Source: a virus. From it: DNA of 53,677 nt. Below, in pieces: positions 1-53,677 of the stretch (positions are counted from its first letter, which is position 1; the number at the start of each line of letters is the position of its first letter). The position numbers were made by a program, and so were the translations under genes. The notes beneath the pieces were generated by a model. That model had not been told where the DNA came from. It did no database searches and saw only the letters and a list, made by a program, of their open reading frames with translations. Location of the stretch: the IMG/VR virus record IMGVR_UViG_3300020195_000033, positions 1 through 53,677 of that record; one strand, given 5' to 3'.

Positions 1-867
1 GGTCCCTGCGCCACCGGCAGTCGGCGCGGTCGTCCCTGCTGTACCGCCAGCCCCCGAACTAGACACCCCGCCAGCACCGCCAACTTGGCCGACGTTCGCG
101 GAGCTGACCCCGCCGCCACCGCCGCCGCCAGCAGCAACTTCACCGAACCCCGAACCGCCTTTCGAGCCACCCGTGTTTGCCGTAGCCTGCCCGCCAACCC
201 CAGGCGGAGCGTCGACAGCTCCGAAGTTACCGTTACCGCTTTCGCCACCAACGATGATCGACCCGCTGCCGTCCCCGGCAGCCCCACCGCGTCCACCGCG
301 AGCGATGATCTTCGACCCGATGGACGAGTCTGTACCGGCAGCGCCCACGTTGCCGTTCGTCGAGTCGACAGCGACAGCGACACCACCTGCGCCGCCAGTT
401 GCCGAAACCGTAATAGCTTCCGACGCGGCGAGATCGGACAATCTGACTGTGCCGCTCATGCGCGCCCCGCCACCACCACCGCTGCCGCCCGCACGTTCCG
501 TCGACGTAGCCCCACGTCTACCCGACCCGCCACCGCCGCCAGCAGCACCGATAACGTAAGAACAGACGGTGTACCCAACCGGTTTCGTCCACGTCCCGAT
601 CCCGGTGAATATCTGAATGTTTGGAGCCACCGCAGCAGGAAGAACGATCGCGTTCACCAAACCCGCCTCGTCGGTGTACGACAGAGTGCTCGTCCCACCG
701 TTCCACTCCAACGTCGTCAGCCGCTCGCTGACCTTGCGACATACCCCACCCGTCGTCGCTACGAACTGGCTCGTCGACCCCGCAGGCGCAGTCGCATCAG
801 CGAACGCTTGAACGAACGCGCAAATCGCCGCGCTGTCAACATCGAGGGCTTCACCGCAACACGTCAT
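1..867 (-). CDS. Glycine-rich tail/fibre-type virion protein, N-terminal 289 codons (gene continues at 53573-53677)
   Basis: The ATG at 865-867 opens a frame that is still open at base 1. Base 1 is a codon boundary and 53675-53677 is also a codon, so the frame joins the fragment 53573-53677 to give about 323 aa. An N-terminal part of about 80 residues (start MTCCGEALDVDS) is followed by a beta strand motif (IFTGIGTWTKP) and long Gly/Ala-rich repeats. It is a paralogue of the protein at 52613-53563: both share the VxGAxGGGGGSGRRGA and GGGGGAR segments and a tyrosine C-terminus. Gly-rich domains of this kind end many phage tail fibres and are inferred to be surface-exposed. Compared with the paralogue, the join lacks about 30 Gly-rich residues, so some repeat may be missing from the assembly. 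Confidence 0.85.
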   Translation of the reverse strand, partial: MTCCGEALDVDSAAICAFVQAFADATAPAGSTSQFVATTGGVCRKVSERLTTLEWNGGTSTLSYTDEAGLVNAIVLPAAVAPNIQIFTGIGTWTKPVGYTVCSYVIGAAGGGGGSGRRGATSTERAGGSGGGGGARMSGTVRLSDLAASEAITVSATGGAGGVAVAVDSTNGNVGAAGTDSSIGSKIIARGGRGGAAGDGSGSIIVGGESGNGNFGAVDAPPGVGGQATANTGGSKGGSGFGEVAAGGGGGGGVSSANVGQVGGAGGVSSSGAGGTAGTTAPTAGGAGT

Positions 868-878
868 ATCAGCGGACT

Positions 879-1067
879 CTACACGACGACGGCACGCGCG
901 ACATGCGTAGCCCCCGCAACCGCGCGCGCTTCTAACTCCGTCGCATACGTCTCAGAGTGGTCGTCATACCCATCAAGATCGTCACGCGGGACAAGCACAT
1001 ACCGGATCGTGCGCCCTGACCGCAACACCCCAGCACCCCGCTGCACAGCACTTCCACAGCACGCCAT
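879..1067 (-). CDS. Small virion-cassette protein, 62 aa
   Basis: The ATG at 1067 follows directly after the stop of the minor tail gene (1068). The N-terminus is cysteine-containing (MACCGS). A short strand-like segment (RYVLVPRDDLDGY) is followed by a helix rich in Glu/Ala (ELEARAVAGATH). Small proteins with a strand of YVVxxPDG type and a TExEARAAA helix are common before tail-fibre genes of actinophages, so a minor tail or fibre-linked role is inferred. It sits between the minor tail protein and the glycine-rich fibre gene. Confidence 0.65.
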   Translation of the reverse strand: MACCGSAVQRGAGVLRSGRTIRYVLVPRDDLDGYDDHSETYATELEARAVAGATHVARAVVV

Positions 1068-2168
1068 TCAGAGAACCTCCTCAAACCCGATCTTGCGAGT
1101 AGCAACCCCGTTGCTGACAGACCCCGACACGCTTGTCACCATCAGCTGCAAGTTACCGTGCGCGGTACTCACCGCCGCACACATACCAGGAGCGATACTG
1201 GTGAACTTCCAAGGCGCATCACACCCCACGACTGCCTCAAACGGCGAACTAGCTCCGTCTGTCGCGGTCGAGAACCGTGCCCGATCAGTCACCAAGGCCG
1301 TCGCAGCCGCTACGGCTGAATCGTCATCGAGATATGAGTCCTCTTCCAACAACCGCTCAATCAGCACCGGCCACACCGGGTGAACCCCACCAGCCGAACC
1401 TTCTACCCCGAGCGCCTCGTCGCCGTACACCGCGGCGTGTGTCGTGAAGGAATCCCCATCACGATTGAGAGAACTAAACTCCTTGAACTGATTGACGGTC
1501 ACAGGCGGCAACTGCGCAAGACAGTCATCAATGCAGAAGAACCGGATACTTCGACCGTGGACGCTCATGTGCATCAGCTTCCCGACGATCGTTTCCAGGT
1601 GCATTCTCCATGCCGTGTCGAACACGCCTCGCGACTTGCGTTCATGCAGAGTCGCGCACGGCGACACCACCATGTAAGCGAGCAGGTTCGGGTCGACGGG
1701 CGACAACGCGTTAGTCGCGATGAAGTTCACAATGTCTGATATCGGTTGCGGTGCCCCGGTGTAGTCGAAGTTGACATGAACGAACCTCAACGCGAACCAG
1801 TAGGGCGCGTCATACGCAACAATCTGCATCGTCCCCTTCCGTTGCAGCGGTAACGGCACATACCGACACGGCCCCGCGAACGCCAGCTCCCCATCGTCAG
1901 TAACACGCAGTTCGTGAGTGAACGGGTGCGCGTTCAACAGCGTGTCTGAACAGTTCTCGATCACCGCATTGGCAATGCCGAAACCATCGAGAGTGTGATC
2001 CCAAGTCAACGACTTGTAGGGCACGTCAGTTACTAACGCCGCATCTCCACCGACGTTGTAAACACCGACCTGAATACCAGATGATCGGCGGCGCGCCATT
2101 GAACGCGACGCCCCAGGGATAGGCGGCACGGTTCCAGCCCTTGGCCGGAACAGCAGCAGCAGGCTCAT
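1068..2168 (-). CDS. Minor tail protein (tail hub/baseplate type)
   Basis: 366 aa, starting at ATG 2168. It lies in the distal part of the tail cassette after the tape measure and first minor tail genes. The N-terminal third contains the segment VIENCSDTLLNAHPF followed by HELRVTDDGELAFAGP, resembling the beta-rich opening of siphovirus hub or gp28-like minor tail proteins. The rest is mixed beta with several cysteines. The role is inferred from position and fold-like sequence; no enzymatic motif is seen. The downstream gene starts without a gap. Confidence 0.7.
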   Translation of the reverse strand: MSLLLLFRPRAGTVPPIPGASRSMARRRSSGIQVGVYNVGGDAALVTDVPYKSLTWDHTLDGFGIANAVIENCSDTLLNAHPFTHELRVTDDGELAFAGPCRYVPLPLQRKGTMQIVAYDAPYWFALRFVHVNFDYTGAPQPISDIVNFIATNALSPVDPNLLAYMVVSPCATLHERKSRGVFDTAWRMHLETIVGKLMHMSVHGRSIRFFCIDDCLAQLPPVTVNQFKEFSSLNRDGDSFTTHAAVYGDEALGVEGSAGGVHPVWPVLIERLLEEDSYLDDDSAVAAATALVTDRARFSTATDGASSPFEAVVGCDAPWKFTSIAPGMCAAVSTAHGNLQLMVTSVSGSVSNGVATRKIGFEEVL

Positions 2169-2190
2169 CGGTTACCCACCAAACTCATTG

Positions 2191-2445
2191 CTACTCGGTA
2201 GCAGCGACAGCCACGGGGATGTCGGCTAGTTCCGACTTGTGGACAGCGACCGCTACACCAATGACCTGCAACGCTTCGTCTGACCGGGTGACACCCTCCG
2301 TGTTGTTGGTGGCCTCAGCGACCAGCCGGTTGAGGTGGTGTTGGTAGGCTTCGCTGGCGAATTGGAGTAGCCGCTGGTTCAGGATGTCGGTTTTCATTCC
2401 GTCCGTGAGCAGCGACACGTCGGGTGGTGCGATCTTGTCGGCCAT
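2191..2445 (-). CDS. Small tail-region protein, 84 aa
   Basis: The start ATG at 2445 was chosen because a clear Shine-Dalgarno (AAGGAG) lies 7 nt upstream; an in-frame ATG further upstream lacks one. The protein is largely helical (LLTDGMKTDILNQRLLQFASEAYQHHLNRLVAEA) and acidic to neutral. It lies between the repeat-rich fibre gene and the minor tail protein. No family recognised. Confidence 0.7.
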   Translation of the reverse strand: MADKIAPPDVSLLTDGMKTDILNQRLLQFASEAYQHHLNRLVAEATNNTEGVTRSDEALQVIGVAVAVHKSELADIPVAVAATE

Positions 2446-2474
2446 CGCGGTCTCCTTCTTGGATTGTTGGGGTT

Positions 2475-2549
2475 TCATCGGGTGTACCAGGCGTAGGTCA
2501 TGCACAGCGACCATACGGCGGTTGAGAATCCGAGAGCGAACGCGATCAT
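2475..2549 (-). CDS. 24-aa hydrophobic micropeptide, translation-coupled
   Basis: The ATG at 2547-2549 overlaps the TGA of the fibre gene (TGATGA). The frame reads 24 residues beginning MIAFALGFSTAVWSLCMTYA and stops at 2475. It is hydrophobic enough to span a membrane once. It fills the gap of about 100 nt before the AAGGAG of the next gene. It could be a real small membrane peptide or only a ribosome-bridging mini-ORF. Confidence 0.4.
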   Translation of the reverse strand: MIAFALGFSTAVWSLCMTYAWYTR

Positions 2550-3667
2550 CAGTTGACGGCGATGATATGCCAGTTGGCGTTATCGGAGACGACGGTCACG
2601 AACTTGTATTGTGCCGTCAGGACGTAGGTTGTTGCGCCGTCGATGGTTTGCGAGGCGGTTGTTGCGACGGTTGTGTTGTTGGCGGATGCGTCGGTTCGTT
2701 TGATTGTGTACTGCCGTCCGGTGCAACCGATTGCGGTGGGAAGGGTGACGGCGTGCGCTCCGGCGGTTGCGTCGGATGTGATGATCGAGTCTGTCGCTGT
2801 GATCGGGTAGGCGGCGATCTTGTGTGCGTAGGCGGTAGCGATCGGGCCTGCAACATGCAACCTGGATGTAGGTGCGGTTTGACCGATACCGGTGTTGCCT
2901 CGCAGCAACGTTTCTGTGACGGAACTATTTCCGAGCACCACCTGATTAGATGCCGTCGTGAACGCCTGATAACCCAACGCCATCGAGTTTGTGGCCGTCA
3001 CCAGTTGCGAAGCATTGTAGCCAGCGTCGGCACCCAGGAAAGAGTTGGTGGACCCTGTGGTTATTGAACGGCCAGCGTTCGCACCGACAGCAGCGTTGTT
3101 GGCACCGGTCGTGTTCAAGTTGAGAGCGCTCACACCGACAGCAGCGTTGTTGGCACCGGTCGTGTTCAAGTTGAGAGCGCTCACACCGACAGCAGCGTTG
3201 TTGGCACCGGTCGTGTTCAAGTTGAGAGCGCTCACACCGACAGCAGCGTTGTTGCTGCCGGTCGTGTTGTACCTGAGCGCGTTCACACCGACAGCAGCGT
3301 TGCTGCCGCCGGTCGTGTTCAAGTTGAGAGCGTTCACACCGACAGCCGAGTTGTTTGCACCGGTCATTGTCAGGTTGCCGGAATTACCGAAGAAAAAGCT
3401 GTTGAGCGCAGTCAACCCCCGCACAACGTTCACACCGTTATATCGGTAAGCCGAACCTGACACAATGTCGATCTCACCCGCAGCAGTGATCTTCGCCAGC
3501 ACCGTCGCCGCCGAACTCTGAACCTGCAACAGATCAGCCGATTGTGCAGCAGCACCCTGGACGATCACCGGGACGGCAGCCGCCGTCGCAGGCAGAAACG
3601 TGTTCGGTCCGGCAGTGAACGTGTTAGCCAACCCGAGGATCTGATCGTAGGGCGTGTAGACCGGCAT
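2549..3667 (-). CDS. Repeat-containing tail fibre protein (YadA-head-like repeats)
   Basis: 372 aa. The ATG at 3667 overlaps the upstream stop (TGATG). Residues of about 100-200 are tandem 17-residue repeats of the form AAVGVSALNLNTTGANN, resembling the left-handed beta-roll repeats of trimeric autotransporter heads and of phage tail fibres. After them come AGYNASQLVTATNSMALGYQAF, a segment like SRLHVAGP typical of fibre proteins before a C-terminal domain, and a C-terminal beta domain (RQYTIKRTDASANNTTV ... QYKFVTVVSDNANWHIIAVN). Host-receptor contact is inferred. The repeats are near-identical at DNA level, so copy number could change by recombination. Confidence 0.8.
   Translation of the reverse strand: MPVYTPYDQILGLANTFTAGPNTFLPATAAAVPVIVQGAAAQSADLLQVQSSAATVLAKITAAGEIDIVSGSAYRYNGVNVVRGLTALNSFFFGNSGNLTMTGANNSAVGVNALNLNTTGGSNAAVGVNALRYNTTGSNNAAVGVSALNLNTTGANNAAVGVSALNLNTTGANNAAVGVSALNLNTTGANNAAVGANAGRSITTGSTNSFLGADAGYNASQLVTATNSMALGYQAFTTASNQVVLGNSSVTETLLRGNTGIGQTAPTSRLHVAGPIATAYAHKIAAYPITATDSIITSDATAGAHAVTLPTAIGCTGRQYTIKRTDASANNTTVATTASQTIDGATTYVLTAQYKFVTVVSDNANWHIIAVN
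3082..3366. repeat. 51-bp tandem repeats (about 5.5 copies) inside the fibre gene
   Basis: Units start at 3082, 3133, 3184, 3235, 3286 and 3337, each beginning CACCGACAGCAGCG or a close variant. The period of 51 bp equals 17 codons and keeps the fibre gene in frame. Copies 1-3 are nearly identical; the outer copies diverge. Confidence 0.9.
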
Positions 3668-4272
3668 CAGGCTGTCATCTCCGTGATGTACACCGAACCA
3701 GACGAATTAACAGACCAGATACCGTCAATCGCACCTGTGAACACGGGGCTGGGTAACTCCAAGATAGCTCCGGCAACCAGCTTGTACGTGTAACTTGTCA
3801 CGCTTGCTGTCGCACCAAACTTCACGTAAAGAACCGACGTGGAGTCGTTCGTGAAGATCGCCCCCATGCGAGACGTGTTCGCTCCCAACAACGAGACACT
3901 CGCTGCCGAATCAGGCACAGCGGACAACGTCGCGGTCGACGCACGACCCGGCAGCATGAACTGTTGACCACGACGATCAGCAGCCAGCGACACCATGTCA
4001 CCATCAGCGGACATTGCTGTCGGGTTCGCGTTCGACGCGCGAGCACCAACCCTGAGCGTGTTGCCGCTGATTGCAGCATCGTCGGCGACACCGGCAAGAA
4101 CACTCCCAGTCTCACCAGCAACCGGCATACCCGAACTGGTGGTGACTTTCGTGAACACCCCGTCCGCACCAAACTCGTTCTTCACATACTGATGCTGCGC
4201 AGTGCCGTCATCATCCGTGGCGACCGGGTAGTCGGTGAGAACACCATTGTCGACGAGAACGTTGTCAGCCAT
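3667..4272 (-). CDS. Virion structural protein, tail tip region, 201 aa
   Basis: Starts at ATG 4272 (MADNVLVDNGVLTDYPVATD). The N-terminal segment with QHQYVKNEFGADGVF followed by a linker and a beta-rich C-terminal half resembles a common phage structural family in which a short N-terminus with a phrase like KxEFGADGxF precedes a small jelly-roll-like domain. No catalytic motif. It lies between the distal tail protein and the fibre, so an adaptor or tip protein is inferred. Its stop overlaps the start of the fibre gene. Confidence 0.65.
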   Translation of the reverse strand: MADNVLVDNGVLTDYPVATDDDGTAQHQYVKNEFGADGVFTKVTTSSGMPVAGETGSVLAGVADDAAISGNTLRVGARASNANPTAMSADGDMVSLAADRRGQQFMLPGRASTATLSAVPDSAASVSLLGANTSRMGAIFTNDSTSVLYVKFGATASVTSYTYKLVAGAILELPSPVFTGAIDGIWSVNSSGSVYITEMTA

Positions 4273-4291
4273 TGCGAAAATCTATCACGAC

Positions 4292-5614
4292 TTACGGCTC
4301 GACTTCGCGAGCAAGAATCTGGATCGTCGCATCCGGCCCGGTCGCCGCGCCATCAGAGCGGATACCGATGACGTACTTGCATGACGGGAGCCGTAGACAC
4401 GGATCGTGGAATCGGCCACCGACCCCAGCAAACACCGACGCACCGTTGACCGGTCTGATACCAGGCTGCTCGACACGCACTCCGCACATATCGCGCGTCA
4501 GTCGTGCACGCGCCGGAACGTAGGAAATCGAGAACCCGTTGCACGGGTTGCAGTCGTTGTAAAGCCCAGACGAATAGTCGTGCACCCCGAACTGTGGCCA
4601 GATCAGCACTTCCAAGTTCTGCAACTGCACCGACCCCGCGTTGACGATCACTTCCAGCTCGGAATCGAAAGTGCGGCCACCAAGATCAATGACGAAATAC
4701 TGCTCCGCACGGAACAGTGGCGGGCAGAAGCATGAAACTGTCGAATCCGCGGGCGGTACAAGAATGGGTGACGAGCAGTTCGGGTCCACCAAGAAGTCCG
4801 AAGCCTCGACACATTCAATCGTCGCGCAGGGCACCAGCACGCAATCGTTCAGCCCACCGACCGGTAACGCCGTCAGCGGCAGGAACTCGTAGCTGTCCAA
4901 GAACAGGTCCGCGTTAGCTTGCATCGTGAACATGATCCGAGTCAACGGCTTACACCCGCACGTCCCACACGAAATCCCCGACCCTTCAAGCACAGAAGGC
5001 TGCTCGACCATCTTCGCGTTCACCAACGTGCGCCACGGCGAAGTCGTCTCAGCCGGAGGCACCCACGACCCGCACGCAGACGGAACCTCTTGCGGGATAC
5101 ACGACATGAACCGCAACCGCGAACCTGAACACTGGGAGTCCCCGCAGCACCCGGCGAGTACCTTGCGGAGCGCGCGTAACCCAAACGCGACAGAGCAACA
5201 CGACAGCCCATGCAGGATCGCCTCGAAAGTCAGCGTGTACCCGTTCGACACGACAGGCTCGAACCCGATCGAGTTATCACAACGCGCGGTCGGATACGAC
5301 GTAACAGTCTGCGTGTTCGCTTCCAACCCGCTGACCTTTGTGACCTGCATCCCGAGGAAACTCGCGGACTCAGGACGGTTCACATCCCACCACCATGCGT
5401 CGTCGTCGACCGGATTCGTGTACGGCCCGAACGTGTACGGCGTCGACTCCCCCGCGGTCGGCATCCACGGCTCCACATCAGGGCAACACGCGTTACGAAC
5501 CTTCCCCGCGTTCACGCTATGAGCCTTCACATAGGCGAGGGTGCGCGCACAGTTCCACAGATCGAAGAACCCGTTGCGGTTACAACCGAAGAACCCGATC
5601 GCCTCAGCCGTCAC
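4292..5614 (-). CDS. Distal-tail-like minor tail protein, cysteine-rich
   Basis: 440 aa. The start was set at GTG 5614, which overlaps the tape-measure stop (GTGA); an upstream ATG at 5647 lies inside that gene. It is the first gene after the tape measure, the usual place for the distal tail protein. About 26 cysteines, including CC, CGTCGC and CNPC clusters, are striking for a virion protein. A motif like YTLTFEAILHGLSCC in the N-terminal half fits a beta-sandwich tail protein. Function is inferred from position. Confidence 0.7.
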   Translation of the reverse strand: MTAEAIGFFGCNRNGFFDLWNCARTLAYVKAHSVNAGKVRNACCPDVEPWMPTAGESTPYTFGPYTNPVDDDAWWWDVNRPESASFLGMQVTKVSGLEANTQTVTSYPTARCDNSIGFEPVVSNGYTLTFEAILHGLSCCSVAFGLRALRKVLAGCCGDSQCSGSRLRFMSCIPQEVPSACGSWVPPAETTSPWRTLVNAKMVEQPSVLEGSGISCGTCGCKPLTRIMFTMQANADLFLDSYEFLPLTALPVGGLNDCVLVPCATIECVEASDFLVDPNCSSPILVPPADSTVSCFCPPLFRAEQYFVIDLGGRTFDSELEVIVNAGSVQLQNLEVLIWPQFGVHDYSSGLYNDCNPCNGFSISYVPARARLTRDMCGVRVEQPGIRPVNGASVFAGVGGRFHDPCLRLPSCKYVIGIRSDGAATGPDATIQILAREVEP

Positions 5615-8600
5615 CCGTCCACCATCCTCGCCTTGTTCGCCCACCAAATCTTAGCCGCAGCATTCTCCGCCGAACCCCCGACAGCCTGCACCGTAATCGG
5701 TGGCATCTTCGCGACCGCTTCCGCGACCTTCCCGAGTCTGCGTGTCATCGCATCCACACGCGCGACTAGCGGCGACAAGTCCTGCACCGCTACAGCCGCA
5801 GGCGTCGCGTGAGCCTGACCGAGCATTCGACCGGTCTCCTTCCAGATCGCTACCGAACGATCACGCCACTTCGGAGCCATCGAAATGAACGCCTCACCCT
5901 GTGTCGACGGTTCCCCATACATCCAATGCGGTCCCTGAGCAGCCTGTGCCGCGCCGATGAAATGCGGTGCTGTCGCCTGCAACAACCCGCCAGCCTCAAA
6001 CCGGCGGATGACACCGCCAGCCTCAAACGGACCGCCGAACCGCAAGTCCCTCATCTGCCGCTCAAACTTCGACGAATCAGCCTCTAGGACGACCCGTAGC
6101 GTCCGCTCTGCGGTGACCTGGGCTACCAACGCCAGAATCTTCCGTTCAACTTCAGCAGAGGCTTCAGGGTCCATTTCGGGAGTGATCTCAGGGAAGTAGC
6201 CGCCCTCATTGAGCTGTGCGAGCGCATCAAGTTGCGCCTGAGCATCATCGAGTTTCCCAGCGTCAATGTTCGCCTGAATCGACGCCGCGATCACCGGCGA
6301 CTGCTTCGCAAGCTCAGATACCGCCGCGGTCATCGCTATAGCAGATTGCTCGTCCAGCACAGTCTTGAACGTGACCTCGTTCGCCCCATACGCACCCGAC
6401 GCGAGCGCATCATTGAACGTCTGAACGTCACCGCCCGCCTTCACGAAGTCGGCGCGCAGTTGGTCGATATTCGCGCTGAACCGCGCCTCAGCTAAGAGCG
6501 GGTCGCCCGACTCGTCGTAAATCGCCTGCGCTTCAGCAGTGAACAGGCCGATCGCTGACGCTAACGCCGCCTGATTATCACGACCTACAGCGAATGTCGG
6601 GTCGAGCGTCACCCCGATCTTGCGCTGCTTCGTGAACACTGAGTCCTTGCCGTCTAGCTTGTCGATCAACTCCTCAACTGCTGCTGTCGCTTCACGCAAG
6701 CTGATCTTCTTCCCGTTCAGCTTGTCCAGTTCCTCACTCACGCCTTTCAACGCCACGGACGCACGCTCAGACGGTGTAGCGAGCGCGCCGACCGCCGTGA
6801 TAAGCCCCGTAAAATCAGTCGTGCGGGTGTCGTCCAGCAGCCCCTTTGCCTCAGCCAGTTTCGTGAGGAACAGATCAAGTTGCCCCTGTGTCGTGATGAA
6901 CTCGACGTTGCCGATCTCCTTGAAGTTCGCGAGCAGTTTCGCTGCAACCGGATCAGACGCAGCTAGCGCTTCGACTGACGATCGAATACCACTTCCGAGT
7001 AGCTCGAACGTCTCAGTCGTGAACAATCCCGCTACTTGCAGCGCGCCGAACGCGCCGGTCAGACGGCGCGTAGCATGGTCAGAGGCTATAACCCCGTTGT
7101 TCAGATCGGCGTAGGCGCGTACGGCGCTGGCAGCTTGAGCGTCAGTCGGGAACACTCCCGAGAAATCCGTACCGCCCTTGCGGACAGCTTCCAAGAAAGC
7201 CAACGTCTTGTCTTGCGGGACGCCAATGGCTATGAGCGCCTGCTCAGCAGACGTGAACCCTTCCCTGAGAGCTAATGAAGAGGCTCGTATATCTTCCGGG
7301 GTCCCGAAGATTGAAAGTCCCGCGCCTGAGGGAAGTTCGATCTCCCGCAAGCCGAGCAGAGCGTCGTTCAGAATCCCGAGTGTCGTCTTGGCAAGTTCCC
7401 CGTTCTCGACGAGCAGCGCCAGCGCGTCGGCATCACTACCTAACGCAGAAATGTTCTCGATCAGCGCGTCAGTGACGCCTTCAGTGGCGGCTCGAAACGC
7501 TTTCTGTTGCTCGCTGGGGCCGTCGTCGCGAAACAGAAGGAACGCTGTCGTTGCCCCAGCTATCAGCAGTGTCAGCGGCCCAAGTGCACTCGCCGCGAGG
7601 GTCGCCCCGGTAGCAAACTCCGCGCCGAGAGTGACCACAGCAGTCCCGAGAGCGACAGCCGAGAGCGTGGCCGCGATAGTAGCGACTTGCCATACGATCA
7701 AGGCGTAAGTAAGTGCTTCGATTACCCCAACAGGGATAATTCCGATCACAGTCCCAAGCGCTTCGACGACTGTTGCGAACACTTCCAAGATCGGCGCGCC
7801 CGCATCGACCGCTACGAGTAACACTTCCAAGACGGTGACGAGCGGGTCGATCAGACGCGTGAGCAGCGGCAGACCTTTAGTGATAAGCGGACCGATCACC
7901 GTGAGCAACCGTCCGAACCCGTCGCCTACAGCCTCAATGAACGGGATCAGACGCGGCGCGGCGTTAGTCACGATCGAAGTCAGCGCCTTGCTCACCGTCG
8001 AGAACACGCCTTCAAGCTCCCCACCAATCTGCGCCGCGGAACCGAATACGTCGACAACGGTGCCCACAGACAGCGCCAGCGGGGTGAACGATCCGCGTGC
8101 GAGGATGGAGATGTTGTCTTTCAAGGTCGAGATTCGACCGTTGAGCGTCACTGACTGTCGTTCCATCGCCCCAGCAGCGCCAGGAAACTCGCGCATCCCT
8201 TGAATGAGGGCTTTGATCGCAGTGTCAGCGTCGAGAGAACCTGACTCGATCTTCTTTGTAGTCTCCTGCAACGTCAGCCCAAGCCCGGTTGCGATCGCTT
8301 GCGCAGCGTTGAAACCGGGGAGTGCCTCACGGATCTGATTCAGTTCTTGCGTCGCGACTTTGCCTTTGCCCTGAATCTGAGAAATCGCCAAGATCACACG
8401 GTCTACCGCGACAGTTCCTTGACCGAGAGTCGCTGCTACGTCACCGATAACGCCGAGCGTCGGTATCAGTTCGTTTCGGAACCCGCGCCCAAACGACGAC
8501 AGTAGTTTCTGCGCTGCACCAGTCAACTGCTCGAACTCGAACGGAGTCTTAGCTGCGAACGTCTGCAGATCACCAAGGAAGTCGTTGGCGATATCAGCGT

Positions 8601-9117
8601 TCTGGAACAAGCCGGTGAACGCGACTTGTACCTGCTCGAACGATGCGACAGTCTGAACAGCAAAGGTGCCGATCGCCCGCGATGCGTTCTTCAACGCGTT
8701 CAGCAGAAACCCTGTACCGACTGTTATCGCCAACGTCTTCGCGATCGAAAGAACGCGAGATAGACCACCTTCAGCGGCATCGGTGTCAGCGGCGACATGC
8801 ACAATCGGACGAACACGATCGACACGCTCTGCGGTCTGCTCGACCCCTACGAGCTTCGCTTGCGCATCCCCGCCAAGAGTCGCAGACGGCTGAGCATGAA
8901 CACGATCGACCAGCCCGAGCGACTTCCGAAGATCATCAAGCCGCCGACTGGCAATATCGACCCTCGACGTATCGACCTGCGGCGTGATCTTCGCCGCACG
9001 GTCAATGTCTCTGACCGCGTTCGTGATGCGGTTCTTGATCGAGTCAATGTCGCCGCGCAGCCGCGTGTCATCCGTGCGCAGCGTGATAACTGCCTTGCCT
9101 ACTTCACGATCAGCCAC
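5611..9117 (-). CDS. Tape measure protein
   Basis: 1168 aa, by far the longest protein of the window, immediately downstream of the chaperone frameshift pair. The N-terminus (KAVITLRTDDTRLRGDI ... SIKNRI) and residues of about 130-360 match the typical tape-measure N-terminal domain (FAVQTVASFEQVQVAFTGLF, TGAAQKLLSSFG, QIQGKGKVATQELNQIREALPG). Long hydrophobic helices follow at about 400-560. It sets tail length; at about 0.15 nm per residue this would give a tail of about 175 nm. The start at 9117 overlaps the frame-shifted chaperone stop. Confidence 0.93.
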   Translation of the reverse strand: MADREVGKAVITLRTDDTRLRGDIDSIKNRITNAVRDIDRAAKITPQVDTSRVDIASRRLDDLRKSLGLVDRVHAQPSATLGGDAQAKLVGVEQTAERVDRVRPIVHVAADTDAAEGGLSRVLSIAKTLAITVGTGFLLNALKNASRAIGTFAVQTVASFEQVQVAFTGLFQNADIANDFLGDLQTFAAKTPFEFEQLTGAAQKLLSSFGRGFRNELIPTLGVIGDVAATLGQGTVAVDRVILAISQIQGKGKVATQELNQIREALPGFNAAQAIATGLGLTLQETTKKIESGSLDADTAIKALIQGMREFPGAAGAMERQSVTLNGRISTLKDNISILARGSFTPLALSVGTVVDVFGSAAQIGGELEGVFSTVSKALTSIVTNAAPRLIPFIEAVGDGFGRLLTVIGPLITKGLPLLTRLIDPLVTVLEVLLVAVDAGAPILEVFATVVEALGTVIGIIPVGVIEALTYALIVWQVATIAATLSAVALGTAVVTLGAEFATGATLAASALGPLTLLIAGATTAFLLFRDDGPSEQQKAFRAATEGVTDALIENISALGSDADALALLVENGELAKTTLGILNDALLGLREIELPSGAGLSIFGTPEDIRASSLALREGFTSAEQALIAIGVPQDKTLAFLEAVRKGGTDFSGVFPTDAQAASAVRAYADLNNGVIASDHATRRLTGAFGALQVAGLFTTETFELLGSGIRSSVEALAASDPVAAKLLANFKEIGNVEFITTQGQLDLFLTKLAEAKGLLDDTRTTDFTGLITAVGALATPSERASVALKGVSEELDKLNGKKISLREATAAVEELIDKLDGKDSVFTKQRKIGVTLDPTFAVGRDNQAALASAIGLFTAEAQAIYDESGDPLLAEARFSANIDQLRADFVKAGGDVQTFNDALASGAYGANEVTFKTVLDEQSAIAMTAAVSELAKQSPVIAASIQANIDAGKLDDAQAQLDALAQLNEGGYFPEITPEMDPEASAEVERKILALVAQVTAERTLRVVLEADSSKFERQMRDLRFGGPFEAGGVIRRFEAGGLLQATAPHFIGAAQAAQGPHWMYGEPSTQGEAFISMAPKWRDRSVAIWKETGRMLGQAHATPAAVAVQDLSPLVARVDAMTRRLGKVAEAVAKMPPITVQAVGGSAENAAAKIWWANKARMVDG

Positions 9118-9888
9118 CAGTCACCCCCGGCATGGGCACCCCGAGTGACCGCAGCAGGTCCTCATCCTCGCGGGCGGTGATCTGCTCCACGGTCAATTGG
9201 CTATCAGGAATCGTCGAGAGCCAAGCCACTCGCTCACTGTAGGTCATCGGCTTCACTTCATCGTCGCTATCGGGCGTCGCGTTCTGCAACATGCGCATCA
9301 CAAGAACGTCAAGCGCGAGCACATTCGGAAGATCAAGCCAGCCGTCGACGTGCGGAATCATCGCCGCGTCGTAGGCGGGGTCCTGCGCTAGATCAGTTAG
9401 CCGCGGGACCCATTCTGAGGGAAAGCGCCAGTCAACGCCTCCGTCAACGACTTCCCGGTCACGTCTTTGGCAAACCTGAATAGTTGACCGAGAGACGAGA
9501 TCGACCATGTATCGAGCATCAGCGCCTCGGTGTCCGTCAGCATCGCATTGCATCCCCGCACCAGGTCATTCGCCAGTTCGTCCTCGAACCCGCGTGCAGC
9601 TTCCTCCTGCGCCAGATCGCTCATCCGTTCCGGCACCGGGACAGCCTTCTCGCCGCTGTCGATCGCATCCTTGTTAGCACGCTCGACAGCAGTAGCAGCA
9701 CGATCAGATTCGATCGCATCGGTCGAGAGTTTCTGCATCTTCCCCAAGAGCCTGCTGTGAGCAACCTCCACATCAGAAAGTGTGCGCTGCTGGCCCCGAG
9801 ACAGAACCCGACGAACCTTCACCGACACGCCTTCAGCGAACGGCACGATAGTCACGCCGAACATGGCATCAAGATCATCCTTGCTCAT
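9110..9888 (-). CDS. Tail assembly chaperone, long form made by -1 frameshift
   Basis: Translation from 9888 to the slippery site 9418-9424, then in the -1 frame to 9110. In the zero frame the codons read GCT TTC CCT and continue QNGSRG-stop. After slipping back one base the reading becomes F-P-S-E-W-V-P-R-L and runs about 100 codons to the stop beside the tape measure. The extension is acidic and contains PMTYSERVAWLSTIP. This G/GT arrangement just upstream of the tape measure is classic for siphoviruses; the product chaperones tape-measure and tail-tube assembly and is not expected in the virion. Confidence 0.85.
9397..9888 (-). CDS. Tail assembly chaperone, short form (G-like)
   Basis: 163 aa from ATG 9888 with Shine-Dalgarno AAGGAGAG. 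Mostly helical with acidic stretches; ends LTEALTGAFPQNGSRG. It directly precedes the tape measure and contains the slippery heptamer near its 3' end. Known counterpart: lambda G and equivalents in actinophages. Transcription probably starts at a TACAAT box at 9921-9926. Confidence 0.85.
   Translation of the reverse strand: MSKDDLDAMFGVTIVPFAEGVSVKVRRVLSRGQQRTLSDVEVAHSRLLGKMQKLSTDAIESDRAATAVERANKDAIDSGEKAVPVPERMSDLAQEEAARGFEDELANDLVRGCNAMLTDTEALMLDTWSISSLGQLFRFAKDVTGKSLTEALTGAFPQNGSRG
9418..9424 (-). other. -1 ribosomal frameshift slippery site TTTCCCT
   Basis: On the minus strand the zero frame reads T-TTC-CCT, a canonical X-XXY-YYZ heptamer. The zero frame ends 7 codons later and the -1 frame is open to 9110. 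No base was changed to obtain this reading. Confidence 0.85.
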
Positions 9889-9894
9889 TTACAA

Positions 9895-9926
9895 CTCTCC
9901 TTGTGTGTGGGACTAGCGAGATTGTA
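9895..9926 (-). promoter_or_regulatory. -10 box TACAAT plus CCCACACACAAGGAG leader for the chaperone gene
   Basis: TACAAT at 9921-9926 on the minus strand is followed after 9 nt by a CCCACACACAAGGAGAG leader (9895-9911) and the ATG at 9888. The leader matches boxes upstream of 23392, 28653, 41057 and 47377. No good -35 was seen. Confidence 0.5.
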
Positions 9927-10281
9927 CTCGCAACCCGAATCTACGCGCACCCCGCACAAGATATCTATTCGCTGCTACCGGGCCGACACGTTTCGTAAAC
10001 ACCCGTTGACCGGTCAGCCGGTCGATCCACGTCAGCACCCCGCCAGGCTTCCGCGGCAGAATCACCCCATGACCCTCATGTACGACCACCGCGTACGACG
10101 CGTCAGCGAACAGCTCTGCTTGACGTTTCCCTGTACGAGACACGTTCACAGAACCGCGCAGCCCGCCCTGATCTACCGGTGTTTCAGCTTGCACCGCTTT
10201 GCGTAGATCAGCAGCGTTGTCGGCGTACCACTGATCCCACGCGATATTCGCGACCTTCTCGAAATCAATCTCTGTCGCCAT
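9913..10281 (-). CDS. Tail completion/neck protein (HK97 gp10-like)
   Basis: 122 aa. The pattern AETPVDQGGLRGSVNVSRTGKRQAELFADASYAVVVHEGHG is characteristic of the HK97-gp10-like head-tail joining family (T-P-V-x-x-G-x-L-R-x-S followed by a Y-A-x-x-V-H-E-G motif). It lies between the connector genes and the major tail/chaperone block, as expected. It overlaps the upstream gene by 17 nt. Confidence 0.8.
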   Translation of the reverse strand: MATEIDFEKVANIAWDQWYADNAADLRKAVQAETPVDQGGLRGSVNVSRTGKRQAELFADASYAVVVHEGHGVILPRKPGGVLTWIDRLTGQRVFTKRVGPVAANRYLVRGARRFGLRVQSR

Positions 10282-10603
10282 CGGACATTTTCATGTTCAT
10301 CGACTCTAGAACCTCGTCGACAGTCGGATCGTTGGCGACACCCACGATCGGTGACGGCGCGAAGGTGTCATCAGCGGGCTGCTCTACCGCCTCAGCCTGC
10401 GCCTCACTGACGCTACGAGCCGTCTGCGACCGAGACACCCTCGCATCCGTTGAAGGCACTAGCCGCAACGTGGAGGGCCGATCAGCGACCTTTGTGACAC
10501 GATCCCCGTAGTTCGCGATGATCTTCGCGCCCTCGTCGTCCGAAACTTCGATCAGATCACCGTTGCGGCGACCCAAGATCGGGGCGTTCATTCTCAGCAG
10601 CAT
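10265..10603 (-). CDS. Head-tail connector region protein, 112 aa
   Basis: The start at ATG 10603 has GGGAG 8 nt upstream; a second ATG at 10591 is possible. The N-terminal half resembles a small beta-rich domain (LGRRNGDLIEVSDDEGAKIIANYGDRV) like the capsid-decoration-type module of the protein at 16238-16564. The C-terminal half is a disordered acidic tail. Position suggests a neck or tail-terminator partner. No firm family. Confidence 0.6.
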   Translation of the reverse strand: MLLRMNAPILGRRNGDLIEVSDDEGAKIIANYGDRVTKVADRPSTLRLVPSTDARVSRSQTARSVSEAQAEAVEQPADDTFAPSPIVGVANDPTVDEVLESMNMKMSDGDRD

Positions 10604-11106
10604 GGCAAAAACTCCCAAACAACCTCAGCCCAATATTGGGCGCAACCCTCTGTGAGCGAGTGATTAGCGATCGTCACGTTACCACAGCGGCACATTCCGG
10701 CGTCGTTGATGCAGCACCGCAACGCCTGAATCAGCAGCCACGCCTCTTCGACAAGCATCAGCGCGAGCGCGTTGCGAACCGTGTCGACCGGTGGCGCACC
10801 GTTGATGCTCTTACCGTCGAACGCTGGCGCACAGTCCTTCACCGTCACACGAAACGAGTTAGTCAGCACAAGGTCACACGGATCGCAGCCGGTGATAATC
10901 CCCGGCCCCACGTTAGGGCCACGGTCGAACGGGCCGAGCGACTCGACGACAAGCATCCGCGGGCAGCACCCGTACGGCGAATCCACACCTTCAGCACCTT
11001 GAAGAATCAGCGCCGGTACACCGTCAGGACGGCCAGCTAGATGCTCAGTCGCACAGTTCGTCAGAAACGCCAGGACCTCTAGCGGATCGTTGAGACAGTC
11101 CGCCAC
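10594..11106 (-). CDS. Tail terminator-like protein, cysteine-rich, 170 aa
   Basis: GTG 11106 starts one base after the stop of the major tail gene; an earlier in-frame ATG lies inside that gene. 14 cysteines in 170 residues (YGCCPR, GCDPCD, RCCIND, MCRCGN, LPCC). Size and location between major tail and gp10-like genes suit a tail terminator or tube-completion role, an inference from synteny only. No catalytic motif. Confidence 0.55.
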   Translation of the reverse strand: MADCLNDPLEVLAFLTNCATEHLAGRPDGVPALILQGAEGVDSPYGCCPRMLVVESLGPFDRGPNVGPGIITGCDPCDLVLTNSFRVTVKDCAPAFDGKSINGAPPVDTVRNALALMLVEEAWLLIQALRCCINDAGMCRCGNVTIANHSLTEGCAQYWAEVVWEFLPCC

Positions 11107-11107
11107 G

Positions 11108-11824
11108 TTAGATGTTGTCGAGTGCCCGCAACTCGCAACCCTCAACAGGGTCGAGCGTCGGACAGTCCACCAAACGAATGTGGTCGTAACTGGTGCCCGC
11201 GGCGACGTTCGCGATCCACGGAGTCCAGTAATCCAACTCGTCGGGAGGCAAATCGAAGCTGGGGCCTGCCCCCGTCAACTCGAACAGCCGACCTGAAGGC
11301 ATCACAGCGCGAGCCGTGTACGCGCCACGAACCGTCGTCTTGCCGTCAGCGGTGCGCTCCTGAGTGTCCTTCCACAGCTTGATCTCAGGGATCAGCCATG
11401 CGAGACACTGCGAGTTACCCGTCGCGTCGCAAAGCGTCGGCGTGTCGAACAGAATCTCAGCGCCGAGCTTCGGGCAGGCGGCGAGCTTCTCCCGGTCGAA
11501 CCCGATCACGACCCCTGTGTCGAGCACAAGTGAGCCGTAACCGGTGAGCGCGTCAAGCGACCAGTTGTCTTTGCATTCGGTGAACGTCAACGTGCGGCCA
11601 CGGTCGATCGGGCACGCCTGATCGTCGACGCACGTTTCGCCCGTCACGTCAGTAATCGTCTCGTCAGTGCCGTCGTCGATCACGTTCGCCCACTTGATCG
11701 ACTCGAACCCCGTCCAGTCGAGAACCGTCGTCCCGGTTATCTTCATGCGTCCGCAGTCGTCCAACTCAAAGAGCCGGACGCGTCTGATCTTCTTCTTCTG
11801 GATGCAGGTCTCGTTCGTCATCAT
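11108..11824 (-). CDS. Major tail (tube) protein candidate
   Basis: 238 aa from ATG 11824 (a second ATG follows at once) with an AAGGAG sequence upstream. Beta-rich, with the opening RRVRLFELDDCGRM typical of tube proteins that begin with a short strand naming a property. Ten cysteines. It has its own possible -10 (TATAGT, 11849-11854) and a 61-nt untranslated gap, consistent with a highly expressed gene. Assignment rests on size, composition and position upstream of the connectors and chaperones. Confidence 0.6.
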   Translation of the reverse strand: MMTNETCIQKKKIRRVRLFELDDCGRMKITGTTVLDWTGFESIKWANVIDDGTDETITDVTGETCVDDQACPIDRGRTLTFTECKDNWSLDALTGYGSLVLDTGVVIGFDREKLAACPKLGAEILFDTPTLCDATGNSQCLAWLIPEIKLWKDTQERTADGKTTVRGAYTARAVMPSGRLFELTGAGPSFDLPPDELDYWTPWIANVAAGTSYDHIRLVDCPTLDPVEGCELRALDNI

Positions 11825-11885
11825 GCGCTCCTTGCGTAGTTGTTGTGGACTATACCGTGCCGGTCAAAGAGGCGCATGGATACCA

Positions 11886-12665
11886 TCACGGCGCTACCGG
11901 AACTGGAATCTCTGAAGCCTCGAACCATTCAGACGGGTCGAGCATGCGCGACCGGCGACCCTTCGGACACGGATACGCGTCCAACGCCATCTTCACCGAC
12001 TTGACCGCGAGCAACCCCGTTTCTAACCGCACCGTCACACCGTCACGCGTGACACTCACCGCGTTCTCCGGCACATCGCACACTTCACCAGCGCACGACT
12101 TCGCGAGCTGACACGCCAAGTCGACAGCCGCGAACAGCAACGCAGGACCAGGCATCTCACCGACAGTCACATCGACAGACCAAGTACCAGCCGCACCGTC
12201 AGGAACGTTCAAGTCCTGCGGGGGCCAACACCACAGCACACCCAAGATCGGCGGCAAAGCAGTCGCGTCAGCCTTCAACGGCACAAGATACTTCCCGCCG
12301 TTCGTGATCTCATACTCGGTCGCCGCGATCGCGACCCCATCAATTTTCACACCGTCGACCGAGATGATCGGGTAGGCGACATGCTCAGACAAGTCGTAGC
12401 GCTGCCAGTCGCAGCCGCCGTCGCAAATCTTCCCGCAGGAACACGTCTTAGTGCAAGGCCGGATACGCGTCGTGCAGATCGCGAACCGCTTGCACGTCTT
12501 ACGCCACAGCAGATCGACCGCGACCGCATAGAAACGATCGTCAACAGGGTCGATAGAGCAGGCACACAGATCGGTGTCAAGCGGCCAAATGATCTGCGTA
12601 GAAACAGGCTCAGCCGTGTTCGGCACCCAACCCTGAGACGAAGTGATCGGACAGTTCAATACCAC
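11886..12665 (-). CDS. Head-tail adaptor/connector protein, cysteine-rich
   Basis: 259 aa. Contains 15 cysteines, many in the cluster PCTKTCSCGKICDGGCDW (about residues 69-86), which could bind metal or form disulfides. The body contains VDGVKIDGVAIAATEYEITNG, the kind of beta segment seen in phage adaptor (gp6-like) proteins of actinophages. It follows the two membrane genes and precedes the major tail gene. Function inferred. Confidence 0.6.
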   Translation of the reverse strand: MVLNCPITSSQGWVPNTAEPVSTQIIWPLDTDLCACSIDPVDDRFYAVAVDLLWRKTCKRFAICTTRIRPCTKTCSCGKICDGGCDWQRYDLSEHVAYPIISVDGVKIDGVAIAATEYEITNGGKYLVPLKADATALPPILGVLWCWPPQDLNVPDGAAGTWSVDVTVGEMPGPALLFAAVDLACQLAKSCAGEVCDVPENAVSVTRDGVTVRLETGLLAVKSVKMALDAYPCPKGRRSRMLDPSEWFEASEIPVPVAP

Positions 12666-12698
12666 AGCCGGAACCTTACCCGCCGCTCGTCAAGCCGG

Positions 12699-13085
12699 TC
12701 ACGGAGCAACACCTAGCGCGTCACAGCTCTCGCCACGAGACGAGACTCTCTCGTCGATCACACTGAGAATCGGACCCGTAGTCGCAGAACCCGAATCAGC
12801 GGACAACACGATCATTCTGAGAACTAGCCACAGATCGTTACGGCCCTCAGCGGCCTCAACGCACGAATGATACGCAGCGCGATGCACAGCCTCACGCGCC
12901 TCGACAGCCGAACGTAAGTCCCCCTGACGACTCGACTCATCAAGCGTTTGTATCTGATAGATCACCGCCGAGAAAGCGAAAACAAGAAACGCGCTGATCC
13001 CAAGGACGTGTTTTACTCGCCCGGTCACTTCTCTGTCTAGCCACACTCTGACGCGACCGAGGATCATCGTAAGACTGCGAATCAT
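12699..13085 (-). CDS. Small membrane protein, one transmembrane helix, 128 aa
   Basis: The N-terminus is basic (MIRSLTMILGRVRVWLDREVTGRVKHVLG), followed by a hydrophobic segment at about residues 29-47 (ISAFLVFAFSAVIYQIQ) and a soluble domain of about 80 residues with two Cys. It overlaps the preceding membrane gene by 146 nt. A membrane pair inside the head-gene cluster is unusual; a spanin-like, superinfection-exclusion or holin-accessory role is possible but not shown. Confidence 0.6.
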   Translation of the reverse strand: MIRSLTMILGRVRVWLDREVTGRVKHVLGISAFLVFAFSAVIYQIQTLDESSRQGDLRSAVEAREAVHRAAYHSCVEAAEGRNDLWLVLRMIVLSADSGSATTGPILSVIDERVSSRGESCDALGVAP

Positions 13086-13272
13086 CTTGACTCCCTCGCG
13101 CTGTAACCCCGAGCAGCAAAGTGACCACCGTGCCTGACAGCACAGCGATAGCGGACACGACAGTCGGGGTGAGCGCGTTCGGATTGACCGTCGTGAGATA
13201 GACGAGCACGAACACGACCGTCACAGCGAGCAGATACGCGATGCGACGCGACGCGATCCCCGGCCTGTTCAT
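12940..13272 (-). CDS. Small membrane protein, two transmembrane helices, 110 aa
   Basis: Residues of about 10-28 (IAYLLAVTVVFVLVYLTTV) and 36-57 (TVVSAIAVLSGTVVTLLLGV) are membrane segments. The last 48 residues are polar and Arg/Ser-rich and overlap the next membrane gene in another frame, so this tail may be under weak selection. Two-helix topology resembles a holin, but the phage has a better holin candidate beside the endolysin. Confidence 0.55.
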   Translation of the reverse strand: MNRPGIASRRIAYLLAVTVVFVLVYLTTVNPNALTPTVVSAIAVLSGTVVTLLLGVTARGSQDDSQSYDDPRSRQSVARQRSDRASKTRPWDQRVSCFRFLGGDLSDTNA

Positions 13273-13305
13273 GTCTCATCATCCATACTCGCTGGACAAC
13301 TACCC

Positions 13306-14535
13306 TTAGGGCGCAATCCCGGCAACCCATGCCGCCCCATTCCAGTACGCGGTAGAAGCATCGCCCAGCACAACCCTCTGACCCGTCGTCCACGCAGCGC
13401 CGACGTACACGCCGTCACCGATCGTGAGACTCGCAGCCAAGTCAGCGAAGTTGTCAGGCGCAGTCGACCACGCAGGAACGAACACGCCCGGGATACCAGC
13501 AGTCACGTTCGTCGGCTCTGTCCGCGGGGCATCACCCACGATCCACGTCGACCCGTTCCAGTGAGCGTGAGACGCATCGCCTAGCAGAACGTACTGACCC
13601 AACGACCACGGATTCACCGGCGCAGCAGTACCACCGACACCGACAGTCGGATCAGCGATGAGCGCAGCCAACGACTCAGGAATCGTCGCTCTCGACGGAG
13701 TGAACGAACCCGGCGCGCCAGCCGTAACCCCTGCGATCGCCGGGAGAGCACACCCGTCGCACGCTGGGATACAGAACACGATCTTGAACGAACCGCACGG
13801 ATCGAACCGTACGACCGCTCGCCGCTCTGCGATCCTCTCGACCATGTTCTGTCGACGCTCGCTCAGCGAAGTCTCTTTCAACGCCGGAGCAGTCCCAACA
13901 CCGAGCGCATACTCGACGTTCCCGGTGATATACGCCCATCCAGCGGTTTCGTCGATCACAGCAGCCGCCAGAACCCCGTAACCGGTCCCGAACACGACAT
14001 TCACCAAGTCATTCACAGCAGACGACGAATCCCAGTACGGCGCAGCCCACGACGGGAAGTGAATCGTCGGCTTGTCAAAGATACCGACAGCCTGACGGGC
14101 CTGTAGCAGCGCCGTCACCGCGTTAGCCATGCACACCGCGCCAGCAGGCGTGATATCAGTCAAACCGACAAGCGACGGATTCGAGCAAACACCAACCTCT
14201 AACCCCGCGGTCACCCAGCCCTCAACGTTTGAGCGCAGCCAAGAATCAGCGACAGCCTGCCAGTTCCCAAGCGCCGAAGTACCAGCCGTGCACCCGATCA
14301 CCTGATACACGTCGAACGACGAGAAGGTCACGACACTCGACGCGAGCGGCGACTCCTTCAGCGTCGGAACTTCCCCACTCTCAGAGTCATCACAGCACCA
14401 AGTCCCACCGGCAGGACACGCAGAAAGAACCTGCCAACCGAACTGCCATTCCTCAGGATCAATGTCAGCCGCAGCGTCACGCGCTACAGAGAACAAGCCA
14501 CCCGCAGGGGGTGTTGCTTCGATGATCGGCTTCAC
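13306..14535 (-). CDS. Virion protein with duplicated C-terminal domain (decoration or minor head protein)
   Basis: 409 aa directly downstream of the major capsid gene. The N-terminal 270 residues form a domain with a motif FPSWAAPYWDSSSAVNDLV. The last 140 residues are two copies of a domain of about 70 residues: VTAGAPGSF ... YVLLGDASHAHWNGSTW and VTAGIPGVF ... RVVLGDASTAYWNGAAW. These Trp-ended repeats suggest capsid-surface Ig-like or sugar-binding domains. Ten cysteines. A capsid decoration or head-fibre role is inferred. Confidence 0.65.
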   Translation of the reverse strand: MKPIIEATPPAGGLFSVARDAAADIDPEEWQFGWQVLSACPAGGTWCCDDSESGEVPTLKESPLASSVVTFSSFDVYQVIGCTAGTSALGNWQAVADSWLRSNVEGWVTAGLEVGVCSNPSLVGLTDITPAGAVCMANAVTALLQARQAVGIFDKPTIHFPSWAAPYWDSSSAVNDLVNVVFGTGYGVLAAAVIDETAGWAYITGNVEYALGVGTAPALKETSLSERRQNMVERIAERRAVVRFDPCGSFKIVFCIPACDGCALPAIAGVTAGAPGSFTPSRATIPESLAALIADPTVGVGGTAAPVNPWSLGQYVLLGDASHAHWNGSTWIVGDAPRTEPTNVTAGIPGVFVPAWSTAPDNFADLAASLTIGDGVYVGAAWTTGQRVVLGDASTAYWNGAAWVAGIAP

Positions 14536-14558
14536 GCGCTACCCCTTTCAGTAAGGCC

Positions 14559-14587
14559 CCCTCGCCCGTCGCGTGGACGGACGAGGG
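14559..14587 (-). terminator. Hairpin after the major capsid gene
   Basis: Arms 14559-14570 and 14576-14587 pair over 12 positions with a 5-nt loop. The single non-Watson-Crick position is G-U in the minus-strand transcript, favouring function on that strand. No U tract follows. It may partially terminate or stabilise the capsid message. Confidence 0.6.
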
Positions 14588-14601
14588 AGACGCTCACAGT
14601 G

Positions 14602-16245
14602 TTAGACGCAGGCGGCGCGCTTGCCGTTAGCAGCAAGGCCAGAGAACACGACCGTCGCAGCAGGCTTGCATCCGAGCTTCGCGAGGCCCTGGGACAGCTC
14701 ACCGAACCATGTCACCTTGTTCTGGCGCTTGTTCGCCAAGTCGGGGATGATGCCGAACGTGTCCCCGCCAGGACTCATCATCGCGAAGTCGTTGCTGTCG
14801 AAGAGGCGGATACGCCACGTCGTCGGACGAGCCGGGACGGCGATAGCGACACCGCCGGGGGGGTTGATCGGCAAGAACGGCGACCACGGCCCGGTGCCAA
14901 CAGCGTCGGAGAAGTCCGGCGTGACAGCGATGCGACCGAACCCGAGGTCCCTGAACAGTTCCTCAGCAGCCTCAGCAGCCTCACGCCCGTTGCATGCCAT
15001 CGCGTTGTCAAGATGCAAGTGCTGCAACAGACCGGCCTCGATGCCGATGGTGTAGCCCGACATGTCGAGCTGACGGTTCGCCGCAGCGAAAGCGCCCATG
15101 AGCCGCCCGATCACGTCATACACCGTGATCGTCGCACCGAACGTGCCAGCCGCCTGCGTGTAACTCGACGAAAGATCGTCGAACATGCGCAACAGCTGGC
15201 CGTCACCAACGCGAGCGGTCGCTGCACGAACCGCCGAGATAGCGGAACCGACAGCCTCCGGCGAGGTCATCGACTGGAACACTGGCATCGAAATGCACTG
15301 TGTGACAGCTTCGACCCCAGCGGTCACTGTGGGCAGACAGCCAATGTCCAGGCAGTCCTTCCAAGTCGTCGGGTCGGCAGGGTCAACAAGGTCCTGCTGC
15401 GTCTGATCCCAGGTGTTCACGCCGCCGATCACGTCAGCGATGCCGAACCCGCGGTAGAACTGGATTTGACCGTGAGTCGACTGAACCTGACGGAACCACG
15501 ACGGGACGTACCGCTCAGCGTTGTCGCATTGCGGAACGTCGCGCAGAATGTCAGCGGGACCGCAAATGTCGAACGGGTCAGCCGCAGCGACCAAACCGGT
15601 CGGCGTTGACTGTGCCGTCGCGTTACGAACCTGCTCAGCGAAGATGCGAGTGTTCTCGCTACGCGAGTTGTCCGACGACACGATGCCTGCCGAAGCCTGC
15701 ATCGCCGGGGCCAACGTGACGAGCGGAAGCGACTTGCCGTTCTGCCCCTTGTCGTGAGCGAACTGACGCACCATCGCGCCAACATCGTCGAGCGTCACAG
15801 CCTCGTTGGCGCGGAACGCTCCGAGAGTCGCCGCCGCCGAAGCAACAAGCGTCTGACGTGGCGCTGCAACATCGTCAGCGGTCACCGGCTCATGTCGAAC
15901 CGACACAGCAGCCGAGAGCGCAGCAGCAGCAGCCATCGCTTCAGCCATGTCAGCTTCCTGACCGACTACGAACGTCTCCGTAGCAGCATCCGAAGCAACA
16001 GCCTCAGGAACCGGGACAGTGGGCAGGTCGTTGACCGCCTCGACCGGTGCAAGCACAACGGTCAGAGCCTCAACGACAGCGTTGGTGTCGATCGCCAAAC
16101 GGCGATGCTCTTGCGCTTCAGCGAGAGTCAACGTCCCCGCCTCGCGTGCGGCAGCCAGTTCAGCCAACCGTGCAGTGTTCGCGGCGTGACGATCACGCAA
16201 CGCGTCCGCGCTCAGGGCCTCAAGCCCAAGGATTTCATCACTCAT
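14602..16245 (-). CDS. Major capsid protein (HK97 fold) with N-terminal scaffold-like region
   Basis: 547 aa from ATG 16245, just after the upstream stop. Residues 1 to about 150 are helical and Ala/Glu-rich (delta/scaffold-like, starting MSDEILGLEALSADALRDRH). The rest has capsid-like segments: SVRVGDGQLL-type spine helix, YDVIGRLMGAFAAANRQLDMSGYTIGIEAGLLQHL and WRIRLFDSNDFAMMSPGG. It is followed by a strong hairpin and preceded by a protease-containing protein, the usual order. Eight cysteines. Proteolytic removal of the N-terminal region is expected. Confidence 0.85.
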   Translation of the reverse strand: MSDEILGLEALSADALRDRHAANTARLAELAAAREAGTLTLAEAQEHRRLAIDTNAVVEALTVVLAPVEAVNDLPTVPVPEAVASDAATETFVVGQEADMAEAMAAAAALSAAVSVRHEPVTADDVAAPRQTLVASAAATLGAFRANEAVTLDDVGAMVRQFAHDKGQNGKSLPLVTLAPAMQASAGIVSSDNSRSENTRIFAEQVRNATAQSTPTGLVAAADPFDICGPADILRDVPQCDNAERYVPSWFRQVQSTHGQIQFYRGFGIADVIGGVNTWDQTQQDLVDPADPTTWKDCLDIGCLPTVTAGVEAVTQCISMPVFQSMTSPEAVGSAISAVRAATARVGDGQLLRMFDDLSSSYTQAAGTFGATITVYDVIGRLMGAFAAANRQLDMSGYTIGIEAGLLQHLHLDNAMACNGREAAEAAEELFRDLGFGRIAVTPDFSDAVGTGPWSPFLPINPPGGVAIAVPARPTTWRIRLFDSNDFAMMSPGGDTFGIIPDLANKRQNKVTWFGELSQGLAKLGCKPAATVVFSGLAANGKRAACV

Positions 16246-16564
16246 TTGGGGCCTCCGCCTCATCGGTTGGTGCTTCTTCTTCAGATGGCGGGGCGTCGTC
16301 CGCTAGTACTTCTTCTTCGGTCACTTCTTCTTCGGGCACTTCAACAGCTTGCGCCGCTCTCTGTGACCTCGACTTCTTCACTGAAGTCCCCGGCCCTTCG
16401 AGAATCTCAGCGCCGTACATAGCAACAGCGTCGTCAGCTTCAGCCTGAGTGCTCGCACGCGAAAGATCGCCGTTCTTGTAACGGAGCAGAAACGTTCCGT
16501 GTACCGGATCGACCGGACTCATACGCAGCGCACCCGAGCCGCCGCAGCCCTTGCAGCCGCTCAC
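16238..16564 (-). CDS. Small head-region protein with N-terminal zinc-knuckle-like CxxC motif, 108 aa
   Basis: GTG 16564 overlaps the previous stop. It starts MSGCKGCGGSGALRM, then has a short beta domain (GTFLLRYKNGDLSRASTQAEADDAVAMYGAEIL) and a very acidic tail (EEEVTEEEVLADDAPPSEEEAPTDEAEAPNE). The beta part resembles the domain at 10265-10603. Its placement just before the capsid gene fits a head accessory or decoration role; inferred. Confidence 0.65.
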   Translation of the reverse strand: MSGCKGCGGSGALRMSPVDPVHGTFLLRYKNGDLSRASTQAEADDAVAMYGAEILEGPGTSVKKSRSQRAAQAVEVPEEEVTEEEVLADDAPPSEEEAPTDEAEAPNE

Positions 16565-16779
16565 AGACTCGCCACTTCTACTTCAGACGCGATGATGTTT
16601 GCCAGCGCAGCCTCAAGGTCATTGATTCGCGCTTCGAGTAGAGCTAAGCGCTCATCCCCTTGCGCTCCCGCAGCCGTGAGAGCTCCATTGACAACTCGAT
16701 CAATCCGCTCGCCTGCAGCCGCAGTGATTTCAGCGACAGCAGCTTCGAGTGGATCAGTGTTCTTACAATCGCACGTCAT
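16561..16779 (-). CDS. Coiled-coil head-region protein, about 72 aa
   Basis: Start placed at ATG 16779 (MTCDCKNTDPLEAAVAEI); a GTG at 16809 would add ten residues. Long heptad-like helix (ERIDRVVNGALTAAGAQG, RLALLEARINDLEAALANI). It is coupled by overlap to the next gene. Possible scaffold or oligomerisation peptide; no family. Confidence 0.6.
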   Translation of the reverse strand: MTCDCKNTDPLEAAVAEITAAAGERIDRVVNGALTAAGAQGDERLALLEARINDLEAALANIIASEVEVASL

Positions 16780-16830
16780 AGCGCGCAGGCTAACAGCACA
16801 GCCCGTCACTAACCGCGCATGGTCGCGCGA

Positions 16831-17229
16831 TCAGACGTGAGCGAGAGCTTCAGCACCCGGATCAAAGTCGGGGTCGATCCCCGCACGATCGCAGAACGCG
16901 ACCCACATCGCACGCTTCGGGACTTCCTTCGGGCCGCGGAACGCAGCCACTTCGAGATTCTCGAAGTCCTCCTTCGACTCGACGAACTTCGCCGGGTCAG
17001 CGTAGAAACGTGAACGTGCGACACCCGCGGCCATCAGATCCGCGAACGGTTCCAGCCCGTCCTCTGCGGTAACAACGTCGATCCCCGCCTGCGTGTACCG
17101 ATCCCACGCGGCGACAGCAGCCGGGGTATCGGCAGCGGTCTGCGACCATTCATCGCGTGCGTCTTGCTCGACGCTCAACGCCTGAGCCACCTTCTGACGT
17201 GCATCTAGGTAACCGGAAACGTCACTCAT
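16831..17229 (-). CDS. Hypothetical head-cassette protein, 132 aa
   Basis: Starts at ATG 17229 with AAGGAGCA upstream. Helical first half (YLDARQKVAQALSVEQDARDEW), acidic throughout, one cysteine. It lies between the ART-protease-zeta gene and the capsid. No family recognised. Confidence 0.65.
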   Translation of the reverse strand: MSDVSGYLDARQKVAQALSVEQDARDEWSQTAADTPAAVAAWDRYTQAGIDVVTAEDGLEPFADLMAAGVARSRFYADPAKFVESKEDFENLEVAAFRGPKEVPKRAMWVAFCDRAGIDPDFDPGAEALAHV

Positions 17230-17256
17230 CCATTGCTCCTTGTCTTTGAGGGGTGT

Positions 17257-17484
17257 TCATCCGAACGGGAGAGAGGCGTCGCGACCACTAGCGAGAGTTT
17301 CAGCCCACCATTCCACGGCCACAGCGTAAACCTTGTCACGCTCAGCAGACGGCGGGATCATTGACTCAGAGAGCGGGATACCCAGCTCAGCTTCGACGTA
17401 CAGACGTACCACCTGCTCAGTGGTCAGATCAGACGGCTCAGCCTCACCGTCGCCCTCGAATATCGCCGGGTCAAACGTCACCAT
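17257..17484 (-). CDS. Hypothetical head-cassette protein, 75 aa
   Basis: ATG 17484 with GAAGGAG at 8-nt spacing. Acidic, helical (DLTTEQVVRLYVEAELGIPLSESM), C-terminus WWAETLASGRDASLPFG. It sits directly downstream of the palindrome/-10 at 17507-17522, so it probably starts a transcript running through the capsid genes. Confidence 0.65.
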   Translation of the reverse strand: MVTFDPAIFEGDGEAEPSDLTTEQVVRLYVEAELGIPLSESMIPPSAERDKVYAVAVEWWAETLASGRDASLPFG

Positions 17485-17506
17485 ACAGAATCTCCTTCGC
17501 TCAACT

Positions 17507-17522
17507 TACAACGCTCATTGTA
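17507..17522 (-). promoter_or_regulatory. Operator-like palindrome overlapping a TACAAT -10 box
   Basis: TACAACGCTCATTGTA on the plus strand is a one-mismatch copy of the TACAAC-N4-GTTGTA palindrome seen at 24.5, 28.2, 38.6 and 44.4 kb. On the minus strand its outer arm forms a TACAAT box (17517-17522). It ends one base before the stop codon of the upstream gene (17523-17525). It would control the 17484 gene and the capsid transcript. Confidence 0.5.
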
Positions 17523-19745
17523 TCACGGATTGGGGCGTTTGCGGGGCCGTTTCGCCATAAACGACTTCCAAGCCGCCGGGTCGTCGATCACGAGTTTCCC
17601 GCCCTCAGAGTGAGCGATGCCGACGAGCGACTTCCCGCTCATGTTCTCCGTCAGCGAGATACCGTCGAACAGCGGGACCATCTTCTCAAAGTTCCCAGCG
17701 ACCTGCGCGTGACCGTGACGAAGAACAGCCTGAGGAACAGTCCTTGATCGCGCCCGATTCCGACCGAGCGCGTCATTGACTGACGTGGTGACGTACACGC
17801 CTTCGGCCCGATAGCCGTGCGAACGGGCTTCAGCGACCTTCGATGCCACCGACCCGACGTTCCCGCCAACACCGTCGATCGTCACGTCGAACCGTTCACC
17901 GAGGCCGCGAGTCGCGATCTGCTTCGCTATGTACGAGGATTCTTCATGCGTGAAAGCGACACCCTTCTTGGGGTTGTACTCAGGCAGTTCCGCTTTGATC
18001 GCATCAGGGTCGACCTTGAGCCCGGTCGTTTTCAACACCGTCGATTTCCCTGACGCCGCGCCACCACCAAGCATCGTGAACGACGGCGGCGGTGAGTCTG
18101 AGACTCGACCTTGCGCGAGCGTATCCCCGATGATCCGTTCGTGTAGCGCGTGACGTTCAGCCGTGAACCGCGTCCCACCTTTGCCGTCCGATTCGAGATG
18201 CGCCATCGCTGAACCTTTGGCGAACGTGGCGAGCGTCTGATCGTCGAGCGTCGGACGGTTCTTGCGCGTGAACACCGGGGCAGTCGTCGAAACCTTCCCG
18301 CGCCCAGGGACACGGCGACCGCCCAAACCGAAACGGCCACCCGGCTGCCCCGTCGCCCCCGCGAGGAAGGCGGCGACAGCGGACTCGCCAGGATTCTGTG
18401 CAGCAGCGAGAAACGCTCGCGTAGCTGACGGCGCTACTTGAACGCTTGAACGCGCGAGTCGTTCAAGCAGCTCGCCACGCCAATCGAGCGGCTCCCAAGA
18501 CGTGACCAGCGCGTTAGCCGAAGCGGCCATCGCGAACTGCCGCCGCCCCGCCGTGTACGCCGAACGGAACCCTGGCGTGTTCACGACCTGCGCCGCGATC
18601 ATCCGATAGCGGCCCTCTTCCTCGATCCACCGCCAATCACCCGACAACGCAGCCTTCGAGATCACGAACCGGTCGCGCTCTGACAGACCAGGAACTAGAT
18701 CACCGGAAGCCCAAATGCCGTGCTCATCTTCGCGGTAGGTGACGACCGCAGCGGCGTACCCGGTGTCGGCATAATGCTGAACCGCCGCGGACACCGGCAG
18801 CCGAATGTCGGCGTGCGGTAACCCCATCGGGATGATTGCCTGCGAACCCGCAACATGCGCGTAGCGGTAGCCGTCACCGTCGACGGGCGGTTGCACACAT
18901 TTCCCGCGGCCTTCGCCGCCGTTCAAGATGCACGAACCCCACGGTGCGACCAGCGCATCAAACGACCCAAGGTGGCGGGCATCCAAGATGATGAGCGGGT
19001 GCGACGAGTCGACAAGCGGCGACCAACCGGCAGGCGCAGCGGTCAACGGCTTCTTCGCTCGCGTCACGTTCGGCTTGTCAGCCACCACTATCGCTGACCG
19101 ATCAAACACGACATAGTAAGACTCCGAACCGCCCACAACCCCAGCCGGAGGAATCCGCATAATCTGCGCGCCCGCGGTCATCGCCCGCAACCCTTGCTGG
19201 GCTTTGCTCTCAGGGGCATTCGGTGAGTAGTCCACGATCCGCGCATCACTCTTGATACCGATGGTAGTGACCAGCCCACCGGTGCCGCTTTCCGTAGACG
19301 GGAATCGCACCATCCGCCCATACGCGTCCGCTTCAGTCATCGACGGCGTTGTGTAAGTCCCATCACCGAACCGGCCTGAGCCAACCCAATGATCTCCGTG
19401 AACAAACTCGTCGTGAAACTCAAACGCTGACCCGGGCTGACCCGGCGAATCAGCATTCCCGCGATGCACGACGATCGCAATGTCACGTCGCGCTCGCACT
19501 TCGTCAGGAGTACCGACGACTTCAGGCTTCGACTTGTCAAACCCGAGTCGCTGATACGCCCACGCGGTCGGCTGCTTGCTCGGCGTGTCGGCATAGCGAG
19601 TGCCAGCGAAGTGCGCAGCAAGCCCAGCCTCATCCGGCATCTCATCGAGATTGAACCCGCGCCCCGGGTTACGCACACCGCCCTTACCGAACCGCCCACC
19701 AGGCTGCCCCGTCGCTCCCGCAAGGTACGCGAGAGTCGCGCTCAT
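17523..19745 (-). CDS. Virion-locus polyprotein: ADP-ribosyltransferase-like, capsid-protease-like and zeta-toxin kinase domains
   Basis: 740 aa from ATG 19745, which overlaps the portal stop (ATGA). Domain order: glycine-rich linker 1 (about residues 5-30, LAGATGQPGGRFGKGG); ART-like region (about 87-222) with VHRG, GDGTYTTPSMTEADAYG and ESYYVVFDRSAI; a domain resembling actinophage capsid maturation proteases (about 252-397: HADIRLPVSAAVQHYADTGYAAAV, SGDWRW, AAQVVNTPGF); linker 2 (about 457-483, LAGATGQPGGRFGLGG); and a P-loop kinase of zeta-toxin type (about 550-740) with Walker A GGGAASGKST and DPDAIKAELPEY. The protease part is expected to act in prohead maturation. The flanking modules look like virion-delivered effectors in the style of MuF polymorphic toxins. 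ART assignment is weaker because the final Glu motif is atypical. Confidence 0.75.
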   Translation of the reverse strand: MSATLAYLAGATGQPGGRFGKGGVRNPGRGFNLDEMPDEAGLAAHFAGTRYADTPSKQPTAWAYQRLGFDKSKPEVVGTPDEVRARRDIAIVVHRGNADSPGQPGSAFEFHDEFVHGDHWVGSGRFGDGTYTTPSMTEADAYGRMVRFPSTESGTGGLVTTIGIKSDARIVDYSPNAPESKAQQGLRAMTAGAQIMRIPPAGVVGGSESYYVVFDRSAIVVADKPNVTRAKKPLTAAPAGWSPLVDSSHPLIILDARHLGSFDALVAPWGSCILNGGEGRGKCVQPPVDGDGYRYAHVAGSQAIIPMGLPHADIRLPVSAAVQHYADTGYAAAVVTYREDEHGIWASGDLVPGLSERDRFVISKAALSGDWRWIEEEGRYRMIAAQVVNTPGFRSAYTAGRRQFAMAASANALVTSWEPLDWRGELLERLARSSVQVAPSATRAFLAAAQNPGESAVAAFLAGATGQPGGRFGLGGRRVPGRGKVSTTAPVFTRKNRPTLDDQTLATFAKGSAMAHLESDGKGGTRFTAERHALHERIIGDTLAQGRVSDSPPPSFTMLGGGAASGKSTVLKTTGLKVDPDAIKAELPEYNPKKGVAFTHEESSYIAKQIATRGLGERFDVTIDGVGGNVGSVASKVAEARSHGYRAEGVYVTTSVNDALGRNRARSRTVPQAVLRHGHAQVAGNFEKMVPLFDGISLTENMSGKSLVGIAHSEGGKLVIDDPAAWKSFMAKRPRKRPNP

Positions 19746-22720
19746 GCCAAGCCGAGAGTGATCGCACACGTACAGTTATGAACTACGATGGATTCGGCCA
19801 GATACCATCCAGTCACCGTTTGGAGATTGTAGACATGCCCCGCAAACCACCGCCGATTGACCTTGACGATCTGATCGAACGCTACGCAACCGGCGAGTCC
19901 CTCAAGACTCTCTCCCAAACGCTCAGCATCGACCGAACCACGCTCACCCGCAGACTCCGTGCTAACGGAGTCAGAATCAGAACTATCACCGAGCAGACCA
20001 TGATCTTCGCCGCTGCTCAGACTCCCGAGTACAGAGCCGCCAGAGCTGTCAACGCTCACGCCGCCAAACGTGGCGTTCCGAACTCTCCCGAGCACCTTGC
20101 CCGAGCTGCTATCGCTCGGCAGGCCAACCCGCGATGCAGCGCCAACGAAGTCAGACTCGCTGGCTGGCTCGCTGAACGCGGAATCGTCACTGTCCCGCAA
20201 GTAGCGGTCGGCCCATACAGTTGCGACCTCGCTGCCCACCCCGTCGCCGTGGAAGTCTTTGGTGGCAACTGGCACGCTACGGGACACCACGCCCGCCGAT
20301 TCTCCGAACGCACGCGTTACTTCCTCGATCACGGTTGGGCTTTGGTAATCGCCTGGGATCAGACCCGCGACCCGCTCAGCGTCCACGCAGCGGACTACAT
20401 CGCTGCCTTCGTCGAGCAAGCCCGCAGCGACCCATCCGTGGTCGGTGAGTATCGGATGATTCGGGGTTGCGGTGAGGAACTGTCCCGAGGCCGTGGTCAA
20501 CTCGATGACATCCCCCTCGTAATATCGCAGCGTCGCCCCCCGAGGCCCCGGTCCTGACACCACAGTCGAGCCGATGAAACAGTTGTAGTGATCGCCAGGG
20601 TATTGGGAACCGAACTCGTCGAACGACGACGCTGTGTACCCGTTGAACGACAGATGCACCGCGTCAGGCACCTTCGGAGTCCGGTAGTAGCCGTGTCGCC
20701 ATGTGTACGTCAATGCAGGGCTACCAACGCTGTCGACGATCGAGTCGCGCGTCATCGGCCCACCAGCGGCACCGGCCTGGATTGTCGCCTCCAAGTCTTG
20801 CCCGCCAGTCACAGAGAGAGCGCGACGGACGACCCCCGTTGGTAGCTCAGCTTCGGCGTTGGTCTGATGCCCGCCTGAGCCGACACGAAACCGGGTGTAA
20901 TCACGCATCGAGTCAGCGAGAGCCTGCCCGCCAGCCCGATACCGGTACTTGGGTGCGAACCCGCCGACCGCGGCCAGCAGAGCAACAGTGAACGCTCCAA
21001 GGGCGTGTTTCAAGTCCTGCTCAGCCTGCGTCGCGAGCGCCTTGTAATCGTCGTCAGTCACCAGCATTTCAGGGGTGATCCCGTACGCGGCAATGTCAGC
21101 CTCGGTGACAAGCGCAAGTTTCTCGGTCGACGTGTCGACAGTCGCCAGCCGTTTCTTCAAGTCTGACCCTGACGGCGCGATACGTGCGAGCCTGCGCGCC
21201 GCGTTGTCGATCGTCGCCGCGTATGCCATCCCCGCAGCCGCGGTCAACGCTACGACGAGCATGTGATCGACCTGAGATGCTTCCTCTAAGAGACGCTCAA
21301 TCGGTGTCTGACGTGGCGCTGCGGTGAGCTGTCGCGGTCCTGCTGTCACCGCGGCCGCGACGCCGACCGGCTCTGTGACAGCAGGACGCGCGCCCGCGTC
21401 AGCAGCCGGGGCTGCCGCGTCGGCTTTGAGTCCAAAGGCCATAGCCCACAGATCAAACTCTGACATACCCTCAGGAAGCGGGATCGGGTCCGCGTCGACA
21501 GCCTCAGCGACAGCTTGACGAGTAGCCGCGCCGACTTTATACGCCTCCATCAGATGCGCAGAGTTATCGACCTTCGAGCGAATCCGGTCAAGATCAGGAC
21601 CGATCGTGAACTGGCCTCTCGGCACTTCCCCAGTGATCGTCGTGTAAGCGTCCGTGAACACCTTGCGCATGACGACCCGCCAGATATCCGTAAGCATCAG
21701 AGTCGCAGTCGGTTCCACCGCGTCAGTAATCAGCGCTTCGAGAACGAACGCCTCATTCTCGAACTTCGCGACTCCCGGGCCGGAATGAATGTACTGCAAC
21801 GGGGTGCGAACCGATCGGGCGAACGCGTAGATCGCTGAATCCTCGAGAGTTTGCGACTGCGGGTCAGACACGCGCCCTAGATCGACCGTTTCGAGTTTGT
21901 CGCCCAGCATCGGGAACGGCACCGAGTCAACGCCGCGCCGCTTGTCGTGATAGCGGCGGGTGTCAGCTTTCTGAGCGAGCTTCAAGTAGTCAACGAACGC
22001 GTCAGGCATCCCGTTATACGGCGAACCGTCCTCGTCCTGGTAGACCTCTGTGCCCTGCCCGAATAGCAGAATCTTGTTTCGCACCAGCGGCGAAGTCGTA
22101 TCCGAATCTTGCCGAAGCTTCACATTGACGTACTCGCGAATGTGCGGCAACGCCCGCTTCAGATCGCAAGTCGGCTCACGCGGATCGCGGTCAAGCGGCT
22201 CCCAAGAACGCCACACCCGCTGGCCTTCGACCGGGACTTCGACCCATTTCTCAGTCATAGGGTCGCGGAACTTCACGATACGGTTTTCCCACTTCAGCTC
22301 GTCGCGGTGAGCGACAACGTAACGCCCATCGTCGAGACGCAGAATGAACGCCTCCCCATGCTTCAGCAGCAACCGAGAGTGACGATTCAGCAGCCCAGTC
22401 GTATCGCTGTACGGGCCGCGCCACGTTCGCCACACCCCAGCGAAAATCGACTGCGCTCTCTCGTCTGAGGAAACACGATCGCCGTCGTACAGCACAGCGC
22501 CACACGCGGCCACCTTCGCCGCCAGCAGATCGAGATACGAACCGACGAACCCTGGCCCCCACTCGTCGTACATATCCACTTCGGTCTGCCACGGAGCAAG
22601 AGCCGTCGCACGGTTCTGAGCGTTGTTCAAGTGCGCGCGAGAAACAGGCCCAGCCGCCGCTGTGATCGCTTGAGGCTGCTTAGCGCGCCATAGGCCCAAC
22701 TCGGTTGTCCTTCTCGTCAC
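19742..22720 (-). CDS. Portal protein fused to a MuF-like domain, interrupted by an intein
   Basis: 992-aa precursor from GTG 22720; an in-frame ATG at 22834 would add 38 Arg/Cys-rich residues that look non-coding. Portal region: MYDEWGPGFVGSYLDLLAAKV, LLLKHGEAFILRLDDGRYVV and FARSVRTPLQYIHSGPGVAKFENEAF. The MuF-like C-terminal region ends YTWRHGYYRTPKVPDAVHLSFNGY ... QYPGDHYN, followed after the intein by CTCAITLGLA. Splicing rebuilds the conserved DHYNCTC metal/cap motif and a protein of 723 aa. The portal forms the dodecameric DNA gate of the head. The next gene starts inside the stop codon. Confidence 0.85.
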   Translation of the reverse strand: MTRRTTELGLWRAKQPQAITAAAGPVSRAHLNNAQNRATALAPWQTEVDMYDEWGPGFVGSYLDLLAAKVAACGAVLYDGDRVSSDERAQSIFAGVWRTWRGPYSDTTGLLNRHSRLLLKHGEAFILRLDDGRYVVAHRDELKWENRIVKFRDPMTEKWVEVPVEGQRVWRSWEPLDRDPREPTCDLKRALPHIREYVNVKLRQDSDTTSPLVRNKILLFGQGTEVYQDEDGSPYNGMPDAFVDYLKLAQKADTRRYHDKRRGVDSVPFPMLGDKLETVDLGRVSDPQSQTLEDSAIYAFARSVRTPLQYIHSGPGVAKFENEAFVLEALITDAVEPTATLMLTDIWRVVMRKVFTDAYTTITGEVPRGQFTIGPDLDRIRSKVDNSAHLMEAYKVGAATRQAVAEAVDADPIPLPEGMSEFDLWAMAFGLKADAAAPAADAGARPAVTEPVGVAAAVTAGPRQLTAAPRQTPIERLLEEASQVDHMLVVALTAAAGMAYAATIDNAARRLARIAPSGSDLKKRLATVDTSTEKLALVTEADIAAYGITPEMLVTDDDYKALATQAEQDLKHALGAFTVALLAAVGGFAPKYRYRAGGQALADSMRDYTRFRVGSGGHQTNAEAELPTGVVRRALSVTGGQDLEATIQAGAAGGPMTRDSIVDSVGSPALTYTWRHGYYRTPKVPDAVHLSFNGYTASSFDEFGSQYPGDHYNCFIGSTVVSGPGPRGATLRYYEGDVIELTTASGQFLTATPNHPILTDHGWVAAGLLDEGSDVVRCVDAERVAGLIPGDYQSPTVIEEVTRAFGESAGVVSRSVPVATKDFHGDGVGSEVATVWADRYLRDSDDSAFSEPASESDFVGAASRVGLPSDSSSGKVLGRVRNATFGGVSVDSSGGSVLGSLSSGEDHGLLGDSSDSDSVSTESAGERGSVDAERLGESLEGLAGCVAFDQIVKVNRRWFAGHVYNLQTVTGWYLAESIVVHNCTCAITLGLA
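19775..20581 (-). mobile_element. Intein, 269 aa, in the portal-MuF gene
   Basis: Begins at Cys (codon 20579-20581): CFIGSTVVSG is a block A motif. TPNHPILTDHGWVAAGLL is block B with the conserved T-x-N-H. Near the end GHVYNLQTVTGWYLAESIVVHN is block F/G with terminal His-Asn, followed by Cys+1 of the C-extein. The middle contains KDFHGDGVGSEVATVWADR and a Ser/Gly/Asp-rich stretch with no LAGLIDADG or HNH motif. Splicing residues Cys1, block B His, terminal His-Asn and Cys+1 are all present, so it should splice. The opposite strand of nearly the whole intein encodes an endonuclease (19835-20557). Confidence 0.93.
19835..20557 (+). CDS. Vsr/EDxHD-like homing endonuclease with N-terminal helix-turn-helix, antisense to the intein
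   Basis: 240 aa from ATG 19835 with GGAG 9 nt upstream (19822-19825); an earlier ATG at 19778 is possible. Residues of about 8-50 form a helix-turn-helix (LIERYATGESLKTLSQTLSI, DRTTLTRRLRANGVRIR). Residues of about 100-180 fit the Vsr-like PD-(D/E)xK endonuclease fold: E105 (SANEVRLAGWL), D131 (YSCDLA), E140 and H147 (VEVFGGNWH) and a C-terminal helix then strand (RRFSERTRYFLDHGWALVIAWD). It is the only plus-strand gene in the virion cassette. Its codons lie exactly opposite the intein codons. Expected role: cut intein-less portal genes and drive homing. Confidence 0.85.
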   Translation: MPRKPPPIDLDDLIERYATGESLKTLSQTLSIDRTTLTRRLRANGVRIRTITEQTMIFAAAQTPEYRAARAVNAHAAKRGVPNSPEHLARAAIARQANPRCSANEVRLAGWLAERGIVTVPQVAVGPYSCDLAAHPVAVEVFGGNWHATGHHARRFSERTRYFLDHGWALVIAWDQTRDPLSVHAADYIAAFVEQARSDPSVVGEYRMIRGCGEELSRGRGQLDDIPLVISQRRPPRPRS

Positions 22721-22788
22721 GTCCCTAAGCGGTTGCGCGCAGGCTATCAGCCGACGCGGGCGCGAACATGGACGTGACGCGCAACCGC
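22715..22788. promoter_or_regulatory. Two interleaved 10-bp inverted repeats around the portal start
   Basis: CGTCACGTCC (22715-22724) pairs with GGACGTGACG (22770-22779), and GCGGTTGCGC (22729-22738) pairs with GCGCAACCGC (22779-22788). The order makes the two pairings cross. The probable GTG start of the portal (22718-22720) lies in the first arm. It could act as alternative hairpins controlling translation, as a pseudoknot (loop lengths of 0 and 4 nt make a full one difficult), or as a protein-binding DNA site. Confidence 0.5.
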
Positions 22789-22865
22789 CCCGACGCTGGC
22801 TCGTGAGAGCGATGGGATCGGGGCGGTCTTGCATGACAACTTCACTGAAGTCGTTAGCAGCAACT

Positions 22866-23204
22866 CTACCGTTGTGGCGGGAAACTCACACCATCAGGCA
22901 AGTCTCGCTGGGCAGCTTCGTTGAGCCACCGCAACAGTCCGTACCCGACGATCCTCGCGGCCATGACGACAGCGATACCACGACCGACTTCAGTATCCCG
23001 CGAGAGATACAGCGCGAGTGAAGCCCACATGGGGAAGCACATAGCGCAGCCGATGACGTACTGCAAATGGTACGGGAGCCAGCCGCCCGCCTTTGAGAGT
23101 GTCTTGAAGTAGCGGTATCGCCACCATTGCGTGATCCGGTCTGAGATAGCGAGCTTCCAGATCGACGCCGCCGCCAGCCCGATAACGAGGACTTGTTCTA
23201 TCAC
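22866..23204 (-). CDS. Membrane protein, DUF1360-like, 112 aa
   Basis: The N-terminal hydrophobic segment (VLVIGLAAASIWKLAI), the middle motif IGCAMCFPMWASLALYL and a C-terminal segment (GIAVVMAARIVGYGLLRWL) indicate three membrane helices. The C-x-x-C-x-x-x-W motif in a short membrane protein is typical of small phage proteins of the DUF1360 type. It overlaps the previous gene. Role unknown; such proteins often accompany head genes in actinophages. Confidence 0.7.
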   Translation of the reverse strand: MIEQVLVIGLAAASIWKLAISDRITQWWRYRYFKTLSKAGGWLPYHLQYVIGCAMCFPMWASLALYLSRDTEVGRGIAVVMAARIVGYGLLRWLNEAAQRDLPDGVSFPPQR

Positions 23205-23392
23205 GACGGCTCAGTCGCGACAACGAGTGGTAGCTCGCGAATCCGTGCGAGCGCGTCGTCAACGCACAAGCTGGCTTCAGTCGAGTCGAACACCCCTGTC
23301 GGCTTTGGCTCCCAGCACACGCTGGCAGCCCCGGCTAGTTGGCCGACGACTTCTTCGATTGTCGATGCGTCTGCGAATCGGTTGGTGGTCAT
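23201..23392 (-). CDS. Hypothetical protein, 63 aa
   Basis: ATG 23392 with GAAGGAG 5-6 nt upstream inside the recurrent CCCACACGACGAAGGAG leader. Acidic small protein with two Cys (SVCWEPKPTG, ASLCVDDALARIREL). It is coupled to the membrane protein gene by a GTGA-type overlap. No family. Confidence 0.65.
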   Translation of the reverse strand: MTTNRFADASTIEEVVGQLAGAASVCWEPKPTGVFDSTEASLCVDDALARIRELPLVVATEPS

Positions 23393-23397
23393 TGATT

Positions 23398-23415
23398 GCT
23401 CCTTCGTCGTGTGGG
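23398..23415 (-). promoter_or_regulatory. Recurrent leader box CCCACACGACGAAGGAG
   Basis: The leader of the 23392 gene contains its Shine-Dalgarno and matches the boxes at 9895, 28659, 41065 and 47355. A TAGCAT-like -10 lies about 20 nt further upstream, inside the 3' end of the ArdC-like gene. Confidence 0.45.
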
Positions 23416-23433
23416 TGTTATCGCAATGCTATC

Positions 23434-24291
23434 TCAGGCGGCGACAGCGAGCGGCACAGCGCGCTCGACGAGCCATGTCGTGGCCTTCTGAGCAGCCTGC
23501 GCCGCGGTCAGCAGCAGCGACGGATCGGCTTTCAAGACTGCGGCCCAATGTTTGATGTAGCGGGCGTGGTCGTCACGCTGCGGTAGCTCCCCGAAGTTGA
23601 ATGTCGCCGCGGTCAGCGACGCGCTGATCTCTGCGACCAGTTCCTCGGCAGCGTAGCTGTCAGACCCGAATCGCCCGGTTAGATCACGCTTCAGTCGTGA
23701 CTCATGGCCCGACCAATGAGCCAGTTCGTGAGCGACAGTTCCTACGAAACCCTCAGATGAGTGGAAGTTCTCGCGATCAGGCCAGCACACGGTGTCAGTC
23801 GCCGGTCGATAGCAAGGGCGGTCGACAGCGTACTTGAAGCTGAGATTTGCGATCGCTGCAACGAACCGGGTTTCGGCTTCAGTCACTTCGATCGGAGTCG
23901 CCGGGGTTGCTTCCCATCCGTCCTGTTGCGCCGCGTTGAACACGGTGAAACCGACCGGGATGAGTCCACCCTTCGACTTCACGCCGTCGACAGCTTCCGA
24001 CTTCGCAACCTCGACCCACTTGACCCCGCTCGTCCCGCGCTCACCCTTTCGGACTTGACCGCCGATCGCTGACCATTGCTTGTACGTCGCCCAGCGAGCT
24101 GTCGGATACTCATGCTCGATCTGACTCGCCCACAAGAGCAGAACGTTCACCCCGCGGTACGAGTTTCCGGTGCTCGCGTTTGTCGGGATCGACCCGCCGC
24201 CCGTCCAGCATGGCTTCCACGTTCCAGTCACGGTGTCGAGCGACCCGATCAGCGAGTCGACGAGCGCCTCAAGCGTGTCTTTCACCCTCAT
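23434..24291 (-). CDS. ArdC-type antirestriction protein with zincin-like metallopeptidase domain
   Basis: 285 aa. The N-terminal half resembles the ArdC ssDNA-binding domain (WKPCWTGGGSIPTNASTGNSYRGVNVLLLW, TYKQWSAIGGQVRKGERGT). The C-terminal half has HELAHWSGHESRL (HExxH at residues 188-192) and a downstream AAEELVAEISA supplying the third ligand, as in the metallopeptidase part of ArdC/TraC. Family role: protection of incoming DNA from host restriction. Translation is coupled to the upstream leaderless gene. A C-terminal helix follows (AAQKATTWLVERA). Confidence 0.88.
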   Translation of the reverse strand: MRVKDTLEALVDSLIGSLDTVTGTWKPCWTGGGSIPTNASTGNSYRGVNVLLLWASQIEHEYPTARWATYKQWSAIGGQVRKGERGTSGVKWVEVAKSEAVDGVKSKGGLIPVGFTVFNAAQQDGWEATPATPIEVTEAETRFVAAIANLSFKYAVDRPCYRPATDTVCWPDRENFHSSEGFVGTVAHELAHWSGHESRLKRDLTGRFGSDSYAAEELVAEISASLTAATFNFGELPQRDDHARYIKHWAAVLKADPSLLLTAAQAAQKATTWLVERAVPLAVAA

Positions 24292-24506
24292 GCGGGCGAC
24301 ACCGCCAGCAGGAAGATTCCGAATGGGGTGCAGTTCCTCACGACGTTGACAAGCGCGTCGTCGGGCAGTCCCGCGGTCGCTTCCGCGTCGCGTGTCGTCC
24401 AGATGACTTGGCGGGCCTTCACCGCGCCGAGTTTCTCGACGGTCACTGAATAGGTTGAATCGGCTGGCGGAAGCGTCAGCGTCTTGGGCTTCTTAGTCGT
24501 TGTCAT
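24288..24506 (-). CDS. Small protein, 72 aa, apparently leaderless (regulon member 1)
   Basis: ATG 24504-24506 lies 7 nt after a TACAAT box and has no Shine-Dalgarno. The product starts MTTTKKPKTLTLPPADSTYS and has a small beta-rich body ending GIFLLAVSPA. It overlaps the ArdC-like gene, so the operator upstream would also govern antirestriction. No family recognised. Confidence 0.7.
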   Translation of the reverse strand: MTTTKKPKTLTLPPADSTYSVTVEKLGAVKARQVIWTTRDAEATAGLPDDALVNVVRNCTPFGIFLLAVSPA

Positions 24507-24513
24507 ACTGGTG

Positions 24514-24555
24514 ATTGTACCACCGAATCACCCCCGTTACAACGCTAGTTGTAAC
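24514..24555 (-). promoter_or_regulatory. Operator-promoter cassette, copy 1: TTGTAA-17-TACAAT with 20-bp perfect palindrome
   Basis: On the minus strand: -35 TTGTAA (24537-24542), 17-bp spacer ending GTGG, -10 TACAAT (24514-24519), ATG at 24506. The palindrome GTTACAACGCTAGTTGTAAC (24536-24555, 8-bp arms) covers the -35, so a bound dimer would block RNA polymerase. It drives the 24506 gene and ArdC. Confidence 0.75.
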
Positions 24556-24695
24556 GTCTGATTGGGGACGAGTATGAAAGTTCATATCAGCAAATGCAAG
24601 AGTGCTAGCTGACACTTAGACCTCGCTGAGCGTCGATCTCAGCCGGGTCTACGCCCGTTAGCCGGTGACAAGCGCCCAAGACGCTGAACGGCGTG

Positions 24696-26099
24696 CTAGA
24701 GAGCGCTGAGCGAGCCTGCACGACTGATACCAGTGCCGCCAGCCTTGATCCCGAGGCCGTGTAACACCCAAACGAGCGCGTCGAGCCGGTCAGGTGAACC
24801 GTCGCCCGCCTTCTCCTCACCAAACACCCAGGAAGTCATCATTTCTTCAAGCAGATCGAGTCCCTTGACGTGCCAGATACGAAACGGAGGATTCGGTGCT
24901 GCCGCCCGTTCGTAGGCTGTCGCCGCCGGGATCGTCCGCTGCTCCTTCGACTTCGACGCGCTCACCGGGGACAGCCGAACGTCAGTGTGATCGCCACCGC
25001 CCGCTTCTTTCCACACTGACAGCCAAGTGTCCTTGCCTTGATTGTCCTCGATCACGACAGTACGCGCCCCGTACTTCACCGCGGCGGCGAGACAGATGCG
25101 CGCAGCCCCGACCGGGGAAGTCTTGCAAGTCAGATCGTCGATCACGAACACGTCACCGTTCGCTGTCTTGCCAGCCACGACGATGCCGTGAGCGTCAGAC
25201 TTGTCTTTCGACGTGACCGCCGGGTCCCAGCCGATCACGACTTTCGTGAACACAGCCGGGAGCGCGTTCTGAACGATCCACTCTGTACGCCACTGCGCTC
25301 CCTCAACGTCATCCAACTCGCGACCATGAATCTCCTGCAAACCGAGCCGAGTCCCTTCGTACCGGTCAAGGACAAGACGAACGAACGACGGCGCAAGATT
25401 CGAGATGTTCTCATACGTCGACCCCTCCGTGAGTACCGTCCGCGTGTCGCGCGCTAGGACACGCAGCCAACGCCTACGCTTCGGTGTGCCAGTCAGGATC
25501 GCTTTCGGATTCCCCAACCGGTTGCCGAGCATCGCGTTGTTCCACGCATCCTCACCGTAGGACCAACTTGACGGCTCATCCCCAGCGACAAGATCAGACT
25601 GCAACCCGCGCAGCGCGTCAGGGTCCTCGCCGGAACGTATGTGACCGATCGCCCCGTTCGGCCACGTCAACAACCGCTTCGACGGCTCATACAACGGACG
25701 CGACTCCGGCGGATGAACAGCGAGCAGCCCGGAGAGCGGACCTTCGATCATCACGTCGCGCGCTTCAGCCGCGGTCGGCCCGATGAACGTCACCGCTTTC
25801 GACAACCCGCGCGACACCCGGTTCCGAACGGTCTCCGACAACGTTCTCGACTTCCCAGCCCCTCGACCTGCACGAATATACCAAGTGTCCCAATCATCAT
25901 GATCGGGTGGTAGCTGCGACGGGCGCGCCCATAGCGACTCCCAAGAGTACGGAAGCACGTCAGCGCGTTCATGCGCAGTGAACGTGTCAATGAACGCCGC
26001 TACAGCTTCAGCGTGATCTTCCGGTGAGATCAGCGCCAGCAGACTGCGCTCGATAGGCGAGAACGTCGCCGGGTCCCTCGTCAGCACCGTGTCGGTCAC
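24696..26099 (-). CDS. Terminase large subunit
   Basis: 467 aa. The ATPase domain has a Walker A-like AGRGAGKSRT (about residues 77-86) and a Walker B region LVAGDEPSSW (about 170-179) following PDALRGLQSD. The C-terminal nuclease domain has conserved acidic positions in VIGWDPAVTSKDKSDAHG, VIEDNQG and SPDRLDALVWVLHGL. It is complete for the family (usual length 450-600). It packages DNA through the portal. A gap of 116 nt holding a strong hairpin separates it from the next gene upstream; the candidate small subunit lies 4.4 kb away. Confidence 0.95.
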   Translation of the reverse strand: MTDTVLTRDPATFSPIERSLLALISPEDHAEAVAAFIDTFTAHERADVLPYSWESLWARPSQLPPDHDDWDTWYIRAGRGAGKSRTLSETVRNRVSRGLSKAVTFIGPTAAEARDVMIEGPLSGLLAVHPPESRPLYEPSKRLLTWPNGAIGHIRSGEDPDALRGLQSDLVAGDEPSSWSYGEDAWNNAMLGNRLGNPKAILTGTPKRRRWLRVLARDTRTVLTEGSTYENISNLAPSFVRLVLDRYEGTRLGLQEIHGRELDDVEGAQWRTEWIVQNALPAVFTKVVIGWDPAVTSKDKSDAHGIVVAGKTANGDVFVIDDLTCKTSPVGAARICLAAAVKYGARTVVIEDNQGKDTWLSVWKEAGGGDHTDVRLSPVSASKSKEQRTIPAATAYERAAAPNPPFRIWHVKGLDLLEEMMTSWVFGEEKAGDGSPDRLDALVWVLHGLGIKAGGTGISRAGSLSAL

Positions 26100-26121
26100 G
26101 ACAACGATGCTAGCTAGTGGG

Positions 26122-26170
26122 GCCGTCGCCCCGCACAGCCCAATGGATCAAATGACTGTGCGGGGACGGC
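26122..26170. terminator. Strong hairpin upstream of the terminase gene
   Basis: CCCCGCACAG (26129-26138) and CTGTGCGGGG (26156-26165) pair perfectly over 10 bp with a 17-nt loop. Flanking GCCGTC/ACGGC extends the stem to about 15 bp with a small bulge. It is the main structure of the 116-nt gap before the terminase gene. It could end transcription from the accessory operon, protect the terminase mRNA, or mark a packaging site. Confidence 0.6.
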
Positions 26171-26215
26171 TGCGACCGTTCAATAGGAAACTGAGGTCGG
26201 CCCCTTGTGCAGCCG

Positions 26216-26662
26216 TTACGCTTGCCAGCACGCTTCAGCGAGCTTGCCGAGATGGTACTCGTCGAGACACGCATCAATGTCAGCCGGTCGCCACCATCGT
26301 TGACGGCACCCTGGCGGCGCGCAGGACGACGGGGGACGTGATTCTCGTTGTAGTGAGCGCAGCGACTCAATCGACCACGGACGCGCCCCAGTCCACAACG
26401 GCTCAACGTCGACCGGGAGCGGGCGTGCGCCGAGCGTCGCCCACTTCGCCAACCGGACGGGCATCCCGTCTAGTTCGGCGCAATCTTCCATCAGTAGCGC
26501 GAGCGGACGCGGGTCTTTCACGACTGAGCGCGCTTTCAGGTTCGACTCGACTACGACCCAGCCGTCGCCGCGGTCAGCGAACGCAGCGAGACGTTGCACC
26601 GGGTCTGAGTAGCTCACCCACAGGAACCGTGCCCCGATCATCGTCGGAGAAACCCTCGACAT
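26216..26662 (-). CDS. Hypothetical protein, 148 aa
   Basis: Starts at ATG 26662. Beta-rich start (RFLWVSYSDPVQRLAAFADR, GWVVVESNLKARS), basic Arg-rich middle and a helical end (DIDACLDEYHLGKLAEACWQA). It overlaps the previous gene by 25 nt. No family recognised. It is the last gene before the terminase hairpin. Confidence 0.6.
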   Translation of the reverse strand: MSRVSPTMIGARFLWVSYSDPVQRLAAFADRGDGWVVVESNLKARSVVKDPRPLALLMEDCAELDGMPVRLAKWATLGARPLPVDVEPLWTGARPWSIESLRSLQRESRPPSSCAPPGCRQRWWRPADIDACLDEYHLGKLAEACWQA

Positions 26663-26979
26663 GAGCCGTCACAGTGAATGGTCGTACCGATCGCTTCGTT
26701 CTCGTAGCCGGGGCCTGAGTCGATCGCTGAGTGCCCTTCGCAAGCTGCTGAAGCGCAGTCCTCGCACACCAGCCGCCCATCAGCGAGCCGGTAAGCGTCA
26801 GCCCACTGGCCCTTATCGTGGCCGGTGTTCCGGTCGACGATGATGTACTCCCCGACCTTCGCGCCGCCCTCAGTGTCGCACTCAGGGTCAGAGCATCGCG
26901 TCTCGTCAAAGTTCATGTCGTCGGGCAGGGTGTCATTGGCCCAGTAGCGCGGCTGACCAATCCGAACAGCGGCAGTCAT
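26638..26979 (-). CDS. Zinc-binding small protein, 113 aa
   Basis: Start at ATG 26979, which overlaps the previous stop (ATGA). Two Cys pairs (ETRCSDPECDTEGG and LVCEDCASAACEGH) can form a zinc site; a further pair is IHCDGSC. Similar small zinc-knuckle proteins recur in the accessory region. Function unknown. Confidence 0.65.
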   Translation of the reverse strand: MTAAVRIGQPRYWANDTLPDDMNFDETRCSDPECDTEGGAKVGEYIIVDRNTGHDKGQWADAYRLADGRLVCEDCASAACEGHSAIDSGPGYENEAIGTTIHCDGSCRGFLRR

Positions 26980-27374
26980 TCGACTTCCAGCATTCCTGGG
27001 TGCTTCTCTTGCCCGAACAGCGGCTCCACAGGAATCGCGGCGAGAACGAGCAGCGTCGACAGCGCGTTCAGAAAGCACGCCAGCACAGCGCCGGTATGCA
27101 AGTTCCTATTCCCGACGAACTTCTCAGTGACGTACTCCGGCTGTAGGTGAAACGTTCCAGCCCACTGATAAGCGCGACCGAAGTTCGATGCGACCCACCA
27201 ACCGTTCGGATGTGCCACGACTCGCCCGTGCGACATGCGACCGCCGCCGACAAGAACGACGTACTGAGTCATATCCCGCGGCGAGAACGACGTACACGAC
27301 GCACCCGACGCGAGGATCGACCGTGCTGCATCCTCCGCCGCCGCCGCGACTTCCTCAGAATCGAACTGGCTCAT
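26976..27374 (-). CDS. Hypothetical protein, 132 aa
   Basis: ATG 27374. The N-terminal helix is followed by strands (TQYVVLVGGGRMSHGRVV, GWWVASNFGRAYQW) and a hydrophobic segment near the C-terminus (VLACFLNALSTLLVLAAIP), possibly membrane-associated. Coupled to the next gene by ATGA. No family. Confidence 0.6.
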   Translation of the reverse strand: MSQFDSEEVAAAAEDAARSILASGASCTSFSPRDMTQYVVLVGGGRMSHGRVVAHPNGWWVASNFGRAYQWAGTFHLQPEYVTEKFVGNRNLHTGAVLACFLNALSTLLVLAAIPVEPLFGQEKHPGMLEVE

Positions 27375-27393
27375 GCTGCCGACGACTTGACAG

Positions 27394-27909
27394 TCACTTC
27401 GCGCCGACTTCGATGAAGCGGTCAGTGGTCAACACTTCGATCGGCTTTTCCCACGGCTGATCGGTCGCTTTCGCGATCACACGAACTGACGTAGTACCGC
27501 TCATGCCGCGAGCGCCCGGGGGTGCCCACAAGTCTGCGCGGGCGGGGCGAAGAACATATCCCTCGGCGTAGCCCTTGTCGCCCAGCGTCGTCCGACGTTT
27601 CGGGAAGTAACTCAGATACTTGCCGGTGCGAACACCGTTCAAGTCGAGCAGCATCCAACGTGTCCCGTACGGCCCGTCGAACGGTCGAGCCGGTACGAAG
27701 TCGCCGTCAGTGGTGAACAGCGCGGGGAACGTAGCCGTCCCGCCGTCGTCGACGATCCGAGCGTCGAGCCGAGCTTTCTGAGCGGACAGATCAGATGCCC
27801 ATTGGCTCAGCGCCCCGTCAGTTCCGCAGCGCTCGAAAGAATCGGCTGCGTCTTGGGCGTGAGCGGCGGCGGTTGCCCGAAGTTCTGCCGCGGTAGTCGT
27901 CGTAGTCAT
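27394..27909 (-). CDS. Hypothetical protein, 171 aa
   Basis: The ATG at 27909 overlaps the stop of the leaderless gene upstream (ATGA), so it belongs to the operator-controlled transcript starting at 28160. Helical start (MTTTTTAAELRATAAAHAQD), then a beta-rich body (GTRWMLLDLNGVRTGKYLSYFPKR, AEGYVLRPARADLW). No family recognised. Confidence 0.65.
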   Translation of the reverse strand: MTTTTTAAELRATAAAHAQDAADSFERCGTDGALSQWASDLSAQKARLDARIVDDGGTATFPALFTTDGDFVPARPFDGPYGTRWMLLDLNGVRTGKYLSYFPKRRTTLGDKGYAEGYVLRPARADLWAPPGARGMSGTTSVRVIAKATDQPWEKPIEVLTTDRFIEVGAK

Positions 27910-28160
27910 TTCGTCACCGACCGCGAACTGATCTTGCCTGTTTCGAGTAGGAGACGCTCAAGGCCGACTCGCGCAGCGGTCACCTTGACGAACGACTCGC
28001 TAACGAAGTCGACAGCGACAGCCACAGCCACAGCGTCACGCGCTGCACACAGTTCGTCGACAGCATCTTCCCAAGCGGACACCGCCTCAGCTATCGCCGT
28101 GTCGTCACGGTTCGCTGATGCCAGCAACTCTTTGATGGACTTCGGTTCAGTAGTTGTCAT
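27906..28160 (-). CDS. Small helical protein, 84 aa, apparently leaderless (regulon member 2)
   Basis: ATG 28160 lies 6 nt after TACAAT; no Shine-Dalgarno. Starts MTTTEPKSIKELLASANRDD, matching the N-terminus pattern of the other leaderless genes, then helices (AIAEAVSAWEDAVDELCAARDAV). Larger open frames reading through from upstream are not needed, because the promoter cassette fixes the start. Confidence 0.7.
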   Translation of the reverse strand: MTTTEPKSIKELLASANRDDTAIAEAVSAWEDAVDELCAARDAVAVAVAVDFVSESFVKVTAARVGLERLLLETGKISSRSVTK

Positions 28161-28166
28161 ACCGTC

Positions 28167-28206
28167 ATTGTACCACCCCACAACGACAGTTACAACGCTA
28201 GTTGTA
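28167..28206 (-). promoter_or_regulatory. Operator-promoter cassette, copy 2: TTGTAA-17-TACAAT with palindrome
   Basis: -35 TTGTAA (28190-28195), -10 TACAAT (28167-28172) preceded by GTGG, palindrome TACAACGCTAGTTGTA (28191-28206, identical core to copy 1). The palindrome contains the TAG stop of the LPXTG gene (28198-28200). Start ATG at 28160. Confidence 0.75.
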
Positions 28207-28653
28207 GGGGTTTCGTTTGCGGCGGTGAGCGAACGACTGAAGCGCCAGCCCAGCGACAGACAAGAACGCCGCAACCCCGACGAGCCAGAACAGCTCGATG
28301 CCAGTCTTGGGTAGCCCCTCGCCGTTCGGTCGATGCGTGCAGTTCGGGTGACTCGCGAACTTCTTGCACCACTGAGCGTATGACAGCGTGGAAGGCGTGC
28401 AAGGCTGAGCGAAGTACGCGCCTGACGGGTAGGTGGCGTCGGGATTGATGCAGAAGTCGGGGAACTGGTAACGACACGGCCAGACACCGCTGAATATGTC
28501 CTGGTAGTAGCAGCCGTTCGGGTCAGCGCGCATTGCTTCCGCTGGGTACCCGGTTCCGGGCGGGGCCTTCTGAGAATCGGCAGCGACCGGAGCGGAGAAC
28601 GCAACCGGGACGAGCAGAGCAAGAACGACAGCTAGCCGCATTGTCTTAGTCAT
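28198..28653 (-). CDS. Secreted cell-wall-anchored LPXTG protein, 151 aa
   Basis: Signal peptide (MTKTMRLAVVLALLVPVAFS, likely cleaved near residue 25), a mature domain of about 85 residues with six cysteines (three possible disulfides), then LPKTG at 114-118, a hydrophobic segment (120-141) and the basic tail RRKR. This is a complete sortase sorting signal, so the mature protein should be covalently attached to the host peptidoglycan during infection. Possible roles are receptor masking or superinfection exclusion; this is inference. It has its own leader box (28659-28673) and a TAGTGT-like -10 upstream. Confidence 0.85.
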   Translation of the reverse strand: MTKTMRLAVVLALLVPVAFSAPVAADSQKAPPGTGYPAEAMRADPNGCYYQDIFSGVWPCRYQFPDFCINPDATYPSGAYFAQPCTPSTLSYAQWCKKFASHPNCTHRPNGEGLPKTGIELFWLVGVAAFLSVAGLALQSFAHRRKRNPYN

Positions 28654-28658
28654 TGGAA

Positions 28659-28673
28659 CACCTTTCGTGTGGG
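28659..28673 (-). promoter_or_regulatory. Leader box CCCACACGAAAGGTG of the LPXTG gene
   Basis: Same leader sequence as before 9888, 23392, 41057 and 47377, with a slightly altered ribosome-binding core (AAAGGTG). A TAGTGT element lies about 20 nt upstream, like the one before 45771. Confidence 0.45.
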
Positions 28674-28729
28674 AGTTTCTAGACTAGAACACTACTCCGT
28701 AGTAGCGGGGGAAGCTACTACCGTTGTAA

Positions 28730-28987
28730 TCAGTCCCAGCCGTCGCAGCCGCAGTAGAAAATGTCCGTCAGCGTCGCCGGGTCTGTCTGCTCGAAGTCGT
28801 GCCCGTCGCGCATCGCTTTCACCATGTGCGGGCGGTTGCGAACGTCGACGTGATGCGCTATCGGGGCGTAGCGACAGTGTTGACACCGGGAAGCGGCGCG
28901 ACGTTCAGCAGTGTCAAAGAACGCCAGCGAAGTCGACGAGGGCCGTTTCTCCCCACAGTGACAGACCGCCATACGAGTCGTGCTCAC
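28730..28987 (-). CDS. Zinc-finger-like small protein, 85 aa
   Basis: GTG 28987 overlaps the upstream stop (GTGA). Cys pairs CHCGE and CQHC, plus FYCGCDGWD at the C-terminus, suggest a metal site. No family. The gene precedes the separate promoter of the LPXTG gene. Confidence 0.6.
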   Translation of the reverse strand: MSTTRMAVCHCGEKRPSSTSLAFFDTAERRAASRCQHCRYAPIAHHVDVRNRPHMVKAMRDGHDFEQTDPATLTDIFYCGCDGWD

Positions 28988-29256
28988 GCGAACCGCCTAC
29001 GTCCATACGGGGTCCACTCTGGGCCTGCCCCGATCACTCGGACAGCGCCTTCGATCGACAACGCTCCGCAGGCCACCTTGCGCCACAGAAGGTCGTCAGG
29101 GGCGCACCAACCGCCGCTACGAGAGCCGAAGCCAGTAACCCTGTCAGCCTGCTCTACAGTGACCCCAGCACGCACCAGCGCCGCTCTGGCCTCAGCTTCA
29201 GACCACGATTCGACAGTCAGCGGGTAGCAGGCGTGATCTTCGACCCAATCGAACAC
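28984..29256 (-). CDS. Hypothetical protein, 90 aa
   Basis: ATG 29256. Helical, acidic N-terminal half (VESWSEAEARAALVRAGVTVEQAD), then GSRSGGWCAPDDLLWRKVACG. The only gene between the methyltransferase relic and the 28987 gene. No family recognised. Confidence 0.6.
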   Translation of the reverse strand: MFDWVEDHACYPLTVESWSEAEARAALVRAGVTVEQADRVTGFGSRSGGWCAPDDLLWRKVACGALSIEGAVRVIGAGPEWTPYGRRRFA

Positions 29257-29289
29257 TGATGCGTGTTCGTCGCAGACGTGACCGGCCCA

Positions 29290-29642
29290 GCCGCCCGCAC
29301 CCTTGTCGAGTCCGTAGCAGGTCGCTTCTGTTCGGATTAGACGTTCGACGACACAGACAGTTCATTTCTAACTATCTCCTTCTACAGCCTGATTGTCAGC
29401 ACCATCTACAAGCTCCCGGGCGCTTCCAGTCGCTCAACAATCAGAGTCGGATCGCGGGGCGACGGGCGGCAGTCGTCGGTGTCCACGGCAGTCTGAACTA
29501 CCACGGAGAGGCAGCAATACGAAACGCGGCGATGGGGATCGATTGGATGAGCCAGCCTGAGTTAGCGCAGGCGATACCGCCAGCATATTCGTACTGGATC
29601 GGGACTCAGATCACAATGCCATTGAGAACCTCAGCTAGCTGA
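29290..29642 (+). pseudogene. C-terminal remnant of a C5 cytosine DNA methyltransferase
   Basis: On the plus strand, against the direction of its neighbours, the frame reads SLLFGLDVRRHRQFISNY, PDCQHH, GRFQSLNNQ, AAVVGVHGSLNYHGEAAIR and AAMGIDWMSQPELAQAIPPA followed by YSYWIGTQI-TMPL. These are the last motifs (target-recognition end and motifs IX-X) of phage C5 methyltransferases. The N-terminal catalytic Pro-Cys, SAM-binding and ENV motifs are absent, and the upstream DNA codes for another gene on the other strand. So it is a 5'-truncated relic. It fills the 349-base stretch without intact genes (29257-29605); its base composition is slightly more AT-rich than its surroundings. Confidence 0.8.
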
Positions 29643-30031
29643 GCACGTAGTCGACGGTTCGCGACCTGTAGCCGCTTGTAGCTCGCCTCCCAATACGCCG
29701 CCCCATGCCCGCCAGCCTTGTGTAGCCGCGCACCGTCAGGCCAGCGCACAGCGAGATGACGAACGACTTCGACGATCGCCTGCTCGATATCACCCGGGCA
29801 TCCACACTGAGCCGCCTGACGGGCCAGCCAGTCTCTCACGTCGACCGGTAGCTGCTCGCGGCGTTGCTCGCGCTGCACAAGCCGCTGCAGCCACGCTGCC
29901 GGTCTGATCTTCGCTAACTCAGCCTGGTCGCGCACCCACGCCGCGGTCGACGGCGGACAGCGGAACCCGAGCATGATCGACGACCGGCGTACCGGGGGCG
30001 GTGGTGCTGTCCCGTCAAGATCGAGAGTCAC
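29606..30031 (-). CDS. Putative ribbon-helix-helix-like protein, 141 aa
   Basis: Start at GTG 30031, overlapping the previous stop (GTGA); ATG 30049 is an alternative. After a proline-rich lead, IMLGFRCPPSTAAWVRDQAE and PAAWLQRLVQREQRRE resemble a strand-helix-helix DNA-binding unit. The C-terminus is helical (SYKRLQVANRRLRAQLAEVL). Its 3' end overlaps the methyltransferase relic on the other strand by 37 nt. Confidence 0.55.
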   Translation of the reverse strand: MTLDLDGTAPPPPVRRSSIMLGFRCPPSTAAWVRDQAELAKIRPAAWLQRLVQREQRREQLPVDVRDWLARQAAQCGCPGDIEQAIVEVVRHLAVRWPDGARLHKAGGHGAAYWEASYKRLQVANRRLRAQLAEVLNGIVI

Positions 30032-30195
30032 AGTTCCGCTCTCCCGCATGACGTGCAGATCACCTTCGACGTGCCGAGCGTCAAGTTCCGTTCTACACCA
30101 GTGAACAGATGAGGTAGACCGCGACGCATCCGACACGCCGATGCCTGAACGGTACGACGCTTCTCCCGGTTCGCTATGCGCGCCTGCTTGCCCAT
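30028..30195 (-). CDS. 55-aa CxxC protein (paralogue of 34663-34830)
   Basis: ATG 30195 overlaps the upstream stop (TGATG). Basic N-terminus (MGKQARIANREKRR), then GLPHLFTGVERNLTLGTSKV followed by ICTSCGRAEL. The block from GLPHLF to VIC is almost identical to the other 55-aa gene at 34.7 kb. One CxxC could pair in a dimer to hold zinc. It may bind nucleic acid; function unknown. Confidence 0.75.
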   Translation of the reverse strand: MGKQARIANREKRRTVQASACRMRRGLPHLFTGVERNLTLGTSKVICTSCGRAEL

Positions 30196-30362
30196 CAGTC
30201 GACACAGCGCGGGCAGAACGGGAGCGGACGTTCATCGCCGCGCTGCTGCAACACCCAACCGCGAGCGCTCAACGCCGACATGATCGACCCAAGAGCCGCA
30301 GGGATATGCACCGTCGTCTGCGCAGCGCACGACGGGCTAGCGCAAGTGAATACCGTGTTCAT
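30195..30362 (-). CDS. Zinc-ribbon small protein, 55 aa
   Basis: ATG 30362 overlaps the preceding stop (ATGA). FTCASPSCA near the N-terminus and PFCPRCVD at the C-terminus give a four-cysteine ribbon. The longer frame upstream is only the opposite reading of the terminase-small gene. Function unknown. Confidence 0.7.
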   Translation of the reverse strand: MNTVFTCASPSCAAQTTVHIPAALGSIMSALSARGWVLQQRGDERPLPFCPRCVD

Positions 30363-30532
30363 GACACTTCGACAAGGTGATGACGTTTCACCCACAGCCA
30401 CGTCGACAGCGATGCTGAGTCGACCCGTAGCAACTCCCCTGCGCTTCCAGTGATCTGCCAGTCGCGTGCGTCGCCAGGGAGATCGCACATGGCGAGCCGG
30501 AAACGAAGATGACGTTCGCTGACCCTCTTCAT
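30359..30532 (-). CDS. Hypothetical small protein, 57 aa
   Basis: ATG 30532 overlaps the stop of the small-terminase candidate (ATGA) and its own stop overlaps the next start. Sequence starts MKRVSERHLRFRLAMCDLPG and ends LWVKRHHLVEVS. Mixed, basic. No family. Confidence 0.65.
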   Translation of the reverse strand: MKRVSERHLRFRLAMCDLPGDARDWQITGSAGELLRVDSASLSTWLWVKRHHLVEVS

Positions 30533-31182
30533 TCGGTTGCAGTCGTTTCGATCGCAGGCTGAGAGAACCGGGAGACGATCTGAGCCATCCGTTCAGCAAC
30601 AAGATCAGCGACAGCCGACGAATCGGTTTGATCGTGAACCGTGATCGCCAACGTCGCCTTCTTCCCGTACACAGACGGCTCCAAATGTTCCAGCCGCCAT
30701 TGCACCATCCCCGAATCGGGCAGCGTCCGCTCAACAGTCTCGACCGTTTCGACGAGCGCGCCAGCCGAGTCTTTCTTGATACGTGTCGACTTGACTTCGA
30801 CACCGCCGCGTGCGATCTGCTCCGAAACAACGGTGAGACGGGCCACCTGAGAGCCGTGCGCTCGCACGGTACGCTCAGCGAAGATCGCCATGTCCTGCTG
30901 ATCGGGGGTGAAGTCTGTCTCCCACCCTGCGCCGGAGTTGAGTCGGGCGACGACGAGCTGGCCTTCGCGCATCCACGTCAGATACTCAGACGCTACGACT
31001 CCCGCTGCTGCTGCCGCGGTGACCGGGTGAACACCTGCGTCGATCTGCGACACGATGTAGTCACCGATCGTTGTCGGTTTCCCAGCGGTCAGATCGGACG
31101 GTAGGAGCGTCGAGATTGTCGGGCGTAGCGGGCGCGGCGGTGTCAGCCTGAACGACTGCGAACGATCCAACGTGTCAGTCAT
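30529..31182 (-). CDS. Terminase small subunit candidate (HTH)
   Basis: 217 aa. A helix-turn-helix-like N-terminal half (TTIGDYIVSQIDAGVHPVTA, AAAAGVVASEYLTWMREGQ) followed by a helix (AIFAERTVRAHGSQVARLTV) and GMVQWRLEHLEPSVYGKKATL. The last motif (WxLExxxPxxYG) is frequent in phage small terminases. Family role: recognising packaging sites on DNA. It is separated from the large subunit by 4.4 kb of accessory genes, and coupled to the ParB-methyltransferase gene. Confidence 0.7.
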   Translation of the reverse strand: MTDTLDRSQSFRLTPPRPLRPTISTLLPSDLTAGKPTTIGDYIVSQIDAGVHPVTAAAAAGVVASEYLTWMREGQLVVARLNSGAGWETDFTPDQQDMAIFAERTVRAHGSQVARLTVVSEQIARGGVEVKSTRIKKDSAGALVETVETVERTLPDSGMVQWRLEHLEPSVYGKKATLAITVHDQTDSSAVADLVAERMAQIVSRFSQPAIETTATE

Positions 31183-32684
31183 TTTTGTTGACCTATCAAG
31201 AAATCACCCAACGTCGTCCGCTTCAACACATGGCCGGGGTCTGTCGCTGCTGCGGCGAAGTCGTGAGACTGGCCGGTCGATTCCAACACAGGTTTGATCC
31301 CGGTAGTGAGCTGGAACCGCTTGCAGATTATGTCGCAGTAGCCCTTCGAGATTTCCGTGCCGAAGCCGACTCGCGACTGATTGTGAGCGGCGAGCAACGT
31401 CGACCCTGAACCCATGAACGGGTCGAACACGTTGTCGCCAGCGTCGGTGTATGCGCGGATGAACCATTCGGGCAGGCCGACCGGGAACGCCGCAGTGTGG
31501 CCAGTCGCATCATGGGAGCCGTTGAACGTCGGTAGCCGGTTACTCGGATACGCCATCCCATGCTCCGTGTATTCGCCTGGGGCAGTGTTCTGGCCTTGTG
31601 TCTTAGACATTCCGCTTGACGAACCGTTCCGGCGTTTCTTGCGACCCGCACCGATCGCAGCGAACCCGTTGCCTTGAGCGTCCTGCCATGAAGTGTTGCC
31701 GCCGCCAGGGCCGACGTTGATCGGCACATTGTCGGACGGGTGGCGCACCTCGTCGGGTCGCATCTTCCATTCGCCTCGGGCGAACTGGTAGATCGGCTCA
31801 AAATTGTTCTTGAACCGGCGAGTCACGCTCTTCGGGACACCGTTACGTTCCCAACAAAACTCGGTCGCGAAATGCCAACCCCACTCACGAACATGAGCAA
31901 TCACCAAGTCGAACACGTAGAGGCTCGTATCGAGTCCATCCGCCGAGGTTTTGATGTTCACGAACCAAGAACCGTCAACCGTCAGATTCGCTGCCACATT
32001 CGCCGCGACCGCCGCGAACCATTCGACATACTCGTCGGGCTTGATCGGTGTGAACCCCGATCCGGGGTCGTAGACCCGCTGCTCCGCGTACGGCGGTGAA
32101 GTGAACGCAAGATTGATCTTCGCCCCCGCCAACAACCGCGTCACGTCCTGCTCGTCGCGTGAAGAACCGCAAAGTAGCCGGTGAGGGCCGAGTAGCCACA
32201 GATCGCCAGGCACAGTGATAGCGGGCGCATAATCGACCTCGATCACATCAGGCGTGGACGTTTCAGGCTCAGCAGCAGCGAGTTGCGCCATCAGATCGGA
32301 CAGGTCACCCGCGGCGAACCCTGTGCCAGCGAACCCCGCCGCCGTCTCACTGAGCTGGGACAGAAGCCCAACGAGAGTCGACGAATCGTAGGTGCCGCTG
32401 TCGCTTGTCTGATTGTCGTTCAGCAGGATTCTGAGCGCCTCTTCGTCGTCAACGTCAAGGAACATGACCGGCACGAACAGATCGCCGCCACGCTTCAACA
32501 TGCGATGCCGATGATTCCCGGCGATGATCGACCGCGACGATTCTTGAACGATCACCGCACCGTAGAAACCGTGCGCGTCGATCGACGCTTCAATCGCAGT
32601 CTCATCACCACGCCGCGGATTCAGGGGATGCTCCCCGATCGAGTCGATCAGTACTGCCGGGTCGTACCGTTGCGCGACGATCAT
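31179..32684 (-). CDS. ParB-domain DNA methyltransferase
   Basis: 501 aa. The N-terminal ParB/Srx-like domain has IIAGNHRHRML (about residues 53-63) after HPLNPRR. The C-terminal amino-methyltransferase has TSPPY (195-199), the catalytic motif of N4/N6 enzymes, and VFDPFMGSGSTLL (419-431), the SAM-binding motif, in the beta order. The family is widespread in phages and thought to modify phage DNA against restriction. Immediately upstream of the small terminase, so it may also mark packaged DNA. Both catalytic motifs are intact. Confidence 0.9.
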   Translation of the reverse strand: MIVAQRYDPAVLIDSIGEHPLNPRRGDETAIEASIDAHGFYGAVIVQESSRSIIAGNHRHRMLKRGGDLFVPVMFLDVDDEEALRILLNDNQTSDSGTYDSSTLVGLLSQLSETAAGFAGTGFAAGDLSDLMAQLAAAEPETSTPDVIEVDYAPAITVPGDLWLLGPHRLLCGSSRDEQDVTRLLAGAKINLAFTSPPYAEQRVYDPGSGFTPIKPDEYVEWFAAVAANVAANLTVDGSWFVNIKTSADGLDTSLYVFDLVIAHVREWGWHFATEFCWERNGVPKSVTRRFKNNFEPIYQFARGEWKMRPDEVRHPSDNVPINVGPGGGNTSWQDAQGNGFAAIGAGRKKRRNGSSSGMSKTQGQNTAPGEYTEHGMAYPSNRLPTFNGSHDATGHTAAFPVGLPEWFIRAYTDAGDNVFDPFMGSGSTLLAAHNQSRVGFGTEISKGYCDIICKRFQLTTGIKPVLESTGQSHDFAAAATDPGHVLKRTTLGDFLIGQQK

Positions 32685-32965
32685 CGGACGCTCTTGGGTC
32701 TGGCAACAATCGGGCGGCGCGTCCGACCGACGACGACTTCCGTTTCGCCGCGAGGAATCGGATGCGCGACCATCGGCTCGAACTGACCAAACTCATTGAT
32801 CGGCGCGGCCCTACCCATTTGCTGACGTGCCAGCATCGTCATCGTGTTCCGCACATGCACCTGAGGATTCACCCCAGCACAGAGCGCACGCTCGACAATG
32901 AAGTCGTCAACGTCCTGATCGAACCGCATCGTTCTCGCTGGCCCCTGCGTCTTAGGTCGTGCCAT
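32681..32965 (-). CDS. Small DNA-binding-like protein, 94 aa
   Basis: Start at ATG 32965 (MARPKTQGPARTMRFDQDVD); there is no Shine-Dalgarno and a TACGGT-like element 7 nt upstream, so a leaderless start is possible. The segment ARTMRFDQDVDDFIVERALCAG looks like a ribbon-helix-helix strand and helix. Basic C-terminal tail. Coupled to the methyltransferase gene. Confidence 0.6.
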   Translation of the reverse strand: MARPKTQGPARTMRFDQDVDDFIVERALCAGVNPQVHVRNTMTMLARQQMGRAAPINEFGQFEPMVAHPIPRGETEVVVGRTRRPIVARPKSVR

Positions 32966-33015
32966 GCGAGACACCGTATCAGGGGTTAGCGCGCTCGCAT
33001 TCGTTCCGAGCGCGC

Positions 33016-33390
33016 TCATACAACGACTTCGCCGCCAAAGATTTCTCGGTAAGTCGCGACTTCGTTGCGTTCCCAATCCGCTGACTCCGGCGCAGGAATC
33101 CTCGCTGCTGCCCGCACAGCACGTTCTGCTGCCCGTTCAGAGTCAAGTAGCGATTGACGTTCGGCGTTATCGACTGCCCGTTGAGCGTCAGTAGCCGCGG
33201 ATTCATTGAGGACTAGCTGTGCGAGGTCGAGCATTGACGCGTCGGCGGGGGCTGTGAAGGTGCCGGTGTTGCGGTGGGAGTCTGACCATTGGTGTCGGCG
33301 GTTTCGGTCTTGGTCGGGTGTTCCGAGTGTTGAAGCGTGGGCTTGGTAGGTGATGATTCCGTTGGTGGCGAGTTGTATGTCGAGTTTCAT
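33016..33390 (-). CDS. Hypothetical coiled-coil protein, 124 aa
   Basis: ATG 33390 overlaps the stop of the RHH gene (ATGA). N-terminal strands (MKLDIQLATNGIITYQAHAS), then a long charged helix with many Ala/Glu/Arg (AQRAVDNAERQSLLDSERAAERAVRAAA). No family. Co-transcribed with the RHH regulator. Confidence 0.65.
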   Translation of the reverse strand: MKLDIQLATNGIITYQAHASTLGTPDQDRNRRHQWSDSHRNTGTFTAPADASMLDLAQLVLNESAATDAQRAVDNAERQSLLDSERAAERAVRAAARIPAPESADWERNEVATYREIFGGEVVV

Positions 33391-33653
33391 GGGGTCGTTT
33401 CTGTGTGTGGAGTGAGTGTGCTGGTCGGGGTGTTGCTCGTCGTGTGGATGTTATCGGTGGGGTTTCGCGTGAGTGTTAGTTCGTTGAGTGGGATGAGGCG
33501 GTCAAGGAAGTCTTTGACGGCGTGATTGATGATCGAGTTTGCTGACACTTCGCGTTCTGCTGCGACGGCGCGCAGTCTGTCGTTCATCTCGACGGGTAGC
33601 CGTACATTCTTTTGGTGGCGTTCGGCGTATTCTCTCGGTCGGCCCACGCTCAT
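33387..33653 (-). CDS. Ribbon-helix-helix transcription regulator candidate, 88 aa
   Basis: RPREYAERHQKNVRLPVEMN (strand) then DRLRAVAAEREVSANSIINH and AVKDFLDRLI form a textbook Arc/CopG-type strand-helix-helix. A Thr/Pro-rich tail follows. RHH dimers bind short palindromes, so this is a candidate ligand for the dispersed TACAAC-N4-GTTGTA sites; that link is inference. Confidence 0.8.
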   Translation of the reverse strand: MSVGRPREYAERHQKNVRLPVEMNDRLRAVAAEREVSANSIINHAVKDFLDRLIPLNELTLTRNPTDNIHTTSNTPTSTLTPHTETTP

Positions 33654-33703
33654 GTTGGCTCTTGACGAGACGCTAGAAGGTCGTCGGGGCGGGCGACTGA
33701 CAT
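33650..33703 (-). CDS. 17-aa mini-ORF coupled to the RHH regulator
   Basis: ATG 33703, 2 nt after the previous stop, reads 17 codons (MSVARPDDLLASRQEPT) and its TGA overlaps the RHH start. It may serve translation coupling rather than encode a functional peptide. Confidence 0.35.
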   Translation of the reverse strand: MSVARPDDLLASRQEPT

Positions 33704-33705
33704 TC

Positions 33706-33984
33706 CTAGTTGGCCTTCCGTAACGCCGAGTAAAATGGATCGAAGCGTTGCGTCACATGAGATCGTAGCCAAATGCGTCGGCGTGCGTAGGCTAGTTGAC
33801 GGTTGATCGGCCACGCCATCCGCCGCCGTCCTTGCCGTCGCACCCCACGCTCTGTATAGGCCCGAGGGCACCACGGACACATATCCCATTCGGCCTGCCA
33901 TGTTTTCCCATACCACGCTTTACGCACAGCCCGATCAGGGTGAGATCTGGATTCTCGGACCCGGTACACCTGCATATCGTTCAT
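33706..33984 (-). CDS. Zinc-knuckle protein, 92 aa
   Basis: ATG 33984 overlaps the previous stop. Basic, with WDMCPWCPRAYTERGVRRQG as a CxxC knuckle, and an Arg-rich C-terminal half (QLAYARRRIWLRSH). Nucleic acid binding is plausible. No named family. Confidence 0.65.
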   Translation of the reverse strand: MNDMQVYRVRESRSHPDRAVRKAWYGKTWQAEWDMCPWCPRAYTERGVRRQGRRRMAWPINRQLAYARRRIWLRSHVTQRFDPFYSALRKAN

Positions 33985-34175
33985 GTCGGTTCCTCCGTTC
34001 CCGACCGGGCCGGGAACCCGATGCGAAGCTCTAACTCTCGTAGGACAAGTTCAAGGGCCGCAACACGACCGCACGCCATGCTGTATTGATGCTGGCCGAA
34101 CGGCGCGTGCTTGTCCCTTTCGGAGTTCGCTACATCAAGTTGCGTTTCAATCCAACCGAACAATGTCGACGCCAT
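33981..34175 (-). CDS. Small helical protein, 64 aa
   Basis: ATG 34175 inside TGATG. Starts MASTLFGWIETQLDVANSER and continues as one helix pair (ACGRVAALELVLRELELRIG). Unknown. Confidence 0.6.
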   Translation of the reverse strand: MASTLFGWIETQLDVANSERDKHAPFGQHQYSMACGRVAALELVLRELELRIGFPARSGTEEPT

Positions 34176-34666
34176 CAGTCCTCGACTCCAAGCCACCCGA
34201 GAAGATCAAACAGCGACGGCGCTAGGTAGTCGCACATGAGGTACATCAACTCCGGTTCGACCGGGTTCTCTAGCAAGATGGCGGTGCGCTTGCCTGCACC
34301 AACAGCCCAGCCGAGTTCAAGGTGTGCGGACTTGCCGCACGGCAGCACCATGACGAACGTGTCAGCGCGCTGCATCGCAGCAAAGTCAGCGTTGAAGCCT
34401 TCGGTAGCGCGAGGGTGATGCACCATTGCTAGGTACTCGTCAACATCTTCCCAGTCGCTGCCTTTCGCCGCGATTGGGGCAGATGGCACGCCGTCAGACT
34501 TGACCTGCTTCCACGAGAACCCGGTGCCACCTGGCGGGTTCTTGAAGTCGTAGTGTTCAATGCCTGCCGAGCGAAGTGCTGCACAGACGCCCGTGTGCAT
34601 CATGTTGCGCCAGGAACTAGCGACGTAGATGTAGTTGGGGATCATTCCGGTTCTTTCTCCGCTCAT
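34175..34666 (-). CDS. Nucleoside 2-deoxyribosyltransferase-like protein (DUF4406 type), 163 aa
   Basis: Start at ATG 34666 with GGAGG 7 nt upstream. NYIYVASSWRNMMHTGVCAALRSAG is the first strand-helix; FNADFAAMQRADTFVMVLPC and GKSAHLELGWAVGAGKRTAI contain the conserved D-x-x-V and G-x-x-x-E-x-G motifs of the deoxyribosyltransferase-like fold (Glu in HLELG as the nucleophile candidate). Family role: nucleoside or nucleotide salvage or DNA-base metabolism. Confidence 0.75.
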   Translation of the reverse strand: MSGERTGMIPNYIYVASSWRNMMHTGVCAALRSAGIEHYDFKNPPGGTGFSWKQVKSDGVPSAPIAAKGSDWEDVDEYLAMVHHPRATEGFNADFAAMQRADTFVMVLPCGKSAHLELGWAVGAGKRTAILLENPVEPELMYLMCDYLAPSLFDLLGWLGVED

Positions 34667-34830
34667 GTCGTTTCCTCCGTTACTCGACTTCGGGCTGCGC
34701 ATCCGCACCAACTACAAATTACCTTTGATGTGCCGAGCGTCAGATTGCGCTCAACACCCGAGAACAAGTGCGGCAAACCGCCACGCACACGGCACCCGGT
34801 CGCGCTGCGGGCCTTCTTCCTAGCCTTCAC
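34663..34830 (-). CDS. 55-aa CxxC protein (paralogue of 30028-30195)
   Basis: GTG 34830 overlaps the previous stop (GTGA) and gives 55 aa, the same length as the paralogue. MKARKKARSATGCRVRGGLP, then HLFSGVERNLTLGTSKVICS and WCGCAARSRVTEETT. Basic start, near-identical core, CxxC. Terminal TGA overlaps the deoxyribosyltransferase start. Confidence 0.75.
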   Translation of the reverse strand: MKARKKARSATGCRVRGGLPHLFSGVERNLTLGTSKVICSWCGCAARSRVTEETT

Positions 34831-35057
34831 GGCGTCCCCGATTCTGCCCAACGCACCCGCTGGTCACTAGTCGGCTCACAGAACCACAGCACCCCATGAG
34901 GGCACACCAGGTTTGAAGGTCCGAACGGTGTCGGGAATATCGGTGGAACGGTTGTGGCGTGTATCTCAATGTCAAGACCGGCCATAAAGCCAACAAGCGC
35001 CGCCTTACACATCAAGGCGCAGCCGCATCTGACCTGCTCATCCGAACGCTCACTCAC
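34827..35057 (-). CDS. Cys-rich small protein, 76 aa
   Basis: GTG 35057, GTGA overlap. Starts MSERSDEQVRCGCALMCKAA and has CPHGVLWFC near the C-terminus, together a potential zinc site. Unknown role. Confidence 0.6.
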   Translation of the reverse strand: MSERSDEQVRCGCALMCKAALVGFMAGLDIEIHATTVPPIFPTPFGPSNLVCPHGVLWFCEPTSDQRVRWAESGTP

Positions 35058-35257
35058 GGCTTGCCCCGTTCTGCTACCGCGGTCGCAAGGGACGCTGCCG
35101 CTTGTCGCACGGCCGCACGACGGGTGAACGTGAACCCGACCTCATAGCGGTCGCCGCCGAGGTGCTGCGTCCAACACCAACGGCGAGGCAGAAGCGCACG
35201 CCACGACATTCGCATCAGGTCTACAGGATCGGCCACCAACTCTGACATGTCGCTCAC
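35054..35257 (-). CDS. Small protein with shared AERGKP C-terminus, 67 aa
   Basis: GTG 35257 (GTGA) or ATG 35248. Contains WCWTQHLGGDRYEVGFTFTR and ends SLATAVAERGKP. The last 22 bp of the gene match the 3' ends of the next two upstream genes. Confidence 0.55.
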   Translation of the reverse strand: MSDMSELVADPVDLMRMSWRALLPRRWCWTQHLGGDRYEVGFTFTRRAAVRQAAASLATAVAERGKP

Positions 35258-35290
35258 GGCTTGCCCCGTTCTGCGGGTTGCCACGACGAC
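35254..35290. repeat. Direct repeat of gene 3' ends (copies at 35254-35290, 35943-35979; partial at 35054-35075)
   Basis: The motif TCACGGCTTGCYCCGTTCTG continues into CGGGTTGCCACGACGAC in the two full copies, differing at one base. Each copy spans the stop codon, the WQPAERGKP or SKP tail and the GTGA start of the following gene. It suggests duplication of a gene end or a conserved coupling signal. Confidence 0.75.
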
Positions 35291-35946
35291 GACGACGACG
35301 TGTCGTCGGGGTGAACAGGACCGCACACAGACACCCACGGCCCGACCAGTAAATCGTAGTGGTGTTGTGTGAAGCCGTGAAGTCCGATCAGGTCACGCAT
35401 AACCAAAGCCCCTGCAGCATCCGCAGCCGCCCGCCCAGCCGCGATCATGTCCCCACTCGCAGCATCCATCGCAGCCGCCGTCGCAGCGTTCGCAGCATCC
35501 ATCGCAGCCGCCGTCGCAGCGTTCGTAGCATCCATCGCAGCCCACGTAGCCCACGTAGACGCCGCAGACGCCGCGGCAGCCAATCGGGAAGTCTCGTCTA
35601 CGGGCAGGCCCGCCACCCGACGCACCAAAGCGACAACCTGCTCCCACTGTGGCCCGAACGTCGCCGCCAACATCTCATCGGTGATCTCACTATTTGCTAC
35701 CAGCGCAGATTCGATTTGATCGAACTCGAAAGTTTGGTCGTTGAACTGTGTGCCGAACCCAAACCGTGCCCCGACCTGCTCCACCAGAAAGGCGTCACCC
35801 GGAACCGGTTGACAATATCGGATAGCCCCAAACATGCACGTCGGGGTATCGGCATGCTCCCAGTCGCCCCAACCGTGTGTCCATAGCCGCCCGTGGTCGA
35901 GCCTTTCCACAACCTGCGCAACCGGGATCGTGATAATCGTTGTCAC
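35254..35946 (-). CDS. Protein with Ala-rich repeats and WQPAERGKP tail, 230 aa
   Basis: GTG 35946 (GTGA). The N-terminal half is soluble and acidic (GRLWTHGWGDWEHADTPTCM, FGAIRYCQPVPGDAFLVEQV). Residues of about 130-175 are Ala-rich with 11-residue repeats (NAATAAAMDAA). The protein ends SSSSSWQPAERGKP. No family; the low-complexity helix may be a spacer. Confidence 0.65.
   Translation of the reverse strand: MTTIITIPVAQVVERLDHGRLWTHGWGDWEHADTPTCMFGAIRYCQPVPGDAFLVEQVGARFGFGTQFNDQTFEFDQIESALVANSEITDEMLAATFGPQWEQVVALVRRVAGLPVDETSRLAAAASAASTWATWAAMDATNAATAAAMDAANAATAAAMDAASGDMIAAGRAAADAAGALVMRDLIGLHGFTQHHYDLLVGPWVSVCGPVHPDDTSSSSSWQPAERGKP
35457..35540. repeat. 33-bp tandem repeat (about 2.5 copies) in the Ala-rich segment
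   Basis: The unit encodes NAATAAAMDAA on the minus strand, period 33 bp (11 codons). The copies are near identical. Confidence 0.85.
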
Positions 35947-36362
35947 GGCTTGCTCCGTTCTGCGGGTTGCCACGACGACGACACCGGCGCAAGCTGCACC
36001 ACGCCGAGCCACCCATGCAATGCGGCGTGGATCGCTCCCTCTCTTGAGGGGTGCACCCGACTGAACCAACCGTCAGCGTGCACGCTCACCCAATGCTCCT
36101 CAGTCATCGTCGGCATCGCTGCCGGAGGCTCCGGCAGACGCACCCAGGCGTCGAGAGTGGACAGCGAGAGCACACCCGGAGAGTCGTCAGTCTCGTAGAC
36201 GACATACCACAGACCGAGCAGACCAATGTGCCCAGGAAACACGCCGACCACACGCACGGTTTCGCAGGAACCGGCAGGTTGCCAGCGGCTCCCCACCAAC
36301 GCCTCCGGGTGATCCGTGCATGCTTTCAGTTGCTCACATCGTTCACACTTGGTGTCGTTCAT
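35943..36362 (-). CDS. Cys-knuckle protein, 139 aa (paralogue of 36359-36835)
   Basis: ATG 36362 overlaps the upstream stop. Starts MNDTKCERCEQLKACTDHPE; the next block ALVGSRWQPAGS and the strand VGVFPGHIGLLGLWYVVYE parallel the adjacent gene. C-terminus SSSWQPAERSKP. A CxxC-x-C site is possible. Tandem duplication with divergence of the C-terminal half. Unknown role. Confidence 0.65.
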   Translation of the reverse strand: MNDTKCERCEQLKACTDHPEALVGSRWQPAGSCETVRVVGVFPGHIGLLGLWYVVYETDDSPGVLSLSTLDAWVRLPEPPAAMPTMTEEHWVSVHADGWFSRVHPSREGAIHAALHGWLGVVQLAPVSSSWQPAERSKP

Positions 36363-36835
36363 CGGTTCTCCTGTACTGCTAAAGCGGCTTCAAGTTGTTC
36401 AAGCAATCGGCCACGACGCAGCCAGCGATGCAACATGTTGATGGCCTCAAAGTCGTCATGATCTTCGGGATCGAGGTTGGCGATGCAACTGATGCCGTCG
36501 CATTCTTGGTCGCCGCAGAATCCGCAAACGTCGGTGCTGGGGCATGACAACTCAAACAACTCAAACGGGTCAGCGATGACCGGCGGCGTCGGCATCGGTG
36601 CCGGAGCCTCCGGCAGACGCACCCACCGATCGAAAGTGACTAGCGAGAGCACACCCACAGAGCCGCCGTCAGGCTCAAAGACGACACACCAACAGTCGGT
36701 GCGCCCAGGAAACCCGGCAACGACTCGCACAACAGGAAGGACACCAGATTGCCAGCGGGAACCCACCAACGCCTCAGGATGATCGCTGCACGCTTTCAGT
36801 TGCTCACATCGTTCACACTTCACATCGTCGCTCAT
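36359..36835 (-). CDS. Cys-knuckle protein, 158 aa (paralogue of 35943-36362)
   Basis: ATG 36835 overlaps the upstream stop. MSDDVKCERCEQLKACSDHP and ALVGSRWQSG match the neighbouring gene; the C-terminal half has another knuckle (TDVCGFCGDQECDGISCIAN) and a final helix. Likely metal-binding; function unknown. Confidence 0.65.
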   Translation of the reverse strand: MSDDVKCERCEQLKACSDHPEALVGSRWQSGVLPVVRVVAGFPGRTDCWCVVFEPDGGSVGVLSLVTFDRWVRLPEAPAPMPTPPVIADPFELFELSCPSTDVCGFCGDQECDGISCIANLDPEDHDDFEAINMLHRWLRRGRLLEQLEAALAVQENR

Positions 36836-37224
36836 GTTGATCCCCCGACGACCAACACCGTTCCGTCCATGTGCTCAACGCGGTACTCGTCGACTTCGTG
36901 CCGTTCAGCGTTGCGGCCTTCGATAAGCCCCACGCCGTCGACGAAAATCGAGTAGCCGCGAGAGTCGAGACAATCAGCGATTAGACCGCCGAGTAGGTCA
37001 TGAACTGAGCCGTCCGGTACCACCGGCACAATCGCTGACCGGTTGAATTGAATAAACCGGCGGCGCGTCTTAGCGTCATGCGGAATCGGGAGCAACCCCA
37101 AGTACACGCCCTCGGTGAGAGAGATACGAACCTCGTCGACGTAGAACACGTCATCGTCGTACCACACCCGTTCGCCGGGTCTGACCTGCTGTGCTTCTTT
37201 CGCCTGACTGACTGTGATCCTCAT
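36832..37224 (-). CDS. Hypothetical protein, 130 aa
   Basis: ATG 37224. Beta-rich (GERVWYDDDVFYVDEVRISL, GVYLGLLPIPHDAKTRRRFI). Ends DGTVLVVGGST. Between a methyltransferase and the Cys-knuckle pair, coupled at both ends. No family. Confidence 0.65.
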   Translation of the reverse strand: MRITVSQAKEAQQVRPGERVWYDDDVFYVDEVRISLTEGVYLGLLPIPHDAKTRRRFIQFNRSAIVPVVPDGSVHDLLGGLIADCLDSRGYSIFVDGVGLIEGRNAERHEVDEYRVEHMDGTVLVVGGST

Positions 37225-37907
37225 TCTTCTTCCTCCATGTAGGGGTCCTTTGAGCAGAGCAGCAGCACTTCAGCGTCGACGCGACGCTCACGGTTCGCTC
37301 CGTACTTCCACCGTTTCGTTGAGACTGGGATCGCTGACACGTCCCAACCGGCAGCCGCCAGTAGACGAGTCCAGCCTGCTACTACCGGTTCTTGACGGTC
37401 GCCAGCGATGAAGTCGGACACGTTGACGATCGCAGCGTCAGCGTCTTGCCAGCAGCCGATGACACGTTCAGCTATCGACCAGTAGACAGCTCGCGCCGGT
37501 GACGACAACGGAGTCCCGCGATAGCCCCACCGACCCTGATTGTCAGGATGCAACTCGCGGTCGTGCCCGACGATCTTGGCAAGCGCGCTGCGATAGGTGC
37601 GCCTCTTCGAGTTATCGCGCGCCTCAAACGAGTCCGCGATGCCGTTCGGATAGACAGGGCTTGTGACGATCGTGTACGGCTCGACCGGATATGTGGAGCC
37701 GTCAGTCGAGTTACCTTGAACGACTCGCGAGTCGACAATGAACGCCGCTTCTATCTCTGTACCGGAAAACTCGCAGCCGATCTCGTCGCAGAGCGCACCG
37801 AGCCGTTCCCCGGCCCCAGCAAACGGGTCGTGAACGAGAATCGTGTCGTCGATCAGACCGCGGATCGCGTCAAGAACCTCAGGGGAATACTGTGCTGGAT
37901 GAGTCAC
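37221..37907 (-). CDS. DNA methyltransferase-like protein, 228 aa
   Basis: SAM-binding motif HDPFAGAGERL (residues 26-36) and a catalytic-like TSPVYPNG (82-89), a variant of the TSPPY motif of amino-methyltransferases. Insert DNQGRWGYRGTPLS. The V for P replacement in the catalytic motif makes activity uncertain, although S/T-P-x-Y variants exist in phage enzymes. It lacks the ParB domain of the other methyltransferase. Coupled to neighbours by ATGA. Confidence 0.75.
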   Translation of the reverse strand: MTHPAQYSPEVLDAIRGLIDDTILVHDPFAGAGERLGALCDEIGCEFSGTEIEAAFIVDSRVVQGNSTDGSTYPVEPYTIVTSPVYPNGIADSFEARDNSKRRTYRSALAKIVGHDRELHPDNQGRWGYRGTPLSSPARAVYWSIAERVIGCWQDADAAIVNVSDFIAGDRQEPVVAGWTRLLAAAGWDVSAIPVSTKRWKYGANRERRVDAEVLLLCSKDPYMEEEE

Positions 37908-38173
37908 GACGGATACCCGCTCGCTCGCACTGTCACGTCGAGCGCAAGGTCGCTTAGCCAGCTCTGCGTGTCTAGCCCGTTCAGCCGAGCGAAGTCTGCA
38001 AGGCCGTTGAGAGCACCGAGAATCAATCCGACAGCGAGAAACTTCTGCCTATCGCTCAACGGTACCCACACGTCAGCGAGTGCCGCCTCGTCTATCTCTG
38101 CGAGTACCTGCGTCACCATCGAGAACCCTGCTTGCACCGCGACTACAACGTCAGCACCTTGCGGGACTTTCAT
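37904..38173 (-). CDS. Hypothetical protein, 89 aa
   Basis: Start at ATG 38173 overlapping the upstream stop. Helical (AEIDEAALADVWVPLSDRQK, FLAVGLILGALNGLADFARL). The second helix is hydrophobic. Unknown. Confidence 0.6.
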   Translation of the reverse strand: MKVPQGADVVVAVQAGFSMVTQVLAEIDEAALADVWVPLSDRQKFLAVGLILGALNGLADFARLNGLDTQSWLSDLALDVTVRASGYPS

Positions 38174-38442
38174 TCGGTATCCAATGGGAACAGGCCGCTC
38201 CGTCCGACGAGACGGCCTTGGGGTGTCGCACAACGTGACTCGTCGTTCTGTGAGCTAGATAGCCGTTCGTCGTTGTACCACCACACGAGACGCACCCCGA
38301 TCAGCACGATCAGCGGTAACGCCGGAGCAGGAACCCCCGAAACCATTAGCGGGGCGGTACAGATGCCGAACACTGCGAGCCAACGGCGTTCCGACCGGCG
38401 CGCTACACGCACCCGCTGACGACACTCGAACGAGACGCTCAC
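38170..38442 (-). CDS. Small membrane protein, 90 aa
   Basis: Start at GTG 38442 (MSVSFECRQRVRVARRSERR), 7 nt downstream of the small leaderless gene stop. Hydrophobic hairpin (WLAVFGICTAPLMVSGVPAP, ALPLIVLIGVRLVWW). Lies in the operator-controlled transcript from 38551. Unknown role. Confidence 0.55.
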   Translation of the reverse strand: MSVSFECRQRVRVARRSERRWLAVFGICTAPLMVSGVPAPALPLIVLIGVRLVWWYNDERLSSSQNDESRCATPQGRLVGRSGLFPLDTE

Positions 38443-38449
38443 GACAGAC

Positions 38450-38551
38450 TCATGGCGCGTCGAGAGCATCGTCGCGCAGCGCGTGCCGTTCTTCCCAATA
38501 CGCCTCAGCGCGATCCTCGAAAGCCGCATATTCCTCGTCAGTCATTGTCAT
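38450..38551 (-). CDS. 33-aa acidic peptide, apparently leaderless (regulon member 3)
   Basis: ATG 38551 lies 6 nt after TACAAT. Starts MTMTDEEYAAFEDRAEAYWE and ends LRDDALDAP. Short acidic helix. The promoter cassette and the ATGACAA start are shared with members 1, 2 and 4. Too small to classify. Confidence 0.65.
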   Translation of the reverse strand: MTMTDEEYAAFEDRAEAYWEERHALRDDALDAP

Positions 38552-38557
38552 AGGCCA

Positions 38558-38598
38558 ATTGTACCACGGAACGACACCGGTTTACAACTACGGTTGTA
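38558..38598 (-). promoter_or_regulatory. Operator-promoter cassette, copy 3: TTGTAA-18-TACAAT with palindrome
   Basis: -35 TTGTAA (38582-38587), -10 TACAAT (38558-38563) preceded by GTGG, palindrome TACAACTACGGTTGTA (38583-38598). The palindrome covers the stop codon of the Gp37/Gp68-like gene (38588-38590). Confidence 0.72.
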
Positions 38599-39457
38599 GC
38601 GGGTATTGGCGGATTCTTAGACCAGGCGGGAACCCGTCGATATCGCTCCCAGCGCGGTCAGCGCAGCCCCATACACGCCCCAAGACGCTCCCAGCCTGCT
38701 TCAAGTAGAAAGCGACAGGGACAGAGCCAGAGTTGCTGCAACGCTCGCACGAAGTCGTCGACCCGTCAGCTTCATGGCTTTCGTAATACCCGACTTCCAT
38801 GCAAGAACAAGGAACGTCGTGCGCGCAGAGGTCAGCAAGGTCGCGCGCCCATTGTTCTTGCATTGGGCGCGCGTTCGGGCCTGACTCGCCACCAACGATC
38901 AGCCAGTCGATGCCGGTCAGGTCGAGTGACGGCAACGGCCCCAACAGCGGCTCGGCACTCAGGAACCGGATCGGGGCTGGAATAGTCCGCAAGATCGGTA
39001 CACGCTCGACAGCACGCTGGTCATCTTCCACGGTTGTGCCCATCCAACAGTTCAACGGCCACTCCCCCAACCAGTGAGCGGGAATGAGACTAACCACGTT
39101 CTCTGGGCGTTTCGTGAGCAACTGCCAGTGCAGCCAGGGTGTCACTTCGATCAGCGCGAACAAACGCGTACGATCAGCGTCAAGGTCACGACGGTCCTCG
39201 AACACGTCGGCCATCGACGCACAGAACACACGCTGTGGAATACCAGCAGATTCGGCTTTTGTGTTCCACCTGACCGGCTCGGCCCAGTGCTTGTCCCCGA
39301 AGTGGCGGCGGTCGGCGTTCTTACCCCACACGATGTTGCCAGTACGTTTCGCAAAGGCTTCGGCATAACATTTTTGGCAGCCAGCGCTCACCCTCTCGCA
39401 GCCCCACCAGGGATTGAATGTCGCGTCTGTCCAACTGATTGCGGTCGTCGCTCCCAA
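38588..39457 (-). CDS. Phage Gp37/Gp68 family protein (DUF5131)
   Basis: 289 aa. TTG 39457 chosen because GGAGG lies 8 nt upstream and the previous stop is 2 nt away. ISWTDATFNPWWGCERVSAG followed by CQKCYAE is the family signature with conserved cysteines; later LLTKRPENV, FLSAEPLLGPL and IDWLIVGGESG are also typical. The fold is thought to be radical-SAM-like with unknown substrate. Very common in actinobacterial and mycobacterial phages. Confidence 0.88.
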   Translation of the reverse strand: MGATTAISWTDATFNPWWGCERVSAGCQKCYAEAFAKRTGNIVWGKNADRRHFGDKHWAEPVRWNTKAESAGIPQRVFCASMADVFEDRRDLDADRTRLFALIEVTPWLHWQLLTKRPENVVSLIPAHWLGEWPLNCWMGTTVEDDQRAVERVPILRTIPAPIRFLSAEPLLGPLPSLDLTGIDWLIVGGESGPNARPMQEQWARDLADLCAHDVPCSCMEVGYYESHEADGSTTSCERCSNSGSVPVAFYLKQAGSVLGRVWGCADRAGSDIDGFPPGLRIRQYPLQP

Positions 39458-39459
39458 TG

Positions 39460-39612
39460 CTAGTCCCTCCCATTTGCTAGTCGTCTGAGTGTGTCGCTGA
39501 GGTCGTTCAGCCGTTGCTGATAATGCCGCAGGCACAGCCATTGAACTGGGTTCCCGTAGCCGACGAGCGACTCGCTAGCACAGCCTTCGACTTCACACTG
39601 ACGTTCGGTCAT
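39460..39612 (-). CDS. Zinc-finger-like small protein, 50 aa
   Basis: ATG 39612 overlaps the previous stop (ATGA). MTERQCEVEGCASESLVGYG, then VQWLCLRHYQQRL: a C-x4-C and C-x2-H pattern like small phage zinc fingers. Its 3' end carries the Shine-Dalgarno of the next gene. Confidence 0.7.
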   Translation of the reverse strand: MTERQCEVEGCASESLVGYGNPVQWLCLRHYQQRLNDLSDTLRRLANGRD

Positions 39613-40247
39613 GCTGCCCCCGTAGCGCGTAGCAGGTCGTACGCGGTCTGCACCCGATCAAACTCATCGGCATCGCCGCCAGCATCAGGATGAGTCGATT
39701 TCACTGCACGCCGGTAAAGCGTCTGCCAGTCATTCGTGCCCGCAATCTCCATCCATCCCATCAGCAGTGTGCGAGCGTCAGCGACAGTCATCGCAGCAGG
39801 CATCGGTCGACCTGAGCCGAGCGCGTTGAATCCGGTGTATTGCTCGCCACGATGCGACGAGCCGTAACGGTCGACCTTTCGGAGCGCTTCGAGCGTCAGC
39901 GCAATAGCGCGCACGTTCGCCTGCCACCCCGACAGTCGCCAACCGGAGCCGGTGAACGCGTCGCATGCGTAACGCAACGGGCCGTGTATCGAGTCAAACG
40001 AGATCACTACCCCGTCGCCTGTCACCTTCGCGTCAGCCCTGATACCGCCGTCCCTGCGCATCCAGTGGTCCGACGTTTGCACTTGCAGCACGACCTCGAC
40101 TTCCTCATATCGCCCGTTTAGTTGCGCGACTTCGCGTTCAAGCAGGTTCGTCGAGTCGAGCCAGCTAGCACGGAACGGATGGTAGGCCGGGTGCGATACC
40201 GGATCAGTCCATGCCGCGAGCGGACGGAACACGATGCGAGCGCTCAT
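39609..40247 (-). CDS. J-domain-containing protein, 212 aa
   Basis: The C-terminus DWQTLYRRAVKSTHPDAGGD followed by ADEFDRVQTAYDLLR is a truncated J-domain with the HPD motif (about 186-188) and helix IV. The first 150 residues are unrelated. J-domains stimulate host Hsp70 (DnaK), so this may recruit the host chaperone to a phage complex. Coupled to genes on both sides. Confidence 0.8.
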   Translation of the reverse strand: MSARIVFRPLAAWTDPVSHPAYHPFRASWLDSTNLLEREVAQLNGRYEEVEVVLQVQTSDHWMRRDGGIRADAKVTGDGVVISFDSIHGPLRYACDAFTGSGWRLSGWQANVRAIALTLEALRKVDRYGSSHRGEQYTGFNALGSGRPMPAAMTVADARTLLMGWMEIAGTNDWQTLYRRAVKSTHPDAGGDADEFDRVQTAYDLLRATGAA

Positions 40248-40681
40248 TTCTGCACCAGCGGGTTAGCGGCTGTCTCACCCTCACAAGACCGCCGATAGGT
40301 GCGAAGTTCGGGATCGAACTGATACCAGCAGAACTGCACCTCGACATCGCCAGAAACCAGCGCCGTGAAGCCAACCCGGTCGCCTACCTTTGAGCAAAAA
40401 TCTTCAAGTACGGTCGCTCGTCCACAGTGAGTGCATGTGCCATCGTCGATGAGCAGCTCTGCGAGCACATGGGTCGCCTGTAGTGGGGTTGCGCCAGCGC
40501 CCGCTGACGGGATCGGTTTGCCGTTACGTTGATGGTGCTGGGCGATCGCGATCCACATGACGACACCGTTATCAGGGTCGGTGTACTCGATGCGGTAGTC
40601 GCTCGCTCCGGTGCGTCCGATGAGGTCGATGAGCGCCAGGTATCGCCCCATCACTTCCGGTGGCATATCAAGGCCACTCAT
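40244..40681 (-). CDS. Hypothetical zinc-binding protein, 145 aa
   Basis: ATG 40681 overlaps the previous stop. Helical start (MPPEVMGRYLALIDLIGRTG), strands (VVMWIAIAQHHQRNGKPIPS), TCTHCGRATVLEDFC as a CxxC site. Unknown. Confidence 0.6.
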   Translation of the reverse strand: MSGLDMPPEVMGRYLALIDLIGRTGASDYRIEYTDPDNGVVMWIAIAQHHQRNGKPIPSAGAGATPLQATHVLAELLIDDGTCTHCGRATVLEDFCSKVGDRVGFTALVSGDVEVQFCWYQFDPELRTYRRSCEGETAANPLVQK

Positions 40682-41001
40682 TTCGTTTCCTTGACTAGCC
40701 GGAAATGGTGGGCGATGTGACGACGTAGCGCCCAATACCACACCTTGCGACGTATCCCAAACAGCAGCCGAACGTCACACCACAAAATATGAACCGCTAG
40801 TCGGCGGGCTTGACTGCGAGGCATGTGAGTGTGCCACTCACTCTTCATCCCAAGCCACAGTTCATAGCCGTCGTTGTTCCATACCGCTATTTCAGGGTAG
40901 GAGTCCTTGCCGAAGTCTTTGCGCCAATGGTCGCCCGGTGGGCTCGGGCTACCACCCCAGTCGGTGCCCCAATGCTGGTAGATGTACTCGCTTGGCCTCA
41001 T
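40678..41001 (-). CDS. Hypothetical protein, 107 aa
   Basis: ATG 41001 overlaps the stop of the 19-aa mini-ORF (ATGA). Aromatic-rich and basic (SEYIYQHWGTDWGGSPSPPG, CDVRLLFGIRRKVWYWALRR). No family. Confidence 0.6.
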   Translation of the reverse strand: MRPSEYIYQHWGTDWGGSPSPPGDHWRKDFGKDSYPEIAVWNNDGYELWLGMKSEWHTHMPRSQARRLAVHILWCDVRLLFGIRRKVWYWALRRHIAHHFRLVKETK

Positions 41002-41057
41002 CGTTGCGCCTGCTCCACCGGGAACACCTCGCCAAGACTTCTCGACTCTATGGCCAT
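40998..41057 (-). CDS. 19-aa leader peptide with strong RBS
   Basis: AAGGAG lies 9 nt upstream of ATG 41057. Reads MAIESRSLGEVFPVEQAQR, with the stop overlapping the next ATG. The strongest ribosome site of this transcript serves this mini-ORF, so translation of the 107-aa gene depends on it. Confidence 0.5.
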   Translation of the reverse strand: MAIESRSLGEVFPVEQAQR

Positions 41058-41064
41058 GTTCGTT

Positions 41065-41101
41065 TCTCCTTCGTGTGGGTTTCAGTTTCGTCGTCGTTGT
41101 A
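41065..41101 (-). promoter_or_regulatory. TACAAC -10-like box and CCCACACGAAGGAGA leader
   Basis: TACAAC (41096-41101) lies inside the 3' end of the upstream gene, then 16 nt, then the recurrent leader box (41065-41079). The TACAAC also forms a half of the palindrome family. Confidence 0.45.
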
Positions 41102-41453
41102 ACTCAGCTAGTCGGGCACTCAGCATGTCCGACACTTCACCTTTCGTCGCGCCCGGGTCTATCTCAATCTTCAACTGCTCAGCACGTTCGCGTTGTGCAA
41201 CCGTCGCCCGTAGTCGCCGCCACGGCGACCCAATCAAAGCTTTCGCCCTAGCCTCCGTCGAGCGTTGCCCCCATTCCAGCCCGCCAGCGTTGACCAGCAC
41301 AGTCTTAGACCCGTCCGGTTCGATCATCCCAGCGCGCCACTGCCCGTCGTCACGTTGCACGATCACGAACGTCGTCGCACCGACATGAAGCTCGTAGCGG
41401 GGAACCGGCCCGCTGATCTGTACCCAGTCGTGACCGTCGACCCCGCTACGCAC
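41082..41453 (-). CDS. Hypothetical protein, 123 aa
   Basis: GTG 41453, one base after the previous stop. Beta-rich start (HDWVQISGPVPRYELHVGAT, TFVIVQRDDGQWRAGMI) and a charged helical end (VSDMLSARLAELQRRRN). No family. Confidence 0.6.
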   Translation of the reverse strand: MRSGVDGHDWVQISGPVPRYELHVGATTFVIVQRDDGQWRAGMIEPDGSKTVLVNAGGLEWGQRSTEARAKALIGSPWRRLRATVAQRERAEQLKIEIDPGATKGEVSDMLSARLAELQRRRN

Positions 41454-41454
41454 T

Positions 41455-41697
41455 TCACGTTCCCTGGGCTTTGTTTATCATCCGGTATTCCTGCTGCTGA
41501 ATCGCAGCCTGCGTGACCTCGAATAGCGCCGCGAGCGCCTTGTACGTCATTGGCGGGTCAAGTGCGCGAGCACGCTGAACGAGAGCGCCGCGCTGCACCT
41601 TCAGTTTCTCCATCGCGTCGCTAATCACTCTGTACCCCGGCTGAAAGGTTCGGATTTCGACTTCGAGCGCAGCGTGGTCTGGTGACGGTTCTCTCAT
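41455..41697 (-). CDS. HTH-like small protein, 80 aa
   Basis: ATG 41697 overlaps the upstream stop. MTYKALAALFEVTQAAIQQQ EYRM resembles a helix-turn-helix with recognition helix TQAAIQQQ; preceded by a helix with basic residues (AMEKLKVQRGALVQRARA). Likely DNA-binding. Confidence 0.6.
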   Translation of the reverse strand: MREPSPDHAALEVEIRTFQPGYRVISDAMEKLKVQRGALVQRARALDPPMTYKALAALFEVTQAAIQQQEYRMINKAQGT

Positions 41698-42053
41698 TCG
41701 TTGCCTGCGTCGTCGTCTGCGTCGTCGTCGAAGTTGAGCCGGGAAACACCCTTGGCTTCTTCGATCTTCACGGCCTGCGCGTCCAGAATCTCACCGACGA
41801 GCGAACGGTCGATGAGCGACGCGGTGCCCGCCTTCAACCGCTGCACGCGCACCAGCTTGTCGGTGTCCTTGATCTTCTCGTAGGTGATCTTGTCGACGGT
41901 CGTTTCGAGAACGACGATCACAATGTCCCCGAGCTTCAACTCCTGCGGCTCGATCGCGAGAGCCTGCGAAAGTCCGTCGCCTGCATTAGAGACAGCGATA
42001 CGAGTCGCGATCACTTCGCGACCCTCGAACGAGTGAAGAACTATCTCAGTCAT
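41694..42053 (-). CDS. Hypothetical protein, 119 aa
   Basis: ATG 42053 with AGGAAG upstream. Beta-rich body (TEIVLHSFEGREVIATRIAV, GDIVIVVLETTVDKITYEKI) and an acidic tail (NFDDDADDDAGNE), a layout shared by small ssDNA-binding or DNA-mimic proteins; no specific claim. First gene of a transcript with its own TACAAT box. Confidence 0.65.
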   Translation of the reverse strand: MTEIVLHSFEGREVIATRIAVSNAGDGLSQALAIEPQELKLGDIVIVVLETTVDKITYEKIKDTDKLVRVQRLKAGTASLIDRSLVGEILDAQAVKIEEAKGVSRLNFDDDADDDAGNE

Positions 42054-42065
42054 AATGATTCTGCT

Positions 42066-42093
42066 TCCTGTGGGTGTAGATAGTGAGATTGTA
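42066..42093 (-). promoter_or_regulatory. TACAAT -10 box and CCCACAGGAAG leader
   Basis: TACAAT at 42088-42093, then the leader variant CACCCACAGGAAG before ATG 42053. No clear -35. Confidence 0.45.
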
Positions 42094-42108
42094 ATACTAG
42101 CAGCGTTG

Positions 42109-42345
42109 TCATCGCGAGCGCGTCCTAGCCCCGCTCTTATAGTCCATCTTCACCGAGGCCACATATTTCGCGCCCTCGAAAGCATCGAGAACGCGGGCAA
42201 GCTCGAACGGGCCTAGCTGATTGAACGTCTCGATTTCTTGACCGAGGACGTAAGAGGCGACCTCGATACGTTCCCCGCGCGTCAGCCCGAAGTCGGCGCA
42301 GATGCAGAAAATCTGCTCGCGCATCCGCATCACAGACGACTTCAC
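42109..42345 (-). CDS. Hypothetical helical protein, 78 aa
   Basis: GTG 42345 overlaps the micropeptide stop (GTGA). MRMREQIFCICADFGLTRGE and RIEVASYVLGQEIETFNQLG form a helical bundle. Unknown. Confidence 0.6.
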   Translation of the reverse strand: MKSSVMRMREQIFCICADFGLTRGERIEVASYVLGQEIETFNQLGPFELARVLDAFEGAKYVASVKMDYKSGARTRSR

Positions 42346-42446
42346 AGTCGAGTTAGCCAAGCGTGAAGGGCGCAGATCGCGACGATCGTGAGAGCTGCGA
42401 GCGCTATGAACACGATCTCACCTTGCGATAGATCGCCGCCGCTCAT
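42342..42446 (-). CDS. 34-aa single-pass membrane micropeptide
   Basis: ATG 42446 overlaps the upstream stop (ATGA). Starts MSGGDLSQGEIVFIALAALT and continues hydrophobic (IVAICALHAWL), one membrane helix with a basic C-terminus. Coupled at both ends. Confidence 0.6.
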   Translation of the reverse strand: MSGGDLSQGEIVFIALAALTIVAICALHAWLTRL

Positions 42447-43012
42447 TTCGACCACCCTGTTTGACGTAGCAAGTCGACAGCTACGCGCCCACTGCCGCTA
42501 CAACGCCAGACGATCGCTTCGTCAGGTGACCCCGCTGATCGCTCGCGACGCCCCGAGTTATGAATGAACCCGGCTTGTGCCAGTTCGCTCACCCGTTTGC
42601 GCGCTGTCTCTGTACTGATCGGGGTGTTCTTCCCCGATGCTTCGCGAGCGGCGTCGAGCGCGGTCATGTCGCGGTTAGCGAGCACGAACAGAACGCGCGC
42701 AGCCGTTGAGCGGTAGCGGAACTTGCTCACATCACGCTTCGCGTGTCTCACCGCTGCCAGTTGCGAAGTCGACGGATCGTGAGCACGCGCCGGGAAACTG
42801 TCTGAGCGTTGCGGGTCAAAAATCTCCGGCCAGAGTTGCTTGACGACCAACACGATTAGCGACGGCGGGAACGTGTCGGTCAGTTCAAGCAGGTGTTGCC
42901 CGCAGCGTATGCGCTCGGCGGCGACGCGTTCGACTCGCACTCGCACTCGCGCAGCCAACGCATCCTCCGCTTGCCTGCCAATCACTGTCTCCATCTGAGG
43001 TCCCTTTCTCAT
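42443..43012 (-). CDS. Winged-helix/HTH DNA-binding protein, 189 aa
   Basis: ATG 43012 overlaps the upstream stop; ATG 42994 with AAAGG 8 nt upstream is equally possible. C-terminal segment TALDAAREASGKNTPISTET then ARKRVSELAQAGFIHNSGRR is a winged-helix. N-terminal half helical and basic. A regulator or replication-associated protein. Confidence 0.65.
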   Translation of the reverse strand: MRKGPQMETVIGRQAEDALAARVRVRVERVAAERIRCGQHLLELTDTFPPSLIVLVVKQLWPEIFDPQRSDSFPARAHDPSTSQLAAVRHAKRDVSKFRYRSTAARVLFVLANRDMTALDAAREASGKNTPISTETARKRVSELAQAGFIHNSGRRERSAGSPDEAIVWRCSGSGRVAVDLLRQTGWSK

Positions 43013-43278
43013 CTGAGGTCGAGAGCATGTTGCTCAACGACCGGCTTCTTGCGGCGCTTCAACGCTGGGCACGTCACCCAGTGCGAGACGTAGGCGACAC
43101 CTTCCGGTTCCGGTTCGCCCTTGCGCGCGACAGTCGCGACCAGTTGGCCGTACTCGTACGCGAGATAGACGGTCCCTTCCGCGGGCTGCGGGTCGACCGG
43201 CATACGCCGACCGGTCGCGGTCAGCACCAGCGCTATCGGACGATGACAATGCTTACAAGGACGCGACGGCAAGCTCAC
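43009..43278 (-). CDS. Zinc-knuckle protein, 89 aa
   Basis: GTG 43278 overlaps the RusA stop (GTGA). MSLPSRPCKHCHRPIALVLT and HWVTCPALKRRKKP give Cys pairs; RRMPVDPQPAEGTVYL is a common phrase in small phage zinc proteins. Unknown role. Confidence 0.65.
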   Translation of the reverse strand: MSLPSRPCKHCHRPIALVLTATGRRMPVDPQPAEGTVYLAYEYGQLVATVARKGEPEPEGVAYVSHWVTCPALKRRKKPVVEQHALDLR

Positions 43279-43802
43279 AGTTCCAGCCCAGCAGCCAACG
43301 GTTCTTGCACCGCAGTCGCGTAGTCGGGTGTCGACCATCTCTTGAACGTCGGGATCAGATCAAGCGAAGTGACGCGCACCGTCGCCCCGATCCACGCCTG
43401 CCACACTTCGATCTTCGCTATCCGCCACACGACGATCTTCGCGTCGTCCTCAATCAGCCCGCTCTCAGTCAGCGAGTCACCGAGACTGCGCGCCAACTTG
43501 TCGCTGTCGGGCGCTTCGATCTTCCAGCGTCCGAACAGACGAAACCTTTTCGGCCTCGACGCGGGCATAGGTAGCCGGAAGAACACGTCGACTTGCACCG
43601 GCCCAGCGATGCAACCGAACCCGCCAGCAGCCGCTTCGCGTGCTTTCTCAGCGACAGCGGCACGCCACGCTTTCAAGTTCTGACGCGATGACGCGTCGCC
43701 AGCGTCGACAACGATCGCCCGCCCCGTCTTACGATTCACGAACGCCGACTTCGATCCTTGCGGTTTCGGTTCGCCCACAACATCGAACTGCACGCTCGTC
43801 AT
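43275..43802 (-). CDS. rusA: RusA-family Holliday junction resolvase
   Basis: 175 aa. Starts with the family strand VQFDVVGEPKPQGSKSAF. The catalytic block APDSDKLARSLGDSLTESGL followed by IEDDAKIV carries the conserved Asp residues (D in PDSDKL, D in LGDSL, DD in EDDAK) of RusA/endodeoxyribonuclease. It resolves recombination intermediates before packaging. Coupled to zinc proteins on both sides. Confidence 0.9.
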   Translation of the reverse strand: MTSVQFDVVGEPKPQGSKSAFVNRKTGRAIVVDAGDASSRQNLKAWRAAVAEKAREAAAGGFGCIAGPVQVDVFFRLPMPASRPKRFRLFGRWKIEAPDSDKLARSLGDSLTESGLIEDDAKIVVWRIAKIEVWQAWIGATVRVTSLDLIPTFKRWSTPDYATAVQEPLAAGLEL

Positions 43803-44038
43803 AGCGCAGCGCGTTCTTCGGCCTTCGCGGCCTCTATTGACTCGACCAGCCGACGACCAACAGCAATCGTTTCCGTCGAGATCGGGCCACGCCGACCGAT
43901 AGCTGTCACGACCACCTGCGCTTTACTCGCGCAGTTCGGGCATCGAGCGACGAACGACGACACAGACGACACGACCGCCGGGTCATCCTGATAGAACGTG
44001 CAGCCGCACTCGCATCGAACCTGAACAACCGTCAGCAC
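43799..44038 (-). CDS. Zinc-ribbon protein, 79 aa
   Basis: GTG 44038 near the upstream stop. CECGCTFYQDDP and RCPNCASKAQVVVT form a four-cysteine ribbon. C-terminal helix (RRLVESIEAAKAEERAAL). Role unknown; next to RusA. Confidence 0.65.
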   Translation of the reverse strand: MLTVVQVRCECGCTFYQDDPAVVSSVSSFVARCPNCASKAQVVVTAIGRRGPISTETIAVGRRLVESIEAAKAEERAAL

Positions 44039-44337
44039 GAAACCGCCTCCCACAGCCGTTGACGAAGTACGGGCTGATTCGCCATGTAGTTAGCCTCAAT
44101 CACGCCGTCCACCATGTCAGCGAGCACGTCGGCCTTCGCTCTGCCTTTCAACGTCACCGCGATGAACACATGACCGTTCGGCGCTCGACGTAACGACCGG
44201 TCATCTCCAACCCGCAGCGGCGGTGAACGGAAACTCGGAACGACTAGCCCGTTGTGGCGCGCCTCGCGCCCAAGAACACGCGCCGCGTCCGCGAAGTCGA
44301 GCGAGGTCATTGAAACGATCTCCGGTTCCGTTGTCAT
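44032..44337 (-). CDS. Hypothetical protein, 101 aa, apparently leaderless (regulon member 4)
   Basis: ATG 44337 lies 6 nt after TACAAT with no Shine-Dalgarno. Starts MTTEPEIVSMTSLDFADAAR; beta-rich middle (NGHVFIAVTLKGRAKADVLA), helical end. First gene of the transcript that includes RusA. Confidence 0.7.
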   Translation of the reverse strand: MTTEPEIVSMTSLDFADAARVLGREARHNGLVVPSFRSPPLRVGDDRSLRRAPNGHVFIAVTLKGRAKADVLADMVDGVIEANYMANQPVLRQRLWEAVSC

Positions 44338-44343
44338 GCGCCC

Positions 44344-44373
44344 ATTGTACCACGGATGACAACGTTCGTTGTA
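44344..44373 (-). promoter_or_regulatory. Operator-promoter cassette, copy 4: GTGGTACAAT with shifted palindrome
   Basis: -10 TACAAT (44344-44349) preceded by GTGG. Palindrome GACAACGTTCGTTGTA (44358-44373, one mismatch) sits about 10 bp closer to the -10 than in copies 1-3, so it would cover the spacer rather than the -35. Start codon cassette ATGACAA as in the others. Confidence 0.65.
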
Positions 44374-44377
44374 AACG

Positions 44378-44752
44378 TCAGCATCGGGCGGGGTCAAACG
44401 CCACGTCAGCCGGAACGACATTGCAGTTAGGGCACGGAAGCCAACCTGCGCCGTCGTCGACTGCTACTAACCGTTCATCAGAGCAGACCCGGCACAAGAA
44501 CCGTGCGCGTATGACCGTCAGCTCAGCGGAATGAGTCGCGGTGATCCCGTCGATCTTCGACTTGTCAACGCCGTACGCCTTCGCCATAGCCGTCAGCGAG
44601 TCAAGCGTCATGTCCTCGAACCCGACCGCGGACAGATCAGCCTCAATGCGGGCGCGCAGATCACGGTCAGCGCGAGCAGCGAGCGTGATCTCTCGAGCGA
44701 GAGCAACTCGACGCGGTGAAGTCTGATCGGCCAATCCGGGCATGCCGCTCAT
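44378..44752 (-). CDS. Zinc-ribbon protein, 124 aa
   Basis: ATG 44752; a second ATG at 44743 lies 7 nt after a TAGAAT box and could be a leaderless start. Helical first half (ALAREITLAARADRDLRARI), then FLCRVCSDERLVAVDDGAGW and LPCPNCNV, a four-cysteine ribbon. Probably nucleic-acid related. Confidence 0.65.
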   Translation of the reverse strand: MSGMPGLADQTSPRRVALAREITLAARADRDLRARIEADLSAVGFEDMTLDSLTAMAKAYGVDKSKIDGITATHSAELTVIRARFLCRVCSDERLVAVDDGAGWLPCPNCNVVPADVAFDPARC

Positions 44753-44776
44753 TCTACACGATGAGTTACAACCGCG

Positions 44777-45577
44777 CTAGTCACTTATCACCTGGCCGTT
44801 GTCGTCGAACCGAAGATCAGCAAGCGTCTTTAGAACCCCTGACGACTGCCCGGGCCATAGCGGTCGAGTTAGCTCATGGTCAAGGCTCGACAGTGACAAC
44901 GTTCTGCCTCTGTCGTGCAACGACTTCAAGCCGTCCTGAATCTGTCGCCGCGAATGACCAGCAGCTAACGCTCGCCGCACGATGTTCGTGTAGCCGTTGA
45001 AGTTGACCAATGGAGCGACCCCGCCGTGGCGTTCCTTGTACCACGTCCAGTAGCCGTCACAGATACGTTTCGCTATCTGAGCATCAGTCTCCCCCGCGAC
45101 GAGCGCAAGCTCGGTGCCAGGTTCTCCCGGCTCAGAATCGAACATGTCAACAGAATCATGCGCGCGCTGTTTTCGCGCGGGTAGTTCTAAGGACAGTTCA
45201 TTGGACTGTTCGGGTGACATCTGTGGTACCACACTTGTCACCCCGTCTGCCCTAGTTGTCACCCCGTTGATTCTGTTTCGTTTGACCGGGAGCACCACGC
45301 CATCAAGGTGAAGATGATAGAGATTCGGTCGTCGGTCGTCGGGCGTGTGAGCGTTTCCTCCCTCGTTGACACGCACCGTGACCCAGCCTTGCTTCACAAG
45401 CTCAGCGATTGCTCTTTGGACTGTGCGCTCGGTCGCTGAAGCGTAGGTCGCCAGCGTTCGGACTGACGGCCATGCGCCGCCATCACCGTCGTGGCTTGCA
45501 ATCCCGACAAGGACGAGCTTCTCTGTTGAAGTCAAGCCTTGTACTTGGAGTGCTCGCGCTGACGTTTCCCAACTCAT
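44777..45577 (-). CDS. Replication-initiator-like HTH protein, 266 aa
   Basis: ATG 45577 with GGGAG 6 nt upstream. The N-terminal winged-helix (GLTSTEKLVLVGIASHDGDG, AWPSVRTLATYASATERTVQ, RAIAELVKQGWVTVRV) is the HTH_36 type found in phage replisome organisers. A linker follows, then a helical C-terminal domain (AKRICDGYWTWYKERHG ... SRRQIQDGLKSLHDRGRTLS). First gene left of the divergent control region. It probably binds an origin or acts with the helicase loader on the other strand. Confidence 0.75.
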   Translation of the reverse strand: MSWETSARALQVQGLTSTEKLVLVGIASHDGDGGAWPSVRTLATYASATERTVQRAIAELVKQGWVTVRVNEGGNAHTPDDRRPNLYHLHLDGVVLPVKRNRINGVTTRADGVTSVVPQMSPEQSNELSLELPARKQRAHDSVDMFDSEPGEPGTELALVAGETDAQIAKRICDGYWTWYKERHGGVAPLVNFNGYTNIVRRALAAGHSRRQIQDGLKSLHDRGRTLSLSSLDHELTRPLWPGQSSGVLKTLADLRFDDNGQVISD

Positions 45578-45770
45578 GGTGCTCCCTTTCGGTTGGCCCG
45601 ACCAGGTAAGCTCCTGGCGGGTTTCTTAGCCGAGTCCCACTGTACCAGTCCCCTGGGCCGGAAGCCGCGGAAGCGTCCCGGTCCTGGGGGCTGCGTCGTT
45701 TGATAGCCCGGTTGTATCCGCGTTCACAATGCTGCTAGTGTTCTCGTTCCACACACGGAACGAGGAGAAC
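45578..45770. promoter_or_regulatory. Divergent control region with promoters and operators
   Basis: Minus side: TGGTACAGT extended -10 (TACAGT at 45639-45644) and, downstream of it, a palindrome CCAGG-N6-CCTGG (45602-45617). Plus side: TTGTAT (45712-45717), 18-bp spacer, TAGTGT (45736-45741), ATG at 45771. Between them lie GC-rich inverted segments around CCCCTGGG and CCTGGGGG. The plus leader holds a perfect 8-bp hairpin (CTCGTTCC 45743-45750, GGAACGAG 45757-45764) that takes in the first bases of the GAGGAG ribosome site. It is the main switch between leftward and rightward genes and a plausible origin region. Confidence 0.6.
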
Positions 45771-46472
45771 ATGAACATCGACAAGATCGTTGGGGTAGTC
45801 GCGCCAGTTGACGAGGCTGCAGTCGAAGCAGAACTGGTGGCGTACATCACCGGTATGGACGTTGAAACGGCGGGAGAGCCGTGGCGGATCGAGAATGTCG
45901 GTCAAGCGGATTGGGCGTTACGCAAGCTCATTGAGACGCAGGCCGCGTATGGTCAGTACGCCGACGAAATCAGTCTGTGGGAGGCCGCGCGGAAGCGTGC
46001 GAAACACGCGATCGACTTCTTCACAGAGCTGTTGCAGGCTTGGGCTATCGGGGCGCGCACGAAGGACACCAAGTCGTTCGCGCTCGCGCATGGCACCGTG
46101 TCGACTCGTCAGTCGGCGGCGCGTCTGTCGATCAGCGACAAGGACGCGATTCTCGAATGGGCCGCTACGAACGCCCCCGACGCGATCAAAGTCACGTCTG
46201 AAGTTCAGCTTTCGTTGCTCACGAACGTCACGATCGAAGTAATGCTCGTCGGTGAACGACGGACGAACATGGCAACCGGTGAGATTGTCGTCGACAATCG
46301 TGAGCCGGTGCTACTGACAGACGAGGCGCTCGCCACAGTCGGCGGGGCCGGTTCAGGGTGGCAGGTTGAGCCGATCACGCTTCAGATGGCTGTCGCTGAC
46401 GGCAAGGTCGTGCCGGGGATGACAGTCGTACCGGCGAAAGTCACCGCGAGCGTGACCGCGTTGGGGGTCTGA
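45771..46472 (+). CDS. Mu Gam-like host-nuclease inhibitor
   Basis: 233 aa from ATG 45771 with GAGGAG 4 nt upstream; an upstream ATG is not used. Helical region IGRYA-like (ADWALRKLIETQAAYGQYAD, EISLWEAARKRAKHAIDFFT) followed by TKSFALAHGTVSTRQSAARL and a C-terminal beta part (VEPITLQMAVADGKVVPGMT). This order matches Gam-type proteins, which bind double-stranded ends and block RecBCD-like nucleases. First gene of the plus operon with recombination genes. Confidence 0.75.
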   Translation: MNIDKIVGVVAPVDEAAVEAELVAYITGMDVETAGEPWRIENVGQADWALRKLIETQAAYGQYADEISLWEAARKRAKHAIDFFTELLQAWAIGARTKDTKSFALAHGTVSTRQSAARLSISDKDAILEWAATNAPDAIKVTSEVQLSLLTNVTIEVMLVGERRTNMATGEIVVDNREPVLLTDEALATVGGAGSGWQVEPITLQMAVADGKVVPGMTVVPAKVTASVTALGV

Positions 46473-46828
46473 TGCCGCGCCGAATGTCGTGTGCGTTCAC
46501 TGTCTCAGCGGTACACGATCGGTCTAAGACAGTCACACGACGCGACGTGACGACATGGCTCGACCTGCGCCCCGGCGACCCGCTGACGTTAGTAGAGAAA
46601 GCGATGGGCTTGAAGAAAGGCGCGAAGCAGGTAGTGCTCGCGCAGGTCGAGATCGTCAGCACACGGATGGAACCGCTCTCCGCTATCGACTATGAGCCGG
46701 GTGGGTGTTTGCGCGAGGGTTTCCCCGAGATGAGCGTCTACCAGTTCATGGACTTCTGGCGTGAGTCCCACTGCTACCCGGCAGGGACTGACCCGGTGGT
46801 ACGTCGGATCGAGTGGCGCTACTTGTGA
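46472..46828 (+). CDS. ASCH-domain-like protein, 118 aa
   Basis: ATG 46472 within TGATG. SKTVTRRDVTTWLDLRPGDP and LVEKAMGLKKGAKQVVLAQV resemble the ASCH fold with conserved basic and Gly-Lys residues; CLREGFPEMSVYQFMDFWRE is typical of phage ASCH proteins. Predicted RNA or nucleotide binding, perhaps N4-acetylcytidine-type hydrolase; unknown here. Confidence 0.75.
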   Translation: MPRRMSCAFTVSAVHDRSKTVTRRDVTTWLDLRPGDPLTLVEKAMGLKKGAKQVVLAQVEIVSTRMEPLSAIDYEPGGCLREGFPEMSVYQFMDFWRESHCYPAGTDPVVRRIEWRYL

Positions 46829-47340
46829 CACCGCAGGACGCTCAGAAACTCGTCGCGGCGTGGCGGGTCTGCTGGCCTTCCGCACCGTGGCGCGCCGAAG
46901 ATATGCGTCTCACCGTCAACGCGTGGGCCACGATCCTCGCAGACGTGACATACGACGAAGCTGAACAGGCCATGATCGGCTACGCCCGCTCCGGTGCAGC
47001 GTTCCCGCCAGCACCAGGGCAACTCGCTGAACGTGCGCTCGATGAACGCGCCCGCCGCGCCGGGACACGCCCACCCGATCTTGACCAGGCTCTCTCTGAA
47101 GTTCGTCACTACGTCACGACGAAAGGCTCACGTCGCGGTCAGCCGCCCGCCGAGTGGTCGCACACTGTCGTAGCAGAGGCCGTGAGAGCTATCGGCTGGG
47201 GCGAGTTGTGCGAGGGCGGCGACACGACACGCGCACACTTCCGCGCCGCCTACGAGAGCGCTAGAGCACGCTGGACGCTCAGCCAAACCGATAATCGACC
47301 GACATTGAGCGAACCTTGTCAGACCCCTGCGCTACACTAG
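46825..47340 (+). CDS. Helicase loader/replisome organiser (G39P-like), 171 aa
   Basis: GTG 46825 overlaps the previous stop (GTGA). MTPQDAQKLVAAWRVCWPSA and RLTVNAWATILADVTYDEAE, then AMIGYARSGAAFPPAPGQLA, form the helical motif of phage helicase loaders (G39P/inhibitor of G40P type). No phage helicase is visible, so it may load a host DnaB. Confidence 0.7.
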   Translation: MTPQDAQKLVAAWRVCWPSAPWRAEDMRLTVNAWATILADVTYDEAEQAMIGYARSGAAFPPAPGQLAERALDERARRAGTRPPDLDQALSEVRHYVTTKGSRRGQPPAEWSHTVVAEAVRAIGWGELCEGGDTTRAHFRAAYESARARWTLSQTDNRPTLSEPCQTPALH

Positions 47341-47368
47341 GGGCGTTGTAACTTCCCACACGAAGGAG
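47333..47368 (+). promoter_or_regulatory. TACACT -10-like box and CCCACACGAAGGAG leader for the ATPase gene
   Basis: TACACT (47333-47338) is followed by GCGTTGTAAC and the leader box CCCACACGAAGGAG (47355-47368). ATG at 47377. Internal promoter within the plus operon. No good -35 was found. Confidence 0.5.
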
Positions 47369-47376
47369 AAAGAAAC

Positions 47377-48600
47377 ATGGCCTATCAGCCAACAATCCGC
47401 CGACCGACAGGCATCGCTACTGCGCCGCTCATCATGGTGTCAGGGCTTCCGAAGTCAGGGAAGTCGACGCTTGCATATCTGCTTGGTCAGTCTCAGATCA
47501 TTCACCGATCGTGGGTGATTGACTTGGGTGAAGGTTCTGCTGACGAGTACGGGACAGATGATTCAGGCTACGAAGTCGTCGAGTGGGGCCGGTCGTTCGC
47601 TGACTTGAAGGACACGATTCGCTTCCTGATCGCAGAGCCGTGCCCGCCGAAGCTAATGAACGTCATCACGATCGACAGCGGGACAGAGCTGTGGGACAGT
47701 CTGAAGGATCGTGCGAGTAGTCGCGCGCGACGGTCGAAGAAGAACGCTGCGGCGCTCGAAACGGACCCCGACTATGAAGTCGACGTGTCGATGCCGTTCT
47801 GGAATGACGCGAAGGACACTTGGGCCGGGATCATCTCGCCGCTGAAACTCGCGCCGCACATCGTCGGGATCGTCACAGTCGCGACTGACATGGTGGCTGA
47901 AGTCGTGAACGGTGTCCCGACGAACCGCAAGGTCACGTCATATCAGTGTGAAAAGACGCTGACGCGAGTCGTGACTGCGCACGTCGCTGTCAGGCCCGAC
48001 CACACTTCGCATCTGATCGAAGTACGCTCGAAACTCATCAGTGTCGGCGTGAACGGTCTGCCGTTGAAGTCTGATAACCCGCTCGACGAGCTACTTCAGA
48101 TGCTCTCACCATCCGGCGATTTCTCAGCACCGGAAGCTGTCGAGCTGCAAGACGACGAGCGTGGCGGGCCGGTCGCTGACACGATCAGCCCTGAGCAGAA
48201 ACAGCAGCTATTCGACACTGTGAAGTCGATCGAGAGCGACGACACCTTCCAGGCCGCGGTCAAGACGGCGTTCACTCGCCAGTTCGGGCTACTCGCTGAT
48301 CTTCCACTGTCACGATTCGATGAGGCTGTCAAGTGGCTCGGTGATCGACTCTCACGGTTCGATGATGAGCTTGTCTGCAACGTGTGCGGCGCACCGCTCG
48401 CGGTCAACATGCACGCGAACTGCGGGACGACGACGAAACCGAAGCGGGGGAAGAACAAGGCGCAGCCGCCCGAAACGCCAGCCGATGAGCTTCCCGGTGA
48501 TGACATGCCGGTGCAGGCGACGCTCGCAGACCTGATCGGCACGCACGCTGACCAGCTAGACGACGAAGAGGCGCTCGCTGACGTTGGGGCGACGTCGTGA
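47377..48600 (+). CDS. Sak4-like AAA/RecA-fold ATPase (single-strand annealing/recombination)
   Basis: 407 aa. Walker A SGLPKSGKST (about 22-31), Walker B LMNVITIDSGTELW (about 93-106). The pattern VSGLPKSGKSTLAYLLGQSQ and the following region match phage Sak4-type proteins. C-terminal region has CNVCGAPLAV ... NCGTTTKPKRGKN (a Cys pair) and an acidic tail. Sak4 promotes ssDNA annealing with a partner SSB; none was recognised. Strongest ribosome site of the plus operon. Confidence 0.8.
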   Translation: MAYQPTIRRPTGIATAPLIMVSGLPKSGKSTLAYLLGQSQIIHRSWVIDLGEGSADEYGTDDSGYEVVEWGRSFADLKDTIRFLIAEPCPPKLMNVITIDSGTELWDSLKDRASSRARRSKKNAAALETDPDYEVDVSMPFWNDAKDTWAGIISPLKLAPHIVGIVTVATDMVAEVVNGVPTNRKVTSYQCEKTLTRVVTAHVAVRPDHTSHLIEVRSKLISVGVNGLPLKSDNPLDELLQMLSPSGDFSAPEAVELQDDERGGPVADTISPEQKQQLFDTVKSIESDDTFQAAVKTAFTRQFGLLADLPLSRFDEAVKWLGDRLSRFDDELVCNVCGAPLAVNMHANCGTTTKPKRGKNKAQPPETPADELPGDDMPVQATLADLIGTHADQLDDEEALADVGATS

Positions 48601-48839
48601 GCGACTCATGCCAGCACGGTCGCGGTCCTGGCTGCAATCTCTGTCGGCTACTCGCTAGCAGCCGTCACGCACAGCTCTCCCCGTTCACACCGCTCGTCGC
48701 GCGCTGCGCTAACTGCGGCCAGACGAAGCGTCACTGGGCTGGCTGTACTCGCCGCAAACTCACGGTCAGACCCGATGGCAGTGACGCTGAGAGTCTCGCA
48801 GAGTGGCGACAGCAGCGACTCGGCGGCAGACTCGAATGA
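48597..48839 (+). CDS. Zinc-binding protein, 80 aa
   Basis: GTG 48597 overlaps the upstream stop (GTGA). CQHGRGPGCNLCRLLAS and ARCANCGQTKRHWAGC give several CxxC/CxxH sites. Basic. Nucleic-acid binding plausible. Confidence 0.7.
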   Translation: MSDSCQHGRGPGCNLCRLLASSRHAQLSPFTPLVARCANCGQTKRHWAGCTRRKLTVRPDGSDAESLAEWRQQRLGGRLE

Positions 48840-48946
48840 CAGAGCGCGACGTCAGGGCTGACCTGGTCCGACGCGGTAAAGCCCCTGATAACCCGACAAG
48901 CGCGACGACAGACGCAACAACGCGAAAGCGAGAGGTAAACAGATGA
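48836..48946 (+). CDS. Small basic protein, 36 aa
   Basis: ATG 48836 (ATGA) to stop at 48944-48946, which overlaps the next ATG. Starts MTERDVRADLVRRGKAPDNP and ends TRKREVNR. Carries the AGAGG ribosome site of the next gene. Could be functional or only coupling. Confidence 0.5.
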   Translation: MTERDVRADLVRRGKAPDNPTSATTDATTRKREVNR

Positions 48947-49176
48947 ACGTGGACCAAATCTTGAACGACACACTCGGGGCGCTCGAATTGCCAGACGGTG
49001 CGATCCCGGTGTCAGTGATCGTGCTCTGCGAGTACGCCGAACCTGGCGCTGACAACGCGCCCGGCAGACTCCGGCTCGCTATGTGCAGCGACGAAAACAT
49101 GCCACCGTGGACTTCGCTCGGGATGATGCGCTACGCCACCGAGATTGAGATAGCCGAAATATGCGCGACTGAATGA
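48943..49176 (+). CDS. Hypothetical protein, 77 aa
   Basis: ATG 48943. MNVDQILNDTLGALELPDGA followed by a hydrophobic strand PVSVIVLCEYAEPG and TSLGMMRYATEIEIAEI. Unknown family; its stop overlaps the HNH start. Confidence 0.65.
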   Translation: MNVDQILNDTLGALELPDGAIPVSVIVLCEYAEPGADNAPGRLRLAMCSDENMPPWTSLGMMRYATEIEIAEICATE

Positions 49177-49511
49177 GGCAAGTCTCGAAGAAGCGGGCGA
49201 AGCTACTCCCGACGCGTGCGAAGGTCTGCGCCGCGGTCAGACAACGAGACTCGAACCGCTGCCAAGCCGTAGACCGGCTGTACGGGGCGACCCTGCCCGT
49301 CGCCGCTGTAGCGGCGCTCCCGAAAGCCTGCGGCGGGCCACTCGACTGCCATGAGATCATCCCAAAGTCAGCTTGGGCTGGCGGCTGGCTCGTCGAATCG
49401 AACGTCATCCTCGTCTGCCGTAGTCACCATGATTTCATCGGGAACTGGCCGGAGGCGGCAGCATTAGCAGGCCTTCACGCCTTCTCCTGGTCGCCGCGAC
49501 CGCTAGAATGA
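49173..49511 (+). CDS. HNH nuclease domain protein, 112 aa
   Basis: ATG 49173. The core is DCHEIIPKSAWAGGWLVESN followed by VILVCRSHHDFI: an HNH-like beta-beta-alpha fold with H-E and HH and Cys ligands (CGGPLDCHE, VCRSHH). C-terminal short. It may nick DNA during packaging or recombination. Followed by a terminator-like hairpin. Confidence 0.8.
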   Translation: MRQVSKKRAKLLPTRAKVCAAVRQRDSNRCQAVDRLYGATLPVAAVAALPKACGGPLDCHEIIPKSAWAGGWLVESNVILVCRSHHDFIGNWPEAAALAGLHAFSWSPRPLE

Positions 49512-49513
49512 TT

Positions 49514-49544
49514 GAGCCGGGCGCGACTTCAATCGCCCCGGCTC
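49514..49544 (+). terminator. Hairpin at the end of the plus operon
   Basis: GAGCCGGG ... CCGGCTC pairing over about 12 bp with a 6-nt loop and one bulged C, 2 nt after the HNH stop. No strong U tract. Confidence 0.55.
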
Positions 49545-49571
49545 CGATCCCAACCTTTACAGGAGGCCGAG

Positions 49572-49595
49572 ATGAGTGAGATGGTAGCCCGATGA
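49572..49595 (+). CDS. 7-aa leader mini-ORF before the HNH endonuclease
   Basis: AGGAGG (49561-49566) precedes ATG 49572 by 5 nt; MSEMVAR and a TGA overlapping the next ATG at 49592. The endonuclease is therefore expressed only by coupled re-initiation or through the mini-ORF. Confidence 0.5.
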   Translation: MSEMVAR

Positions 49596-50440
49596 GCGCC
49601 GCACCCGTTCCACCAGAAGTTAGGTTCTGGTCCCGAGTGGCCAAAGGGACTAACGACGAATGTTGGCTCTGGCAAGGACCGCGTAGTCCGCTGATGGGAT
49701 ACGGACGATTCAACGACGGCACAAGAATAATAATGACGCACCGCTACTCCTACGAGCTAACTATCGGGCCAATCCCTGAAGGACTGTCCGTCTGCCATTC
49801 CTGCGACACTGGATCGTGCGTCAACCCTGCCCACTTGTGGCTTGGGACGCATCTCGACAACATGCGGGATATGTCAACGAAGGGACGATCACTAGTCGGG
49901 ACTCGTAGCCCGCGGGCGTACCCCACCGAGGTCGTTGTGGCTATCAGGGCAGCAGTAGCAGCGGGCGCTACGCTCAGAGAAACAGCAGAGAGGTTCGGGG
50001 TCCACCACAACACTGTCTACCGGTACGTCAAACGGTTGCGCCACCGTGACGTCGTGCCTGCGCCAACGTCTGCCCCCGCTCGCGCTGCCATCACTGAACA
50101 CAACCGCAACGCGGCGGAGCGCGAAGTTGCGCGCTTTGATCGAGTCCGTGATGAAGCCGTGAGGTTGTACCGGTCTGGACTCAGTACTGTCGGAGTAGCC
50201 ACCGCGTTAGGGACTCACCCTGGGAACGTTTCACGGATGCTTAGGGATCGTGGAGTGAAGGCCAGACCGCAGCGGTTGTGGACTGACGAGCAGGAAGCCG
50301 AGATAGCAGATGACTTGCGGCGACTAGGTTCAGTGCGGCCAGTGATGGAGAAGTGGCCGATGAGCCGAGCAGTTGTTTCTCGGATTGGGCGCGATCATGG
50401 CGTGCATTTAGTCGTTGGTCGACGTAAACAGACTCCCTAG
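49592..50440 (+). CDS. HNH homing-type endonuclease with HTH modules, 282 aa
   Basis: The N-terminal HNH_3-type domain includes THRYSYELTIGPIPEGLSVC followed by HSCDTGSCVNPAHLWLGTHL (Cys ligands and NPAHL). Then helix-turn-helix units (ETAERFGVHHNTVYRYVKRL, STVGVATALGTHPGNVSRML). This layout is that of free-standing phage homing endonucleases. Isolated between two hairpins, so it may be a recent insertion. Confidence 0.88.
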   Translation: MSAAPVPPEVRFWSRVAKGTNDECWLWQGPRSPLMGYGRFNDGTRIIMTHRYSYELTIGPIPEGLSVCHSCDTGSCVNPAHLWLGTHLDNMRDMSTKGRSLVGTRSPRAYPTEVVVAIRAAVAAGATLRETAERFGVHHNTVYRYVKRLRHRDVVPAPTSAPARAAITEHNRNAAEREVARFDRVRDEAVRLYRSGLSTVGVATALGTHPGNVSRMLRDRGVKARPQRLWTDEQEAEIADDLRRLGSVRPVMEKWPMSRAVVSRIGRDHGVHLVVGRRKQTP

Positions 50441-50566
50441 ACGGCTACAGCTACGAAGTACCCGGCAGATACCCGCGAGACGACCAGCCCTAGAAGCTCA
50501 CCACAAGCGCCCAGCGCTCGCCAGCCGCGTGTAACCCCGATTCCGGTACCAAACTAGCGGAACGAC

Positions 50567-50600
50567 CAGCGCCCGCCCCCTGGGCAGAGGACGGGCGCTG
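50567..50600. terminator. Bidirectional terminator-like hairpin between convergent genes
   Basis: CAGCGCCCG (50567-50575) and CGGGCGCTG (50592-50600) pair perfectly with a 16-nt loop. It lies in the 222-base gap between the plus operon and the lysis cassette. A second small hairpin (ACTTCC-CACAC-GGAAGT, 50602-50618) follows and resembles the recurrent leader box. The rest of 50441-50662 shows nothing else. Confidence 0.6.
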
Positions 50601-50662
50601 TACTTCCCACACGGAAGTCGATCAGGACGCTATCGCGCTGGACGTTAGCCGCGCATCATCCT

Positions 50663-51001
50663 CTAGGGCGCAATCCGTTCGATCGTGTCCCCGTTCGGGC
50701 CGAGTAGCCATGCACGCTCAACGAGCGCGTAGTGACTCTCATGGTCACTAAACAGCGGGCCGACCCAATATGCGAGCAGCGTGAGAAGCCGAGGCTCAGT
50801 GAACGTGCAATCCATCGCTGTCGCCACCAATAGACCACCATGTCGATCGGTAACGTCATTAGGCGACGCGTACCAATCCTGGCTGATGCGCTTCACCTGT
50901 GAAACGCTAGCGACCCACAGCGTGTGATCGAACGGCACGAATGGGCGGTCTGGCCCGTTGCTGCCGTCCTTGACTTCATGCGCGAGTTTCAGTGTGAACA
51001 T
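50663..51001 (-). CDS. Hypothetical protein, 112 aa
   Basis: ATG 51001. Strand-rich (MFTLKLAHEVKDGSNGPDRP, FVPFDHTLWVASVSQVKRIS, RLLTLLAYWVGPLFSDHESH). Last gene of the lysis block, preceded by 184 nt without a gene (a small CCGAC/GTCGG hairpin at 51133-51148 only). No family recognised. Confidence 0.6.
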   Translation of the reverse strand: MFTLKLAHEVKDGSNGPDRPFVPFDHTLWVASVSQVKRISQDWYASPNDVTDRHGGLLVATAMDCTFTEPRLLTLLAYWVGPLFSDHESHYALVERAWLLGPNGDTIERIAP

Positions 51002-51185
51002 TTTCTAGCCCTACCTCTCGGTTGTCTTGCTCGACCACCGCTGGCCGACGAACAGAAGCCTACCTACGCCACCTTGCGCGCGGCCACCATGAAGTCAGAA
51101 CGCGCGCTCAGCGACCGAAAACGGCGAACGCCCCGACCCGAAAGTCGGAGCGCGCACCGCTTCCCCCGAAGTCTCTCGAACGCGT

Positions 51186-51593
51186 TTAGCCAAGCCCAAG
51201 TTTCGGTGCAAGCTCAGCCGCGTCAGACGACTTGTCCCACAGCTTGTACGCCGTCTGAGAGCTGACCACCAACACCATCACGTCAATGAACGCCGTTCGC
51301 GTCAACACCGCCGACCCGTCAGGGAGCAACACAGCACGCTCGACGAGCGCCGTAGCGACAGTCACGACGATCGCGACGATCACCTTCACCCGCGGACTGG
51401 CAGACACCTTCAACAGCAACCCGATCGCCACCGGCAACGCAACAGCGGTGAGGACAGTCCACACCGGCTGCGAGAACGTCACCGAGTGACTCTCCGCCGC
51501 CGGGGCAACTTCCTGCGCGTGAACGACACCGGGAAGCGCGAGTACCGACACAGCAACAGCTACACCGGCAAGTAACCGCTTGAAGAACCTCAT
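51186..51593 (-). CDS. Holin candidate, 135 aa
   Basis: Signal-sequence-like or first membrane helix (RLLAGVAVAVSVLALPGVVH), then two to three hydrophobic helices (WTVLTAVALPVAIGLLLKV, VKVIVAIVVTVATALVERAV, FIDVMVLVVSSQTAYKLWD). Located directly after the endolysin gene, the usual holin position in actinophages. Would permeabilise the membrane to release the endolysin. A signal-arrest arrangement is possible. Confidence 0.75.
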   Translation of the reverse strand: MRFFKRLLAGVAVAVSVLALPGVVHAQEVAPAAESHSVTFSQPVWTVLTAVALPVAIGLLLKVSASPRVKVIVAIVVTVATALVERAVLLPDGSAVLTRTAFIDVMVLVVSSQTAYKLWDKSSDAAELAPKLGLG

Positions 51594-51647
51594 AAAGCAA
51601 CCTCTTTCGTTTGGGTTACTCGCAACGCTAGACGAGGCTCCGCGAAC

Positions 51648-52601
51648 CTACGGGTGATGAGCAAGGAAGTGCGCGGCGGTGATGTTCAACGGCGCACCCG
51701 GTAACGGAGCCGGGGTTGGCACAGGCCCTTCAAGAATCTCTCCACGCAACGCACGTAGATCGAAGTGCTCCGCAGGCAACGGAATCCGACCGCTAGCCGA
51801 GTTTTGGAACGGGATACGCCCCGTCACAGCCAACGCATTCAACACGTTGCCGTCCGATATCCATTGCACTTTCTCGCCCAACGTGAAGTGCGCCGTCGAC
51901 GGCTGCGGCGGAACAGTCGAGTAGTCAACCGGTTGTATGAGTCGCTTCACTATTCCCTCCAATGCGGGCGGTATCGAGTCGCCCGCTATCCAATGAACGT
52001 GCGGCGGGTCAGCGGCAGTCTGCCACGCCCACCCGTATGTAGGCGCGATCTCCCAAAGCAGCAGCGCCGTCGACCGACGCAACGCGACGCGACGCGTGTC
52101 GACGATCTCTGCGATGTCGTCAGCACACCAGTCGCCGTGACGTGACGTGAACGGCACAGCAGCGTTGTACGGCCATGACCCGTTCTGATTCTGAATCTTG
52201 CACCAGTACGTCGCGTCGGGCACCGCGAACTGCTGCGCGCCAAGCCTCGCGATCGCTAGCGCGCGTTCAGTCGGTCGCCACAGCGCCGCGCGTTTCAGCC
52301 TCTTCGCCGCGTTGTATTCGTCGATCGAGCAGGGCCGATAGCGCTTGAATCGTCCGCCGAAGATATCCCACTGGCTTTGACCGGAACGCCCGCGCCCGGT
52401 GGTGGTCATCGTGACCCCATGCTCGCGCATCACCAAATGCAGATGCCACATAGCGAACGCGGGGAACGCGACCAGCATTCTCAGATAGCTCGTCGAGCCG
52501 GTAGGGCCGACAGGAGCGAGAAGCGCCGGGTCGATCGCCCCGTTGAGTTGACCTTTGATGCAGCTCGGCGGCAGATACGGGAGAATCGTCGGGCCAGCCA
52601 A
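51648..52601 (-). CDS. M15-type peptidoglycan peptidase endolysin
   Basis: 317 aa from TTG 52601 just after the preceding stop; no better start is seen. Zinc peptidase motif FTSRHGDWCADDIA (S-x-H-G and the A-x-D site, H155 and D161/162), then YGWAWQTAADPPHVHW, with the second zinc His in the final HxH (H201/H203). This fits D-Ala-D-Ala carboxypeptidase/L-Ala-D-Glu peptidase of the M15 (VanY-like) group. The last 90 residues form a Pro-rich, probable wall-binding tail. Sits between a structural gene and the holin. Confidence 0.78.
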   Translation of the reverse strand: MAGPTILPYLPPSCIKGQLNGAIDPALLAPVGPTGSTSYLRMLVAFPAFAMWHLHLVMREHGVTMTTTGRGRSGQSQWDIFGGRFKRYRPCSIDEYNAAKRLKRAALWRPTERALAIARLGAQQFAVPDATYWCKIQNQNGSWPYNAAVPFTSRHGDWCADDIAEIVDTRRVALRRSTALLLWEIAPTYGWAWQTAADPPHVHWIAGDSIPPALEGIVKRLIQPVDYSTVPPQPSTAHFTLGEKVQWISDGNVLNALAVTGRIPFQNSASGRIPLPAEHFDLRALRGEILEGPVPTPAPLPGAPLNITAAHFLAHHP

Positions 52602-52612
52602 CAGATCGGCTC

Positions 52613-53563
52613 TCAGTACGACACGATGACGACGATACCCGCGCCGCCAGCGCCGCCAGCGCCGGATGCGGAACCGTTCACAGATGCGCCACCACCACCG
52701 CCGCCGCCGCCGTACAAGCCGCCATTTCCGCCCGCTGACGACGCCCCAGCGCCAGAGTTAGAACCCCCGCCACCACCAGCACCGGTGTTGGGAAGGTTCG
52801 CTACAACCGATCCACCGTCACCACCCGCAGTCGGTGTCGTCGTACCGGCGATGCCACCTGCCGCAAATCCCGACAATCCGCCTGCGCCGCCAGGCGTCCC
52901 GACGTTCAATGCGCTGATGTCACCCGCGCCAGCGCCGCCGCCCGCGACCGAGTTGCCGCCTTGTCCACCAGGGCGACCGCCAATATCGGCAACGGTGTTG
53001 CCGCCCACACCAGGAGGGGGACCAACGATCTGACCTGTCGGCACGGGTTGGTCGCCATTGCCGGATACCCCGCCCGCGACATTGGTTGTGTTGCCGCCGC
53101 TACCGTTACCGCCTCCGAACGCTTTGACCCACACGCCGATCGACGAGAACCCGCCGACAGCGCCAGCGTTACCGTTTGTATCGTTCGCCGCGATTGCCAC
53201 GCCACCCGCGCCACCCGCGCCGACGACAACGGTTTCGCTAGCCGCTAACGCAGAGAGATTGAGAACGCCTGACAGACGTGCGCCACCGCCGCCGCCGCTG
53301 CCGCCGATGCGCGCGGACCCCGCAGCACCACGTCGGCCTGACCCGCCGCCCCCGCCAGCGCCGATGATGACGTACTCAGCGACCTTCGCCCCAGCAGGTT
53401 TCACGAAGTTACCGTTCGCGGTGAACACCTGAATGTCGACAACACCCTCGAACCACAGACAGTTCGACGCGTCAAGGCGAAACGGATTCTTATAGTTCGC
53501 CGGTGGTGCAGACGTTGGCGGGCACCCACAACCAAGTCCTGGCCCGTCAGCTACGAATCCCAT
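52613..53563 (-). CDS. Glycine-rich tail/fibre protein, 316 aa (paralogue of the wrapped gene)
   Basis: ATG 53563. The N-terminus with CGCPP is followed by VFTANGNFVKPAGAKVAEYV, then Gly-rich repeats up to the C-terminal GGAGGAGIVVIVSY. Hydrophobic C-terminal strand with final Tyr as in many Gly-rich phage fibre tips. About half of the residues are Gly/Ala/Ser. A duplicate of the neighbouring gene that crosses the window ends. Confidence 0.85.
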   Translation of the reverse strand: MGFVADGPGLGCGCPPTSAPPANYKNPFRLDASNCLWFEGVVDIQVFTANGNFVKPAGAKVAEYVIIGAGGGGGSGRRGAAGSARIGGSGGGGGARLSGVLNLSALAASETVVVGAGGAGGVAIAANDTNGNAGAVGGFSSIGVWVKAFGGGNGSGGNTTNVAGGVSGNGDQPVPTGQIVGPPPGVGGNTVADIGGRPGGQGGNSVAGGGAGAGDISALNVGTPGGAGGLSGFAAGGIAGTTTPTAGGDGGSVVANLPNTGAGGGGGSNSGAGASSAGGNGGLYGGGGGGGGASVNGSASGAGGAGGAGIVVIVSY

Positions 53564-53572
53564 GTGTTCCTC

Positions 53573-53677
53573 CTAGTAGCAGACCATGATGACAATGCCA
53601 GCGCCGCCAGCGCCGCCAGCGCCGGATGCAGAACCGTTCAATGACGCGCCGCCGCCGCCGCCGCCGCCGCCGTAGAT
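53573..53677 (-). CDS. C-terminal 34 codons and stop of the wrapped glycine-rich protein
   Basis: Reading from 53677 down: IYGGGGGGGGASLNGSASGA then GGAGGAGIVIMVCY-stop (53573-53575). In frame with the 5' part at 1-867. It almost repeats the C-terminus of the 52613-53563 gene. Confidence 0.85.
   Translation of the reverse strand: MYGGGGGGGGASLNGSASGAGGAGGAGIVIMVCY

Follow-up and report, generated by a model that had tools for sequence, protein, structure and literature searches.

A phage head-gene intein with a putative homing endonuclease gene on the opposite strand of its own coding sequence

Canonical inteins normally carry their endonuclease as an in-frame fusion, encoded on the same strand as the splicing domain (PMC3943268). 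Antisense endonuclease genes are known from nuclear group I introns, where that of I-DsqI is independently expressed and active (PMC9548176), and in the ShiLan-type HNH insertions an endonuclease lies out of frame within phage methylase genes that contain no intein (PMC11855218). Free-standing EDxHD endonucleases have also reportedly been found between the halves of split-intein genes (Dassa and colleagues 2009). In connection with overlapping frames, PMC11855218 cites a preprint on the 'non-canonical architecture' of actinobacteriophage inteins (Gosselin, Arsenault and Gogarten 2025, 10.1101/2025.01.02.630785). We found no description of endonucleases antisense to inteins in the open-access literature that we searched; this preprint may already cover part of what follows, including the Gordonia cases. 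The claim, in an original prediction made from the sequence alone, that such an arrangement has no precedent is softened here, given the published antisense endonucleases of group I introns and the hidden same-strand, out-of-frame insertions.

The DNA under study (the window) is the whole of a 53,677-base viral record (GC 0.61), in which the open reading frame of a minus-strand gene encoding a 1030 aa precursor (19742..22834) is interrupted by an intein. The N-extein coding region (20582..22834, minus strand, 751 aa) ends in ...GDHYN and is followed at once by Cys1 of the intein, which extends over 269 aa to Asn269 (19775..20581, minus strand) and leaves a C-extein of only CTCAITLGLA and a stop codon (19742..19774, minus strand). 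Class 1 features are present throughout, with a CFIGST start, T39-P-N-H42, a VVHN end (H268-N269) and Cys+1 next, and C1, T39, H42, G49 and N269 are invariant across 29 relatives. Profile matches to Pfam Intein_splicing PF14890 (E=1.3e-5, 25.5 bits, curated cut-off 35.8) and TIGR01445 (E=2.3e-4, 22.1 bits, curated cut-off 24.5) have significant E-values but fall below their cut-offs; these are a convenience of the library rather than a biological criterion, and because anatomy and fold are both met we take this intein to be a divergent member. The top Foldseek matches of its model are Mtu RecA mini-inteins (probability 1.00, E 2e-4 to 6e-4), of HINT fold. The model is confident for the HINT N-terminal half (residues 1-66, blocks A and B; 20384..20581, minus strand; pLDDT mostly 86-98), a half that overlaps the C-terminal part of the endonuclease described below, and for the HINT C-terminal half (residues 230-269, blocks F and G; 19775..19894, minus strand; pLDDT 88-97). 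Most of residues 69-229 (19895..20377, minus strand; pLDDT mostly 29-65) is predicted to be a disordered loop, with one short ordered helix predicted around residues 81-95. It is thus very likely that the sense frame encodes a HINT-fold intein, while protein splicing itself is inferred from the family.

The portal part of the host protein matches PHROG 776 (E=9.7e-9). Neither MuF profiles searched against the window host protein nor a homemade profile of relatives' head-protein ends searched against the window extein gave a match. In relatives that carry the same intein, Pfam Phage_Mu_F is matched upstream of it, and the best tblastn matches to the antisense protein sit opposite genes annotated as MuF, head morphogenesis, minor capsid or hypothetical protein. 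The host gene likely encodes the portal protein of a phage and probably, fused to its C-terminal end, a MuF-like domain, which we infer from relatives and from the HYN|CTC site.

On the plus strand, a 240 aa frame (ATG at 19835 to stop at 20557; 19835..20557) covers 723 of the 807 nt of the intein. The codons of the two frames are exactly opposed, such that endonuclease residue 250-i lies opposite intein residue i. Its ATG is opposite the CAT (His) codon of intein block F (GHVYNL), and a GGAG Shine-Dalgarno site (19822..19825, plus strand), opposite Leu-Gln codons of the same block, precedes it with a gap of 9 nt. The Pfam family REase MTES_1575 matches the antisense protein at E 4e-4, under the curated cut-off, and matches 29 of 30 aligned antisense proteins, many of which also match helix-turn-helix (HTH) families. 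Searched against the PDB, a profile built from this 30-protein alignment found the I-Bth0305I catalytic domain 3r3p (E=2e-4), a Vsr-like protein and Vsr; the AlphaFold model (mean pLDDT 90) likewise has 3r3p and Vsr at the top of its Foldseek list (probability 0.99-1.00, E 0.01-0.035). An HTH at residues 10-43 (19862..19963, plus strand) is represented by three model helices and by the HTH Pfam matches in relatives, and the catalytic domain at residues 103-175 (20141..20359, plus strand) includes E105, D131, E140, H147 and R159, all invariant in 30 sequences and aligned to 3r3p. We consider it very likely on profile and fold that the product is an EDxHD/Vsr-like endonuclease with an N-terminal HTH, its cutting activity being inferred. 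At its C-terminal part the endonuclease overlaps blocks A-B, and with its first 20 residues the HINT C-terminal half, but its folded core lies opposite the disordered intein loop, so that conflict between the two proteins is confined to the two ends. The original prediction had called the 269 aa intein at 19775-20581 with its four splicing blocks, and the 240-aa antisense frame with its 723 nt extent, GGAG site and coincident codon register; both calls held. Its Vsr/EDxHD-like endonuclease with an HTH held by sequence and fold similarity, and its 'portal-MuF' host gene held by half, with a portal match in the window and MuF only via relatives.

The two-strand layout is not peculiar to this record. 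By tblastn, the antisense protein was matched in 109 phage records and the intein in 125. With the antisense protein as query 46 IMG/VR loci were fetched (32-49% identity), and in 45 of these the endonuclease is wholly antisense to the intein, with both frames open and in the same register; the intein as IMG/VR query returned only four loci. A scan with conserved motifs of the endonuclease alignment gave at least 534 relatives, of which 80 were kept, and the same layout is found in these 80 and in seven of eight genome-contig loci. The eighth, L141 from Rhodococcus, was rejected as an unrelated protein that merely shares the string EVFGGNWH. The full set comprises 153 distinct inteins from phages, prophages and viral contigs, or 131 clusters at 60% identity. 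A near full-length EDxHD-type endonuclease match lies antisense in 151 of the 153, and the remaining two have a different antisense endonuclease; within the matches the only stops are natural C-terminal ones, none internal, and in 55 of the 131 clusters the endonuclease stop is opposite the second codon (Leu) of the intein. Inteins of Klebsiella, Edwardsiella, Aggregatibacter, Vibrio and Helicobacter had been suspected of lacking an endonuclease, being absent among the listed endonuclease tblastn matches, but the profile detects an antisense copy in each. It is important to note that loci were gathered mostly via endonuclease similarity, and so inteins that have lost the endonuclease are under-sampled. 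Jerseyvirus and Snoke inteins are already annotated as inteins, and one record annotates the antisense frame as a hypothetical protein.

Across the 131 clusters there are 37,005 antisense codons without a stop, against 531 stops expected from the frequency of TTA, CTA and TCA (1.5% of codons) in the exteins just upstream. These open stretches are defined by absence of stops, yet their median is ~270 codons and they coincide with the endonuclease; even in an AT-richer locus (L193, GC 0.40) the probability of chance openness is about 1e-15. Selection was estimated by classing each single-base codon difference between two relatives for both proteins that share the codon, in 12 independent EDxHD-type pairs, although pairs and clusters are still mutually related. 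In the core, conditional omega is 0.11 for the endonuclease given an intein change (95% 0.08-0.14), a roughly ninefold suppression of amino-acid change, and 0.49 (0.32-0.68) for the intein, a weak constraint. Both proteins are constrained where the HINT N-terminal half overlaps the endonuclease (endonuclease 0.36, 0.26-0.48; intein 0.18, 0.11-0.25). In the HINT C-terminal tail beyond the endonuclease, intein omega is 0.09 (0.04-0.17) and the antisense frame is unconstrained (1.75, 0.43-5.42). In the adjacent extein, which serves as a control, the antisense frame is neutral (0.84, 0.54-1.69) and the head protein has an omega of 0.06. Each protein is thus constrained where its fold predicts, and both are constrained in the overlap.

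The start signals of the endonuclease are conserved as well. Relatives have the motif TGGAGG-N8-ATG upstream of it, antisense to intein block F, and the intein residues do not force this motif, since it is synonymous Leu and His codon choice that builds the GGAG and the ATG. The block F Leu is CTC in 63 of 82 clusters versus 282 of 1118 extein Leu codons (P = 9e-21), and the block F His is CAT in 70 of 87 clusters versus 155 of 355 in exteins (P = 4e-10). Kinship among clusters inflates these P values; the odds ratios are still 5 to 10. Ribosome-site matches of at least 4 bases precede 62 of 88 endonuclease starts, compared with 27 of 396 antisense starts within exteins. The intein's synonymous codon choice thus preserves the endonuclease start signals, while antisense transcription is inferred: a scan of the plus strand for sigma-70-like promoters recognised none. 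An Rfam search of the window found no RNA element. The original prediction had proposed asking whether homologous inteins keep the antisense frame, whether both frames are under selection and whether the product resembles an endonuclease. The frame is kept in 151 of 153 and replaced by a different antisense endonuclease in the other two, selection is purifying in both frames and in the regions expected for each, and endonuclease similarity is present by sequence and fold. Its further claim of independent expression of the splicing and homing parts held in part, for translation signals only.

Relatives also include alleles with and without the intein. In Gordonia phages the intein-less join of the flanks is matched without interruption in at least 60 records (83-95% identical), and 74 records with an empty site cover at least 80% of the joined-flank query; at the Salmonella phage site, 273 of 334 records, mostly Salmonella phages, match the joined flanks without the intein. 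A search for an intein-less allele of the gene in the window itself returned nothing. Vividuovirus (Gordonia) phages have head proteins that are 98-100% identical over the 110 residues before the site, and at the same Asn|Cys codon they harbor three different inteins: that of Sedona and Kewpiedoll, that of Vivi2, Angelicage and Fosterous (35-36% identical to the first), and that of Nordenberg and Barsten (27-35%). Such presence/absence polymorphism and replacement of inteins at a single site resemble active homing, though homing itself is inferred.

For the Nordenberg intein no EDxHD match is obtained. Its codon-aligned antisense frame, which reads ...AAYVAAFIDGEGTVTVGK..., resembles a cyanophage endonuclease (E 2e-6) that in turn matches Pfam LAGLIDADG (E 0.003) and the LAGLIDADG enzyme I-MsoI (E 0.0013). 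The Pfam score of the Nordenberg antisense protein itself is weak (E 0.26). Nordenberg and Barsten share 92% identity in the antisense protein but only 73% in the intein, and in the core 36 changes are silent in the endonuclease only versus 7 that alter it. Given this LAGLIDADG-like antisense frame, the two-strand layout probably arose twice, on evidence from one phage genus so far. A different clue comes from locus L049, where the head gene is free of an intein (HPNCACTLV...). A related endonuclease gene, convergent with the head gene, overlaps the last 63 bases of the latter, insertion site included; the antisense frame there is broken rather than open. This endonuclease retains the catalytic EVFGGNWH, but the residues corresponding to those that face block B elsewhere (consensus Y-R-V/M-I-x-G; in the window M208-I209-x-G211 opposite H42-N41-P40-T39) are only partly kept. 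L049 suggests that part of the C-terminal conservation of the endonuclease is imposed by the intein. It may also be, by inference from this one case, that a free endonuclease gene adjoining the site resembles the ancestor.

We hypothesize that these are mobile inteins with a homing endonuclease gene on the opposite strand of their own coding sequence, and regard this as the likely explanation, with splicing, cutting, antisense transcription and homing all inferred. The minus strand would yield the head-protein precursor, from which the HINT domain (intein 1-66 and 230-269) would excise itself and join the exteins; the plus strand, using its own ribosome site inside block F, would yield the EDxHD/Vsr-like endonuclease with its helix-turn-helix, which would cut the head gene at its conserved Asn|Cys codon in alleles that lack the intein; repair templated by the intein-bearing copy would then spread the element. 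The anatomy, the joint conservation, the dual selection, the conserved translation signals and the intein-plus and intein-minus alleles in relatives are shown.

Three rival explanations may be considered. The antisense protein might be made without serving in homing, its role being, for example, HTH repression of late genes or cutting of rival phage DNA. It does have an N-terminal helix-turn-helix, expression from the antisense strand could influence the head gene, and there are phage homing endonucleases known to have been co-opted. However, the catalytic residues are invariant in 30 sequences, and polymorphic presence together with different inteins replacing each other at one site resembles active homing, making this rival very unlikely. 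It seems similarly improbable that only the endonuclease is functional and the sense frame is a tolerated, non-splicing insertion. In its favor, the middle of the intein is predicted to be disordered and the intein frame is weakly constrained in the core (0.49), but constraint acts on both HINT halves (omega 0.18 and 0.09), which fold as an intein; C1, TxNH, the terminal Asn and Cys+1 are kept, and the insertion point is a conserved motif within a phage head gene. That a GC-rich, codon-aligned antisense frame is open merely by chance, with the intein alone functional, would suit the window GC of 0.61 and the fact that in this register antisense stops come only from TTA, CTA and TCA, but can be all but ruled out by the endonuclease-specific fold and catalytic residues, the omega of 0.11 versus a neutral extein control, the AT-richer loci that remain open (e.g. 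L193) and the codon choice favoring a ribosome site and start.

If inteins with a homing endonuclease gene on their opposite strand are the correct reading, it is tempting to speculate further that they form a widespread mobile class in phages of many bacterial phyla, that their layout has arisen at least twice (EDxHD and LAGLIDADG), and that entanglement with an essential head gene shields the endonuclease from decay after fixation; for these propositions jointly we see no firm balance either way. Such shielding would be a possible escape from endonuclease decay, since frameshifts there also wreck the head gene. The usual picture of an obligatory intein-endonuclease fusion is in any case broken, and the two-strand layout accounts for the annotation of these genes merely as 'MuF' or 'hypothetical'. 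Long antisense overlaps of two functional proteins have rarely been demonstrated; with more than 130 divergent cases and internal controls, direct tests become possible of how selection acts on overlapping frames, of sense/antisense coding in codon alignment and of what entanglement costs, and efforts to engineer entangled genes gain natural models in these loci (compare PMC12455656).

Compared with canonical inteins (e.g. PI-SceI type), the elements described here share the HINT domain with C1/TxxH/HN/Cys+1, an insertion site that is a conserved residue in an important protein, and mobility inferred from polymorphic presence. They differ in that the endonuclease is separate and on the opposite strand, failing the in-frame criterion, and the in-frame loop is disordered. 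With I-Bth0305I (3r3p) and Vsr they share the catalytic domain by profile and fold, but the I-Bth0305I entry was deposited as a protein of a mobile intron, whereas those studied here bear an HTH at the N-terminus and are encoded antisense in inteins. In the I-DsqI introns, too, the endonuclease and the host gene lie on opposite strands, but there the enzyme is of the His-Cys family in a self-splicing rDNA intron, and the opposite strand is intron RNA with no protein-coding frame. ShiLan-type insertions similarly hide an endonuclease in a second frame of an in-frame phage-gene insertion, but on the same strand, of the HNH family and without detectable intein or intron. The system of Dassa and colleagues also associates an EDxHD-like enzyme with inteins, but as a free-standing gene between two half genes that does not overlap the intein, unlike the endonuclease genes here, which lie within the intein coding sequence on its other strand.

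At L049, one of the related loci, the MuF gene (4616-5377, minus strand) lacks an intein, and the EDxHD endonuclease relative (3947-4678, plus strand) is free-standing and convergent with it, overlapping its 3' end, insertion site included. This arrangement might represent an evolutionary intermediate. At a further such locus, L187, a second, distant Vsr-like endonuclease (5169-5621, minus strand) is encoded directly upstream of the intein-bearing portal-MuF gene and on the same strand.

In the minus-strand open reading frame of the relative L125 the first intein residue is apparently Ala, not Cys (HPNGR/AEVEGN, slash at the junction), with the C-terminal HN/C retained; this intein may splice by another route or may be dead. 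The endonucleases of L239, L241, L244, L246 and L010 carry an apparent second, tandem helix-turn-helix repeat at the N terminus, which lengthens the intein loop by ~50 residues.

Within the window, the protein encoded at 49592-50437 (plus strand) has HNH_3 and HTH_23 domain matches and appears to be a free-standing homing endonuclease. Immediately downstream of the head gene lies a gene (17523-19769, minus strand) for a large protein with a C-terminal Zeta-toxin/AAA kinase-like domain. The product of 23434-24291 (minus strand) is an ArdC-like antirestriction protein that contains an ArdcN domain and a zincin-like metallopeptidase domain.

The same head-gene site is occupied by another intein in the Gordonia phages Nordenberg (L242) and Barsten (L251), with a LAGLIDADG-like endonuclease frame antisense to it in unchanged register. 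Between these two phages, identity is 92% for the antisense protein versus 73% for the intein.

Follow-up and report, generated by a model that had tools for sequence, protein, structure and literature searches.

SasX is a cell-wall-anchored protein of Staphylococcus aureus encoded by a phiSPbeta-like prophage, a Firmicute element, and is described as aiding colonisation (PMC10232760). Other phages place small proteins in the envelope of the cell that they infect: Llp of phage T5 excludes superinfection, and proteins of the Llp/Cor type spare progeny from lysed fragments, with an intramolecular disulphide mentioned in the same account (PMC9586334). Surface proteins with a sortase motif are also carried by mobile elements, since the LPxTG proteins of TnGBS have been likened to surface exclusion proteins (PMC4053933), a function given for PrgA in a reference title in PMC7726212; such proteins act against conjugation, not phage.

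We have analysed a gene for a predicted wall-anchored protein in a 53,677-nt stretch of DNA (the window); this stretch is an entire IMG/VR virus record, which is linear and may be incomplete. Like SasX, its product is a surface protein anchored in the cell wall (predicted here) and encoded by a phage, a likeness of description. Unlike SasX, it lies in an actinophage-like record without a detectable integrase, and its product would display a six-Cys domain of orphan sequence. T5 Llp is described as a lipoprotein of the periplasm that acts on FhuA in a Gram-negative host, whereas a sortase anchor is predicted here, and any likeness to Llp or Cor is that of a protein which would work in a similar way, a functional analogy. 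Phage-encoded wall-anchored proteins are already known from SasX and the actinophage case is a new version; among the open-licence papers searched we found no report of a wall-anchored protein in an actinophage, nor of wall-linked phage exclusion proteins. If the proposal set out below is true, the host sortase is put to use by a phage in which no integrase was detected, and the surface of a cell that is being killed is rebuilt with its help; superinfection could then be excluded in actinobacteria by a simple route that is open to testing.

The gene and its predicted product

The 151-residue ORF starts with ATG and is borne out as coding. Scored with codon statistics from 13 large ORFs of the window, its frame reached 0.109 per codon, the sole positive value among six frames (the other five lay between -0.19 and -0.29), and its GC3 is 0.73. 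Overlapping ORFs scored 0.039 (27906-28622, minus strand), -0.166 (28190-28477, minus) and -0.029 (27802-28314, plus), while the shorter downstream gene at 27906-28160 scored 0.297. The first-pass annotation had described a signal peptide, six-Cys ectodomain, LPKTG motif, helix and RRKR tail, all of which are present in the translation (Table 1).

Table 1. Features of the locus, with coordinates in the window and the basis of each assignment.
Feature	Position	Strand	Basis
Predicted exported, wall-anchored protein, 151 aa	28198..28653	-	ORF, coding score, motif shuffling
Signal-peptide-like N-terminus, residues 1-25	28579..28653	-	Hydropathy
Ectodomain, residues 26-113, six Cys, no relatives found	28315..28578	-	Homology searches; AlphaFold2 (low confidence)
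LPKTG motif, residues 114-118	28300..28314	-	Pattern search, shuffling, anchor alignment
C-terminal hydrophobic helix, residues 119-138	28240..28299	-	Hydropathy, AlphaFold2
Positively charged tail QSFAHRRKRNPYN	28201..28239	-	Translation
Leader/SD box CCCACACGAAAGG before ATG	28661..28673	-	Box count, sequence reading
Leader hairpin, 8-bp stem, 7-nt loop (GTAGTAGC/GCTACTAC)	28699..28721	-	z -2.0 for 96-nt stretch
Exact palindrome TACAACTAGCGTTGTA, operator-like, over -35 of next gene	28191..28206		Pattern count
Promoter TTGTAA-17-TACAAT of downstream near-leaderless gene 27906-28160	28167..28195	-	Sequence reading

Hydropathy rules identify the N-terminal signal peptide expected of LPXTG sortase substrates, with a basic N-terminus followed by a hydrophobic core, and cleavage probably falls near VAA-D as read by eye. 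At the other end of the protein the LPXTG motif, hydrophobic stretch and basic tail follow one another in the order that sortase substrates require. Nowhere else in the six frames of the window does an LPxTG precede a hydrophobic stretch and then a short basic tail; two further matches to a looser LPxTG pattern lack the anchor layout. All six cysteines of the ectodomain, which is about 90 residues long, lie between the signal peptide and the anchor. The first of them is residue 48, and the translation lacks the lipobox Cys at the end of the signal peptide that is found in the T5 Llp and Cor lipoproteins. Single-sequence AlphaFold2 returned a mean pLDDT of 51, with the ectodomain mostly below 50, a confidence too low to give a usable fold.

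Virus context and host

Portal, capsid, tape-measure, tail, terminase, replication and recombination genes are all present in the window, together with genes for an ArdC-like antirestriction protein, a ParB-methyltransferase fusion and a DUF5131 protein. The tail protein at 4292-5647 lies directly after the tape measure, and all 21 of the phage records that it matched infect actinobacteria. Eight of these relatives' records were opened: a long gene precedes the tail protein in four of them, as in the window (a tape measure in Tonitrus, Clawz and TurkishDelight, and a hypothetical gene in PIS 136), and a short ORF precedes it in the other four. Relatives of the terminase are mostly proteobacterial. 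Because its nearest named relatives are Brevundimonas phages, the evidence on the host comes from the tail protein only, which supports the prediction of an actinobacterial host; the terminase lends it no support.

No integrase or resolvase was detected in the record by models or PHROG scans. The left end of the contig lies beside tail genes and the right end within them, from which we infer a nearly complete genome that was broken there; the position of both ends near tail genes suggests a broken circle. A 105-nt direct repeat, 84% identical between its copies (52610-52714 and 53570-53674), occupies the right end in glycine-rich tail genes.

Several other genes deserve mention. The ORF at 31179-32684 (minus strand) fuses a ParB-like N-terminal domain (below cut-off in Pfam, strong in PHROG) to an N6/N4 DNA methyltransferase. 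Relatives of the DUF5131 protein (38588-39541, minus) occur in 82 viral contig stretches and in 150 phage records, including 96 of Gordonia or Mycobacterium. The neighbouring ORFs 35943-36362 and 36359-36835 (both minus) share two stretches of 84-88% identity (36108/36587 and 36275/36745) and form a tandem gene duplication, the second of the pair having no PHROG or Pfam match.

Proposed function

Starting from the observed gene, its anatomy, the likeness of its anchor to actinobacterial anchors and the phage context, our leading, if tentative, explanation is that the product is a sortase-anchored wall protein which hinders further phage adsorption or injection. The gene would be expressed during infection and its small product exported by the infected actinobacterial cell, whereupon the host sortase would cut at LPKTG and link the protein to the wall. 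This would display a short surface domain, probably stabilised by disulphides. In the most tentative step of the scheme, the displayed domain would hinder further adsorption or injection by phages, and with it the loss of progeny on wall debris. If the protein is indeed anchored in the wall, the chance that it serves superinfection exclusion is, on analogy, close to even. We rank this function first for two reasons: lytic phages such as T5 make small envelope proteins against re-adsorption and loss to debris, and LPxTG proteins likened to surface exclusion proteins are in use among mobile elements. The first-pass suggestion that the protein could block receptors or mark the cell is at this stage a conjecture. 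The more elaborate version, in which a non-integrating actinophage uses the host sortase to build a covalent, disulphide-rich wall shield as a Gram-positive counterpart of T5 Llp, which would remain on pieces of wall after lysis and keep freed progeny from adhering to them, is rather doubtful.

The main rival reading accepts the wall anchor and has the protein work for the carrier cell, either as an adhesin or as a conversion protein, in the manner of SasX, the wall-anchored product of the phiSPbeta-like prophage (PMC10232760), in staphylococci. The anatomy is equally compatible with such a role. However, neither an integrase nor a resolvase turned up in the record, so that nothing points to a long-lived carrier state, and the ectodomain is short; we consider this reading possible but on balance unlikely.

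The predicted LPKTG anchor

A further reading takes the product to be a type I membrane protein in which LPKTG is a coincidence and which has a membrane role, for example in lysis timing. Small membrane proteins are often made by phages. Against this, LPxTG appeared in the last 10 positions of the ectodomain in just 115 of 1,000,000 shuffles of the residues between the signal peptide and the helix, and the position of LPKTG is unlikely to be due to chance. To set a background rate, 7930 ORFs of 90 aa or longer were taken from 85 viral loci totalling 1.40 Mb: 59 of them had a C-terminal hydrophobic anchor and five of these a signal-like start, none of the five with an LPxTG-like motif. The corresponding numbers for 80 genome loci were 5517 ORFs, 60 anchored, 11 with a signal-like start and none with the motif; these loci are mostly proteobacterial, and neither set tests phages of sortase-bearing hosts.

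The scores of the curated anchor models speak for a membrane protein. PF00746 matched at the anchor site with 13.6 bits, below its cut-off of 20, and TIGR01167 with 13.5 bits (14.8 in a six-frame search) against a cut-off of 15.9, so that the protein is assigned to neither family; two LAXTG/LAVTG models also gave weak matches. The earlier description of a complete sortase substrate is thus upheld by the anatomy, and by the resemblance to actinobacterial anchors described next, but not by the curated models.

Searching 396 Actinomycetota genomes with the whole protein gave matches in 58 at E <=0.1. The strongest of these fell on the C-terminus of a 2846-aa ORF in which LPRTG precedes a hydrophobic stretch and a basic tail; its per-genome E of 0.0018 is not significant alone over 396 genomes. 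Of the nine matched regions that were inspected, five have an LPxTG or LAxTG anchor and four lack one. Over 45 anchor residues, four actinobacterial LPxTG proteins (G103, G081, G272 and G078) are 35-46% identical to the phage protein and have the same sorting-signal layout, whereas no similarity to its ectodomain was detected and most of those examined are longer. A profile was built from the window anchor and four actinobacterial anchors picked for having the motif, and it matched 45 of the 396 genomes at E <=0.001. Motif and hydrophobic stretch were found together in each of the best 10 of these 45 matches. Since the four profile members were chosen for the motif, only the six loci from genomes outside the profile count as evidence, and all six have LPPTG, LPRTG or LPATG. 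The C-terminus of the phage protein, as judged by these alignments, resembles those of actinobacterial surface proteins.

We regard wall anchoring as probable and, on the rarity of the motif position in shuffles and the resemblance of the surrounding residues to bacterial anchors, the membrane-protein reading as improbable. For a role in lysis there is, moreover, a separate holin-like candidate: the ORF at 51186-51593 (minus strand) encodes a 135-aa product that starts with a signal-like sequence and has two more hydrophobic segments, with no family match.

No sortase was matched by models in the window, so anchoring would need the host enzyme. A sortase domain was found in all ten tested genomes that bear such anchors; this is no clear enrichment, because 124 of 149 sampled Actinomycetota genomes carry one anyway. 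In three genomes (G272, G229 and G074) the sortase lies on the same contig as the anchor and within 4 kb of it.

Relatives and origin

Relatives of the whole protein were found neither among 50,697 phage records nor among stretches fitting its pattern in viral_contigs (3, none confirmed) and genome_contigs (67, none confirmed). PHROG families gave no match at E <=0.01, and the best E in a PDB search was 0.46. A search with the C-terminal 55 aa returned one match (E 1) inside a terminase, which we took as chance. The ectodomain had no relatives in the 396 genomes of the phylum or in 66 of one class, and by these searches it is an orphan. Recent capture of a host surface gene with no phage role, which the host-type anchor might suggest, is very improbable given that no host ectodomain relative emerged from these genomes or genome_contigs and that the GC content of the gene (0.614) is close to that of the window (0.608).

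The anchor profile fitted 18 stretches of viral_contigs, none of them confirmed, among which there may be phage LPXTG proteins with similar anchors. With TIGR01167, five of 49 further viral records matched at E <=1, none above the cut-off, and the LPXTG layout was absent from the three of the five that were inspected; among nine named phages there was one match, below the cut-off and with no LPXTG. Two scans of viral_contigs with other proteins of the window found nothing.

Leader, promoter and palindrome

The gene was previously credited with a leader box of its own, and this stands: the 76-nt gap to the upstream ORF contains both a hairpin and the SD box CCCACACGAAAGG ahead of the ATG. Enrichment of the box in the window is only modest, at 12 matches (up to one mismatch) vs 5.1 expected. 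The same annotation had placed the stop codon inside an operator. The TAG (28198-28200) does fall within TACAACTAGCGTTGTA, an overlap that we put down to the tight packing of the gene against the downstream promoter. As this palindrome covers part of the -35 in the promoter of the next gene, it is uninformative on the function of the LPKTG gene.

The palindrome, TACAAC-N4-GTTGTA, has five copies in the window at up to three mismatches, against 0.16 expected (17507-17522, 24538-24553, 28191-28206, 38583-38598 and 44358-44373). The copies at 24538, 28191 and 38583 overlap TTGTAA, with TACAAT 17 nt further on and an ATG after another 6-8 nt. We read it as a putative repeated promoter-operator of near-leaderless genes, in the present case 27906-28160, and the near-leaderless genes that bear it are likely to form a phage regulon.
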